This document shows positions 1 through 33,329 of a stretch of DNA of 33,329 nt, piece after piece. The notes under the pieces are model-generated. The model was not told where the DNA came from and did not search any database. It saw only the letters and a list, made by a program, of their open reading frames with translations. A program made the translations under genes and the position numbers. The DNA comes from a candidate division Zixibacteria bacterium CG_4_9_14_3_um_filter_46_8. Its GTDB lineage: Bacteria > Zixibacteria > MSB-5A5 > UM-FILTER-46-8. The stretch spans positions 1-33,329 of the forward strand of contig PFXJ01000024.1 in the NCBI GenBank assembly GCA_002791595.1, written 5' to 3'. The first letter of the stretch is position 1. Each line of letters starts with the position of its first letter.

Positions 1-183
1 TATGTCCGAATTGACATTTACAACCTCATGGGCGAGCGGATCGCCACGCTTGCCGAGGGCCCAATGAGCGCCGGAGAGCATTCGGTGATTTGGGATGCGT
101 CTGGCTACTCCAGCGGGATTTACTTCTATAAACTGACCGCTGGGGAAAAAACGTTCACCAAAAGGATGACGTTGTTGAAATAA
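1..183 (+). CDS. C-terminal end of a secreted protein with a T9SS type A sorting domain (partial)
   Basis: The frame is open from the first base and ends at TAA 181-183, giving the last 60 residues of a larger protein that starts outside the window. They read as the final beta-strands of a FlgD-like/type IX sorting domain: IYNLMGERIATL, then SAGEHSVIWD, then SSGIYFYKL and a basic end TKRMTLLK. In FCB bacteria this module sends proteins through the type IX secretion system and is cleaved or anchored at the cell surface. It closely resembles the end of the M1 peptidase encoded at 567-2831 on the opposite strand. What the rest of the protein does cannot be seen. Confidence 0.85.
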   Translation, partial: YVRIDIYNLMGERIATLAEGPMSAGEHSVIWDASGYSSGIYFYKLTAGEKTFTKRMTLLK

Positions 184-566
184 GAAGGAGGTATCATCTA
201 ATGGGGCTGAAGCGGGAGGAACGGAAGTTCCTCACGTTCGATTTACTGGAGGGATGCGCTTTATGATGACGCTGGACAGGAATATCCAGCCTACCATTAA
301 TACTTAGCGCAGGGATTCTTGTCTGTAGGTCAATATGCGGGACAATCCCGATCAAATCGGGACGCCCCACTGTTCATCTGGTAGTGCAGACATTCCTGTC
401 TGCGATTCATGGTAGGCCGTGGGGCTTGCCCCCAACATTTGATTTGCAACATTCCCACCGCAAAAGGAAAGGTCCGTTTCACATTCCCGCCAGACCCTGA
501 AAACGACAGCGGGAATCCCATTCCGCAATTGAGATTCCCGCTGCCATTCCAATCGAAAAATGAATT
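184..566. repeat. Intergenic stretch with imperfect inverted repeats
   Basis: This gap between two convergent genes contains no convincing gene. It holds several palindromic pieces: CCCGAT/ATCGGG around 347-361, GCAGAC/GTCTGC around 386-403, and ATTCCCGC/GCGGGAAT around 493-526. The segment at about 288-330 resembles the reverse complement of about 372-415 (shared CCTACCAT-AAT and GCAG blocks), so the middle could fold into one long imperfect hairpin. It looks like a degenerate REP-type intergenic repeat that may also end transcription from both sides. A very good Shine-Dalgarno (AAGGAGGT, 186-193) precedes a 21-codon frame at 201-266, possibly the remnant of a lost downstream gene. Confidence 0.45.
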
Positions 567-2831
567 TTACTTGACCAGGCTCATCTTCCTCGTCGCGCTC
601 CTATCGCCGGCAGTCAATTTATAGAAATAAATCCCCGACGGTGCCGTCTCGGCATCCCAAACAAGGCTATGCTGTCCTGCCGGAAGGAAGCCAACATATA
701 AAGCCGCAACCATCTGACCACGGATATTATATACTTTCAAATCGATATTTCCGGGTTGTCCCAAACGAAAACTAATAATCGTGGAATTGTTGAATGGATT
801 GGGATAATTACCAATTAAAGCAAAATCCTTGGGAACCGAAGAACCCTCATTCACATCATTAAAGTAAGTTATGCTAACTTGATAGTCCTGGTCATCCGTT
901 GCATTGGTGGAATCGGTGCATCTAATCGTGAAGGAGTAGTCACCGGTGGTGTTTGGTGTGCCGGTAATTTCGCCAGTTGAGCTACTCAAATCAAGACCCG
1001 GAGGAAGACTTCCAGTCTGGAGAGTGAATTCGTATGGGGCGGTGCCGCCGCGTGCTTCGACCGTGGCGTTATAGCTTTCACCAACATATCCGTCGGGCAC
1101 ATCAGTCGTAACGATATTCAATCCATAACTGGCAACCGTAGCATCTCTTAATATCCAATAATAGCGGTCAAAACGAAACTGGGTGGGATCGCCATTGACA
1201 ATGAAGCGAAAGTCATCTTGACGGCTGTCATCCCATACCGTTATGACCGTGTCCTGCCCATTGATTTCGGGATAAATCCTAATTGGCATCGTAAAAACCT
1301 CGGGCGCGGGCGAAGTTTGGGTCTGATTAATATGAAGGAAAATCTCATATTGACCGCCGCCGATATCCTCTTTCATCCAGGAATAGGTGTATTTGGGGCG
1401 ATTCATCCCCCAAACCCATTCGTCGAAAAAGAAGGCAAGGTCGGCGCCGTAATATTGTTCCATTATGGCCTGGAACTCGCGGGTGGTAATTGTGCCATAC
1501 TTATGGTCGGGGTGATTGGCATAAGCATAAAACCCCTCAAAAAACGCCTCATCTCCCATCACACCCCTGAGCATATGCACAACCCAAGCACCTTTACTAT
1601 ATACCGTATTCCCATCGAATAAGGGATTGGGATCATAAATTGGTCCGCTGGGATCGCTGACACCATTATTGAATCGCATATAATTGACATAAGCGCTATA
1701 ACCTTGAAGCTGCTCGGTCCACAACGCTTCACAGTATGATGCAAAACCCTCATTCATCCAGATATCAGGCCAGATATCACAGGTAATCATATCTCCAAAC
1801 CACTGATGCGAAAGCTCGTGAACCAGAATCCAATCATAGGAATGTTGCCCGTTGATCAGGCCTGAACCATAACTGGTGTTGCACTGATGCTCCATCGCCC
1901 CTCCCCAAGGAAATATCGAATGCCCGTATTTTTCTTTTAAGAAAGGATACTCGCCAAAAAGCCCCGCGAAAACCGCTATCGCTCCGGGAGTAATGCTCAA
2001 ATCCTCCACCGCATTGTTGTAATGCTCGGGGTAAACATAATTCGTGACCGGCATGGAATCATTATTCGCATTCACATACCAATCGGTAAAGCTCTGATAA
2101 TTGCTGATAGACATACAGATTAGGTAAGTAGTGATAGGATAAGATATTTGCCAGTGGTAGGTTTTGGTCCCATTTCCGTTATCAACCTCTCCGACCAGAA
2201 CTCCGTTCGACGTCCCCGTCAGGTTATCGGGCGTGATGATATAAACATCGGCGGAGTCCGCCTTATCGTGCGGCATATCTTTGCATGGCCACCATTCCCG
2301 GGCGCCTTCCGGTTCGGATAAAGTCGATATAATCGGTTGCCCGCCGTGCGTATCCCAAGTAAATGAACCGAATCCCCCACCCGGCGGATGTCCGCCGTAA
2401 AAGACCTCAGTGGTGAACTGCTGTCCCATATCATAGGTTTGATTCAAGGTGATATGAAGGATGTCTCCATTATGGGTGTAGCTGACCGTCTGGCCACCCA
2501 TCTTCACCGAATCAACATTCATAGCGCTGTCATAATTGTAATCGATTCCCGTTAGACCATTGATAGCCGATTCCGATGTCATTTTGACCCTACCGGTTAT
2601 ACTCTGTCCCCCTATATCGGTGACATCAACTTCAAGCTCCCAATACCTAACGTCAAAATCGGTTTGATCCAAGACATCCAATTGCTCCCCTTTATTCTGT
2701 TGCTCTTGCCATAGAAGAGATTTCATCTTCCATTCGGCATCGCGAAAATCATCTCTGGTCAATTCCTGGGCGAGTAGTTGCCCACAAAATAATACGACAC
2801 AAACCATCGCTACAATGCTAATGCTTTTCAT
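567..2831 (-). CDS. Secreted M1-family zinc aminopeptidase with Ig-like and T9SS sorting domains
   Basis: The 754-residue product is a gluzincin of peptidase family M1 (aminopeptidase N/LTA4 hydrolase-like). Zinc-binding HELSH sits at 338-342 with the third ligand E361 in WMNEGF, the exact HEXXH-X18-E spacing. The substrate-binding GxMEN motif appears as GAMEH (311-315), with H in place of N. Residues 1-22 form a signal peptide ending LLAQ. After the catalytic part come a putative Ig-like (He_PIG) domain at about 575-655 (GTAPYEF, GEITGTPNTTGDYSF) and a type IX sorting domain from about 665 (NYPNPFN, SGIYFYKL). It probably trims extracellular peptides for nutrition. The start is supported by GAGGT upstream of ATG and by a sigma-70 promoter at 2878-2905. 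Confidence 0.93.
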   Translation of the reverse strand: MKSISIVAMVCVVLFCGQLLAQELTRDDFRDAEWKMKSLLWQEQQNKGEQLDVLDQTDFDVRYWELEVDVTDIGGQSITGRVKMTSESAINGLTGIDYNYDSAMNVDSVKMGGQTVSYTHNGDILHITLNQTYDMGQQFTTEVFYGGHPPGGGFGSFTWDTHGGQPIISTLSEPEGAREWWPCKDMPHDKADSADVYIITPDNLTGTSNGVLVGEVDNGNGTKTYHWQISYPITTYLICMSISNYQSFTDWYVNANNDSMPVTNYVYPEHYNNAVEDLSITPGAIAVFAGLFGEYPFLKEKYGHSIFPWGGAMEHQCNTSYGSGLINGQHSYDWILVHELSHQWFGDMITCDIWPDIWMNEGFASYCEALWTEQLQGYSAYVNYMRFNNGVSDPSGPIYDPNPLFDGNTVYSKGAWVVHMLRGVMGDEAFFEGFYAYANHPDHKYGTITTREFQAIMEQYYGADLAFFFDEWVWGMNRPKYTYSWMKEDIGGGQYEIFLHINQTQTSPAPEVFTMPIRIYPEINGQDTVITVWDDSRQDDFRFIVNGDPTQFRFDRYYWILRDATVASYGLNIVTTDVPDGYVGESYNATVEARGGTAPYEFTLQTGSLPPGLDLSSSTGEITGTPNTTGDYSFTIRCTDSTNATDDQDYQVSITYFNDVNEGSSVPKDFALIGNYPNPFNNSTIISFRLGQPGNIDLKVYNIRGQMVAALYVGFLPAGQHSLVWDAETAPSGIYFYKLTAGDRSATRKMSLVK

Positions 2832-2877
2832 AAAGACCTCATTATTTGATAGGATGAAGACATTCTGACCACGGTAG

Positions 2878-2905
2878 AATATATGAATTGCCAGAGATAT
2901 GTCAA
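2878..2905 (-). promoter_or_regulatory. Sigma-70-type promoter of the M1 peptidase gene
   Basis: On the minus strand TTGACA (2900-2905) and TATATT (2878-2883) are separated by 16 bases, about 40 bases before the peptidase start codon. The -35 box is perfect. The call rests on motif match and position only. Confidence 0.6.
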
Positions 2906-3027
2906 TTGCTATTTTCTTAAGGGATTTCTGTCCTGTCGCCTATCGCCGCTTAAACGATGACGTCAAGAATTAGTCAACCGGTGGGAGGACCGCCAAAATG
3001 AGAAGCATGCTTGCAGTTTCGGGTGGG

Positions 3028-3054
3028 GTGTGTCATCAGATCGCATTGACACAC
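3028..3054. repeat. 8-bp inverted repeat downstream of cysA
   Basis: GTGTGTCA (3028-3035) and TGACACAC (3047-3054) form a perfect 8-bp stem with an 11-base loop. It lies in the 267-base gap between the end of cysA and the peptidase promoter. No U-run follows on either strand, so it could be a weak transcript end or an operator. The rest of the gap (2906-3098) shows nothing else. Confidence 0.35.
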
Positions 3055-3098
3055 ATTAGAGGCCCATTCTTGAAAGGAATCGTAGCCGCAAATTGATT

Positions 3099-4164
3099 TT
3101 AGTCGGAGCCCCCATTAAAGAGTTTCATTTCCTTTGGCCTTATGAACACATCAACATCAGTCTCCAATTGGAGATCTCGAAAGCGCTCCCGCGAAATCTC
3201 CGCATGAAAGGAATCGCCCCATTCAGTGAGCAACTCCACTTTTACCAATGGGCCGGCCTTGTTAATGCGTTTTACTTTGGCGCTGAAATGGCTTTTATCA
3301 TTTGGCTGGCGCTCTATTTCCAGCAAATGAGGGCGAACGTAGAGAACTGCGTGGTCAGTATCCGGGTAGGAATCTTCAGCGAGGTCTATAGCTGTTTCGC
3401 CGATATAAGCCTTGCCGTTGATTATTCGGCCATGAAAGAAATTTACTTTTCCCAGGAAGTTATAGACAAAGGGTGTGGCGGGCCGTTGATAAACCTCTTC
3501 GGGTTTGCCGACCTGTTCGATCCGTCCTGCATTCATTACTACCACCCGATCGGCGACTTCCAACGCCTCTTCCTGGTCGTGGGTTACAAGGACGCTGGTT
3601 ACGTTTATCTCATCATGTAGCCTGCGTAGCCAACGTCGCAAATTCCAGTCGAACTTTTGCGTCAAGCGATCCGAAGGGTTCATCCAGAAGCAATACTTTG
3701 GGCTCAACCGCCAGGGCGCGTGCCAAAGCGATGCGTTGGCGCTGTCCACCGGAGAGTTGCGACGGATAACGATCCGCCAGCCAATCCAATTGCACCAACA
3801 TTAGCAGTTTGAACACCTTTTCTCGAGTTTCGTCCTTTGATGGCCTTAATTTGCGTGATTTTACTTGCAAGCCAAAGGCTATGTTCTGGAAGACGGTCAT
3901 ATGTCGAAACAATGCATAATGCTGAAATACGAAGCCTACGCGCCTCTCACGGATACTTCGCAAAGTGGCGTCCTCGGTGTCCAGACGAATTATTCCACTG
4001 TCGGAAACATCCAAACCTGCAATGATCCGCAACAAGGTTGTTTTGCCCGAACCGGAAGGCCCCAATAAAGCGACCAGCTCGCCGGAAGTTATCGTTATGC
4101 TTACACCCTTTAGGGCAGTGAATGTGCCAAAGGTTTTGCTGATATTTGCTACTTCAATGCTCAT
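3099..4164 (-). pseudogene. cysA: Sulfate ABC transporter ATP-binding protein CysA, interrupted by a one-base frameshift
   Basis: Two overlapping frames together encode one complete CysA. The upstream frame (4164 down to about 3640) carries Walker [10 protein letters not shown], signature LSGGQRQR, Walker B VLLLDEP and the D-loop SLDAKVR, then runs into a stop after nonsense residues. The other frame resumes immediately with RRWLRRLHD, the H-loop LVTHDQEEA and the C-terminal TOBE-like region, ending at 3099. Removing one base from the A3 run at 3640-3642 joins them into a 354-residue protein, the usual family length. The ATP-binding subunit powers sulfate/thiosulfate import by CysT/CysW. Its start overlaps the cysW stop by 4 bases (ATGA). 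Because all motifs and the operon partners are intact, a sequence error or very recent mutation is likelier than an old pseudogene. Confidence 0.88.
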
Positions 4165-5087
4165 AGCTGAACTCCGCTATAATCAATACCCTCGACCGGG
4201 CTGGTGATGAACCGTTGTCTTGATTTCTTTTGCACAAAATTTTTGGCAGCCAATGTGACCAAAGCCAGTATGGTCAGCAATGAGGCTACCGAGAAGGCGG
4301 CAACGAATTGGAATTCGTTATAGAGAATTTCCACATGCAACGGCATAGTATTGGTAAGCCCACGGATATGTCCCGAAACCACCGATACCGCACCGAATTC
4401 GCCCATAGCGCGCGCATTGCAAAGGATTACGCCGTACAACAGACCCCATTTGATGTTGGGAAGGGTAACACGCCAAAATATTTGCCAGCCGCTGGCGCCC
4501 AACGAGATGGCCGCTTGCTCCTCCTCACTACCCTGGGCTTGCATCACGGGGATAAGCTCGCGGGCAATGAACGGAGAGGTCACAAAAATCGTGGCGAGCA
4601 CAATTCCCGGAACGGCAAATATGATTTTGATATTATGCGCCGTCAGAAAGGGGCCGAGGAGGCTCTGCGCACCGAAAAGCAGGACAAAGATCATTCCGGA
4701 AATCACGGGTGATACGCTAAATGGAATGTCAATAAGAGTAATCAGCAGGTTCTTGCCGAAGAAATCAAATTTGGTTATAGCCCAGGCAGCGGCCACCCCA
4801 AAACAGAGGTTAAGCGGCACGGTGATGGCGGCTGTCAAAATTGTCAGCCGAATGGCTGCCTGCGCATCTGGTTCTGTAATTGCCGAAAAATATACAGACA
4901 GCCCTTTCTCCAGCGCTTTTGCAAAAACCGCAATTATAGGCGCAAACAGAAACAATCCTAGGAATGCGGTAGCAATGGCAATCAATGCCCAACGGAATAA
5001 TTTGGACTCCTGCCCACCGCCGATTCCGGCATTCAATGTTGCCCTGGCGGCAATTGTTGTGTTCATGGGCATAGATAGTTTTCCCAT
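4161..5087 (-). CDS. cysW: Sulfate ABC transporter permease CysW
   Basis: The 308-residue protein is a binding-protein-dependent inner-membrane permease with about six hydrophobic segments. The cytoplasmic EAA-type loop that contacts CysA reads [19 protein letters not shown], and a second conserved stretch reads [15 protein letters not shown], both typical of the CysW branch. It pairs with CysT to form the sulfate channel. It sits second from the end of sbp-cysT-cysW-cysA, starts 2 bases downstream of the cysT stop, and overlaps cysA by 4 bases. The N-terminus has about 30 polar residues before the first membrane helix, so a start a little downstream is possible. Confidence 0.93.
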
Positions 5088-5089
5088 AA

Positions 5090-5929
5090 TTAAGCCCTGA
5101 CCAGATTCTTGCGTCTCTGAAGCAGATTTATGAGCAGGAGCAAAGTAAATGAAGCTAACAAGAATACCGCCGCTATAGCGCTGGCGCCCGCATAATCGAA
5201 TTGCTCGAGTTTTATCATAATTAGGAGCGGGGTAATTTCGGTGCGCATGGGCATATTTCCGGCAATGAAAATTACCGAGCCATATTCTCCCAGCCCGCGG
5301 GCAAAGGCGAGCACAAAACCGGTGAGCAGTGCCGGCAATAATTCAGGCAGGATCACCTTGGTGAAAGTCTGCCATCTATTGGCGCCAAGGCTGGCAGCGG
5401 CATCTTCCATTTCTTTATCAAAGTCATGAAGAACTGGTTGCAAGGTTCTCACTACGAAGGGCAGTCCGACGAAAGTAAGAACTATCACGACTCCCAATGG
5501 CGAATAGGCGGCCTTTATCCCAATCGCCTCCAAGTATTGACCGAACCATCCATTCGAAGAATAAATCGCTGTGAGAGTAATTCCGGCAACGGCAGTTGGC
5601 AAGGCAAAGGGCAGATCCAAAAGACCGTCAATGATCCGCTTCCCCGGAAAATTATATCGCTCCAAAACCCAGGCGACTATGATCCCGAATATCCCATTGA
5701 TCATGGCCGCGATGAATGATGCGGTGAAGCTTAAGTAATAAGCCGCCATCGCGCGAGGGGAAGTTACCGCCCCGACGAACTGGTCCCAGCTCATTGAGGC
5801 GGTTTTGATAAAGATCATGGAAATCGGTATCAGGATAACCATGCTCAAGTAAAAAATGGTAAAACCCATTGTAAGGCCGAAACCGGGCAAAACGCCGCGC
5901 TGTTTGAGTAGTATGGACTTAGGTTTCAC
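5090..5929 (-). CDS. cysT: Sulfate ABC transporter permease CysT (CysU)
   Basis: The 279-residue membrane protein is the other permease of the sulfate/thiosulfate importer. It has a hydrophobic N-terminal helix (FGLTMGFTIFYLSM), the phrase LPFALPTAVAGITL characteristic of CysT, the EAA loop DAAASLGANRWQTFTKVILPE, and ARGLGEYGSVIFIAGN before the last helices. The gene lies 24 bases downstream of the binding-protein gene and 2 bases upstream of cysW, so the four genes are surely co-transcribed. Confidence 0.94.
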   Translation of the reverse strand: MKPKSILLKQRGVLPGFGLTMGFTIFYLSMVILIPISMIFIKTASMSWDQFVGAVTSPRAMAAYYLSFTASFIAAMINGIFGIIVAWVLERYNFPGKRIIDGLLDLPFALPTAVAGITLTAIYSSNGWFGQYLEAIGIKAAYSPLGVVIVLTFVGLPFVVRTLQPVLHDFDKEMEDAAASLGANRWQTFTKVILPELLPALLTGFVLAFARGLGEYGSVIFIAGNMPMRTEITPLLIMIKLEQFDYAGASAIAAVFLLASFTLLLLINLLQRRKNLVRA

Positions 5930-5953
5930 TTCACAATCCCAGTGGCATTCACT

Positions 5954-6967
5954 TTACTTATTGGGCTGATAGAGTTGGTCAAATATGCCGCCATCTCCAA
6001 AATGCTTCTTTTGAGCTTCCGGCCAACCCCCCAAGAGTTGATCAATTGTAAACAGATTCACCTTGGGAAATTGTCCTTCATATTTAGCCGCCACTGACTC
6101 AAGACGGGGACGATGATAATGTTTGCCAGCCAAGATTTGCCCTTCTTCAGTATATAGGTATCGCAGATATGCATCGGCAACTTCCCGAGTGCCACGTCTA
6201 TCCACAACCGCATCGACTACACTCACCGGCGGCTCGGCAAGAATACTTAGCGAAGGTATAACAATTTCAAATTTGTCTTTCCCCAGCGTATTGATTGCAA
6301 GCAAAGCTTCATTTTCCCAGGCGAGCAGGACATCACCAATTCCGCGCTCAACAAATGTGGTGGTTGAGCCGCGAGCGCCCGTGTCGAGAATCGGCACATT
6401 TTTAAAAAGAGCAGCCACAAAGTCTTTGGCTTTCGCCTCATCCCCCCAGCGCTTGAGGGCAAATCCCCATGCCGCCAGGTAATTCCATCGCGCGCCTCCT
6501 GATGTCTTGGGGTTGGGAGTGATAACCGAAACGCCCGGCTTGATGAGATCGTCCCAATCCTTAATGTTTTTGGGATTGCCTTTTCGTACCAAAAAGACGA
6601 TTGTCGAGAAATAAGGCGAGCTGTTATCCGGAAGGCGGGATTGCCATTTCTCACTGATCAATTCACCCCGGGCGATAGCATCGACATCATAAGCTAATGC
6701 CAGCGATACTACATCCGCCTCTAGGCCATCGATGACGGCCCTCGCTTGTTTACCGGATCCGCCATGCGATTGTCTGATTGTAACAGTTTGCCCTGTTTTT
6801 TCAGCCCAGTACTTGACGAATGTAGCATTGAATTCCTGATAGAATTCGCGGGTTGGATCATAGGAAACATTCAGCAAAGTTATTTCCTTTTGCGCCAGCG
6901 CCGAATGGGCAAGCCCCAAGGCCAGAATAACGGCCAATGCTGTTAGTACAGTTTTCTTGAATTTCAT
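5954..6967 (-). CDS. sbp: Periplasmic sulfate-binding protein
   Basis: The 337-residue product has a signal peptide (basic MKFKK, hydrophobic core, cleavage after AHSALA at about 25). The mature part is a Sbp/CysP-type solute-binding protein: [30 protein letters not shown] (the region that holds the sulfate oxygens through backbone amides and a Ser), [26 protein letters not shown] and LPDNSSPY are all family signatures. It delivers sulfate to CysTWA. It is the first gene of the operon, preceded by a strong promoter at 7126-7153 and a leader of about 150 bases. Confidence 0.95.
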
Positions 6968-7125
6968 TTGTCAACCCTCATTTATTTATGTCTTATAAGC
7001 TTTGACTCTATAATGGCTTACGATTCTTGATTTATATTTCCTACGATATATTTGGTCGAAACTTCTGTCTCATTTTTAGAAAATCGCATTCCGATTAGGC
7101 TGCTATAGCACTCTGATTGGAGTGT

Positions 7126-7153
7126 AATATAACCAAGTTTTACTTTTTGTCAA
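7126..7153 (-). promoter_or_regulatory. Sigma-70-type promoter of the sulfate transport operon
   Basis: On the minus strand TTGACA (7148-7153) and TATATT (7126-7131) are 16 bases apart, giving a predicted start near 7119. The short inverted repeat CACTC-N6-GAGTG lies just at that start, a good place for a repressor to act. Confidence 0.6.
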
Positions 7154-7360
7154 GGATTTGGCTTTTGACGTGATTAAATGGTAACCATAAATAAATCAAA
7201 CAGTTAACTGATGGATGGCATCCTCCTCACTTTTCATTGGGATTCTGGGGATTATTCAGACAAAATCACGCAGTCTCTGAAGGAAAGAGCGAATCACGCT
7301 CACCACCGACGCATAGTATTAATGTCTGCTAAGAAAAATATTCGGAGGCGGTGATATTCG

Positions 7361-7389
7361 TTGCACCTCTTTTTCGTTTATCTTAAATT
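7361..7389 (+). promoter_or_regulatory. Sigma-70-type promoter of the OPT transporter gene
   Basis: TTGCAC (7361-7366) and TAAATT (7384-7389) are spaced by exactly 17 bases, about 40 bases upstream of the chosen ATG. The call rests on motif match and position only. Confidence 0.5.
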
Positions 7390-7430
7390 GTTGCGACAGT
7401 TTGCGATCACAAATCTTAGGAGCCTTCCAA

Positions 7431-9536
7431 ATGTCACATTCAGATTTTAAGCCTTTCATCTCACCGTCTCAGAATCTAAGGGAATTCACTTTCCGAGCAG
7501 TTTTTATTGGCGCCATACTCGGGATCGTCTTTGCCGCTTCTTCAGTCTATCTGGCGCTGAAAGTAGGTATGACCGTCAGCGCTTCCATACCGATTGCGGT
7601 GCTTTCAATCACCCTTTTCAGGATCCTGGGACGATCGACTATTCTGGAAAACAACATAGTCCAAACCACCGGGTCCGCCGGCGAATCCATCGCCTTCGGG
7701 GTGGCCACTACGATGCCGGTATTCCTTCTCCTGGGCATGGAGATGGAAATTATGAGCATTATGTGGATGGCCCTTCTGGGTGGAATTCTCGGGGTGTTGA
7801 TGATGATTCCCTTGCGACAGGGATTGATCGTAAAAGAGCATGGCAAGCTTACATACCCCGAAGGGACGGCTTGCGCGGACGTGTTGATCGTAGGCGAGGA
7901 AGGTGGGACAAACGCCAAGACCGTATTTCTCGGGTTCGGAATCGGTGCGCTTTATAAATTTCTCAATGTCGGATTAAAGCTCTGGGCGGAGATTCCAACG
8001 CGGATGCTCAAATTTTTCAAGGGGGCGTCGGTCTCCGCGGAAATCACTCCGGAGCTCCTGGGAGTTGGATATATCATTGGCCCCAAGGTTGCCGCCAATA
8101 TGATGGCGGGAGGATCGCTGGCTTATCTAATACTGATACCGGTGATTAAAATCTTCGGCGAGAACCTCGACACCATCATGTTTCCGGCTACCACCCTTAT
8201 TAGAGACATGACCCCCAATATGGTTCGCAATGCCTATGTCCTCTACATCGGAGCCGGCGCAGTGGCCACTGGCGGCATTATCAGCTTGATAAAATCATTT
8301 CCAACGATCATATCAGCTTTCAGGAGGGGCTTCAGAACCTTTCTTGATTCCAGGGCGGGCAAAGTCGATAAAAGCGCTATTTTGCGGACTGATCGCGACC
8401 TGCCAATGCCGGTAGTTGTTTTCGGTTCGCTGGGATTGGTTATAGCGATCTGGCTGGCTCCTGTCCTTCATATCAATGCCATTTCAGCAGTGCTTATTGT
8501 GCTATTTGGATTTTTCTTTGTCACTGTATCAAGCCGAATTACCGGTGAAATCGGGTCATCATCAAATCCGATTTCAGGAATGACCGTCGCCACTTTGCTG
8601 ATTACATGTCTCTTATTTCTTGCCGCCGGCTGGACAGGCGTATCATTTCGGGCGATGGCCCTCTGCACGGCCGCCATAGTCTGTATCGCCGCCTCCAACG
8701 GAGGCACCATCAGCCAGGATTTGAAAACGGGTTTTTTGGTCGGGGCAACTCCGAGGCTCCAGCAGATTTCAATTATGATCGGGGTCATTTCCAGCGCGTT
8801 GATCATAGGACTGATTGTCATCGCACTTAACAACGCTTACACCACCGTTGTCCCGGCTCAGCACCCTGATTATACGGCCTCATCTATTGATAATGCTCAA
8901 ACTCAAGTCGGCCCTGATGGGAAGACTTATCGGATTCATTTTGTGACCGAGCAGACCGGAAATGTGTTGGTCGGCAAATATCTCATAGATGATTCGAATC
9001 ATATAAAATATCTGATTGACCCCGGCATCGCCGGTGTGGTTTCGGAAGTGGATGGCAAACCGGTTACGAAACTCGATTCCCCTAAAGCCCGCCTCTTTAG
9101 TCTTATCATCGATGGAATCCTCACCCAAAAATTGCCGTGGGGATTGGTTTTGATAGGGGTCTTTCTGGCTCTGGTAATGGAATTGGTGGGAGTATCATCA
9201 TTGCCATTTGCGGTCGGATTGTATCTGCCCTTGTCAAGTTCCGCGCCAATTATGGCCGGAGGCGTAATCCGGGCATTGGTGGACAAGAGGCGAAAGGCAT
9301 CGGAGTCCGAAGCGGAGTTCTCGCCGGGTGTTTTGATGTCCTCAGGTTTCATTGCGGGAGCGGCAATTATGGGCGTATTGCTGGCGGGCTTGACCGGATT
9401 TGGGTATGACCAAGCTATCAATCTTTCCAGCTATCTGGGACATCTGGCGGAAGCTGATTGGTTTGCGTTGATACCATTCGCCATCATTATGTACGCTCTC
9501 TATAGGATCGGAACATCAAAGGCGAATAATAAATAG
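7431..9536 (+). CDS. OPT-family oligopeptide transporter
   Basis: The 701-residue product is a polytopic membrane protein of the OPT (oligopeptide/metal-chelate) family. Visible hallmarks are the first helix with AIYLALKVGMTVSASIP-like text (SSVYLALKVGMTVSASIPIA), NNIVQTTGSAGESIAFGV, the cytoplasmic stretch KLTYPEGTACADVLIVGE, SSSNPISGMTVATLL, and LFGFFFVTVSSRITGEIGSS. An extracytoplasmic insertion of about 75 residues lies near 475-560. The family moves peptides or metal complexes with protons; the substrate here is unknown. I chose ATG 7431 because AGGAG (7418-7422) sits at proper spacing; an upstream TTG would place the ribosome site inside the gene. The next gene starts 22 bases later. 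Confidence 0.92.
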   Translation: MSHSDFKPFISPSQNLREFTFRAVFIGAILGIVFAASSVYLALKVGMTVSASIPIAVLSITLFRILGRSTILENNIVQTTGSAGESIAFGVATTMPVFLLLGMEMEIMSIMWMALLGGILGVLMMIPLRQGLIVKEHGKLTYPEGTACADVLIVGEEGGTNAKTVFLGFGIGALYKFLNVGLKLWAEIPTRMLKFFKGASVSAEITPELLGVGYIIGPKVAANMMAGGSLAYLILIPVIKIFGENLDTIMFPATTLIRDMTPNMVRNAYVLYIGAGAVATGGIISLIKSFPTIISAFRRGFRTFLDSRAGKVDKSAILRTDRDLPMPVVVFGSLGLVIAIWLAPVLHINAISAVLIVLFGFFFVTVSSRITGEIGSSSNPISGMTVATLLITCLLFLAAGWTGVSFRAMALCTAAIVCIAASNGGTISQDLKTGFLVGATPRLQQISIMIGVISSALIIGLIVIALNNAYTTVVPAQHPDYTASSIDNAQTQVGPDGKTYRIHFVTEQTGNVLVGKYLIDDSNHIKYLIDPGIAGVVSEVDGKPVTKLDSPKARLFSLIIDGILTQKLPWGLVLIGVFLALVMELVGVSSLPFAVGLYLPLSSSAPIMAGGVIRALVDKRRKASESEAEFSPGVLMSSGFIAGAAIMGVLLAGLTGFGYDQAINLSSYLGHLAEADWFALIPFAIIMYALYRIGTSKANNK

Positions 9537-9558
9537 AGTTGGAGAAAACGGAAAGCGT

Positions 9559-10017
9559 ATGGACATAGGAACTATTACAGCGACCTACAATGGCCTCAAA
9601 AAAGTAAAGGACATAATTAAGGGACTTGCCGACCTCAAGCTCGAAACAACAACAATGGCCAGAATCAATATGGCGGAAAAGGAAGTCGCTGAGGCGTTAG
9701 ATTCCATATTTCAGTTGAGGGAAGAGTTGTTCAGGCTACAGAGCGAGAACAACGACCTCAGACAATCGATTAAAGAACGAGATGACTGGGACAAGCGATT
9801 GGAGGATTATGAACTGGTCGAGACGGATGGAGGCGCTATAGTTTATCAATCCAAGTCTGGCCTCAAGCATTTTCTGTGTCCAGGCTGTATTGAAAAGAAA
9901 GAAGCGCACATTTTACAGGATTGCCGGGACACCGCCGGTGGCTTTCACTGCCCTGGATGCCATTATTCTTTCAATATCAAGCGGCCTATGGGTCCAATCC
10001 CTCCAGTCTTTCGTTAA
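9559..10017 (+). CDS. Small coiled-coil plus zinc-ribbon protein
   Basis: The 152-residue product begins with an amphipathic helical part and a predicted coiled coil at about 33-85 (IFQLREELFRLQSENNDLRQ). A C-terminal zinc ribbon follows, with C107-x2-C110 and C131-x2-C134 (both CPGC). Similar short proteins are found on phages and genomic islands, but I do not recognise a characterised family. GGAG-type sequence lies about 15 bases upstream of the ATG. The 22-base gap suggests readthrough from the OPT gene. Function is unknown; nucleic-acid or protein binding is only a guess from the ribbon. Confidence 0.75.
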   Translation: MDIGTITATYNGLKKVKDIIKGLADLKLETTTMARINMAEKEVAEALDSIFQLREELFRLQSENNDLRQSIKERDDWDKRLEDYELVETDGGAIVYQSKSGLKHFLCPGCIEKKEAHILQDCRDTAGGFHCPGCHYSFNIKRPMGPIPPVFR

Positions 10018-10355
10018 GGATTAAATTTATTATGGCAAAGTAAACCAGATTCAGAAATGGACAAGGCGAAATGGAGATATCCAACACCTTCATTTATAAG
10101 GAAAATCCGCTTGACTTATTCACCGACTTTATTATAATCTATTCATTGATTGTATGGACGGTGCAGAGAAGGCTGAAGGTGACAGAATATAGAAGCGTGG
10201 TACAAAGACACAGCAACTTCATTTACAGAAAGACGGACCATGTTCGCCGTCTTATATAGACCGCAAAACCATTATTGTACCTTAAAATCAGCAATTTATA
10301 GGCATCTAATCGGCAGTTAAAAACCGCATACTGATAAGGTCAGGATATAGCAAAC
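10018..10355 (+). promoter_or_regulatory. Non-coding stretch ahead of the Dcm restriction island
   Basis: This 338-base AT-rich gap holds one clear promoter (10111-10138) and then about 210 bases of leader before the truncated methyltransferase. A 62-codon frame at 10071-10259 crosses the promoter and has poor initiation signals, so I do not call it. No repeat or attachment site was recognised. Confidence 0.4.
10111..10138 (+). promoter_or_regulatory. Sigma-70-type promoter for the Dcm island
   Basis: TTGACT (10111-10116) and a perfect TATAAT (10133-10138) are 16 bases apart on the plus strand. It points into the truncated dcm gene and would produce a leader of about 210 bases. Confidence 0.6.
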
Positions 10356-10718
10356 ATGCTAAATAATAAAGGCAAAAACGGCAAAGTAATTCGATACATT
10401 GACTTGTTCTGCGGCATTGGCGGATTTCGCGTTGCGATCGAGCAATTATCTTCTGAATTAGGTATTGCTGGACAGTGCGTTTTTTCGAGCGACATCGACG
10501 AGGACTGTCAACAAGCTTATGAGGCAAACTTCGACGAAAAGCCAGCGGGCGACATCACGGCCGTTAGAGCGGGGGATATACCCGACCATGACATTCTTCT
10601 TGCTGGTTTCCCATGCCAGCCATTCAGCATTATCGGCCATAGAAAGGGCTTTGAAGACACTCGCGGCACGCTTTTCTTTGAGATCGCTATGCCGGGTTAT
10701 TTCTCTTATGATAACTGA
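10356..10718 (+). pseudogene. dcm: Truncated DNA cytosine-5 methyltransferase (Dcm-type), N-terminal third only
   Basis: Residues 11-111 match the start of a C5-cytosine methyltransferase: motif I IDLFCGIGGFR (S-adenosylmethionine site), motif II acidic FSSDIDEDCQQAY, GDI before motif III, and the catalytic motif IV AGFPCQPFS with its PCQ cysteine, then RGTLFFEIA. Homology stops abruptly at about base 10689, and 9 unrelated residues follow to the stop. Motifs VI-X and the target recognition domain are absent, and I find no continuation in any frame. This is a real deletion or misassembly, not a simple frameshift. The fragment cannot be an active methylase. Its end overlaps the next start as ATGATAACTGA. 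Confidence 0.85.
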
Positions 10719-11703
10719 ATTTAAGGTCGACGAAAAATATACGAATGATCAAATTCGATTCGCTCTTAACGTAGAAAATTTAGGCGGTATCCGTCCTTCC
10801 GTTGATGCAAGTAAAAACCTTAACCACTTGGTAATTTTGACTGCGGCAGAGCAGTATGAAAGAAATATAAGCGAGAATCCCTACCACGACAGAATTGAAA
10901 ACAATGTGCTGATTTATACGGCACAAGGACGGACAGGCGATCAAGAAATCAGTGGTAGAAATAAAAGGATACTCGAACAATATTCCGCGCCAATTCCTTT
11001 TTATGGCTTTTCAAACGAAGGAAGACAAACATATACTTTTCTCGGATTACTTGAGCTTCTACGCCATTTTCAAGAATATCAGATAGACAAGAAGAATGTT
11101 TTGAGAAAGGTTTGGGTTTTTGAATTTTACATTCATAATGAAATACCGACAATTCCGATTCAAAATGCAAAAGATATAATTGCCGCCATATTTAAGGAAT
11201 CAAGAAAAATACATGAAATAGACAGAGAAGAAAGAGAAGTTGTTTTGGTTGAACCTTCGCAAGAAATTGATGAAACTGCCAATTATGAAGTCGAGGAAAT
11301 TCGTTCCCATCTTCTTCAAATTAATCCATATCGTTTTGAGTCCCTTGTAAGAGACATTGTTGAATCAAATGGGTTTATAAACGTAAGCGTGACGCCTCGG
11401 TCGCAAGATGGTGGAATTGATGTAAATGGCTATGTTGCAGATTTCAATTATTTTTTCTCTAAGACGCATGTTCAATTCCAAGTAAAACGTTGGCGGCATT
11501 CTGTGGGCAGCGTTGAGATTAATAATTTCAGAGGGGCATTGCATACGACAGCAAAAGGTGTTTTTGTGACCACAAGTCATTTTACAAAGGCTGCAATTCA
11601 AGAAGCGGAACATTCTGTCAAGCCTTGCATTTCCGTTATCGATGGGTTCAGATTTTCAAAGCTTATTAAAGAGAGCGCGCTAAACATTAACAAATATCTG
11701 TAA
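10708..11703 (+). CDS. Modification-sensing (SRA/PUA-like) plus Mrr-type restriction endonuclease
   Basis: The 331-residue product has two parts. Residues about 15-140 (GGIRPS, NPYHDRIENNVLIYTAQGR, GDQEISGRNKRIL, RKVWVFEF) resemble the SRA/YDG-like domain found beside HNH and Mrr nucleases that read modified DNA. Residues about 205-331 form an Mrr-type PD-(D/E)XK nuclease: PYRFESLVRDIV, D238 in GGIDV, and Q258-V-K260 in VQFQVKRW, followed by the KGVFVTTSHFT strand. All catalytic residues are present. The chosen ATG overlaps the stop of the truncated dcm by 11 bases and has no clear ribosome site, so translation may be coupled, or the N-terminus may have been trimmed by the same deletion. It probably cuts modified DNA (type IV-like) or was the nuclease of a Dcm system. 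Confidence 0.78.
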   Translation: MITEFKVDEKYTNDQIRFALNVENLGGIRPSVDASKNLNHLVILTAAEQYERNISENPYHDRIENNVLIYTAQGRTGDQEISGRNKRILEQYSAPIPFYGFSNEGRQTYTFLGLLELLRHFQEYQIDKKNVLRKVWVFEFYIHNEIPTIPIQNAKDIIAAIFKESRKIHEIDREEREVVLVEPSQEIDETANYEVEEIRSHLLQINPYRFESLVRDIVESNGFINVSVTPRSQDGGIDVNGYVADFNYFFSKTHVQFQVKRWRHSVGSVEINNFRGALHTTAKGVFVTTSHFTKAAIQEAEHSVKPCISVIDGFRFSKLIKESALNINKYL

Positions 11704-11714
11704 AGGCTGAATAT

Positions 11715-12442
11715 ATGATTGAAAATCACATTAACGAGAAATGGGAATGCTATTTATGCGGCGCAGAAGCTGCTCTTGAAATCATCCCCGGAGGATGGCT
11801 TGGCAATTATCATCCTCTCTGTAATTCATGCGCAGACGCTGTCTTCTTTGACACGACATCCAAATTTCATGATGCAATGACTTTTCATCATCTAATTGGG
11901 GATTTTGCATAATTGACGATATAGTCCTCGAACAAACGGCATGGGGCGCAAAGACAGTCAAAAATAGAAGACCATCAACCGCTTCTAAAATACGCCTGAT
12001 ATGTGGCCGGAATTCCCCTGTTTATTCCTTTGGCGACCGCGAAGTTAGCGAAGTTGATCCGAGCGACCTTGGCAAGAAAATTCTTTCCATTTGGAATGAG
12101 CGCGTATCCAGTATCCGCAAACTTTATAAGCACTTAAGGACAGTAGTTCTCATCAAATCTGATAATCTTCTGGAAGTGGCCGTATTTGAATTTGAGACTA
12201 TTCTGTACAGAGGTCAGGATTATTGGTGGCAGTGGAACGAGCGAAATAATTTAGAAGGCTTTGGCAAAGCGAGCAACCAACACATCTTTACATGGCAGCC
12301 TCATGGGTCTCAGTTTACCATTCTAGAGGATGTTGCTAAGGAGAGACTTGCAATAAGAATCAAGCAGCCTCCTATAGTAAACCGTAACGAAATACTTAAG
12401 GCAATCGAGTTTGATGAATCTTGGATAGAAATCATTAAATGA
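11715..12442 (+). pseudogene. Unknown restriction-island protein, apparently split by a one-base deletion
   Basis: The first frame (11715-11912) starts at an ATG with AAGG upstream and encodes 65 residues with a zinc-ribbon pattern, C-x2-C (ECYLCG) and C-x2-C (LCNSCA). It stops at TAA. A second frame is open from 11873 to 12442 with no ATG, GTG or TTG before 12176, so it cannot start on its own. Adding one T to the T4 run at 11903-11906 fuses them into a continuous 242-residue protein. The second part contains KIRLICGRNS, LLEVAVFEFET and a conserved-looking block WWQW/FTWQPHGSQF. I do not recognise the family. Its place between an Mrr nuclease and Vsr suggests a restriction role. Confidence 0.55.
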
Positions 12443-12443
12443 C

Positions 12444-12878
12444 ATGGTGGATACATTTTCAAAGACTGACCGCTCAAGAATCATGGCGCGAGTGAAGTCC
12501 CGAAACTCTAAATCCACTGAGCTTCGATTCATTTCTATACTTAAAGACAAGGGCATTACTGGCTGGGTGCGCAATTACAAGTTGACTGGCAAGCCCGATT
12601 TTGCTTTTTCACGCCTAAAGATAGCGATATTTATTGACGGCTGCTTTTGGCATGGATGTCCCAATCATTGCCGAATGCCATCCTCAAATATGGACTACTG
12701 GAACAACAAAATTGAAAAGAATAAAATTAGGGACAAGAAAATAAAAAAGGCATTAAGAATGAAGGGCTGGCAAGTGATTAGAATCTGGGAGCATGAAATT
12801 AAGTCAGGCAAACTCGGACGCAAGCTGGATTTAATAAAGACGGGTGCACAACAAATCGCCCCACAGGATGCAAAATAA
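12444..12878 (+). CDS. vsr: Very short patch repair endonuclease Vsr
   Basis: The 144-residue product is a full-length Vsr. It shows the N-terminal zinc/DNA-entry region DTFSKTDRSRIMARVKSRN and STELR, the catalytic stretch GKPDFAF followed by IAIFIDGCFWHGCPNHC, the YWNNKIEKNKIRDKK region and GWQVIRIWEHEI. The family nicks 5' of the mismatched T in T:G mispairs left by deamination of 5-methylcytosine, and is normally encoded beside a C5 methyltransferase. Here the partner Dcm is truncated (10356-10718), so Vsr may be an orphan. The start lies 1 base after the previous stop. Confidence 0.93.
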   Translation: MVDTFSKTDRSRIMARVKSRNSKSTELRFISILKDKGITGWVRNYKLTGKPDFAFSRLKIAIFIDGCFWHGCPNHCRMPSSNMDYWNNKIEKNKIRDKKIKKALRMKGWQVIRIWEHEIKSGKLGRKLDLIKTGAQQIAPQDAK

Positions 12879-12911
12879 CGACCACTACACCTGTGAATTC
12901 AGATTTCCTAG

Positions 12912-12934
12912 GTCAAGCCTACTCGGGGCTTGAC
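12912..12934. terminator. Hairpin between convergent vsr and Mut7-C genes
   Basis: GTCAAGCC (12912-12919) pairs perfectly with GGCTTGAC (12927-12934) around a 7-base loop, in the 63-base gap between converging genes. No long U-run follows, so it may be a factor-dependent or weak bidirectional terminator. Confidence 0.4.
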
Positions 12935-12941
12935 GCTCCTA

Positions 12942-13415
12942 TTAGCCCATTATCTTAAGCAGCCGTTCCATCATTCTCTGGTGATGCGTGCCTTTCCAAA
13001 ATAATTTATCGCAGTTAGAGCATTTGAAGAATTCACTTTGGGTAAAAAAGACGTATGGTGGAATGCGGTTCTTATTCTCTTCTTTGGAGACTTTCGCCAA
13101 TAGGATATTGCACTCCAGGCATCGGGTCAACCAATCCTTGAATTCTGGCTTTAGACCGAGACTTAAAAGCACATCTTTCAATTGCTCATCGGGATCATCT
13201 GTCTTGATGATTAGAAGGTTTTCAGGTGCGCCCTTACGCGCTAACCGTCGATCTCGCGAAATGATTGTTCGATCCTCTGCAAGCGCCTTGGCGATTAATT
13301 CTCCATCAGCAATCGTTTTTTGAAATAGAGTGTCATAACCGCAGGCCTTCAGGAGCTTCGCTAATTTCCCCAGGTTATCGTCGCAGATAAAGGCGGTTTT
13401 ATTTTGCTTTTCCAT
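12942..13415 (-). CDS. Mut7-C RNase (PIN-like) domain protein with zinc ribbon
   Basis: The 157-residue product matches the Mut7-C family (PF01927): acidic ICDDNLGKLAKLLKACGYDT, RTIISRDRRLA, IIKTDDPDEQL, then the C-terminal ribbon LTRCLECN and FKCSNCDKLFWKGTHHQRM. The fold belongs to the PIN nuclease superfamily, and the conserved Asp residues are the likely metal ligands, so an RNase role is inferred. I chose the ATG at 13415, where homology begins; an ATG at 13463 would add 16 residues lying inside ttcA. It overlaps the ttcA stop by 17 bases, so the two are co-transcribed, which links it loosely to tRNA or RNA metabolism. Confidence 0.8.
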   Translation of the reverse strand: MEKQNKTAFICDDNLGKLAKLLKACGYDTLFQKTIADGELIAKALAEDRTIISRDRRLARKGAPENLLIIKTDDPDEQLKDVLLSLGLKPEFKDWLTRCLECNILLAKVSKEENKNRIPPYVFFTQSEFFKCSNCDKLFWKGTHHQRMMERLLKIMG

Positions 13416-14187
13416 TTTTCTCGAGGATTGGATTGAACTGTGAGTCCGATAAGAATCGGGCATGGATATTCCCAGCGGCCGCCAACAGATTGTTCTTAAT
13501 ATGTGGACTGTTTTTTTCCAGATCGGAAAGCAGTTTTTTGATCTGCATTCGCCTCATATCCTGATTTCCGCATATCGGGCATTTGCAGCAGACCACCGGG
13601 AATTCAGACTCTATGGCATATCGCATGGTCTCTCTTTCGAAAACATAATATAACGGGCGGATTACAGTTATTGGTTTATCATCAGCTTGGAGTTTCGGCG
13701 GCATCCCGCTTAAGGCGCCGGAATAAAACTGATTTAGGAGTAAAGTCTCGATAACATCATCAGCATTATGGCCGAGCGCAAGTTTGTTATAGCCGAGTTT
13801 AAGGCAAACATCATACAGGACTCCCCGCTTCAATCGTGAGCAGAAACTGCAAAGCATATCATCTGCGGAAAGCTTGGCCGAGGCTGTTTTCAGTATCGGA
13901 TAGGAAATCATCTTATAACGGTAGCCATTGGCGCGAAGATATTCTTCGATGGGTTCCGTTCGGTATCCATTAAAACCCGGGTCAACATTAACTACAATCA
14001 ATTCAAAATCGAATTTCGCTTTCGCTTTAATCAATGACAGCATTTTTAATAGGGTATAGCTGTCCTTTCCTCCCGAAAGCGCCACCACAATCCGATCTCC
14101 ATTTTCAATCAGCCCGAACTTATCGGAGGCAATGACTGCTTTTGAGGCGATATCTTTTTCAAGTTTATTACGATAAAAATATGCCAT
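13399..14187 (-). CDS. ttcA: TtcA/TtuA-type tRNA thiolation enzyme (PP-loop ATPase)
   Basis: The 262-residue product has the ATP-pyrophosphatase P-loop SGGKDS (38-43), the cysteine pair C113-SF-C116 with RLKRG, GHNADDVIET, and a further Cys cluster CCKCPICG (200-206). The TtcA branch uses an oxygen-sensitive 4Fe-4S cluster to thiolate C32 of tRNA after adenylation, and this cysteine layout fits. TtuA and related PP-loop enzymes are alternatives because the protein is shorter than E. coli TtcA. It starts 36 bases downstream of the terminator that ends the lipoprotein transcript. Confidence 0.83.
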   Translation of the reverse strand: MAYFYRNKLEKDIASKAVIASDKFGLIENGDRIVVALSGGKDSYTLLKMLSLIKAKAKFDFELIVVNVDPGFNGYRTEPIEEYLRANGYRYKMISYPILKTASAKLSADDMLCSFCSRLKRGVLYDVCLKLGYNKLALGHNADDVIETLLLNQFYSGALSGMPPKLQADDKPITVIRPLYYVFERETMRYAIESEFPVVCCKCPICGNQDMRRMQIKKLLSDLEKNSPHIKNNLLAAAGNIHARFLSDSQFNPILEKNGKAK

Positions 14188-14222
14188 ACCGCATTATTCA
14201 AAGCGGACGGGGAAAATACAAT

Positions 14223-14248
14223 GAAAAAAGCCCGGCGGCCACCGGGCT
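14223..14248 (-). terminator. Rho-independent terminator after the lipoprotein gene
   Basis: AGCCCGG and CCGGGCT (14229-14248) form a GC-rich 7-bp stem, followed on the minus strand by a run of six U. It sits 22 bases beyond the lipoprotein stop and ahead of ttcA. Confidence 0.85.
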
Positions 14249-14269
14249 CAATTTTAGGTTTCGGATGGA

Positions 14270-14647
14270 TTATTTATCGGTCGTTAGGGGGTCTTGCACT
14301 TCTCCCCGCAGGCTCTTGGCCATAAAATCGGCGCTGGGGGCAAGTTCATTATTGGGATAATCCTTGGCAAACTTATCGAATGCTTCCAGAGCTTTGATGG
14401 TATCATTATATTGTTCGGCATAGACATAACCGATCATAAACTGGGCCTTCGGACAATTTTCGCTTGAAGGATATTCTTCCATAAGAGTCCGATACGCCTT
14501 TATCGCCTCCAGGGGACTATTTGCCTGTTGTGCTTTCTCCGCTATTTCGAAAAGCTCTTTTTCGGTCTGTTTGGGACCGCCGCATCCCCAAAACATTGAC
14601 ATTGCCACGATAAGAATTAAGCCAACTGATACGATATTTCTAAACAT
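14270..14647 (-). CDS. TPR-type outer-membrane lipoprotein (BamD/YbgF-like)
   Basis: The 125-residue product has a lipoprotein signal peptide ending in the lipobox-like MFWGCGG, so Cys near residue 21 would be lipidated. The rest has two tetratricopeptide-like helix pairs (SPLEAIKAYRTLMEEYPSS and DTIKALEAFDKFAKDYPNNELAPSADFM), typical of short Tol-Pal or BamD-like proteins. It probably acts as a scaffold in the envelope; the exact partner is unknown. ATG 14647 is chosen over TTG 14650 because GGAGG lies 5 bases upstream. Confidence 0.78.
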   Translation of the reverse strand: MFRNIVSVGLILIVAMSMFWGCGGPKQTEKELFEIAEKAQQANSPLEAIKAYRTLMEEYPSSENCPKAQFMIGYVYAEQYNDTIKALEAFDKFAKDYPNNELAPSADFMAKSLRGEVQDPLTTDK

Positions 14648-14722
14648 CAAGCCTCCAACTAATCTCTCAAGTTTATCCTTGAGCCTTGCCTCAGTTTGAG
14701 ATAGATTGGAAATCCCGCCATC

Positions 14723-15532
14723 TCACAAATCCTCGATTAAAGCATTAAAACCAGCGGTATTCACCCAAAAGCTACTCGGATGATTTCCCAAATTCCTCTT
14801 AATTTCCTCACGTTGCTTTCTTAATTTTTCACCCCCAATATCGCATCCCAAAAGAACATTTGAATAAGTCCCATCCAAGAATGCTACATACATTATATTC
14901 TCATTTTTCTCCTTAAGGCCAATGATTTCTATAAGTTCAGCAATTTGCTTATCCTGTTCCCCGCCAGAAGTATTTATATGCTTTGCTTCGCATAGCAAAA
15001 GTTTCTTTTCATTCTTGACAATTAGATCCAATTTTTTGTCCCGTTTCTTGGTGGCAATCTCAATACATAACTTTTCTCGTGCGGTCTTTATGCTGAATTC
15101 CTTAGAAAACTTGGCTACGCACTTTTTGCGGTTTTCAAAATCAGACCGTGAACTAACTTGGTTAAATCCTGCGTTTTTCAAAATATCCAGAAGCTTTTTT
15201 TCGCCGGATTGACCCTTTTTGCGAGAAGAACTGGAGTCTAATATTGCCTGTACCCACTCTTCAGGCACTATATCATTTAGCAACCTCTTCTTAAAATATC
15301 TCTGAGTAATCTCCTTCAATAATTGGATGTCTTTCTTGACATAATCTAAAAAGCTATCACAAGCGTTAATAAAACAAGCAAATTCCGAGCAATTTGAAAA
15401 TCTGCTTAAAGCATCTGAAAGCGCTACATAGTATTTATCGATTATCTTTGGATCCTCTTTCTTATCCAGCAACGTCCTTATCGTTATGAGAATGCATTTT
15501 ATTTGCCTAGTATTTTTGATGTATTCAGCCAA
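14723..15532 (-). CDS. Type II restriction endonuclease (PD-(D/E)XK), main frame lacking its first residues
   Basis: This frame encodes 269 residues and would have to begin at a TTG without a ribosome site. The catalytic core is clear: D169 in KKLDLIV, E182 and K184 in LLCEAKH, followed by a Q-rich helix QDKQIAELIEI and the strand MYVAFLDG. This is the PD-(D/E)XK arrangement of type II endonucleases, and the gene follows an N6-adenine methyltransferase on the same strand. The true start is very probably ATG 15624 (separate entry), with one base missing from the T5 run at 15513-15517; the repaired protein is 300 residues. The recognition site cannot be told from the sequence. Confidence 0.72.
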   Translation of the reverse strand: MAEYIKNTRQIKCILITIRTLLDKKEDPKIIDKYYVALSDALSRFSNCSEFACFINACDSFLDYVKKDIQLLKEITQRYFKKRLLNDIVPEEWVQAILDSSSSRKKGQSGEKKLLDILKNAGFNQVSSRSDFENRKKCVAKFSKEFSIKTAREKLCIEIATKKRDKKLDLIVKNEKKLLLCEAKHINTSGGEQDKQIAELIEIIGLKEKNENIMYVAFLDGTYSNVLLGCDIGGEKLRKQREEIKRNLGNHPSSFWVNTAGFNALIEDL

Positions 15533-15624
15533 TTGGGATGTTTTTCGGGGAAAATATAAAAATCATCCAAATACCCTTCAGGAGATCGCAATGATACATC
15601 ATAGTAGTACTGGTTGTTTTTCAT
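15499..15624 (-). other. Out-of-frame N-terminal piece of the type II endonuclease
   Basis: ATG 15624 has GGAGAG (15628-15633) just upstream and opens a 41-codon frame overlapping the methyltransferase end by 26 bases. It reads MKNNQYYYDVSLRSPEGYLD and on to HPNWLNTSK before a premature stop. Adding one A (minus strand) to the A5 run at 15513-15517 fuses residue K37 to NTRQIKCIL of the main endonuclease frame. The coding-like composition and the ribosome site make this the likely native start. Confidence 0.65.
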
Positions 15625-16735
15625 ATCTCTCCGAATAAATATAGTTCAAGAACTTGTAAGCCAGTTCAAAAGACATTCTTTTTCTATTATTGTCTCTAAA
15701 ATTAGTTAGGAAAAATGAAAAGAACCTTTTCCGTTCATCATTTAATCTATTATTAAATTCTATCATTAATTCCTTTTGATTTTCTATCGATATTTCACTC
15801 TTAAAAATGATATGAGCCATATTTCGAGAGGTTTTCTTGCCGACTAGGCCCGCAATTCCATATTTTCTTATATCTTCGAGCTGAATCTTGGGGCCCATTT
15901 TGCTGTCTATAGCCCTTAAGATCAGGATATTCCTTTCAATTAGATCACTGGAATGCGCGCTGATATGGAAGGTCTTTATATCTTTCATATTCTGAATGGC
16001 AAGTTTCATCTCAACTTCGCCTGGGTGCAAAAATTCTTCTGTAAGACGGCGTATCCCAAGATGATTTTTCATATTCTTCACCTTACTTATGAAATCACCC
16101 CCCAATTGCCAATGGGATTTTTTTTCAATAGTAAGAGCAATTTGCCTTTTCTCTGGGAATATGATAGCCTGGAATTCGTTGCTATCGGATTTATCCATCT
16201 TTCTCTCGAAGTAAAATGATATAACATTATTGGTTGTATCATCGAATACTTGCTCAGCAAAAAAGTTTACTAAGGCTATTCTAAATTTATTGAAAAATAG
16301 ATCTCTAATTTTCCCTGAATTTTCTGCACTTAGAAAATTCATAGGGACAATCAAAATGCCTTCTTGGCAATTTAGAATTGAGAATATAGATATTTGATAT
16401 AAATCATCGAAGTTCGAGTGGTAGCCAGAAAAGAACCTTTTTTTGGTATTCTCATCCGCCTTATTTTTATGAAGATAAGGAGGATTCGTGCAAATGAATT
16501 TATATTCGCATGGATCGTTTATGGAATCCCTGTGGCAGACGTTAATATTATCTACATACTTTCGATCGCAATCAAATCCCATAATGCTTTGGCAATTATT
16601 TTTTCGAGCCCAATTGACTAAATCCTGATTTCCGGCGAAAGGATCAATAACTTCCTTATTTTCAACAAATTTTTCCAGACCCTGCAAAATAAGATCTGAA
16701 TTAGTTGTGAAAAATTGGCCAAATTGCTTCTTCAT
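15599..16735 (-). CDS. Type II N6-adenine DNA methyltransferase
   Basis: The 378-residue product has the order motif X (FGQFFTT, 5-11), motif I (DPFAG, 31-35) and catalytic motif IV NPPY (84-87) preceded by ICT, which defines a gamma-class amino-methyltransferase acting on adenine N6. The remaining C-terminal half is probably the target recognition part. It protects host DNA from the endonuclease encoded directly downstream. Its start lies 41 bases after the clpB stop, and a perfect 10-bp palindrome ACAATATTGT (16766-16775) lies between them. AT-rich codon use compared with clpB suggests the pair was acquired. The start has no strong ribosome site. Confidence 0.85.
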   Translation of the reverse strand: MKKQFGQFFTTNSDLILQGLEKFVENKEVIDPFAGNQDLVNWARKNNCQSIMGFDCDRKYVDNINVCHRDSINDPCEYKFICTNPPYLHKNKADENTKKRFFSGYHSNFDDLYQISIFSILNCQEGILIVPMNFLSAENSGKIRDLFFNKFRIALVNFFAEQVFDDTTNNVISFYFERKMDKSDSNEFQAIIFPEKRQIALTIEKKSHWQLGGDFISKVKNMKNHLGIRRLTEEFLHPGEVEMKLAIQNMKDIKTFHISAHSSDLIERNILILRAIDSKMGPKIQLEDIRKYGIAGLVGKKTSRNMAHIIFKSEISIENQKELMIEFNNRLNDERKRFFSFFLTNFRDNNRKRMSFELAYKFLNYIYSERYEKQPVLL

Positions 16736-16776
16736 AATACTAATGCTTTTCTACATCCCTTTACTACAATATTGTT

Positions 16777-19419
16777 CTATCGAACTCCGGTTTCACTTGC
16801 TTTTCGATTTGACTCAAGCCGTCTGAATATCACCTCATCACCAGATAAAATCGCCTCATATTCAGATTCCGGCTTTATCACACCAGATAATATGCCTTTT
16901 GAAAGCGGCTTGGTCAAGAGTTTATCGAGGGCGCGTTTCAACGGCCTGGCGCCCAGCGATGGATCGAATCCCCGGCTGGCAATCAATTCCTTTACTTCGT
17001 CAGAAACTCTCAAGGTGATTTCCTTTTCAGACAGGCGCTCATTCAAATAAACAAGCTGTATGTCAATGATAGCTTTGATATTCTGCCGGTTCAAGGCGCG
17101 GAATACAATTATATCATCGATGCGATTCAAGAATTCCGGGCGAAAATGTTTGTTTATCAATGGCATCAGCTCGGATTTCATTTCGCGATAAATATCATCT
17201 TCGTTGCCTGGCTTGATCATTTTGGATTTCTCCATAATATATTCCGAGCCGATATTGGAGGTCATAATGAAGATGCAGTTTCTGAAATTGACGGTGCGTC
17301 CCTGGCTGTCAGTCAATCGGCCTTCATCGAACGCCTGCAGAAGCACATTGGATACTTCCGGATGCGCCTTCTCAATCTCATCGAGCAAGACCACCGAATA
17401 GGGGCGGCGCCGCACTACTTCAGTCAACTGTCCCCCTTCTTCATATCCAACATAGCCGGGAGGCGCGCCGATTAAACGCGAGACCGAAAATTTCTCCATA
17501 TATTCGGACATATCGATGCGCGCAACCGCATTCAGGTCATCGAACAACGAAAGCGCCAATGTCTTGGCCAGCTCGGTTTTGCCGACTCCGGTTGGACCCA
17601 GAAATAGGAATACTCCTGCCGGTTTATTCGGATCAGACAAACCGGCGCGGGAACTTCGTACAACTTCGGAAACCGCTTCCACCGCCTCCGGTTGCCCCAC
17701 AACCCTGCGAGTCAGTTCATCCTCCAGCTTGAGCAACTTTTCCGATTCAGCTTCTGTAAGTCGTGTAACCGGAATGCCGGTCCATTTGCTTACCGCATCT
17801 GCGATATCCTCCGCATCCACTTCCTCCTTCAACAGCTTCTTTTCTTTCTGGACTTCCGCCAAAGTTCTCGAATCTTTCTCGATATTTTTCTCCAGCTCTC
17901 GTATTTCCCCATAGCGTAATCTGGCGGCGCGTTCATAATCGGCGGTTTTTTCAGCGCGGTCTGCGTTGAGCTTCGCCTTCTCGATTTTTTCCTTGTTATC
18001 CCGCATACGGGTCATCAACAGCTTCTCGGTCTGAAGTTGTTGACTGAGCGCTTTTTCGGTTTTGCGAAGCTCCACAAGTTCCTCTTCAATCTCCTTTAGG
18101 TTGCTTCCATCGTTTTTCTCTCTTTTAATCCCCTCGCGTTCGATTTCCAGCCGCCGAATTCTCTTGACGATTTCATCCAACTCTTCAGGCATGCTGTCGA
18201 TATTGATGCGCAAATCAGCCGCCGCTTCATCCACGAGGTCGATTGCCTTATCCGGCAGAAATCTATCCGCAATATATCTATCCGACAATTTAGCCGCGGC
18301 AATCAGCGCTTCATCGCGGATCTTGACACCGTGATGAATCTCATACCGTTCCTTCAATCCCCTAAGAATCGAAACCGTATCCTCCACCGATGGAGGATTG
18401 ACCACTACCGGCGCGAAACGACGTTCCAAGGCGGCATCTTTCTCGATATTTTTCCGATATTCATCCAGAGTAGTTGCGCCTATGCAACGAAGATCTCCTC
18501 GCGCCAATGCCGGTTTGAGCATATTGGAAGCATCCATCGCTCCGCCAACCGCACCGGCGCCGACAATGGTGTGAAGCTCATCTATGAACAGGACAATATG
18601 TCCTTGAGATTTCTCCACTTCTTTGATTATTGCCTTAAGACGCTCTTCGAACTCCCCACGGAATTTGGAGCCAGCCAATAGCGATCCGAGATCAAGCGAA
18701 ATCAGCTTGCGATCCTTGAGAGATTCGGGGACATCGTTATTGAAAATCTTTTGCGCCAGACCTTCTACAATAGCGGTCTTGCCGACGCCCGGCTCGCCAA
18801 TTAATACTGGGTTATTTTTGGTTCTGCGGGAAAGGATTTTTATGACGCGGCGGATTTCTTCATCACGGCCGATGACCGGATCAAGTTTGCCCTTAGAGGC
18901 GAGGTCTGTCAAGTCCCGGCTATATTTTTCCAAAACCTTATATTTATTTTCAGGTTCCTGATCGGTAACGCGCTGGTTTCCACGGATCTCCGTTAAAGCC
19001 TGCAGTAATTTCTCCCGGGTTACACCGGCTTCAATGAGTATCCGAGAAACTTTCCTGGATTGGGCATCAAGCAAAGCTAACAGCAGATGCTCTACCGAGA
19101 TGAATTCATCCTTAAATTGCTCAGCCTCGACGCCGGCCCTTTCAAGCATCTGGCGGAGGTTGCTTGAGATATAGGATTGACCGAATCCGGAGCCGGTAAC
19201 TTTGGGAAGAAGCCCGATCTCTTCCCCGATTTTCGCTGTAATCGCCGAGGGAGACGCGCCGCAACGGGAAATAATATCTGAGACCAGCGAATCTTCCTGC
19301 TCCAGCAAGGCCAACAAGAGATGCTCCGATTCTATCTGCTGGTTGCCATTCGATTGCGCCATCTCGGCGGCATACTGAAGGGCATCCTGAGACTTCTGAG
19401 TCAATTTGTCCAAACGCAT
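16777..19419 (-). CDS. clpB: ATP-dependent disaggregase ClpB
   Basis: The 880-residue protein is full-length ClpB. It has the two-repeat N domain (1-145), NBD1 with Walker A GEPGVGKT (208-215) and LFIDELHTI, a long coiled-coil M domain at about 405-525 rich in E/K/R, then NBD2 with [23 protein letters not shown] and the C-terminal substrate-handling domain. The M domain separates it from ClpC and ClpA. The hexamer pulls proteins out of aggregates, working with DnaK, which is encoded at 21515-23425. It starts 7 bases after rnhC and is the last gene of a J-domain/rnhC/clpB operon. Confidence 0.97.
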
Positions 19420-19426
19420 AAAATTA

Positions 19427-20335
19427 TTACTCCATCAGATCGGGCTGAATAACATATTGAGTCGTCTTGAAATGTAGCTTGGCGTACATCCCGAGTTGCT
19501 CTCTGCCCAATTTATCGATAATTTCCCGTCCCGGGGCAAAAACCGCATTCGAGCAGCCCTTGGGCAATTTTATCCCCGAGCGTTTCGAGAGTTCATCCAA
19601 ACTTGTCAGAAATTCGGCTCGCGCCAGAATGGATGCCGCCGCCACTGCGACATCAGATTCGGCCCTATGCCTTTCCCGTAAATCCACATTCTTCCCCTTC
19701 TCAAATAGCGCCCTTCTCAATTCGTCCTTCATAGAAAATTTATCGGAAATAGCGACTTTGAAATTTCCCTTTTGCAACACATTTTCCAGTGCCCGGGCAT
19801 GTCCCCATGCCAACAGGCGATTCAAATTCCTGAATTTATCATAGAGCTCATTATACTTAGTCGGGCAAATGGCGATCACATCATATTTGCAGGTCGCTTT
19901 CACTTTGTCTGCAATTTTGATAACGCTCCTATCGCTGATCAATTTGCTATCGCCAACACCTGAAGTCAATAATTCAATCTCATTGTGGCCTTCGACGCCA
20001 GCCGCGGCAATTACCAGCGGACCGAAATAGTCTCCCTTACCTGCTTCGTCTATCCCCACGCGGGATTCGCATTTTGTCTCTTGGCGCGCATACTCGATAA
20101 TCCCATGGATTATGCGCGCTTGACCTTTCTCCATAAATATTGATGAGGAATCCCCGTTCGCTTTAAGATAAACATCGATTACAGTCTCATTCTCATCTCC
20201 CGTAGTTAGGAAATATTTCCAAAGCATGCCCCCATTGAATATCCGCTTCTCGAATGGAAAACTGTTATCGCTGGCAAAGGTTTCTATAATCTTGGCGGCC
20301 TCCTCTGCACGGTATTTGAAATCAATTTTATCCAT
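19427..20335 (-). CDS. rnhC: Ribonuclease HIII
   Basis: The 302-residue product has an N-terminal TBP-like substrate-binding domain (about 1-85) and a C-terminal RNase H fold with the signature [16 protein letters not shown]96 and E97 start the catalytic set and the GKGDYFGPL form distinguishes type HIII from HII. Further along are VGDSKLISD and [20 protein letters not shown]. It cuts the RNA strand of RNA-DNA hybrids. Its start overlaps the stop of the upstream J-domain gene in the pattern TGATG, and clpB follows 7 bases later, an unusual coupling of a hybrid-removing nuclease to chaperones. Confidence 0.93.
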
Positions 20336-20925
20336 CAGGTTATTCTCAATTCCACCTCATAGCCGTCGTAGCTGAAGCTGGTCTTGTCCCCAGCCTCCAG
20401 ATCGTTGCCGCATTCAAATGGCAAAAGAAGCTCCATCTTAATTATGCCGCTACCTCTGCAATTCGGGCAATTCCCCATCCATCCTCCCAAGCCTATACAG
20501 GATGGGCAGGTCTTTTCTATTTCAGGGGCCAGGACAATAATATCATCGGTGTTCCTTTTGATTCTATCGGCATCAACCTCGATAAATAATATGCCCCTGC
20601 TCCTCTTGTCAAATGCCTGCTTCACAGCAGTCTTGATGTCATCATACAGGTCAGTAAGGGGCCTGCGAATGGCTGTCGGTAAGGTTATCCTGTAAAATCG
20701 GCCATTTAATTTTCTCAACCCCAACCTCGAATCATAATCGGCCCGGCGCCCGGGATCACTTAAGATGTCGAATCCATCTTTTATCAGGACAAAATCTGCC
20801 TCATGGCCCCCATGGTCGGGATGGTTGTCTTTCACTTTCTGCCGGTATGCGGATTTTAATTGCTCCAGATCGCACCCATATTCGCAACCCAATATTTGAT
20901 AGTAATCATGCATCGTCGATACCAT
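20335..20925 (-). CDS. J-domain co-chaperone with a single half zinc finger
   Basis: The 196-residue product begins with a J domain (DYYQILG, the HPD tripeptide at 35-37, then FDILSDPGRRADYDS), which stimulates ATP hydrolysis by DnaK. The canonical DnaJ G/F linker is missing. The C-terminal part has only one zinc pair, C140-PS-C143 and C153-PN-C156 followed by RGSG, instead of the four CxxCxGxG repeats of DnaJ, and a short C-terminal beta region. It is thus a specialised DnaJ-like protein rather than DnaJ. It heads the operon with rnhC and clpB. An ATG 12 bases further in (20913) is an alternative start. Confidence 0.85.
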   Translation of the reverse strand: MVSTMHDYYQILGCEYGCDLEQLKSAYRQKVKDNHPDHGGHEADFVLIKDGFDILSDPGRRADYDSRLGLRKLNGRFYRITLPTAIRRPLTDLYDDIKTAVKQAFDKRSRGILFIEVDADRIKRNTDDIIVLAPEIEKTCPSCIGLGGWMGNCPNCRGSGIIKMELLLPFECGNDLEAGDKTSFSYDGYEVELRIT

Positions 20926-20945
20926 TATGCATCCGGCATATATGC

Positions 20946-20972
20946 AAAAAAGCGAGAGATGATCACTCTCGC
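20946..20972 (-). terminator. Rho-independent terminator after the FmdB-type gene
   Basis: GCGAGAG (20952-20958) and CTCTCGC (20966-20972) form a 7-bp stem with a 7-base loop, followed on the minus strand by six U (20946-20951). It separates the zinc-ribbon gene from the J-domain operon, whose promoter must lie very close or depend on readthrough. Confidence 0.8.
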
Positions 20973-21000
20973 CGACAATCTCTTTAGATTTTACGATCAG

Positions 21001-21297
21001 CTAATCATCGGCTTTTGTCCGAGATTTCTTTTCGGTTTTGCTTGAAGATGAGCCGCTTTCCGACTTAAGGCCCAGAGACTTATCTGCTTCCGCCGCTCTC
21101 TTGTAGCTTGATGAGCGATAATCGGTGGCATAAAAACCCGATCCCTTAAAGAGCAATCCTGCTCCGGCGGAAATCAATCGACGGACCTTGCCATTCTTTC
21201 CACAACTGGTGCAGGCCGTTAATGGCGGGTCGGTTATCTTCTGAAACTCCTCGAAATCCTCTCCGCAACAATCACAATGATATTCATAAGTCGGCAT
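21001..21297 (-). CDS. FmdB-family zinc-ribbon protein
   Basis: The 98-residue product has the usual start MPTYEYHC and a zinc ribbon of two CxxC pairs (CDCC and CTSC) followed by VRRLIS and the GSGFYATDYR segment common to this family. The tail is a disordered Ser/Lys stretch. The family is a putative regulatory protein, and some members affect ribosome hibernation or formamidase expression, but no firm role is known. It has its own promoter at 21333-21361 and a terminator at 20946-20972, so it is a single-gene unit among chaperone genes. Confidence 0.87.
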   Translation of the reverse strand: MPTYEYHCDCCGEDFEEFQKITDPPLTACTSCGKNGKVRRLISAGAGLLFKGSGFYATDYRSSSYKRAAEADKSLGLKSESGSSSSKTEKKSRTKADD

Positions 21298-21332
21298 ACT
21301 TTTCTCCCTATCGAAATTTGCTATAATTTTTA

Positions 21333-21361
21333 TATATACTAGATAACCGGGCCTTATGCAA
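21333..21361 (-). promoter_or_regulatory. Sigma-70-type promoter of the FmdB-type gene
   Basis: On the minus strand TTGCAT (21356-21361) and TATATA (21333-21338) are 17 bases apart, about 36 bases before the start codon. A run of A follows the -10. Confidence 0.6.
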
Positions 21362-21399
21362 GGGAAATCATGAGGGGTGATGCCCGCTCATCCCTTAAC

Positions 21400-21426
21400 C
21401 CCTTCTCCCACTTAATGGGAGAAGGG
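21400..21426. repeat. Perfect 11-bp inverted repeat of REP type downstream of dnaK
   Basis: CCCTTCTCCCA (21400-21410) and TGGGAGAAGGG (21416-21426) form a perfect 11-bp stem with loop CTTAA. A second, weaker pair CCCTCT/AGAGGG follows at about 21433-21457, then GGAGCCGGGTGAG near 21475-21486. This composition is the widespread dispersed CCCTCTCCC intergenic repeat type. It lies between the dnaK stop and the FmdB promoter and could end dnaK transcription. Confidence 0.6.
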
Positions 21427-21514
21427 TAATTCCCTCTCCCATCCATAAGGAAGAGGGCGGTTCCGATAATGTTGGAGCCGGGTGAGAATATCAAACGAGC
21501 CTATCATATCATCC

Positions 21515-23425
21515 TCAATTCACTACCTCATAATCAGCATCGACCGCTTTGCCGCCTTTTTCGCCCGATGTTTCGGTCTGAGTCTGTTGTTGACTGCCTG
21601 TTTGACTGGCGGAATGTTGCCCGGCTTGCTGTTGATACATTTTCGATGAAGCCTGATGCCAGACTTGCTGAAGCGATTCAGTTGCTGATTTGATTTCGCT
21701 AATATCATCGCCTTTCAGCGCCCCTTTAAGCCTGTCGGCGGCCGCCTGAACTCCGGCACGTGTATCGGCATCGATTTTGTCCTGGAATTCCTTCAGTTGT
21801 TTTTCAGTCTGATATACAAGTTGATCGGCGTTGTTGCGGGCATCGATGACTTCCCGACGCTTCTTATCCTCTGCCTCGTTCGACTTGGCATCATTAACCA
21901 TTTTCTTGATTTCCTGCTCCGTTAAGCCACTGGAAGCTTCTATGCGAATCGATTGCTCCTTGCCGGTGGCTTTATCCTTGGCGGCAACTTTAAGAATGCC
22001 GTTGGCATCAATATCAAAGGCAACCTCAATCTGCGGAATTCCCCTTGGCGCCGGCGGAATCCCATCAAGATGGAATCTGCCGATGGTTTTGTTATTAATC
22101 GCCATTTCACGTTCGCCCTGCAAAATATGCACCTCAACCGATGTTTGGCTATCGCCGGCCGTTGAGAAAACTTCAGATTTTTTGGTCGGGATAGTAGTGT
22201 TTCTCTCAATCAAACGGGTGAACACTCCGCCCAAAGTCTCTATCCCCAGCGAAAGCGGCGTAACGTCCAACAGAAGGACATCTTTCACATCGCCAGCCAA
22301 GACTCCCCCCTGAATGGCCGCGCCTACCGCCACTACCTCATCGGGATTGACACCCTTATGCGGCTCTTTGCCAAACAATTCTTTCACAACTTGCTGAACT
22401 CTGGGCATACGGGTCATCCCGCCGACCATAACCACCTCATCTATTTGAGAAGCGGGAAGCCCTGCATCGTCCAAAGCCCGTTTCACCGGTCCGATGCTTC
22501 TCTCGATAAGGTCATCAACCAACTGCTCGAATTTGGCACGGGACAATATCATATTAAGATGCTTGGGCCCATTGGCATCGGCGGTTATGAATGGCAGATT
22601 GATGGTCGTTTCCATCGTGGATGAAAGCTCTATCTTTGCCTTTTCCGCCGCTTCCTTCAATCTCTGAAGCGCCATCGGATCCTTTGACAAATCTATTCCG
22701 TCCGACTTACGGAACTCATCGACCAGCCAATCGATGATGCGCTTGTCGAAGTCATCTCCTCCCAGATGTGTATCACCATTGGTGGATTTGACTTCGAAAA
22801 CGCCATCTCCCAATTCGAGAATCGAAATGTCAAAAGTGCCGCCCCCAAGGTCATAGACTGCAATCTTCTCGTCCTTTTTTTTGTCCAGACCGTAGGCGAG
22901 CGATGCCGCGGTTGGTTCATTGATTATTCTCAAGACCTCCAACCCGGCAATCCTCCCCGCATCTTTGGTCGCCTGACGCTGGGAGTCATTGAAATACGCC
23001 GGCACCGTTATCACCGCTTTGGTGACTTTCTGGCCAAGATAATCCTCCGCGGTCTTCTTCATCTTCTGCAACACCAGCGCCGAAATTTCCGGCGGAGAAT
23101 ATTGATTCCCCTCAATCTCTATTCGAGCGTCGCCATTCGGCCCTTTGACCACTTTATACGGGAAATTCTTAATTTCCTCGATTACCTCATCATACTTGCG
23201 TCCCATAAACCGCTTGACCGAGAAGATCGTGTTCAGCGGATTGGTGATCGCCTGACGCTTGGCTATTTGCCCCATTAACTTCTCGCCATTCTTGGCAAAT
23301 CCGACCACAGATGGCGTGGTGCGGCTCCCTTCTGAATTATTTATCACGACCGGGTCCCCACCTTCCATCACTGCCACGCAGGAGTTGGTGGTCCCCAAAT
23401 CGATTCCTATGATTTTATCTGACAT
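21515..23425 (-). CDS. dnaK: Molecular chaperone DnaK (Hsp70)
   Basis: The 636-residue protein is full-length Hsp70: [14 protein letters not shown] phosphate-binding loop, [53 protein letters not shown], then the linker [19 protein letters not shown] and the peptide-binding domain. The end is a Q-rich segment with DADYEVVN in place of the common EEVD-like end. A strong GGAGGAG lies 7 bases before ATG and is located inside the end of the preceding gene, which overlaps by 11 bases. No grpE or canonical dnaJ is nearby. No CIRCE element is visible upstream. Confidence 0.97.
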
Positions 23426-24317
23426 GATTTGTCTCCTCCTTTATTTCAAATCTAATTTCGCCTTCGCCTCTGATGGGTATCATATTCCTAATCTCTTTGC
23501 TCGACAGAATTTGCTCAGGCAATGGATTTTCTGCGTCTGGTAGCCGCATCAATGTGGGTGGCATCTCTGGTGACACACGCGGGTGAAATACTATGACTCC
23601 GCCTAGCCACTTATGTCTCTCTCCCCGCAATTCCGCTCCTGCGGGATCGATTGCCAATTCGAGGTGGCGTTTGGTCGAGCCTGAGGGAGGCCAGAGGATG
23701 TCGAACTTGCCAAATAACTCCTTCAAGGCACCATCGTCCAGAGGAGGGCCATTCCGATGGACAATTGCAATTACGGTTGGCAAGCCCGGGTATTTTTTCA
23801 CCTGCTCCCTAGTTCTTCCTATTATCTCGTGAAACCACCCCTTGAAATATACTGGCTCTCCACCTCGTTTTCGACCGATGTGGCAAGGGGTTGTGCGGGC
23901 CTCACGAATTTGAAAATCCATAACCTCTATTTCCACTCTACCCTTGAGAAAGCCCACTCTGTGCCCAGGTCTTCTATTCTCTATATTGGAAAAATGCCTT
24001 TTGTATTCCGCGAGCAACCTCTTATAATCGCAAGCCTCCGGGCGCTGGCAAAAATCATAAGAAACAAAAATAGCAATTGGAATTGTTGACTTCTGCAGCG
24101 TGTGCTCGATCTCATTCTGTATTCTCTCATTCGCTCGCCCATCATTGAAATGCTCTTTTGTTTTCACTTCGACTATGAATTCGTCCTTGCCTTTTACTGC
24201 TTTATAGTCAGGCTTCTTTTGACTCGTATCATTGCCATCATCAATTCGGATAACCTGGTATCCTTTTCCTTCAAGAAATTCTCTGACATATTTTTCGTCT
24301 ATGTTCTCTTGATGCAT
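23415..24317 (-). CDS. PD-(D/E)XK nuclease-like protein of unknown function, overlapping dnaK
   Basis: From ATG 24317 the product is 300 residues. GGAG lies 5 bases upstream of this ATG, which makes it better than the TTG six codons earlier. The N-terminal 55 residues read like a PD-(D/E)XK nuclease: KKPDYK with D37, then [10 protein letters not shown] with E50 and K52, after a strand-helix opening. The remainder ([53 protein letters not shown]) is not recognised but looks like one domain that could be a sensor or binding part. It shares a transcript with dnaK and overlaps it by 11 bases. The sequence alone does not say whether it cuts DNA. Confidence 0.7.
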
Positions 24318-24337
24318 CACAACTCCATTTGACAATT

Positions 24338-24594
24338 TAAAATATAGGTGTCGGAGGCAAAACCCGCCTACCCACCTATTGTCTGGAGACCCCGGGCTTT
24401 AGCCCGCGGGAGCCTCACTATCCCAAATAACCGAAGGTTTTAACCTTCCTGATTTATATACGTACGGGTAGGTTAAAACCTACCGTTATTTTATGGGTGA
24501 TCCTCCACGGGTTAAAACCCGTGGTCTCACCATTTTCTTGTCGGGCATCTCTGCCCCCGACGAATCGGGGGCTTCGGAGCCCGATTTAGGCCAG
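24338..24594. repeat. Cluster of five perfect palindromic hairpins between hsp20 and the nuclease-like gene
   Basis: Non-coding, with these perfect stems: CGGGCT-TT-AGCCCG (24393-24406); GAAGGTT-TT-AACCTTC (24433-24448); GGTAGGTT-AA-AACCTACC (24467-24484); CCACGGGTT-AA-AACCCGTGG (24505-24524); and a nested pair, inner GCCCCCGA/TCGGGGGC (24553-24572) inside outer TCGGGC/GCCCGA (24541-24546, 24579-24584). Three share a GGTT/AACC heart with 2-base loop. They look like different members of one dispersed repeat family placed in tandem. The last one lies 10 bases past the hsp20 stop and may stabilise or end that transcript. Confidence 0.7.
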
Positions 24595-25032
24595 TTACGC
24601 CGCTTCGATCGCGATCTCTTTGGGCTTAGCCGCTTCGACCTTGGGCAGACTGATGGACAGAATGCCATCCTTGTAGTTCGCCTTGATTTTGGACGAATCG
24701 ATAGTCGAAGGCAGTGAGAACGATCTGCAGAAAGAACCATACATCCTTTCATTGCGGAAGTAGTTGTCCTTCTCATCGTTCTTCTCCTGTTTCTTCTCAC
24801 CGGTGATGGTCAAAGTGCCATTGTTGACCGTGAGCCTTACATCATCTTTATTGATGCCGGGGATTTCAGCTCTGACCACGATGTTCTGATCGTTCTCGCT
24901 GATATCCACTGCCGGAGCCCAATTGCATCTGAATCCAGGCCAATCCTCTTCATTGGCGAAGTTCTTGACCATCCGATCCATATATTCCCAAGGGCTCAAA
25001 TCGTTTCTGCTTCTGAATTTTACGAGTGTCAT
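24595..25032 (-). CDS. Small heat shock protein Hsp20
   Basis: The 145-residue product has the alpha-crystallin domain from about 40 to 140: PAVDISENDQNIVVRAEIPG, LTVNNGTLTITGEKK, YGSFCRSFSLP and the G-x-L motif DGILSISLPK. The short N-terminal arm (SPWEYMDRMVKNF) and C-terminal KEIAIEA with an IxI/V element are as in bacterial class A proteins. It forms oligomers that hold unfolding proteins for DnaK and ClpB. GGAGAT lies 6 bases before ATG. Expression appears to depend on sigma-54, judged from the element at 25098-25114. Confidence 0.95.
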   Translation of the reverse strand: MTLVKFRSRNDLSPWEYMDRMVKNFANEEDWPGFRCNWAPAVDISENDQNIVVRAEIPGINKDDVRLTVNNGTLTITGEKKQEKNDEKDNYFRNERMYGSFCRSFSLPSTIDSSKIKANYKDGILSISLPKVEAAKPKEIAIEAA

Positions 25033-25097
25033 TTTGATATCTCCTTTTTTGAAGTTTTATTTTTCGTTTGATCCTTATCGAATCCAACTTTGTATAA

Positions 25098-25114
25098 AGC
25101 AACTTCCGTGCCAA
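25098..25114 (-). promoter_or_regulatory. Perfect sigma-54 (-24/-12) promoter of hsp20
   Basis: On the minus strand the sequence is TTGGCACGGAAGTTGCT. It matches the sigma-54 consensus TGGCACG-N4-TTGCW at every conserved position, with exactly 10 bases between the GG and GC doublets. The transcript would start near 25087, leaving a 55-base leader before the hsp20 ATG. Sigma-54 promoters need an ATP-driven activator, which fits the upstream repeats. Confidence 0.82.
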
Positions 25115-25142
25115 TTACGAAATATTATGTTATCTCATTATC

Positions 25143-25155
25143 AATCAATTGATTG
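25143..25155. promoter_or_regulatory. IHF-type site between hsp20 promoter and upstream repeats
   Basis: AATCAATTGATTG matches the IHF consensus WATCAA-N4-TTR, at about -56 to -68 from the predicted start. It is part of a 14-bp perfect palindrome (25142-25155). A DNA-bending site is usual here in sigma-54 promoters, but the match is short and could be chance. Confidence 0.45.
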
Positions 25156-25182
25156 GGACGGATTCACCATTTTTGGAATGCC

Positions 25183-25267
25183 TGCCATATTAGTAGCATA
25201 CTATGCCATATTGGCTTATTCGACCTTGTCATTATGTCAATATGGCCAAACTACTGCCAAATTAGCA
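25183..25267. promoter_or_regulatory. Four helically phased 13-bp dyads, candidate enhancer sites of hsp20
   Basis: Four copies of TGCCAWATTRGCA are seen: 25183-25195, 25204-25216, 25235-25247 (inverted, two mismatches) and 25255-25267. The motif has dyad symmetry TGC-N7-GCA. Centres are 21, 31 and 20 bases apart, close to 2, 3 and 2 turns of DNA, so all would face the same side. They lie about 96-180 bases upstream of the sigma-54 start, the normal place for an activator. No other gene needs this 380-base gap, and the rest of it (25268-25412) shows nothing else. Confidence 0.6.
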
Positions 25268-25412
25268 TAATGGTTAGTCAAAATATGATAGATGATAAAA
25301 ATACAATTGTGGGAGCATTGGGATGCCATCGCCCAGAAGGTAATCGATTATCGCCGATCCAATTCCAGAGCATTGTCAAAATGACTTTGGCGAAGCAGCC
25401 CCCCGAGTATTC

Positions 25413-26603
25413 TCAGATTTTCTCCAACGCCTGGCTAATATCTTCCAGCAGATCCTCTATATCTTCTATACCGATTGAAATACGCACCATTGATGGCGTA
25501 ACTTCCGCGCGCCCAAGCTCTTCATCGGTCATCCCATATTGCGAAGTCAAAACCGGAATGCTGGCAATCGATTCCACTCCCCCCAAGCTCACTGAGTTCA
25601 AAATGAGTTTCAGATTGTCCGCAAATTTCTCTGCGGCGGCTTGCCCGCCCTTAAGCTCGATATTAACTATCCCCCCGAATCCGTTCATTTGCGATTTCGC
25701 CAATTCATGTTGAGGATGGGACTTCAATCCCGGATAATGGACTCTCTTTATCCTTGGGTGCCCTTCGCAAAACTGCGCCACTTTCGACGCATTCTCATTA
25801 TGCTTTTCCATCCTTACAGAAAGCGTCTTGATGCCTTTCAGCAGAAAGAAACTCGCTGACGGGTCCAGATTAGTCCCCAACAATTTTCTGAAAGTCCATA
25901 CTTTTCCCATTAACGCCTTTGAGCCGGCGACTGCGCCACAGATCAGATCGCTGCTGCCGGAAAGATATTTGCTTCCGGAATGGATCACCAGGTCGATTCC
26001 GAAACTGATTGGGGTTTGGTTAATCGCTGTGGCGAATGTGCTGTCAATCACGGATACCAAATTATGATTCTTCGCAAATGCGGCCGCCTTCTCTAAATCG
26101 GTTAATTTTAAATTGGGATTGGATGGTGATTCGATGTAGAGGAGTTTAGTCCGTTCGGTCGCTAGGCGCTCGGCCCCGTCAAATCCACGGCTGTCGAAAA
26201 ACCTGACCTTCACTCCGAATTTTGGCAGAATGTCTCGAAACAGTGAGAATGTTCCTCCATAGATAGTATCACCCGAAATTATCTCATCGCCGCCTTTTAC
26301 CAGCGCCGTTATTGTGGAGCTGATGGCGCCCATCCCTGATGAAAAAATCAACGCCTTCTCAGCTTTCTCCAGGCCTGCGATATGCCCTTCCACCTCCATC
26401 ACGGTGGGATTGTCATATCGGCTATAAATATAATACGACTTATCTCCAGCCTGATAATCTTTCAACTGCTGAGTTTTCTCATAAACAAAATTAGTGCTTT
26501 GTACAATCGGCGGATTTACTGGCTGAAGTTTCATAGGAGGACGACCTATCCCGTGAACTGCCACAGTTGATCGTCCCAAAGATTTTCTTTTATTCATTTC
26601 CAT
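25413..26603 (-). CDS. Trans-sulfuration PLP enzyme (cystathionine gamma-synthase/lyase family)
   Basis: The 396-residue product belongs to the Cys/Met metabolism PLP family. Landmarks are IYSRYDNPT, IFSSGMGAISS (cofactor phosphate site), YIESPSNPNLKLTDL, D187 in VIDSTFA, and the Schiff-base K212 in HSGSKYLSGSSD. The family includes cystathionine gamma-synthase, beta-lyase, gamma-lyase and methionine gamma-lyase; these cannot be told apart safely here. The start overlaps the polyferredoxin gene by 14 bases, so it is the last gene of the DUF362 operon. ATG 26597 is a near alternative start. Confidence 0.88.
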   Translation of the reverse strand: MEMNKRKSLGRSTVAVHGIGRPPMKLQPVNPPIVQSTNFVYEKTQQLKDYQAGDKSYYIYSRYDNPTVMEVEGHIAGLEKAEKALIFSSGMGAISSTITALVKGGDEIISGDTIYGGTFSLFRDILPKFGVKVRFFDSRGFDGAERLATERTKLLYIESPSNPNLKLTDLEKAAAFAKNHNLVSVIDSTFATAINQTPISFGIDLVIHSGSKYLSGSSDLICGAVAGSKALMGKVWTFRKLLGTNLDPSASFFLLKGIKTLSVRMEKHNENASKVAQFCEGHPRIKRVHYPGLKSHPQHELAKSQMNGFGGIVNIELKGGQAAAEKFADNLKLILNSVSLGGVESIASIPVLTSQYGMTDEELGRAEVTPSMVRISIGIEDIEDLLEDISQALEKI

Positions 26604-28152
26604 AATCCTTATTGTCCTTTCCGAATTGTCCGCCGGGTCGGAATCTTTGCTGATTTTTATTGGTTATACAAACACCCCGTGCCCCTTCAACCGGGCATTT
26701 GAATTCGCAAATCCCGCAACCGATACAGAGTTCTTCCACTATGAATGGGAATTTAATCATCTTTTTCGACCCGTCACGATATTGATATTCCTCCTGCTTA
26801 AATTCTATCGCCTTCTTGGGAGTCGGGCAATGCTCTTCGCAAACGATGCACGGGGTTCCATTGGCATACGGAAGGCATCGATTTTTATCGAAATAGGCCA
26901 GGCCAATAACCGTTTTATGCTTTGCCTCCACATTAAGCGGATGAATTGCACCTGAGGGGCAAACTTCGGTGCAAAGGGTGCAGTTGTACTCGCAATATCC
27001 GGTGCCGGCTACTCCGTAGGGAGTCAACAAGCCGGCCCACCCACCTTCCAACAATGATGGCTGGAGGAAATTTCCGGATGTTGCGCAAGCCCGCAGGCAT
27101 TGGTAACATCTTACACATCGTTCCACGAATTCCGCTTCGGGTGTGCTCCCCGGAGGCCGAATCAGCTTAGATGCCTGTTCCGGCCTGATGTAAGAAATGC
27201 CGGTCAATGAGGCGGCCGCAATTCCTCCCACGCCGGAAAGCAATAGCTTTCTTCTGGTAAAATCAGTCACACAACTTTTGGCTTCACCTCTGAAATTTAT
27301 AATTGTGGCTCCGGGTGCGCAGACATCGACGCAATTGAAACATTGAATGCATTCCCGGAACTCCGTCTGCGAAAAATCCTCGGGGATAGCGTTGGTCTTG
27401 CAAACCAGTTGGCATTCCCCGCACTCTGTGCAATCCTGATTGACCTTGCGTTTTAGCCTTTGGGGCATCCCCATCAATCCTAACATCGCTCCCAGAGGGC
27501 AGACCACCTGGCAGAAAACCCGACGGCTATAAAGTTCAAATCCAATAATGACGGCGAATATCAGCCCAAGAATAAAGGCAGTTTGAAAATAATACGGCTC
27601 CAACGGAAGAAGGCTGTCAATCAAAGATGACTGCAACCCCAGCAATTGAAATTGAAGCGGCTCGATTTGGAAAAGTAAATTAAAGATATAATTGAACGTG
27701 GTAACAACAATCGGCAATAAGGCCACCGTAAAAATCCGAGTAGTTAGGGCGATGGGATCAAGATTATAGACCAATTGGTAGCCCAGTACCGCCGATAGAA
27801 AAAAGCCTGATAGAAGGTAGTATTTCAAGTGCTGAAATTGGCGCAATTTGAATCTATTAACGGTTCGACCGATGCGGGAAACCAAATCTAGAGTCGTTCC
27901 CATCGGGCACACCCACCCGCAAAATACTCTGCCCAGAATTATGGTCGCCGCTATTACCGCAATCGATGCCAACATCGAAGGAATCAAAACCCTTGCGGCT
28001 ATCATTCCCAGCAATGCCAGCAACGGGTCTGCCCGAAGGTAAAGATCGACCGGAATCCATCGTCCGCTTACTTCCGAGGTTTTCCAAAAGAGATAGAGGA
28101 AAAATAATAAAAATAATATCTGCGAGGAGATTCGGATCTTGCGAATGGTCAA
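26590..28152 (-). CDS. Membrane polyferredoxin, NapH-like fused to NapG-like
   Basis: The 520-residue product joins two modules. Residues about 1-225 form a NapH/MauN-type membrane part with several helices and the conserved CGWVCPMG and CQVVCPLGAM motifs, then two 4Fe-4S motifs, CTECGECQLVC and CIQCFNCVDVC. A second hydrophobic segment begins RRKLLLSGVGG, like an internal Tat-type helix, and is followed by a NapG-like domain with four more clusters (CVRCYQCLRAC, CEYNCTLCTEVC, CIVCEEHC, CIGCGICEFKC). Six clusters could pass electrons across or along the inner membrane. The partner is unknown. It overlaps DUF362 upstream by 4 bases (ATGA). Confidence 0.88.
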   Translation of the reverse strand: MTIRKIRISSQILFLLFFLYLFWKTSEVSGRWIPVDLYLRADPLLALLGMIAARVLIPSMLASIAVIAATIILGRVFCGWVCPMGTTLDLVSRIGRTVNRFKLRQFQHLKYYLLSGFFLSAVLGYQLVYNLDPIALTTRIFTVALLPIVVTTFNYIFNLLFQIEPLQFQLLGLQSSLIDSLLPLEPYYFQTAFILGLIFAVIIGFELYSRRVFCQVVCPLGAMLGLMGMPQRLKRKVNQDCTECGECQLVCKTNAIPEDFSQTEFRECIQCFNCVDVCAPGATIINFRGEAKSCVTDFTRRKLLLSGVGGIAAASLTGISYIRPEQASKLIRPPGSTPEAEFVERCVRCYQCLRACATSGNFLQPSLLEGGWAGLLTPYGVAGTGYCEYNCTLCTEVCPSGAIHPLNVEAKHKTVIGLAYFDKNRCLPYANGTPCIVCEEHCPTPKKAIEFKQEEYQYRDGSKKMIKFPFIVEELCIGCGICEFKCPVEGARGVCITNKNQQRFRPGGQFGKDNKDYGNE

Positions 28153-29066
28153 ATTGTGGCTACCTTTAGATTCATTTTTTCTATATCAATCTCACCCAAT
28201 CCATATTTGGGTCCATTGACAATATAACCTATGTCCGTTGGTTTTCTGCCGAATAAGGTGGTTGCATAAGCGTCAGCTGAAGCGATGTCCGGGCTGGCAA
28301 TAATCGTATCCATTTTTTCGACATCGCTTAGATTTCCTCCTTGAGGTCCGTTGGCGGTTAAGACGCGAGTGGCATCGATAATGGTCAATTGCGGTTTGAT
28401 AAATGCGGCCAGTTCCGGCAGGTATTGATGGATTTTCCAATGAATTTGCCCCCGATCCCCTCCCATCAATCCCATAAGGTTCTTCATCCCCAACGTCAGT
28501 TCGCAAAGCCCATGATGCTTCGCAATCGGGATATTGATAATGCAATCAGCTTCCAATGCGGGAGTGTAAAGCTCCCATTTGGTCAGGAAGGTATTATTAG
28601 GCATATCATACATTCTAAAGCCGGCATCGACCACAAAGGAAACCATCGCTCCGGCATCTTCCGCGGCGGAGGCAATCCCGGAATTGGCATAGCATCTTTT
28701 GCCGTTATTGCAGGTTCGGTCAAAAACCATAACTTTTGCCGCACCTGCCTCAAAACACATCTTCACAGCTTCAGCAACTACTTCGGGATTGGTATCAGCC
28801 GCCTGTGATGGATTCCGATCCCAACCGATATTCGGCTTGACAATCACCTTGTCCCCCTTCTTCACAAATTTCCCCATTCCACCAATCATTTCCACTGCCT
28901 TGCGGGTCATAGCCGCCGGAAGTCCTTTCTTGACCACCGCAATGGATGGCAAACCCGTTCTGACCTCTGCGTCCGCCATCAATTCTTGCGGCATACCCAA
29001 AATCACTCCGGCGCCTATAACCCCTGCTGTCTTGATGAACTGTCGGCGATTGGTAAATTTATCCAT
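28149..29066 (-). CDS. Tat-exported DUF362 protein
   Basis: The 305-residue product starts with a Tat signal (TNRRQFIKTAGVIGAG, RR at 7-8), so it is probably folded in the cytoplasm and exported. The rest matches the DUF362 family: KVIVKPNIGWDRNP, MVFDRTCNN, INIPIAKHHGLCELTLGMKNLMG and SADAYATTLFG. Members are often found next to ferredoxin-type membrane proteins in anaerobes and may bind a cofactor; the reaction is unknown. AGGAGG lies 5 bases before ATG. It is the first gene of the operon with the polyferredoxin and PLP enzyme. Confidence 0.9.
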   Translation of the reverse strand: MDKFTNRRQFIKTAGVIGAGVILGMPQELMADAEVRTGLPSIAVVKKGLPAAMTRKAVEMIGGMGKFVKKGDKVIVKPNIGWDRNPSQAADTNPEVVAEAVKMCFEAGAAKVMVFDRTCNNGKRCYANSGIASAAEDAGAMVSFVVDAGFRMYDMPNNTFLTKWELYTPALEADCIINIPIAKHHGLCELTLGMKNLMGLMGGDRGQIHWKIHQYLPELAAFIKPQLTIIDATRVLTANGPQGGNLSDVEKMDTIIASPDIASADAYATTLFGRKPTDIGYIVNGPKYGLGEIDIEKMNLKVATI

Positions 29067-29123
29067 CTCATCCTCCTGTCTCCTTCGCCATTATATAAAA
29101 TGCTATCTTCTGATTCAACAGTA

Positions 29124-29152
29124 ATTATACTGACAGATTCTGTCAGAGAAAA
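29124..29152 (-). promoter_or_regulatory. DUF362 operon promoter with a perfect 17-bp palindrome as spacer
   Basis: On the minus strand TATAAT (29124-29129) is a perfect -10. The 17 bases upstream of it (29130-29146) are a perfect palindrome, CTGACAGA-A-TCTGTCAG, filling exactly the -35/-10 spacer. The -35 at 29147-29152 is weak (TTTTCT). A palindrome in the spacer with a weak -35 is typical for a repressor site, or for a MerR-type activator that twists the promoter. Confidence 0.6.
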
Positions 29153-29273
29153 TTCTGGTCAAATCATATACTACTTTGCTGAGAGCGGGACAATAAATGG
29201 GGATCGAAGAATGGGCCACAATGGGCTTGGGGGAATATTCTGTTAAAGTAAAGTAGGTGCGATTAATTATTCC

Positions 29274-29302
29274 TTGACAACCGATGCCAGAAGGAATATT
29301 TT
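29274..29302 (+). promoter_or_regulatory. Sigma-70-type promoter of the MBOAT gene
   Basis: TTGACA (29274-29279) and TATTTT (29297-29302) are 17 bases apart on the plus strand. The -35 is perfect. Predicted start near 29309, at the foot of the GATGGG/CCCATC hairpin. Confidence 0.55.
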
Positions 29303-29455
29303 TAATTGATGGGTTCTCCCATCAGGTTGTATTAATCGAACAAGTTTTGAATAGAAATTCCCGGGGATGATAAGCTTCTCATTATGGAAAATTCTTTTCG
29401 TATTTGCCAGCAAATGAAAAGGCATATTTAATAGGGATACTGCTCGTAGGAGTAT

Positions 29456-30898
29456 ATGCTTTTTAATTCACTGCACTTCGCAATATTCTTTCCTATAGTT
29501 CTTATCCTTTATTTTGCGTTGCCCCATCGATTCCGGTGGATAGTGTTGCTGGCGGCAAGCTATTATTTCTATATGGCTTGGAAGCCCGAGTATATCATAT
29601 TGCTTATAATCACTACTAGCATCGATTATTATGCCGGAATTCGAATGGGCCGGCAGGCAATCAAGTCGAAGCGCACCAAATATTTAATACTTAGTCTGAC
29701 TGCCAACTTCCTTTTGCTGTTTTCATTCAAATACTTCAATTTTTTCAATGAATCTCTGAGAATGGCCTTGCAACATTATAATATATTCTATGGAGTGCCG
29801 GCGCTAAAAGTTTTGTTACCCGTCGGCATTTCATTCTATACGTTCCAGAGCGTCAGCTACGCCATTGACGTTTATCGCGGCGTAAAGAAACCGGAACCAC
29901 ATCCCGGTATATTTGCCGTGTATGTTGCCTTCTTTCCACAATTGGTGGCAGGCCCGATTGAGCGCTCCACCAGTCTTCTGCCGCAATTTTCTGAAAAACA
30001 TTCTTTTGATTATCGTGAAGCCGTTGATGGTTTGAAACTTATGGCTTGGGGGTTTTTCAAAAAAATGGTGATAGCGGATCATCTCGCCTATTATGTCAAT
30101 GCCGTCTATAACAAGCCGGCTGACCATACTGGCTTGCCATTGCTGATAGCCACTTACTTTTTCGCTTTGCAGATATTTTGCGATTTTTCCGGCTATTCGG
30201 ACATTGCCATCGGCAGTGCCAGGATAATGGGATTCAGGTTGATGACCAACTTCAACCAGCCCTATTATGCGCAGTCGATAGCCGAGTTTTGGAAAAGATG
30301 GCACATTTCCTTATCGACATGGTTCAAGGACTATTTTTATATTTCTCTTGGCGGTAATCGGGTATCCAAATGGAGATGGTATTTCAATCTGGGAGCAACT
30401 TTCCTGGTCAGCGGGCTTTGGCATGGCGCCAATTGGACCTTTATTGTATGGGGTGGGTTGCATGGGTTTTATATGATATTATCGATCCTTACCGAGAGAT
30501 TTAGGAATACATTAAGCAGATTTACTTATTTAAGCCGGTTCCCCAAGCTCCACAAGTATGTGAAAATATTTATCACCTACCACCTTGTCCTGGTTTCCTG
30601 GGTTTTTTTCCGTGCCAATTCCCTGTCGGATGCGCTCTTTATTCTTAGAAATATGTTCAACATAGATTTCGCGCATCTCGGATTGCGGATGTTTGTCTAT
30701 AGATTTAGCTGGGAGGTGGCGATCCCCTCAATTCTCACTCTGGTGTTGGTTCATTGGGTTCAGCGGAGAATCAGTATCAGTCAATTCCTGACACAGCAAC
30801 CATTTTGGGTGCGTTGGCCGATTTATTATGTCGCCGTAATGTATATTCTTATATTTGGGCAATTTTCGGAGCAGGCGTTCATCTATTTCCAATTTTAG
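29456..30898 (+). CDS. MBOAT-family O-acyltransferase (AlgI-like)
   Basis: The 480-residue product is a polytopic membrane acyltransferase. Landmarks are the N-terminal FNSLHFAIFFPIVLILYF, PVGISFYTFQSVSYAIDVYRG, FFPQLVAGPIERSTSLLPQF, FCDFSGYSDIAIGSARIMGF, FWKRWHISLSTWFKDYFYISLGGNR and the catalytic H323 in LWHGANWTF. AlgI-type members carry acetyl groups across the inner membrane for O-acetylation of exopolysaccharide or cell-wall polymers. AGGAG lies 4-5 bases upstream of ATG. The partner gene follows 11 bases later, so the two work together. Confidence 0.93.
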   Translation: MLFNSLHFAIFFPIVLILYFALPHRFRWIVLLAASYYFYMAWKPEYIILLIITTSIDYYAGIRMGRQAIKSKRTKYLILSLTANFLLLFSFKYFNFFNESLRMALQHYNIFYGVPALKVLLPVGISFYTFQSVSYAIDVYRGVKKPEPHPGIFAVYVAFFPQLVAGPIERSTSLLPQFSEKHSFDYREAVDGLKLMAWGFFKKMVIADHLAYYVNAVYNKPADHTGLPLLIATYFFALQIFCDFSGYSDIAIGSARIMGFRLMTNFNQPYYAQSIAEFWKRWHISLSTWFKDYFYISLGGNRVSKWRWYFNLGATFLVSGLWHGANWTFIVWGGLHGFYMILSILTERFRNTLSRFTYLSRFPKLHKYVKIFITYHLVLVSWVFFRANSLSDALFILRNMFNIDFAHLGLRMFVYRFSWEVAIPSILTLVLVHWVQRRISISQFLTQQPFWVRWPIYYVAVMYILIFGQFSEQAFIYFQF

Positions 30899-30909
30899 GT
30901 AATCGAGAT

Positions 30910-31875
30910 ATGGTCTTAAAGTTGATCGGGAAAATTCTGCTCTTGATGCTGTTGGTGGTGATGGCATGCTTGGTGATGATCCGATTCGGTTTATTCAGCA
31001 AAGAGAATTATTATTACACGATCCAGGATAAATGTAACCGATTGGCAACGACCCCATCGCCCAAATTTATACTGGTGGGCGGCTCCAACACAGCATTCGG
31101 TTTGGACAGCAAGAAAATTCAGGAAGCCACCAATTATCCTGTGGTGAATATGGGAAGTGCTGCGGATATAGGATTGCGGTATATGATTCAATCGGTAAGG
31201 CAATATATACACAAAGATGATATAGTTGTGGTAATTCCTGAATATTATCAGTTCACGACATATTTTAATGGCAGCAGTGCTTTGACAATTTTGATGGAGG
31301 TTTACCCGCAAAGCGTCCAATATTACACCTCTCGGGAGCAATATCTCAATGCCCTGAGAGGGGTGCCCAGCTATCTTCGGCTAAAATTCACTTCAATGTT
31401 GAAGATACTTTCAGGATACAAAGAAGTTCTCTTGTTCGGCGGTAGGAAGGCCTTCAATGAATATGGCGACTATACCTACCGCGATGCCAAAAGGGCGGAA
31501 TTCGATGTAGGGAAACAGTCGCTTTTCGGTGGACACGAAGAGTTGAAGTTTGAAAAGGAAGCAATCGAATTCATTAACGAATTTTATCGATTTACCAAAG
31601 AAAAAGGGGCGACGGCGTTGTTTTTCTTTCCCGCTATTTCTCAATACCATTACAATCAGAATGTCAATGTAATCGAAGAAATCGATTCGACATTGCGATC
31701 CGGACTTGAGATCCCGATACTTAACTCGCCTACGGACGAAATTTATCCGCTCGATTTATTTTATGATAGTCCTTATCATTTGAGCCTTGAGGGCCGTGAC
31801 CGCCGCACCGACAAATTCATCGAGTATTGGCGGCACCTAACCAACGCGCCGCTTTTGACGGCAGAGCCCAAATAA
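30910..31875 (+). CDS. SGNH-hydrolase-like partner of the MBOAT acyltransferase
   Basis: From ATG 30910 the product is 321 residues; further upstream in-frame codons lie inside the MBOAT gene. It has one N-terminal membrane helix (IGKILLLMLLVVMACLVMI) and an extracytoplasmic domain that begins KFILVGGSNTAFGLDS, resembling block I of SGNH/GDSL hydrolases with Ser as nucleophile. It ends DLFYDSPYHLSLEGR, which could supply the catalytic Asp-x-x-His. Proteins like this (DltD/AlgJ-X type) take the acyl group from the MBOAT protein and place it on the final polymer. The exact target is unknown. Confidence 0.78.
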   Translation: MVLKLIGKILLLMLLVVMACLVMIRFGLFSKENYYYTIQDKCNRLATTPSPKFILVGGSNTAFGLDSKKIQEATNYPVVNMGSAADIGLRYMIQSVRQYIHKDDIVVVIPEYYQFTTYFNGSSALTILMEVYPQSVQYYTSREQYLNALRGVPSYLRLKFTSMLKILSGYKEVLLFGGRKAFNEYGDYTYRDAKRAEFDVGKQSLFGGHEELKFEKEAIEFINEFYRFTKEKGATALFFFPAISQYHYNQNVNVIEEIDSTLRSGLEIPILNSPTDEIYPLDLFYDSPYHLSLEGRDRRTDKFIEYWRHLTNAPLLTAEPK

Positions 31876-31985
31876 TTTCTTCCTGTACTGAGTCTCCTTT
31901 GCATCAGATTCTACTCCGCCTCGTCCCTTTCATCTTATGGAAGGAGATTAGCTGATGGAAGTTCATAAAAACGAGGATAAAAGTA

Positions 31986-32014
31986 TTGCACTTTCATTTG
32001 GATTCGGATATACT
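31986..32014 (+). promoter_or_regulatory. Sigma-70-type promoter of the DinB-family gene
   Basis: TTGCAC (31986-31991) and TATACT (32009-32014) are 17 bases apart. The predicted start lies about 60 bases before the GTG start. A 34-codon frame (31955-32059) crosses this promoter and was not called. The remainder of the 208-base gap shows nothing. Confidence 0.55.
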
Positions 32015-32083
32015 CTGGACAGTTTTTTTTCATGGAAGGCATTTGTTTCGATAGCGTGAATCAGTATATAGCGAGGTAAGAAC

Positions 32084-32587
32084 GTGATAAGATCGATAGA
32101 AGATTTCAGGAAGGCCTGGAGCAAGGAATCGGCAACGACGATGAAAGTTTTCGGGGAAATAAAAGATCCCCAGATAAATCAGGCGATTGCGGAAGGGCAT
32201 CGCACCCTGGGCAGGATTGCTTGGCACATCGCGCAAACCATTCCGGAGATGGCCGGTCATACCGGGCTTAGAATAAATGGGCCGGCATTAAATTCCCCAT
32301 TGCCGAAAAGCATGGAGACGATTAAAAAGGGATATGAAACGGCGGCATCATCATTATTGGAGCAAGTGACCAAGAACTGGAAGGATGAGACGCTGGCGGT
32401 CGAAGATGATATGTATGGGGGAAAATGGAGCCGCGGAGCTACTCTGACAGCGATCATTTTGCATGAGGTTCATCATCGCGGGCAGATGACCGTATTGATG
32501 CGCCAAGCCGGATTGAAGGTGACCGGAATCTATGGGCCATCAAAGGAAGAATGGAACCAATTCGGGATGCAGGCCCCGGCGATTTAG
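32084..32587 (+). CDS. DinB-family metal-binding protein
   Basis: The 167-residue product is a four-helix-bundle DinB/YfiT-type protein. The expected metal histidines are present: H48 in IAWHIAQ and the pair in HEVHHRGQM (H127, H131). The family includes bacillithiol, mycothiol and glutathione-type thiol transferases as well as proteins of unknown role; DinB itself is DNA-damage induced in Bacillus, but no such control is visible here. The start is GTG with GAGGT 9 bases upstream. Confidence 0.85.
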   Translation: MIRSIEDFRKAWSKESATTMKVFGEIKDPQINQAIAEGHRTLGRIAWHIAQTIPEMAGHTGLRINGPALNSPLPKSMETIKKGYETAASSLLEQVTKNWKDETLAVEDDMYGGKWSRGATLTAIILHEVHHRGQMTVLMRQAGLKVTGIYGPSKEEWNQFGMQAPAI

Positions 32588-32713
32588 ATATTTCGGCGGG
32601 TGATGATCAGATGAATTGTGGATTAACTATTTGGTCTGTCTGCTGGGGGCGACGGCTAAGGGATGTCCGGCACATTGCCGGCGATATCATTATGGGATCT
32701 GTGGAGGAAAGCA

Positions 32714-33160
32714 ATGGAGAATTATGAAAATGGCCAGTCAAGACGAAGTTTTCTGAATTGGTTGCTGGTGGGCGGATTTGGGTCTCTGGCGGCGGCTACA
32801 ATCTATCCACTGGTTAGATTCATTTATCCTCCCGAACTGCCGCAGGCGGTGCAAAATAGCGTGGTGGCGGCAAAAACCGGAGAAATGCCACCGAATTCCG
32901 GCAAGATTTTCAAATTTGGCACCAAACCCGGGATACTGATTCGCACCAAAGGCGATGAATATCGGGCGTTTTCAGCAGTATGCACGCATCTTCAGTGCGC
33001 AGTACAATACGAAGAATCTCGGGGTGATATATGGTGTGCCTGCCATAATGGCCGCTTTGATCTATCCGGCAAGAATATATCCGGTCCCCCTCCGGCGCCT
33101 CTGGAGGTTTTCAATGTTGCCATCCGCGGTGAAGAGATTATCGTCAGCAAGAAAGGGTAA
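32714..33160 (+). CDS. Rieske iron-sulfur protein of a cytochrome bc/b6f-type complex
   Basis: The 148-residue product starts with a Tat-type segment (SRRSFLNWLLVGG) and one membrane helix, then a Rieske domain. The 2Fe-2S ligands are C90 and H92 in CTHLQC, and C108 and H111 in CACHNGRF; C95 and C110 would form the usual disulfide. GPPPAPL follows, the conserved proline loop. GGAGG sits 6 bases before ATG 32714, which I prefer to the earlier in-frame codon at 32663. Cytochrome b follows 3 bases later, so the pair encodes a quinol-oxidising complex. Confidence 0.94.
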   Translation: MENYENGQSRRSFLNWLLVGGFGSLAAATIYPLVRFIYPPELPQAVQNSVVAAKTGEMPPNSGKIFKFGTKPGILIRTKGDEYRAFSAVCTHLQCAVQYEESRGDIWCACHNGRFDLSGKNISGPPPAPLEVFNVAIRGEEIIVSKKG

Positions 33161-33163
33161 GAG

Positions 33164-33329
33164 ATGGCATCCATAAAATATCAGAACATATACAATTGGC
33201 TGGATGAGAGAGTCGGTCTAAGGTCGATTGAGGAGCTTGCGAGACATAAGCAGGTCCCTCGACATAATCGCACAATCTGGTATTATTTTGGCGGGATGAC
33301 GCTTTTTCTGTTTGGCATACAGGCAGTGA
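33164..33329 (+). CDS. Cytochrome b N-terminus (partial, runs off the window)
   Basis: ATG 33164 opens 55 residues that continue past the window end. The opening helix text YNWLDERVGLRSIEELARHK, then VPRHNRTIWYYFGGMTLFLFGIQ, is the standard start of b6-type or bc-type cytochrome b, just before the first haem-binding helix. GTAAGAG lies upstream. It is 3 bases after the Rieske stop and surely part of the same operon. Confidence 0.88.
   Translation, partial: MASIKYQNIYNWLDERVGLRSIEELARHKQVPRHNRTIWYYFGGMTLFLFGIQAV

What the first reader, a model, noticed from the sequence alone, without database searches (positions are those of the whole stretch)
15499..15624. Hidden N-terminus of the type II endonuclease, displaced by one base
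The apparent gene begins at a TTG without ribosome site, but upstream an ATG with GGAGAG, overlapping the methylase end, opens a protein-like 37-residue stretch that joins the main frame if one base is added to the T5 run at 15513-15517. It could be a disabling mutation (methylase kept, nuclease lost), a sequence error, or a slip-dependent way to hold nuclease levels low.
Basis: seen in the sequence. Interest (0 to 1): 0.5.

Follow-up and report, generated by a model that had tools for sequence, protein, structure and literature searches.

The report
Restriction enzyme gene broken near start
A DNA-cutting defence gene next to its protective methylase has lost its reading frame after about 30 residues, most likely a recent disabling mutation (or an assembly error) of an ordinary kind.

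Summary
The hidden N-terminus is real. Minus-strand frame A (ATG 15624, stop 15499) encodes the first 30 residues of a type II endonuclease whose other 270 residues lie in frame B (15535-14726). The 22 of 29 examined relatives that hold this part read it in one frame. The apparent TTG start at 15532 is a leucine codon, invariant in 16 aligned sequences.

No long repeat lies at the break. A -1 slip motif (15553-15547) is at chance level, with no downstream structure. The endonuclease shows no excess decay. Two of 20 close relatives with a complete or nearly complete methylase also have a broken endonuclease.

Best reading: a recent one-base loss that disables the nuclease and leaves the methylase solitary (0.6). 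A sequence or assembly error remains possible (0.28); slippage is a weak third (0.07). The pair is DpnII/Tsp45I-like and probably gained horizontally. Interest is low.

The parts
15599..16735 (-). DNA adenine-type methyltransferase (Eco57I family, NPPY motif), 378 aa, complete
   Evidence: PF07669 E 1.7e-7, 31.9 bits over the cut-off of 25.3; aligns with the methylases of 15 relatives at 45.8-68.3% identity, from residue 1 or 2 to 378 in 14 and 2-367 in L015
15535..15624 (-). True N-terminal codons (residues 1-30) of the endonuclease, frame A
   Evidence: profile score 57.8 bits, next best in window -15.9; BLAST hit to L003 residues 2-33
15499..15534 (-). Out-of-frame tail of frame A (11 codons and TAA stop)
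   Evidence: from L003 residue 35 on all frame-A scores but one (residue 40) are negative
15532..15540 (-). Place of the frame break (around the codons for L003 residues 32-34)
   Evidence: best join after residue 33, codon 15537-15535
14723..15535 (-). Main endonuclease frame B (270 residues plus stop), D..EAK catalytic pattern kept
   Evidence: PF06300 E 3.1e-7 and PF04556 E 4.1e-6, both over cut-off; aligned with relatives
15547..15553 (-). In-phase -1 slip-type heptamer T TTC CCC; probably incidental
   Evidence: background about 1 in 10 stretches of 21 codons, and no heptamer at this codon in the 15 relatives examined

Best explanation
This is a probably horizontally acquired type II restriction-modification pair, methylase first and endonuclease overlapping its end. 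In the sequenced lineage the endonuclease gene has recently lost one base about 90 nt into the gene. Ribosomes starting at the proper ATG run into an out-of-frame stop 11 codons past the break and make a useless 41-residue peptide. The remaining 270 codons have no proper start. The methylase is intact, so the cell would keep the DNA mark and lose the cutting: methylase kept, nuclease lost. Shown: both frames, their match to the family, the place of the break to about a codon, the complete methylase, and nuclease loss in other members of the family. Inferred: that the base is missing in the cells and not only in the assembly, that no active nuclease is made, and that methylation persists.
For: Frame A and frame B each match the same family residue by residue up to the break. 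The 22 relatives that hold this part are in one frame there (translations). Frame A matches the family at the last four codons before the break (E, K, H, P) while frame B matches only K there, so the break is young. The endonuclease/methylase divergence ratio is 1.08 for the 15 window pairs against 1.21 (sd 0.37) for 105 other pairs, so long decay is not seen. Nuclease loss recurs: of 20 other close loci with a complete or nearly complete methylase (residue 2 to at least 367), two have a broken endonuclease, L016 (frame change before residue 96 and an in-frame stop at 145) and L022 (transposase gene with HTH_38 and rve domains inserted). The review PMC12707154 says that many modification enzymes lack a partner restriction function (passages).
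Against: No reads were available. Elsewhere in the same assembly two clear frame breaks and one weak one were seen in 153,620 aligned coding bases, so some process (error or real) makes such breaks at about 1 to 2% per gene of this size. PMC3711429 expects singleton frame breaks confirmed by BLASTP to be sequencing errors rather than genuine indels (passages). PMC3488263 cites a study in which 109 of 138 disrupted genes proved undisrupted on resequencing (passages). In the family, loss does not always spare the methylase: L018, L019, L020 and L023 have lost parts of both genes.
Confidence: 0.6

Rival explanations
1. The break is a sequencing or assembly error; the real gene is an intact endonuclease of about 300 residues.
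For: Only one lesion in about 300 codons and no excess divergence. The catalytic residues are kept. A proper ATG with GGAGAG is kept. Other frame breaks exist in this assembly: 4 rows, 3 places, 2 of them clear, in 153,620 aligned bases, against 1 (not inspected) in 178,092 for the relative G120. Literature prior in PMC3711429 and PMC3488263 (passages).
Against: The break lies in no long homopolymer. The sampled contigs hold 22 short N runs of varied length, which suggests paired short reads (inference; N may also mark withheld bases); short reads rarely make single-base indels (recalled). The expected rate per gene from the background is only 1 to 2%.
Confidence: 0.28
2. The break is bridged in translation: ribosomes slip by -1 at T TTC CCC (15553-15547) or nearby, giving a little full-length nuclease and so a high methylase to nuclease ratio.
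For: An in-phase X XXZ ZZN heptamer of the right direction lies four codons before the change of frame. Both frames are open together from 15562 to 15499. In E. coli C_CC.C is weakly shifty with a stimulator, and U_UU.C_CC.A is listed above 0.10% without one (PMC4066793, passages).
Against: None of the 22 relatives that hold the part has a frame change there, and none of the 15 examined has a heptamer at this codon. In-phase heptamers occur by chance in about one in ten stretches of this length (N rows left out). The downstream RNA is no more structured than its shuffles (z +0.62). Frame-B residues 30, 32 and 33 do not fit the family, so the bridged reading is not old. U_UU.C_CC.C itself was not found in the text searched.
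Confidence: 0.07
3. The gene really starts at TTG 15532 or later and makes a shorter, working nuclease.
For: An open frame of 269 codons with the catalytic core.
Against: No ribosome site is apparent. The TTG is leucine L35, invariant in 16 aligned sequences and nearly invariant with the distant L002 added. The 22 relatives that hold this part, down to about 30% identity, keep the N-terminal residues. The model of L003 has a helix at residues 7-16 and a long one from 35.
Confidence: 0.05

Closest known systems
Type II R-M systems with a DpnII/Tsp45I-family endonuclease (PF04556, PF06300)
   Same: Part of the C-terminal half matches both families above their cut-offs; D..EAK catalytic pattern; a methylase gene precedes it
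   Different: Only the core region matches these profiles; the best structural match is BstEII at Z 9.4 over 154 residues; recognition site unknown
Solitary (orphan) methylase left by nuclease loss
   Same: Complete methylase beside a broken endonuclease
   Different: One small lesion only, so very young, and not confirmed in reads. The H. pylori frame breaks described in PMC3936762 are often in homopolymer repeats (passages); here there is none
Programmed -1 ribosomal frameshift genes
   Same: Right direction, overlapping frames, an in-phase heptamer
   Different: Site not conserved, no stimulator found, motif not among the strong ones

Membership tests
Type II restriction-modification system, DpnII/Tsp45I-like endonuclease | Endonuclease profile match over curated cut-off | tested here: met
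   PF06300 30.6 bits (cut-off 25), PF04556 26.8 bits (cut-off 23)
Type II restriction-modification system, DpnII/Tsp45I-like endonuclease | Adjacent methylase with its motifs | tested here: met
   PF07669 31.9 bits (cut-off 25.3), NPPY present
Type II restriction-modification system, DpnII/Tsp45I-like endonuclease | PD-(D/E)XK-type active site | tested here: met
   D203, E216, K218 (L003 numbering) invariant in 17 aligned sequences, window included; many rows are restriction enzymes or other nucleases (that they share the PD-(D/E)XK fold is recalled)
Type II restriction-modification system, DpnII/Tsp45I-like endonuclease | Endonuclease gene readable as one protein | tested here: not met
   two frames, break at about 15537-15535
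Type II restriction-modification system, DpnII/Tsp45I-like endonuclease | Site-specific cleavage and methylation | not testable with these tools
   needs biochemistry
Programmed -1 frameshift gene | Frame change conserved in homologues | tested here: not met
   0 of 22 relatives with this part have it; 7 of 29 examined lack the part
Programmed -1 frameshift gene | In-phase slippery heptamer | tested here: inconclusive
   T TTC CCC present but at chance frequency
Programmed -1 frameshift gene | Downstream stimulatory structure | tested here: not met
   z +0.62, 143 of 200 shuffles fold at least as well; pseudoknots not tested
Phase-variable R-M gene | Long homopolymer or tandem repeat at the frame change | tested here: not met
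Pseudogene with solitary methylase | Lesion present in the organism | not tested
   no reads available

The most novel reading that the evidence does not exclude
The one-base loss is a savior indel: it spares the host from a newly gained nuclease while a trace of -1 slippage at T TTC CCC still makes full-length enzyme, so that a frame break, not a control protein, sets the methylase to nuclease ratio after horizontal transfer.
Probability: 0.04. Interest if true: 0.55.

Novelty: new member of a known kind. Interest (0 to 1): 0.15.

Why it matters
It corrects the gene model: the nuclease gene starts at 15624, not 15532, and is broken as assembled. It adds one more case where nuclease loss leaves a methylase, in an R-M family found here mainly in Patescibacteria and Altarchaeum records. 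If the slippage reading were true it would be an unusual way of holding nuclease levels low, but the evidence does not favour it.

Tried and rejected
The join at the T5 run was scored and lost by 26.6 bits. With frame B alone as query, viral contigs and plasmids gave nothing; the phage and E. coli collections were not searched. Solved structures by sequence: nothing significant. A programmed frameshift was tested by conservation, background rate, RNA fold and one paper search and not favoured. Long decay of the endonuclease was tested by divergence ratio and by conserved-column counts (5 of 77 columns changed in the window, 0 to 6 in the 15 others) and not seen. Foldseek alone gave no match at E 0.001 or better; no DpnII or Tsp45I structure appeared among the 50 rows, which says nothing either way. 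Pfam, PHROG and PADLOC searches of the two inserted ORFs of L018 gave only weak matches or none, and so did Pfam for the larger ORF of L023. Two samples of 379 genomes each around G133 and G134 (apparently the same group, since the listed genomes are the same) held few members: 4 with the methylase and 4 with the endonuclease, centres included. Paper searches; I saw listings, and passages only of PMC3936762, PMC3488263, PMC4066793, PMC3711429, PMC5009743 and PMC12707154.

Rows dropped before counts: L002 and the broken or partial relatives were left out. In one search at least 382 heptamers holding N are in the printed total of 1,195 and I subtract them. In one search two rows of L117 are one place and weak. 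That screen asks for 35% identity on both pieces while its aligned-base count asks for 40% and E below 1e-10, so the rate is rough; the window's own break (G120's enzyme is about 30% identical) is not among its rows.

Full report
What is there. On the minus strand lie a methylase gene (16735-15599, 378 aa, Eco57I family) and, overlapping its end, an endonuclease gene. The listed endonuclease ORF starts at TTG 15532. Upstream, ATG 15624 follows GGAGAG with two bases between, overlaps the methylase by 26 nt and opens a 41-codon frame that stops at 15499. The relatives have the same layout: with the ATG positions used, the stretch from the endonuclease ATG to the end of the methylase stop codon is 35 nt in 12 of 15, and 29, 38 and 50 nt in the other three.

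Relatives. A scan of genome contigs with frame B found 23 loci, mostly Patescibacteria by their titles and two Altarchaeum records. The genome search added L002, L154, L155, L156 and L160, and L161 was taken as a stretch of G139. I examined 29 loci plus the window with the intact 306-residue enzyme of L003. The part around the break is present in 22 loci, and all 22 are in one frame across L003 residues 20-50. The script labelled L016 and L156 as broken only because their hits contain a stop further on, at residues 96 and 301. Seven loci lack this part in the DNA held (L018, L019, L020, L023, L024, L025, L155). L024 belongs to the genome of L161, which has it. L002 and L160 are only about 30% identical and still have the N-terminal residues.

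Place of the break. With a profile of 15 relatives, frame-A residues 1-30 score 57.8 bits against -15.9 for the next best of 66,474 30-mers of the window. Frame A fits through L003 residue 33 (codon 15537-15535) and frame B fits from residue 34 (codon from 15535), with no residue missing between. The window is thus one base short relative to its relatives at about 15532-15540. The TTG at 15532 is leucine 35, invariant in 16 aligned sequences. The full protein would have 300 residues (30 + 270), close to the 303-306 of the 15 relatives.

Kind of enzyme. The core matches the Tsp45I and DpnII families. D203, E216 and K218 are invariant in 17 sequences. AlphaFold2 of the L003 enzyme reached pLDDT 81.6. 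VIA-align 2 ranked BstEII first with Z 9.4, rmsd 3.6 over 154 residues, against 7.6 for the next row; the tool warns that Z under 8 may mean only a common arrangement. The pair has 35% G+C in a window of 46%. In its own phylum only 2 of 132 genomes hold a match to frame B, one of them its own and the other at 32% identity, while relatives at up to 64% stand in Patescibacteria and Altarchaeum records. Horizontal gain is the natural reading (inference).

Real lesion. Both frames still fit the family right up to the break, and frame B does not fit at residues 30, 32 and 33. The divergence ratio shows no decay. Nuclease loss recurs. Of 20 other close loci with a complete or nearly complete methylase (L003-L015, L017, L021, L016, L022, L154, L156 and G139), two have a broken endonuclease, L016 and L022; 17 are whole in one frame; and in G139 the enzyme is open but split over two contigs. 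L016 has a frame change before residue 96 and an in-frame stop at 145, and its ATG is out of frame with the rest. In L022 a transposase gene (HTH_38 and rve domains) is inserted. Against a simple rule of methylase kept: L018, L019, L020 and L023 have lost parts of both genes.

Error. I compared 659,358 bases of this assembly with 1,119,788 bases of the relative G120. In 153,620 aligned bases 4 rows (3 places, 2 of them clear on inspection) showed a change of frame, against 1 row (not inspected) in 178,092 the other way. This gives about 1 to 2% per gene of 0.9 kb, error and real lesions together. The sample has 22 short N runs of 8 to 182 bases, as short-read scaffolding would give (inference; N may also mark withheld bases). 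The literature warns that singleton frame breaks are often errors (PMC3711429, PMC3488263; passages). I therefore leave 0.28 for an error.

Slippage. An in-phase T TTC CCC lies at 15553-15547, four codons before the break. In-phase heptamers in long ORFs of this assembly number about 813 in 162,632 codons after N rows are left out, so about one in ten stretches of 21 codons has one by chance. Of 15 relatives none has one at this codon; seven have none in the first 47 or so codons, and eight have others elsewhere, three of these (L008, L014, L021) at codons 30-34 of an unbroken gene. The downstream RNA is not structured. U_UU.C_CC.A appears among motifs above 0.10% in E. coli, while U_UU.C_CC.C was not found in the text searched (PMC4066793). 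Compensated savior indels are a known idea (PMC5009743, passages). I give slippage 0.07.

Verdict. An ordinary type II R-M pair with a correctly spotted but wrongly joined N-terminus; most likely a recently disabled nuclease beside an intact methylase.

Noticed in passing
window 10338-12878: What looks like a second, decayed cytosine R-M patch: only the first third of a C5 methylase (PF00145 positions 2-95 of 324, 10392-10688), then an Mrr-type nuclease gene (to 11700), small ORFs, and a Vsr gene (12444-12878).
   Followed up: partly
L018 2086-2990, L020 2091-2990, L023 2090-2990: Three relatives share a two-ORF insert (about 211-217 and 72 aa) between a truncated methylase and the endonuclease from residue 107-108; the left edges differ. 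By eye the inserted ORFs are nearly identical; DNA identity of L018 to L023 is 86.8% over insert plus endonuclease and 69.4% over the methylase part. Only weak family matches or none.
   Followed up: partly
L019 1035-2207: A different replacement at the same kind of place: methylase residues 2-93, several small ORFs, endonuclease from residue 75.
   Followed up: no
L022 3274-4290: Transposase gene with HTH_38 and rve domains inserted inside the endonuclease; methylase complete.
   Followed up: partly
L016 2880-3815: Altarchaeum endonuclease with several lesions beside a nearly complete methylase (residues 1-373).
   Followed up: partly
L155 1501-3316: A related methylase (57% identity) is followed by a different endonuclease that shares only the core (34-36% over 56-59 residues), possibly a partner swap.
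   Followed up: no
L027 near 10480 and L028 near 3258: Two other clear frame breaks in conserved genes of the same assembly.
   Followed up: partly

Follow-up and report, generated by a model that had tools for sequence, protein, structure and literature searches.

The small heat-shock gene hsp20 of this Candidatus Zixiibacteriota MAG is likely transcribed by sigma-54 RNA polymerase from a -24/-12 promoter at 25099-25113, under the control of a bEBP that would bind, as dimers, to four CTGYCA-N3-TGRCAG dyads located upstream. The most likely activator is the bEBP whose gene immediately follows that of RNase R on contig C129. Taken as a whole, this is the best explanation of the sequences compared, and we hold it with good confidence. 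The MAG amounts to 2.73 Mb in 133 contigs, and the window (the whole 33,329-nucleotide stretch that was analysed) lies on contig C22. The features of hsp20 and its upstream region are the following.

24595-25032, minus strand: hsp20, small heat-shock protein of the alpha-crystallin family, 145 aa (open reading frame; Pfam HSP20 PF00011, E = 3.5e-26, above the cut-off).
25041-25046, minus strand: AAGGAG ribosome-binding site, 8 nt 5' of the hsp20 ATG (read directly from the sequence).
25087 (about), minus strand: predicted +1 of transcription, at a distance of 12 nt downstream of the -12 C (deduced from where the -24/-12 element lies).
25099-25113, minus strand: predicted sigma-54 promoter, -24/-12 element TGGCACGGAAGTTGC (exact match; the same element is found above the first hsp20 gene phylum-wide).
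25143-25155, minus strand: IHF-consensus-like site AATCAATTGATTG, downstream of the dyad array and upstream of the promoter (consensus match; weakly supported).
25183-25195, no strand assigned: dyad 1, predicted activator site, the closest to the promoter and the weakest (motif score 9.2; equivalent in position to the array of the relatives).
25204-25216, no strand assigned: dyad 2, predicted activator site (motif score 16.7).
25235-25247, no strand assigned: dyad 3, predicted activator site (motif score 13.3).
25255-25267, no strand assigned: dyad 4, predicted activator site (motif score 15.6; exact copy of the 13-mer of the original prediction).

Genes for a clpB-like protein (16777-19419), a dnaJ-like protein (20335-20925) and dnaK (21515-23425) are present near hsp20 in the window. 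A 306-aa ORF (23415-24335) lies between hsp20 and dnaK; its N-terminal sequence looks nuclease-like by eye, and the ORF has no Pfam match.

The sequence at 25099-25113 matches the sigma-54 pattern TGGCAC-N5-TTGC exactly, in agreement with the original prediction of a perfect element upstream of hsp20, and the start deduced from it agrees with the figure proposed there. No second exact match occurs within the 33-kb window, and the clpB-like, dnaJ-like and dnaK genes have none. The whole genome contains seven exact matches, versus four for the reversed control pattern, so the motif alone is weak evidence. These counts are what speaks for the idea that the -24/-12 match and the dyads arose by chance, to which we give next to no credence: the comparison across the phylum already refutes it, since the element, the dyads and their spacing are conserved phylum-wide with hsp20 proteins that share no more than 68% identity with that of this genome. 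The case for the putative hsp20 promoter is made by its place and its conservation. A search for rpoN found a 504-aa open frame on C107, with PF00309 above the cut-off. A sigma-70-like match (10/12) at 25260-25231 overlaps the dyads, so that another polymerase could provide basal transcription.

Upstream activator sites of sigma-54 promoters are dyad symmetric and typically located at -80 to -200. The hsp20 promoter has this layout, with four dyads in helical spacing at about -100 to -175 relative to the predicted start; counted from the first T in TGGCAC, their centres lie 76, 97, 128 and 148 bp upstream. The distances between the centres of the four 13-bp dyads (21, 31 and 20 bp, from the promoter-proximal dyad outward) are those originally described, and dyads 1 to 4 have 1, 1, 2 (on the other strand) and 0 mismatches, respectively, to the 13-mer. 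Because they are spaced by two (once three) helical turns, the dyads would face the same way. Four dyads were obtained in none of 2000 mononucleotide shuffles of the hsp20 promoter (mean 0.13), with a matrix that is partly trained on this same promoter. Another dyad, CCTGCCATAATGGCCGC, single and strong (score 17.9), is found at 33041-33053 of the window, within a Rieske-type gene (32663-33160); being coding, it is probably due to chance.

From the dyads, the bEBP would reach the sigma-54 polymerase at the -24/-12 element by DNA looping. The AT-rich, sometimes IHF-like spacer may help looping, possibly through bending by IHF, a weak proposal. The IHF-consensus match predicted at 25143-25155 is indeed present, and 5 of 35 related promoters have such a match, versus 0.43 in shuffles, which is above chance yet not universal; the putative IHF site is thus weakly supported. 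We infer that the rnr-linked bEBP binds the dyads and activates hsp20 through looping, with stress as the signal.

The comparison included 133 genomes, many of the relatives being fragmented MAGs, and the -24/-12 element was sought before the first hsp20 gene. At least two dyads are present 60-200 bp above a -24/-12 element (at most two mismatches) in 76 of 82 hsp20 loci, nearly all of them from relatives across the phylum, and in 64 of these 76 the element has at most one mismatch. The same combination precedes 5 of 604 control ORFs, one of the five overlapping hsp20; this rate is approximate because the controls include spurious ORFs and the ORF that overlaps hsp20. Most of the 42 hsp20 loci examined first carry, immediately upstream of the leading hsp20 gene, a -24/-12 element that deviates from the pattern at no more than one position; 0.04 such elements per 700 bp are expected. 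A word search in 36 promoters led to the consensus CTGYCA-N3-TGRCAG: the commonest dyad word, GCCA-N4-GGCA, occurs in 21 of the 36, versus at most 7 in shuffles. The dyad matrix finds 102 sites over 35 promoters (4.5 in shuffles), and the distance between neighbouring dyads is 20-22 bp in 54 of 69 cases in these promoters.

The dyad matrix overlaps in its data with the first promoters; two results are independent of this overlap. Each of the 40 hsp20 loci outside the training of the matrix, all included in the counts above, has a -24/-12-like element preceded by two or more dyads; this element has at most one mismatch in 32 of the loci, and the dyads mostly lie about 72, 94, 115 and 135 bp away. 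The second result concerns pairs of exact dyads separated by 4-33 bp: they are found at six places in the 133 genomes, each time directly upstream of hsp20 (none in the control). The dyad array is absent at one paralogue of G003 (L095) and at the hsp20 genes of G002 (L096) and G111 (L099), and the latter two also have no good -24/-12 element. The hsp20 proteins compared are only about 35-68% identical to that of this genome, therefore the conservation of the promoter and the dyads is not mere recency. The conservation anticipated by the original prediction thus extends to close and distant relatives. It is this comparison, at the level of sequence, that establishes the predicted promoter, the dyad array, its spacing and the dyad found at the rnr-bEBP operon.

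The activator was not expected in the window, and the eight full bEBPs encoded in the genome are all located elsewhere. The 13-mer of the original prediction has 378 matches in this genome with at most two mismatches, which are mostly noise (2.8 times the control). The relaxed palindrome TGYCANNNTGRCA occurs at 13 places, and the only informative one is at the rnr-bEBP operon. The features on C129 are the following.

C129, 3557-5035, strand not given: candidate activator bEBP, directly downstream of rnr (AAA+ with GAFTGA, Fis-type helix-turn-helix).
C129, 1353-1367, strand not given: single dyad CTGCCATAATGGCAG, about 50 bp before rnr (score 22.2).

The rnr gene encodes RNase R (TIGR02063). 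The regulon in this genome was assessed by pattern searches and in 180 kb of sequence, where the dyad before rnr has the top score. No comparable dyad was found at the other seven bEBP genes, and this is the sole ground on which the other bEBPs are set aside. In 20 relatives, no bEBP gene adjoins hsp20 (BLAST, 1e-20). In the relatives, rnr precedes the bEBP gene in 27 of 30 loci, and 9 of 21 rnr loci have an exact dyad in the corresponding position, this dyad scoring highest within its locus; near-matches occur in two more. The exact dyad is missing in 12 of the 21, of which 10 also score low by the matrix; the bEBP at the loci that have no dyad is of the same kind as at those that bear one. 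In 30 relatives, 36 distinct exact 15-mers were found; 13 of them lie before rnr-bEBP and 7 before hrcA. It appears that the activator of hsp20 is probably the rnr-linked bEBP of C129.

From a site before an operon one can tell that regulation takes place but not by which protein, and seven other bEBPs exist in the genome. The sigma-54 promoter could therefore be genuine and its activator another of the eight bEBPs, which would control rnr-bEBP in a cascade through the rnr dyad. We consider this unlikely: the other seven bEBP genes have no comparable dyad, a full-length match to the rnr-linked bEBP is found in most of the 133 genomes, and its helix-turn-helix, including the recognition helix, is nearly invariant in the alignment of the relatives, as expected for a conserved site. 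The rnr-linked bEBP would probably also bind to the single dyad before its own operon. This dyad has no accompanying -24/-12 element and lies upstream of a TTGACA-like box in several relatives, therefore autoregulation, of either sign, is the simplest reading.

The rnr-linked bEBP matches PF00158, AAA_lid_14 and HTH_8 above the cut-offs, and the GAFTGA loop is seen in the alignment. It reaches no NCBIfam equivalog cut-off among its best 25 matches. Its N-terminal domain has no match to Pfam Response_reg and is predicted to adopt a receiver fold (AlphaFold pLDDT of 85; Foldseek matches to HupR, FrzS and NtrC1). At the end of strand 3, Ser replaces the phospho-acceptor Asp in this genome, where the relatives have Asp. 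Phosphorylation is thus unlikely to be the signal in this genome, since the receiver-like domain has no phospho-acceptor; no kinase was recognised beside the gene. The predicted receiver-like fold, the AAA+ domain, the Fis-type helix-turn-helix and the inverted-repeat sites are as in NtrC, ZraR, HupR and NtrX. Unlike NtrC-type bEBPs, the protein of this genome does not have the phospho-acceptor Asp and is encoded with RNase R.

A canonical CIRCE is present at groESL (C22:45179-45205, L175), on the contig of the window and outside of it. With the pattern TTAGCACTC-N9-GAGTGCTAA and at most two mismatches, it is the only one in this genome, and there is none at hsp20. HrcA therefore presumably governs groESL, and sigma-54 would add a second chaperone circuit beside it: hsp20, which has no CIRCE, would use sigma-54 while HrcA keeps its usual target. 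In seven relatives (L228-L233 and L309, in G023, G028, G030, G031, G044, G048 and G068), dyads are also found ahead of the hrcA start, downstream of a sigma-70-like promoter; the dyad site thus occurs beyond hsp20 and rnr-bEBP. The same exact dyad is also present, in an intergenic position, before a GH35/GH42-like gene in two families (L307 in G119, L316 in G101).

The dyads before hrcA, together with one near the CIRCE of groES in G023, could mean that the dyads are operators of HrcA or of another repressor, hsp20 being a usual repressor-controlled heat-shock gene. This is highly improbable. The dyad is unlike CIRCE, and arrays 70-150 bp above a -24/-12 element, with two-turn spacing, fit activators and not repressors. 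All 15 genomes searched contain CIRCE, 14 of them as an exact match, and wherever the adjacent gene was read it was groESL, which shows that HrcA has its usual operator; HrcA was rejected as the dyad-binding protein, given the presence of CIRCE in the same genomes. If the dyads are bEBP sites, their location at hrcA suggests that, in one family of relatives, the bEBP also regulates the repressor HrcA, and may couple the sigma-54 and HrcA circuits there.

The original prediction considered a sigma-54 switch for a small heat-shock gene uncommon. This holds with a qualification, as sigma-54 control of chaperone genes has precedent, and the putative circuit described here is a variant with a dyad array and a candidate bEBP. 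A sigma-54 promoter has been reported for ibpB of E. coli, also a small heat-shock gene (Kuczynska-Wisnik et al. 2001, cited in PMC8155344); there, this promoter coexists with sigma-32 control. The hsp20 gene studied here differs by its lack of CIRCE, its conserved dyad array and its probable cognate bEBP. For Bacteroidota and Planctomycetota, PMC12316311 predicts sigma-54 promoters at a cluster of chaperone genes, among them COG0071 (IbpA), GroES and GrpE. The passages considered here name neither an activator nor its site, whereas the present circuit is resolved to hsp20, with a predicted site and a candidate bEBP, and groESL retains its CIRCE. The name Zixibacteria is absent from PMC12316311. 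The two-component AtoS-AtoC system likewise connects heat-shock genes with sigma-54 and a bEBP; it concerns another gene, and the passages considered describe no dyad array. A sigma-54 promoter is known or predicted for the hrcA operon of Chlamydia (PMC8762339). Literature searches found no report of this Zixibacteria circuit or of such an RNase R-linked bEBP.

A broader proposal, which we regard as tentative and rather doubtful, is that the rnr-linked bEBP is a conserved regulator of a phylum-wide proteostasis regulon, comprising hsp20, its own gene together with that of RNase R, and also hrcA in one family. Through its degenerate receiver domain, this bEBP would sense protein stress without phosphorylation, and it would connect HrcA and sigma-54 within a heat-shock network of two layers.

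The predicted promoter, its sites and the candidate activator would constitute a concrete sigma-54 chaperone circuit in an uncultured and little-studied phylum, known here from MAGs. This circuit would tie bEBP control of small heat-shock proteins to RNase R and, in one family, to HrcA, and would show how one bEBP can run a near-single-gene stress regulon across a phylum.

What the first reader, a model, noticed from the sequence alone, without database searches (positions are those of the whole stretch)
26590..29066. Overlapping operon: Tat-exported DUF362, six-cluster membrane polyferredoxin, PLP sulfur enzyme
The three genes overlap by 4 and 14 bases, so they are translationally tied. DUF362 proteins and NapH/NapG-like polyferredoxins are known neighbours without a known reaction. 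Adding a cystathionine-type PLP enzyme links this electron-transfer module to sulfur amino acid chemistry. This could be an undescribed membrane redox pathway, or the PLP gene may just share a transcript.
Basis: partly seen in the sequence, partly recalled or inferred. Interest (0 to 1): 0.6.

Follow-up and report, generated by a model that had tools for sequence, protein, structure and literature searches.

The report
Exported LarA-fold protein with membrane polyferredoxin
Two neighbouring genes, kept side by side across many bacterial phyla, encode a secreted protein of "unknown function" that looks like a relative of a nickel-cofactor enzyme and a membrane protein that carries electrons, so a whole family of unknown proteins may be nickel-cofactor redox enzymes; the third gene noticed (a sulfur amino-acid enzyme) belongs only to a few close relatives.

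Summary
The operon is real: DUF362 (28149-29066), polyferredoxin (26590-28152) and a PLP enzyme (25413-26603), all on the minus strand, with overlaps of 4 and 14 bases. The genome is a Zixibacteria MAG. The polyferredoxin is a NapH-NapG fusion of a published dual Sec/Tat family. DUF362 plus polyferredoxin is conserved (33/35 Zixibacteria loci; 78/80 named loci from many phyla). The PLP gene is third only in Zixibacteria (4/35; 1/80); DUF6599 is the commoner neighbour (20/35). Main new result: DUF362 has a LarA (nickel-pincer nucleotide, NPN) fold. All 18 significant PDB fold hits are LarA-type enzymes; a deep profile alignment puts invariant H185, K195 and H209 (125/125 sequences) on LarA's acid-base His, NPN-binding Lys and Ni-ligand His. 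larB/larC/larE lie next to the pair in two distant genomes, and DUF362 presence predicts larC better than larA does (Acidobacteriota 151/171 vs 60/126; LarA-free genomes 70/84 vs 25/80). Cytosolic DUF362s carry a ferredoxin nested just after the Ni-ligand His. Best reading: a Tat-exported LarA-like oxidoreductase wired to the quinone pool by the polyferredoxin. NPN binding, substrate and electron direction are inferred. Six pair-bearing genomes lack LarC.

The parts
28149..29066 (-). DUF362 protein (305 aa), Tat-exported, LarA-like fold
   Evidence: PF04015 E=7e-49; AF2 pLDDT 88.6; Foldseek: 18/18 PDB hits with E<1e-3 are LarA-type NPN enzymes
28962..29066 (-). N-terminal twin-arginine signal (TNRRQFIKTAGVIGAGVILG...)
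   Evidence: TIGR01409 above its cut-off; R7/R8 at least 90% conserved in 30 relatives
28440..28520 (-). Codons 183-209, K183-x-H185-x9-K195-N196-x12-H209, aligned to LarA H174, K184 and H200
   Evidence: hhalign; H185, K195 and H209 in 125/125 DUF362 sequences
28149..28152 (-). 4-base overlap DUF362/polyferredoxin (TTGA)
26590..28152 (-). Polyferredoxin (520 aa): NapH-NapG fusion, six 4Fe-4S motifs plus two CxxxCP motifs
   Evidence: NapG and NapH/MauN models, below full-length cut-offs as expected for a fusion; 24 conserved Cys
27193..27255 (-). Internal twin-arginine TM segment (residues 300-320, RRKLLLSGVGGIAAAS) between NapH-like and NapG-like parts
   Evidence: R301 invariant; same place as the Tat-dependent TM5 of the polyferredoxin of PMC5449189
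26683..27147 (-). NapG-like part with four 4Fe-4S motifs, predicted extracytoplasmic
   Evidence: NapG model match to residues 296-491
26590..26603 (-). 14-base overlap polyferredoxin/PLP gene
   Evidence: same 14 bases in G002, 26 in G001, 29-base gap in G005
25413..26603 (-). PLP enzyme (396 aa) of the cystathionine/methionine gamma-lyase fold family; predicted cytosolic; clade-restricted partner
   Evidence: PF01053 E=1e-126; below the cut-off of every NCBIfam equivalog; best PDB relatives are methionine gamma-lyases

Best explanation
The core is a conserved two-gene extracytoplasmic redox module. DUF362 is a LarA-fold protein, folded in the cytoplasm and exported by Tat, that keeps LarA's nickel-pincer nucleotide site: a lysine to tether the cofactor (K195), a histidine to ligate nickel (H209) and one acid-base histidine (H185). 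LarA's second catalytic histidine is not kept, so it would do one-sided hydride chemistry (net oxidation or reduction) rather than racemisation. The polyferredoxin, a NapH-NapG fusion whose last third crosses the membrane by Tat, relays electrons between DUF362 and the quinone pool. Cytosolic DUF362s carry the matching 2x[4Fe-4S] ferredoxin nested in the same chain. The PLP enzyme is a cytosolic, clade-specific addition. Shown here: gene order, family membership, fold by prediction, residue correspondence, co-occurrence with NPN biosynthesis. Inferred: NPN binding, topology in this organism, electron partner and direction, substrate.
For: Fold: AF2 model pLDDT 88.6; all 18 PDB hits with E<1e-3 are LarA-type, the next hit is E=0.02. 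Residues: hhalign DUF362 vs LarA score 38.1 against a maximum of 26.1 in 60 column-shuffled controls, 17.9 reversed and 19.8 for an unrelated family, with H185=H174, K195=K184, H209=H200, invariant in 125/125. Published roles: Lys184 tether (PMC11796402), H200 Ni ligand (PMC11851776), His108/His174 acid-base (PMC12611868). Genome context: larE-larB-larC divergent from DUF362-polyferredoxin in Zixibacteria L053; larC-larB and larE beside AKR-DUF6599-DUF362-polyferredoxin in Syntrophaceae L150 (all six over equivalog cut-offs). Co-occurrence: Acidobacteriota LarC 151/171 DUF362+ vs 60/126 DUF362-, p=2e-14; LarA-negative genomes 70/84 vs 25/80, p=9e-12; holds within high- and low-POR genomes. Zixibacteria 41/50 vs 2/8, p=0.0025, while LarA does not predict LarC there. 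Electron path: pair in 78/80 loci; NapGH-fusion topology (PMC5449189); nested ferredoxin after the Ni-ligand His in cytosolic DUF362s.
Against: No NPN or nickel was detected; nothing here is biochemical. Six pair-bearing Zixibacteria genomes (G002, G005, G010, G042, G052, G054) have no LarC hit; five of them still have a LarA-domain protein, and incompleteness cannot explain all. The LarC association is for DUF362 as a whole; for the polyferredoxin pair alone it is p=0.07 in Zixibacteria. Related genomes are not independent and no phylogenetic correction was possible. The paired subfamily alone gives a weak hhalign score (21.0, E=0.069). lar genes adjoin the pair in only 2 of about 115 loci. 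Among control genomes Bacteroides ihuae has DUF362 without LarC, and C. glutamicum and M. jannaschii have LarC without DUF362 or LarA. How a two-electron hydride cofactor would hand electrons to one-electron Fe-S clusters is unexplained.
Confidence: 0.55

Rival explanations
1. DUF362 descends from the LarA fold but no longer uses NPN; the conserved Lys/His/His bind another ligand and the co-occurrence with larC reflects shared lineage or lifestyle.
For: No Lar_N Pfam hit; six pair-bearing genomes lack LarC; PMC11770544 uses DUF362 only as an outgroup.
Against: The three residues that hold NPN in LarA are exactly the invariant ones; the association holds after splitting by LarA and by POR copy number; full larBCE sets sit beside the pair in two phyla.
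Confidence: 0.3
2. The polyferredoxin delivers electrons from quinol outward to keep or repair the cofactor of exported DUF362, or to drive a reduction, rather than carrying electrons from DUF362 to quinone.
For: NapGH, the closest characterised relative, is a quinol dehydrogenase feeding a periplasmic reductase (PMC5449189); CcdA, a reductant-export protein family, is a neighbour in 7/35 Zixibacteria loci.
Against: Nothing here distinguishes direction.
Confidence: 0.35
3. The PLP enzyme is a functional part of the pathway, for example supplying sulfur for the NPN thiocarboxylates or processing a sulfur amino-acid substrate.
For: Conserved overlap in family f1 and linkage to DUF362 genes in five Zixibacteria families, in two arrangements; LarE needs a sulfur donor.
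Against: Absent from the pair elsewhere; most orthologues in other Zixibacteria lie in unrelated contexts; free sulfide did not serve T. maritima LarE, while cysteine plus a desulfurase did (PMC9283937); the PLP protein is predicted cytosolic whereas DUF362 is exported.
Confidence: 0.15
4. The PLP gene merely shares the transcript; it is an ordinary sulfur amino-acid gene that slid into the operon in two lineages.
For: Third in only 4/35 and 1/80 loci; orthologues occur in other contexts, often next to DUF123.
Against: Recurrent linkage to two different DUF362 types in five families.
Confidence: 0.6

Closest known systems
LarA (lactate/hydroxyacid racemase) superfamily, nickel-pincer nucleotide enzymes (PF09861, PDB 5huq, 6d6z, 9q3j)
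   Same: Predicted fold; Lys for NPN tether, His for nickel and one acid-base His in the same order and near-identical spacing (H-x9-K-x13-H vs H-x9-K-x15-H)
   Different: DUF362 is shorter (305 vs about 420 aa), misses the Lar_N profile, lacks the H108-equivalent, is Tat-exported and is paired with Fe-S electron carriers
Single-histidine LarA-like enzymes (PMC12611868; 9q3j, 9q2u)
   Same: Top Foldseek hits; one of two catalytic histidines missing
   Different: There the second His (H174) is replaced by Asn; in DUF362 H174 is kept and the H108 position is Cys or Val
Dual Sec-Tat polyferredoxin (MLMS-1 PFD, Q1NSB0; Tooke et al. 2017, PMC5449189)
   Same: NapH-NapG fusion, twin Arg before TM5, six Fe-S motifs
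   Different: That work studied membrane insertion only; I saw no functional partner named in the passages read
NapGH quinol dehydrogenase of nitrate respiration
   Same: Same two halves
   Different: Fused, and paired with DUF362 instead of a molybdenum nitrate reductase
Cytosolic DUF362-ferredoxin proteins
   Same: Same H/K/H motif, with 2x[4Fe-4S] nested in the same chain
   Different: No export signal; Fe-S in cis instead of in the membrane partner
Methionine gamma-lyase / cystathionine gamma-synthase family
   Same: Fold, PLP lysine region, PF01053
   Different: Lacks the methionine gamma-lyase signature residues (C116 to Gly, K240 to Arg, D241 to Lys; read from the alignment) and scores below every NCBIfam equivalog cut-off

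Membership tests
DUF362 (PF04015) | Profile match above gathering cut-off | tested here: met
   167 bits vs 24
LarA / NPN enzyme family | Lar_N (PF09861) profile match | tested here: not met
   Only PF04015 and TAT_signal reported at E<=1e-3
LarA / NPN enzyme family | LarA fold | tested here: met
   18/18 PDB hits with E<1e-3 are LarA-type, TM 0.43-0.51 of query; predicted model, not solved
LarA / NPN enzyme family | Lys tethering NPN and His ligating nickel | tested here: met
   K195 and H209 aligned to K184 and H200, invariant in 125/125
LarA / NPN enzyme family | Two acid-base histidines (H108, H174) | tested here: not met
   H174 = H185 kept; H108 position is C119 (Cys 73%, otherwise mostly Val)
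LarA / NPN enzyme family | NPN biosynthesis genes in the genome | tested here: inconclusive
   Strong family-level association with larC, but six pair-bearing genomes lack it
LarA / NPN enzyme family | Bound NPN / hydroxyacid isomerase activity | not testable with these tools
   Needs biochemistry
Dual Sec-Tat NapH-NapG polyferredoxin (PFD) | NapH-like CxxxCP membrane part fused to NapG-like Fe-S part, twin Arg before last TM | tested here: met
Dual Sec-Tat NapH-NapG polyferredoxin (PFD) | Tat-dependent insertion of the last TM | not testable with these tools
   Shown experimentally for a relative (PMC5449189)
NapGH quinol dehydrogenase | NapG and NapH equivalog cut-offs | tested here: not met
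   90.8 vs 269 and 71.5 vs 234 bits; neighbour is not a nitrate reductase
Methionine gamma-lyase | Catalytic Cys116 and Lys240/Asp241 | tested here: not met
   Gly, Arg and Lys at these positions (alignment)

The most novel reading that the evidence does not exclude
DUF362 is the missing non-LarA client of the nickel-pincer nucleotide in the many genomes that make NPN but have no LarA, and the window's member is a respiratory one: an exported NPN oxidoreductase that exchanges electrons with the quinone pool through a NapGH-type polyferredoxin, i.e. net redox chemistry rather than isomerisation.
Probability: 0.42. Interest if true: 0.88.

Novelty: new variant of a known kind. Interest (0 to 1): 0.7.

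Why it matters
About 15% of genomes analysed elsewhere carry larB, larC and larE but no larA, and the proteins that use their NPN are unknown (PMC11796402). DUF362, a widespread family of unknown function, fits: LarA fold, the NPN-holding residues invariant, and presence that tracks larC where LarA is absent. This makes an open question directly testable with an existing NPN expression system, and suggests that nickel-pincer chemistry also serves net electron transfer.

Tried and rejected
PLP enzyme as a regular third gene: rejected by gene order in 35 Zixibacteria and 80 named loci. PLP as a standard methionine gamma-lyase: signature residues absent. Sequence search of DUF362 against the PDB: no hits. 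Structure prediction of the polyferredoxin: pLDDT 50.8, not used. Shallow hhalign with 30 DUF362 and 15 LarA sequences: probability 0.95%, E=0.058, though already in the right register; deeper alignments were needed. Pair-level larC co-occurrence in Zixibacteria: only p=0.07. PLP as sulfide supplier for LarE: weakened by PMC9283937. POR as an anaerobe control: nearly ubiquitous (276/297), so copy number >=3 was used as a crude proxy. Plasmid search: only distant Bacteroidota relatives and NapG. Literature: no paper in the held open-access library links DUF362 with NPN or a polyferredoxin, apart from the shared Pfam clan.
Full report
OBSERVATION. The stated interval omits the PLP gene (25413-26603). 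Domain calls are firm for all three. The polyferredoxin has six 4-Cys cluster motifs, 24 cysteines, and two further NapH-type CxxxCP pairs. The window is part of contig C22 of a 2.7 Mb, 94% complete MAG.

CONSERVATION OF THE PAIR. In 58 same-class genomes, 35 loci carry the polyferredoxin. DUF362 lies directly upstream in 33, and the other two start at a contig edge. A scan of named genomes with the DUF362 alignment gave 80 loci from Zixibacteria, Nitrospirota, Desulfobacterota, KSB1, Spirochaetota, Acidobacteriota and others; 78 have the pair and one is cut at a contig end. The pair is the unit. The third gene varies: DUF6599 near 20/35 Zixibacteria loci, CcdA 7, PLP enzyme 4, ferredoxin-type aldo/keto reductase 3. 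The PLP gene is third in G000, G001, G002 (family f1) and G005 (f3), absent from G003 of the same family, and present in 1 of 80 named loci. Independently, PLP orthologues in families f8, f13 and f16 sit beside another DUF362 gene, usually with DUF123 between, so a loose link between this PLP enzyme and DUF362 proteins is real within Zixibacteria.

THE POLYFERREDOXIN IS A KNOWN TYPE. Tooke et al. (PMC5449189) described the MLMS-1 polyferredoxin as a fusion of NapH (four TMs, cytoplasmic clusters) with NapG (four periplasmic clusters), with a Tat-dependent fifth TM after a twin arginine. Our protein has the same layout: an invariant R301 in TRRKLLLSGVGGIAAAS between the NapH-like and NapG-like parts. 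By homology it links the quinone pool to the outside of the membrane. That is inference from NapGH; the structure prediction was too poor to add anything.

WHAT DUF362 IS. No PDB sequence relative exists. The AF2 model from 30 relatives is confident (pLDDT 88.6), and every one of its 18 significant PDB matches is a LarA-type NPN enzyme. Pfam places DUF362 and the LarA domain in one clan, and LarA workers have used DUF362 as an outgroup (PMC11770544). The residue-level result appears not to have been reported in the library searched. A first profile alignment found one ungapped match, placing H185 on LarA H174 and K195 on K184. With 125 DUF362 and 35 LarA sequences the alignment became nearly full length and also put H209 on H200. 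A rerun scored 38.1 against a best of 26.1 in 60 column-shuffled controls. In LarA, Lys184 carries the cofactor (PMC11796402), H200 ligates nickel (PMC11851776), and His108 and His174 are acid-base catalysts (PMC12611868). H185, K195 and H209 are invariant in 125/125 DUF362 sequences, including distant paralogues (23 of these paralogues were extracted with a K-x-H-x9-KN pattern, so for them only H209 is an independent test, while the 102 paired sequences were not so selected). The H108 position is Cys or Val, so DUF362 resembles the recently described single-histidine LarA-like enzymes, though it keeps the opposite histidine.

LINK TO NPN BIOSYNTHESIS. In Zixibacteria L053 an overlapping larE-larB-larC operon is divergent from DUF362-polyferredoxin, with about 140 bases between the likely starts. 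In Syntrophaceae L150, larC-larB and opposing larE directly precede AKR-DUF6599-DUF362-polyferredoxin. All six genes pass NCBIfam equivalog cut-offs. In L217 (Caldithrix sp.) larC adjoins another DUF362. Across 297 Acidobacteriota genomes, larC is in 151/171 with DUF362 and 60/126 without (p=2e-14). Where LarA is absent it is 70/84 vs 25/80 (p=9e-12). In a joint model the odds ratio is 12.6 for DUF362, 4.2 for LarA and 0.22 for POR copy number. In Zixibacteria it is 41/50 vs 2/8 (p=0.0025), with no effect of LarA; within family f7, 2/2 vs 1/6. Of 50 pair-bearing genomes from other phyla, 39 have larC (no matched background). Limits: relatedness is not corrected, the association is at DUF362 level (pair level p=0.07), and six pair-bearing genomes lack larC.

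ELECTRON TRANSFER. The cytosolic DUF362s next to PLP genes carry two 4Fe-4S motifs inserted about ten residues after the nickel-ligand histidine (KGH-x9-KN...GKMHFQ...CxxCxxCxxxCP...CxxCxxCxxxCP). The exported form has no such insert but is nearly always next to a separate polyferredoxin. The same LarA-like domain thus seems to receive its Fe-S relay either in cis or in trans. This is the best argument that DUF362 does net redox chemistry.

MODEL. DUF362 is made and loaded in the cytoplasm, exported folded by Tat, and works outside the membrane on an unknown substrate by hydride transfer to or from a nickel-pincer cofactor; the polyferredoxin connects it to quinone. Direction and substrate are open. 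DUF6599 and the Tat-signalled aldo/keto reductase are likelier partners than the PLP enzyme, which lacks methionine gamma-lyase signature residues, matches no specific equivalog, and is probably a cytosolic sulfur amino-acid enzyme sharing the transcript in a few lineages.

VERDICT. Observation confirmed; interpretation partly supported; the interest lies in DUF362 rather than in the PLP gene.

Noticed in passing
L150:5718-6866 and L118:5460-6608: Aldo/keto reductase with an N-terminal twin-arginine signal and C-terminal 4Fe-4S motifs, upstream of DUF6599-DUF362-polyferredoxin; a possibly exported AKR.
   Followed up: partly
L231, L232, L243, L244; L038:2820-4387: The PLP enzyme is followed by a DUF123 (PF01986) gene in many Zixibacteria, with a 4-base overlap in some; no reason known.
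   Followed up: partly
G005, G010, G014, G047, G052: Zixibacteria families f3, f8 and f16 have LarA-type proteins with intact NPN motif but no LarC hit; a different nickel insertase or loss of NPN use is possible.
   Followed up: no
Acidobacteriota set: 25 genomes have LarC with neither LarA nor DUF362, so further NPN clients may exist.
   Followed up: no
23415-24335 (-): 306-aa ORF between dnaK and hsp20 with no Pfam match; its N-terminus ([19 protein letters not shown]) resembles a PD-(D/E)xK nuclease core by eye.
   Followed up: no
29456-31875 (+): MBOAT acyltransferase followed by a 373-aa protein without Pfam match, resembling a polysaccharide O-acetylation pair; divergent from the DUF362 operon.
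   Followed up: no
L040, L042, L046, L063, L116: A second Tat-signalled DUF362 (PF04015) next to the first in family f13 and in a Nitrospirota genome, suggesting a two-DUF362 variant of the module.
   Followed up: no
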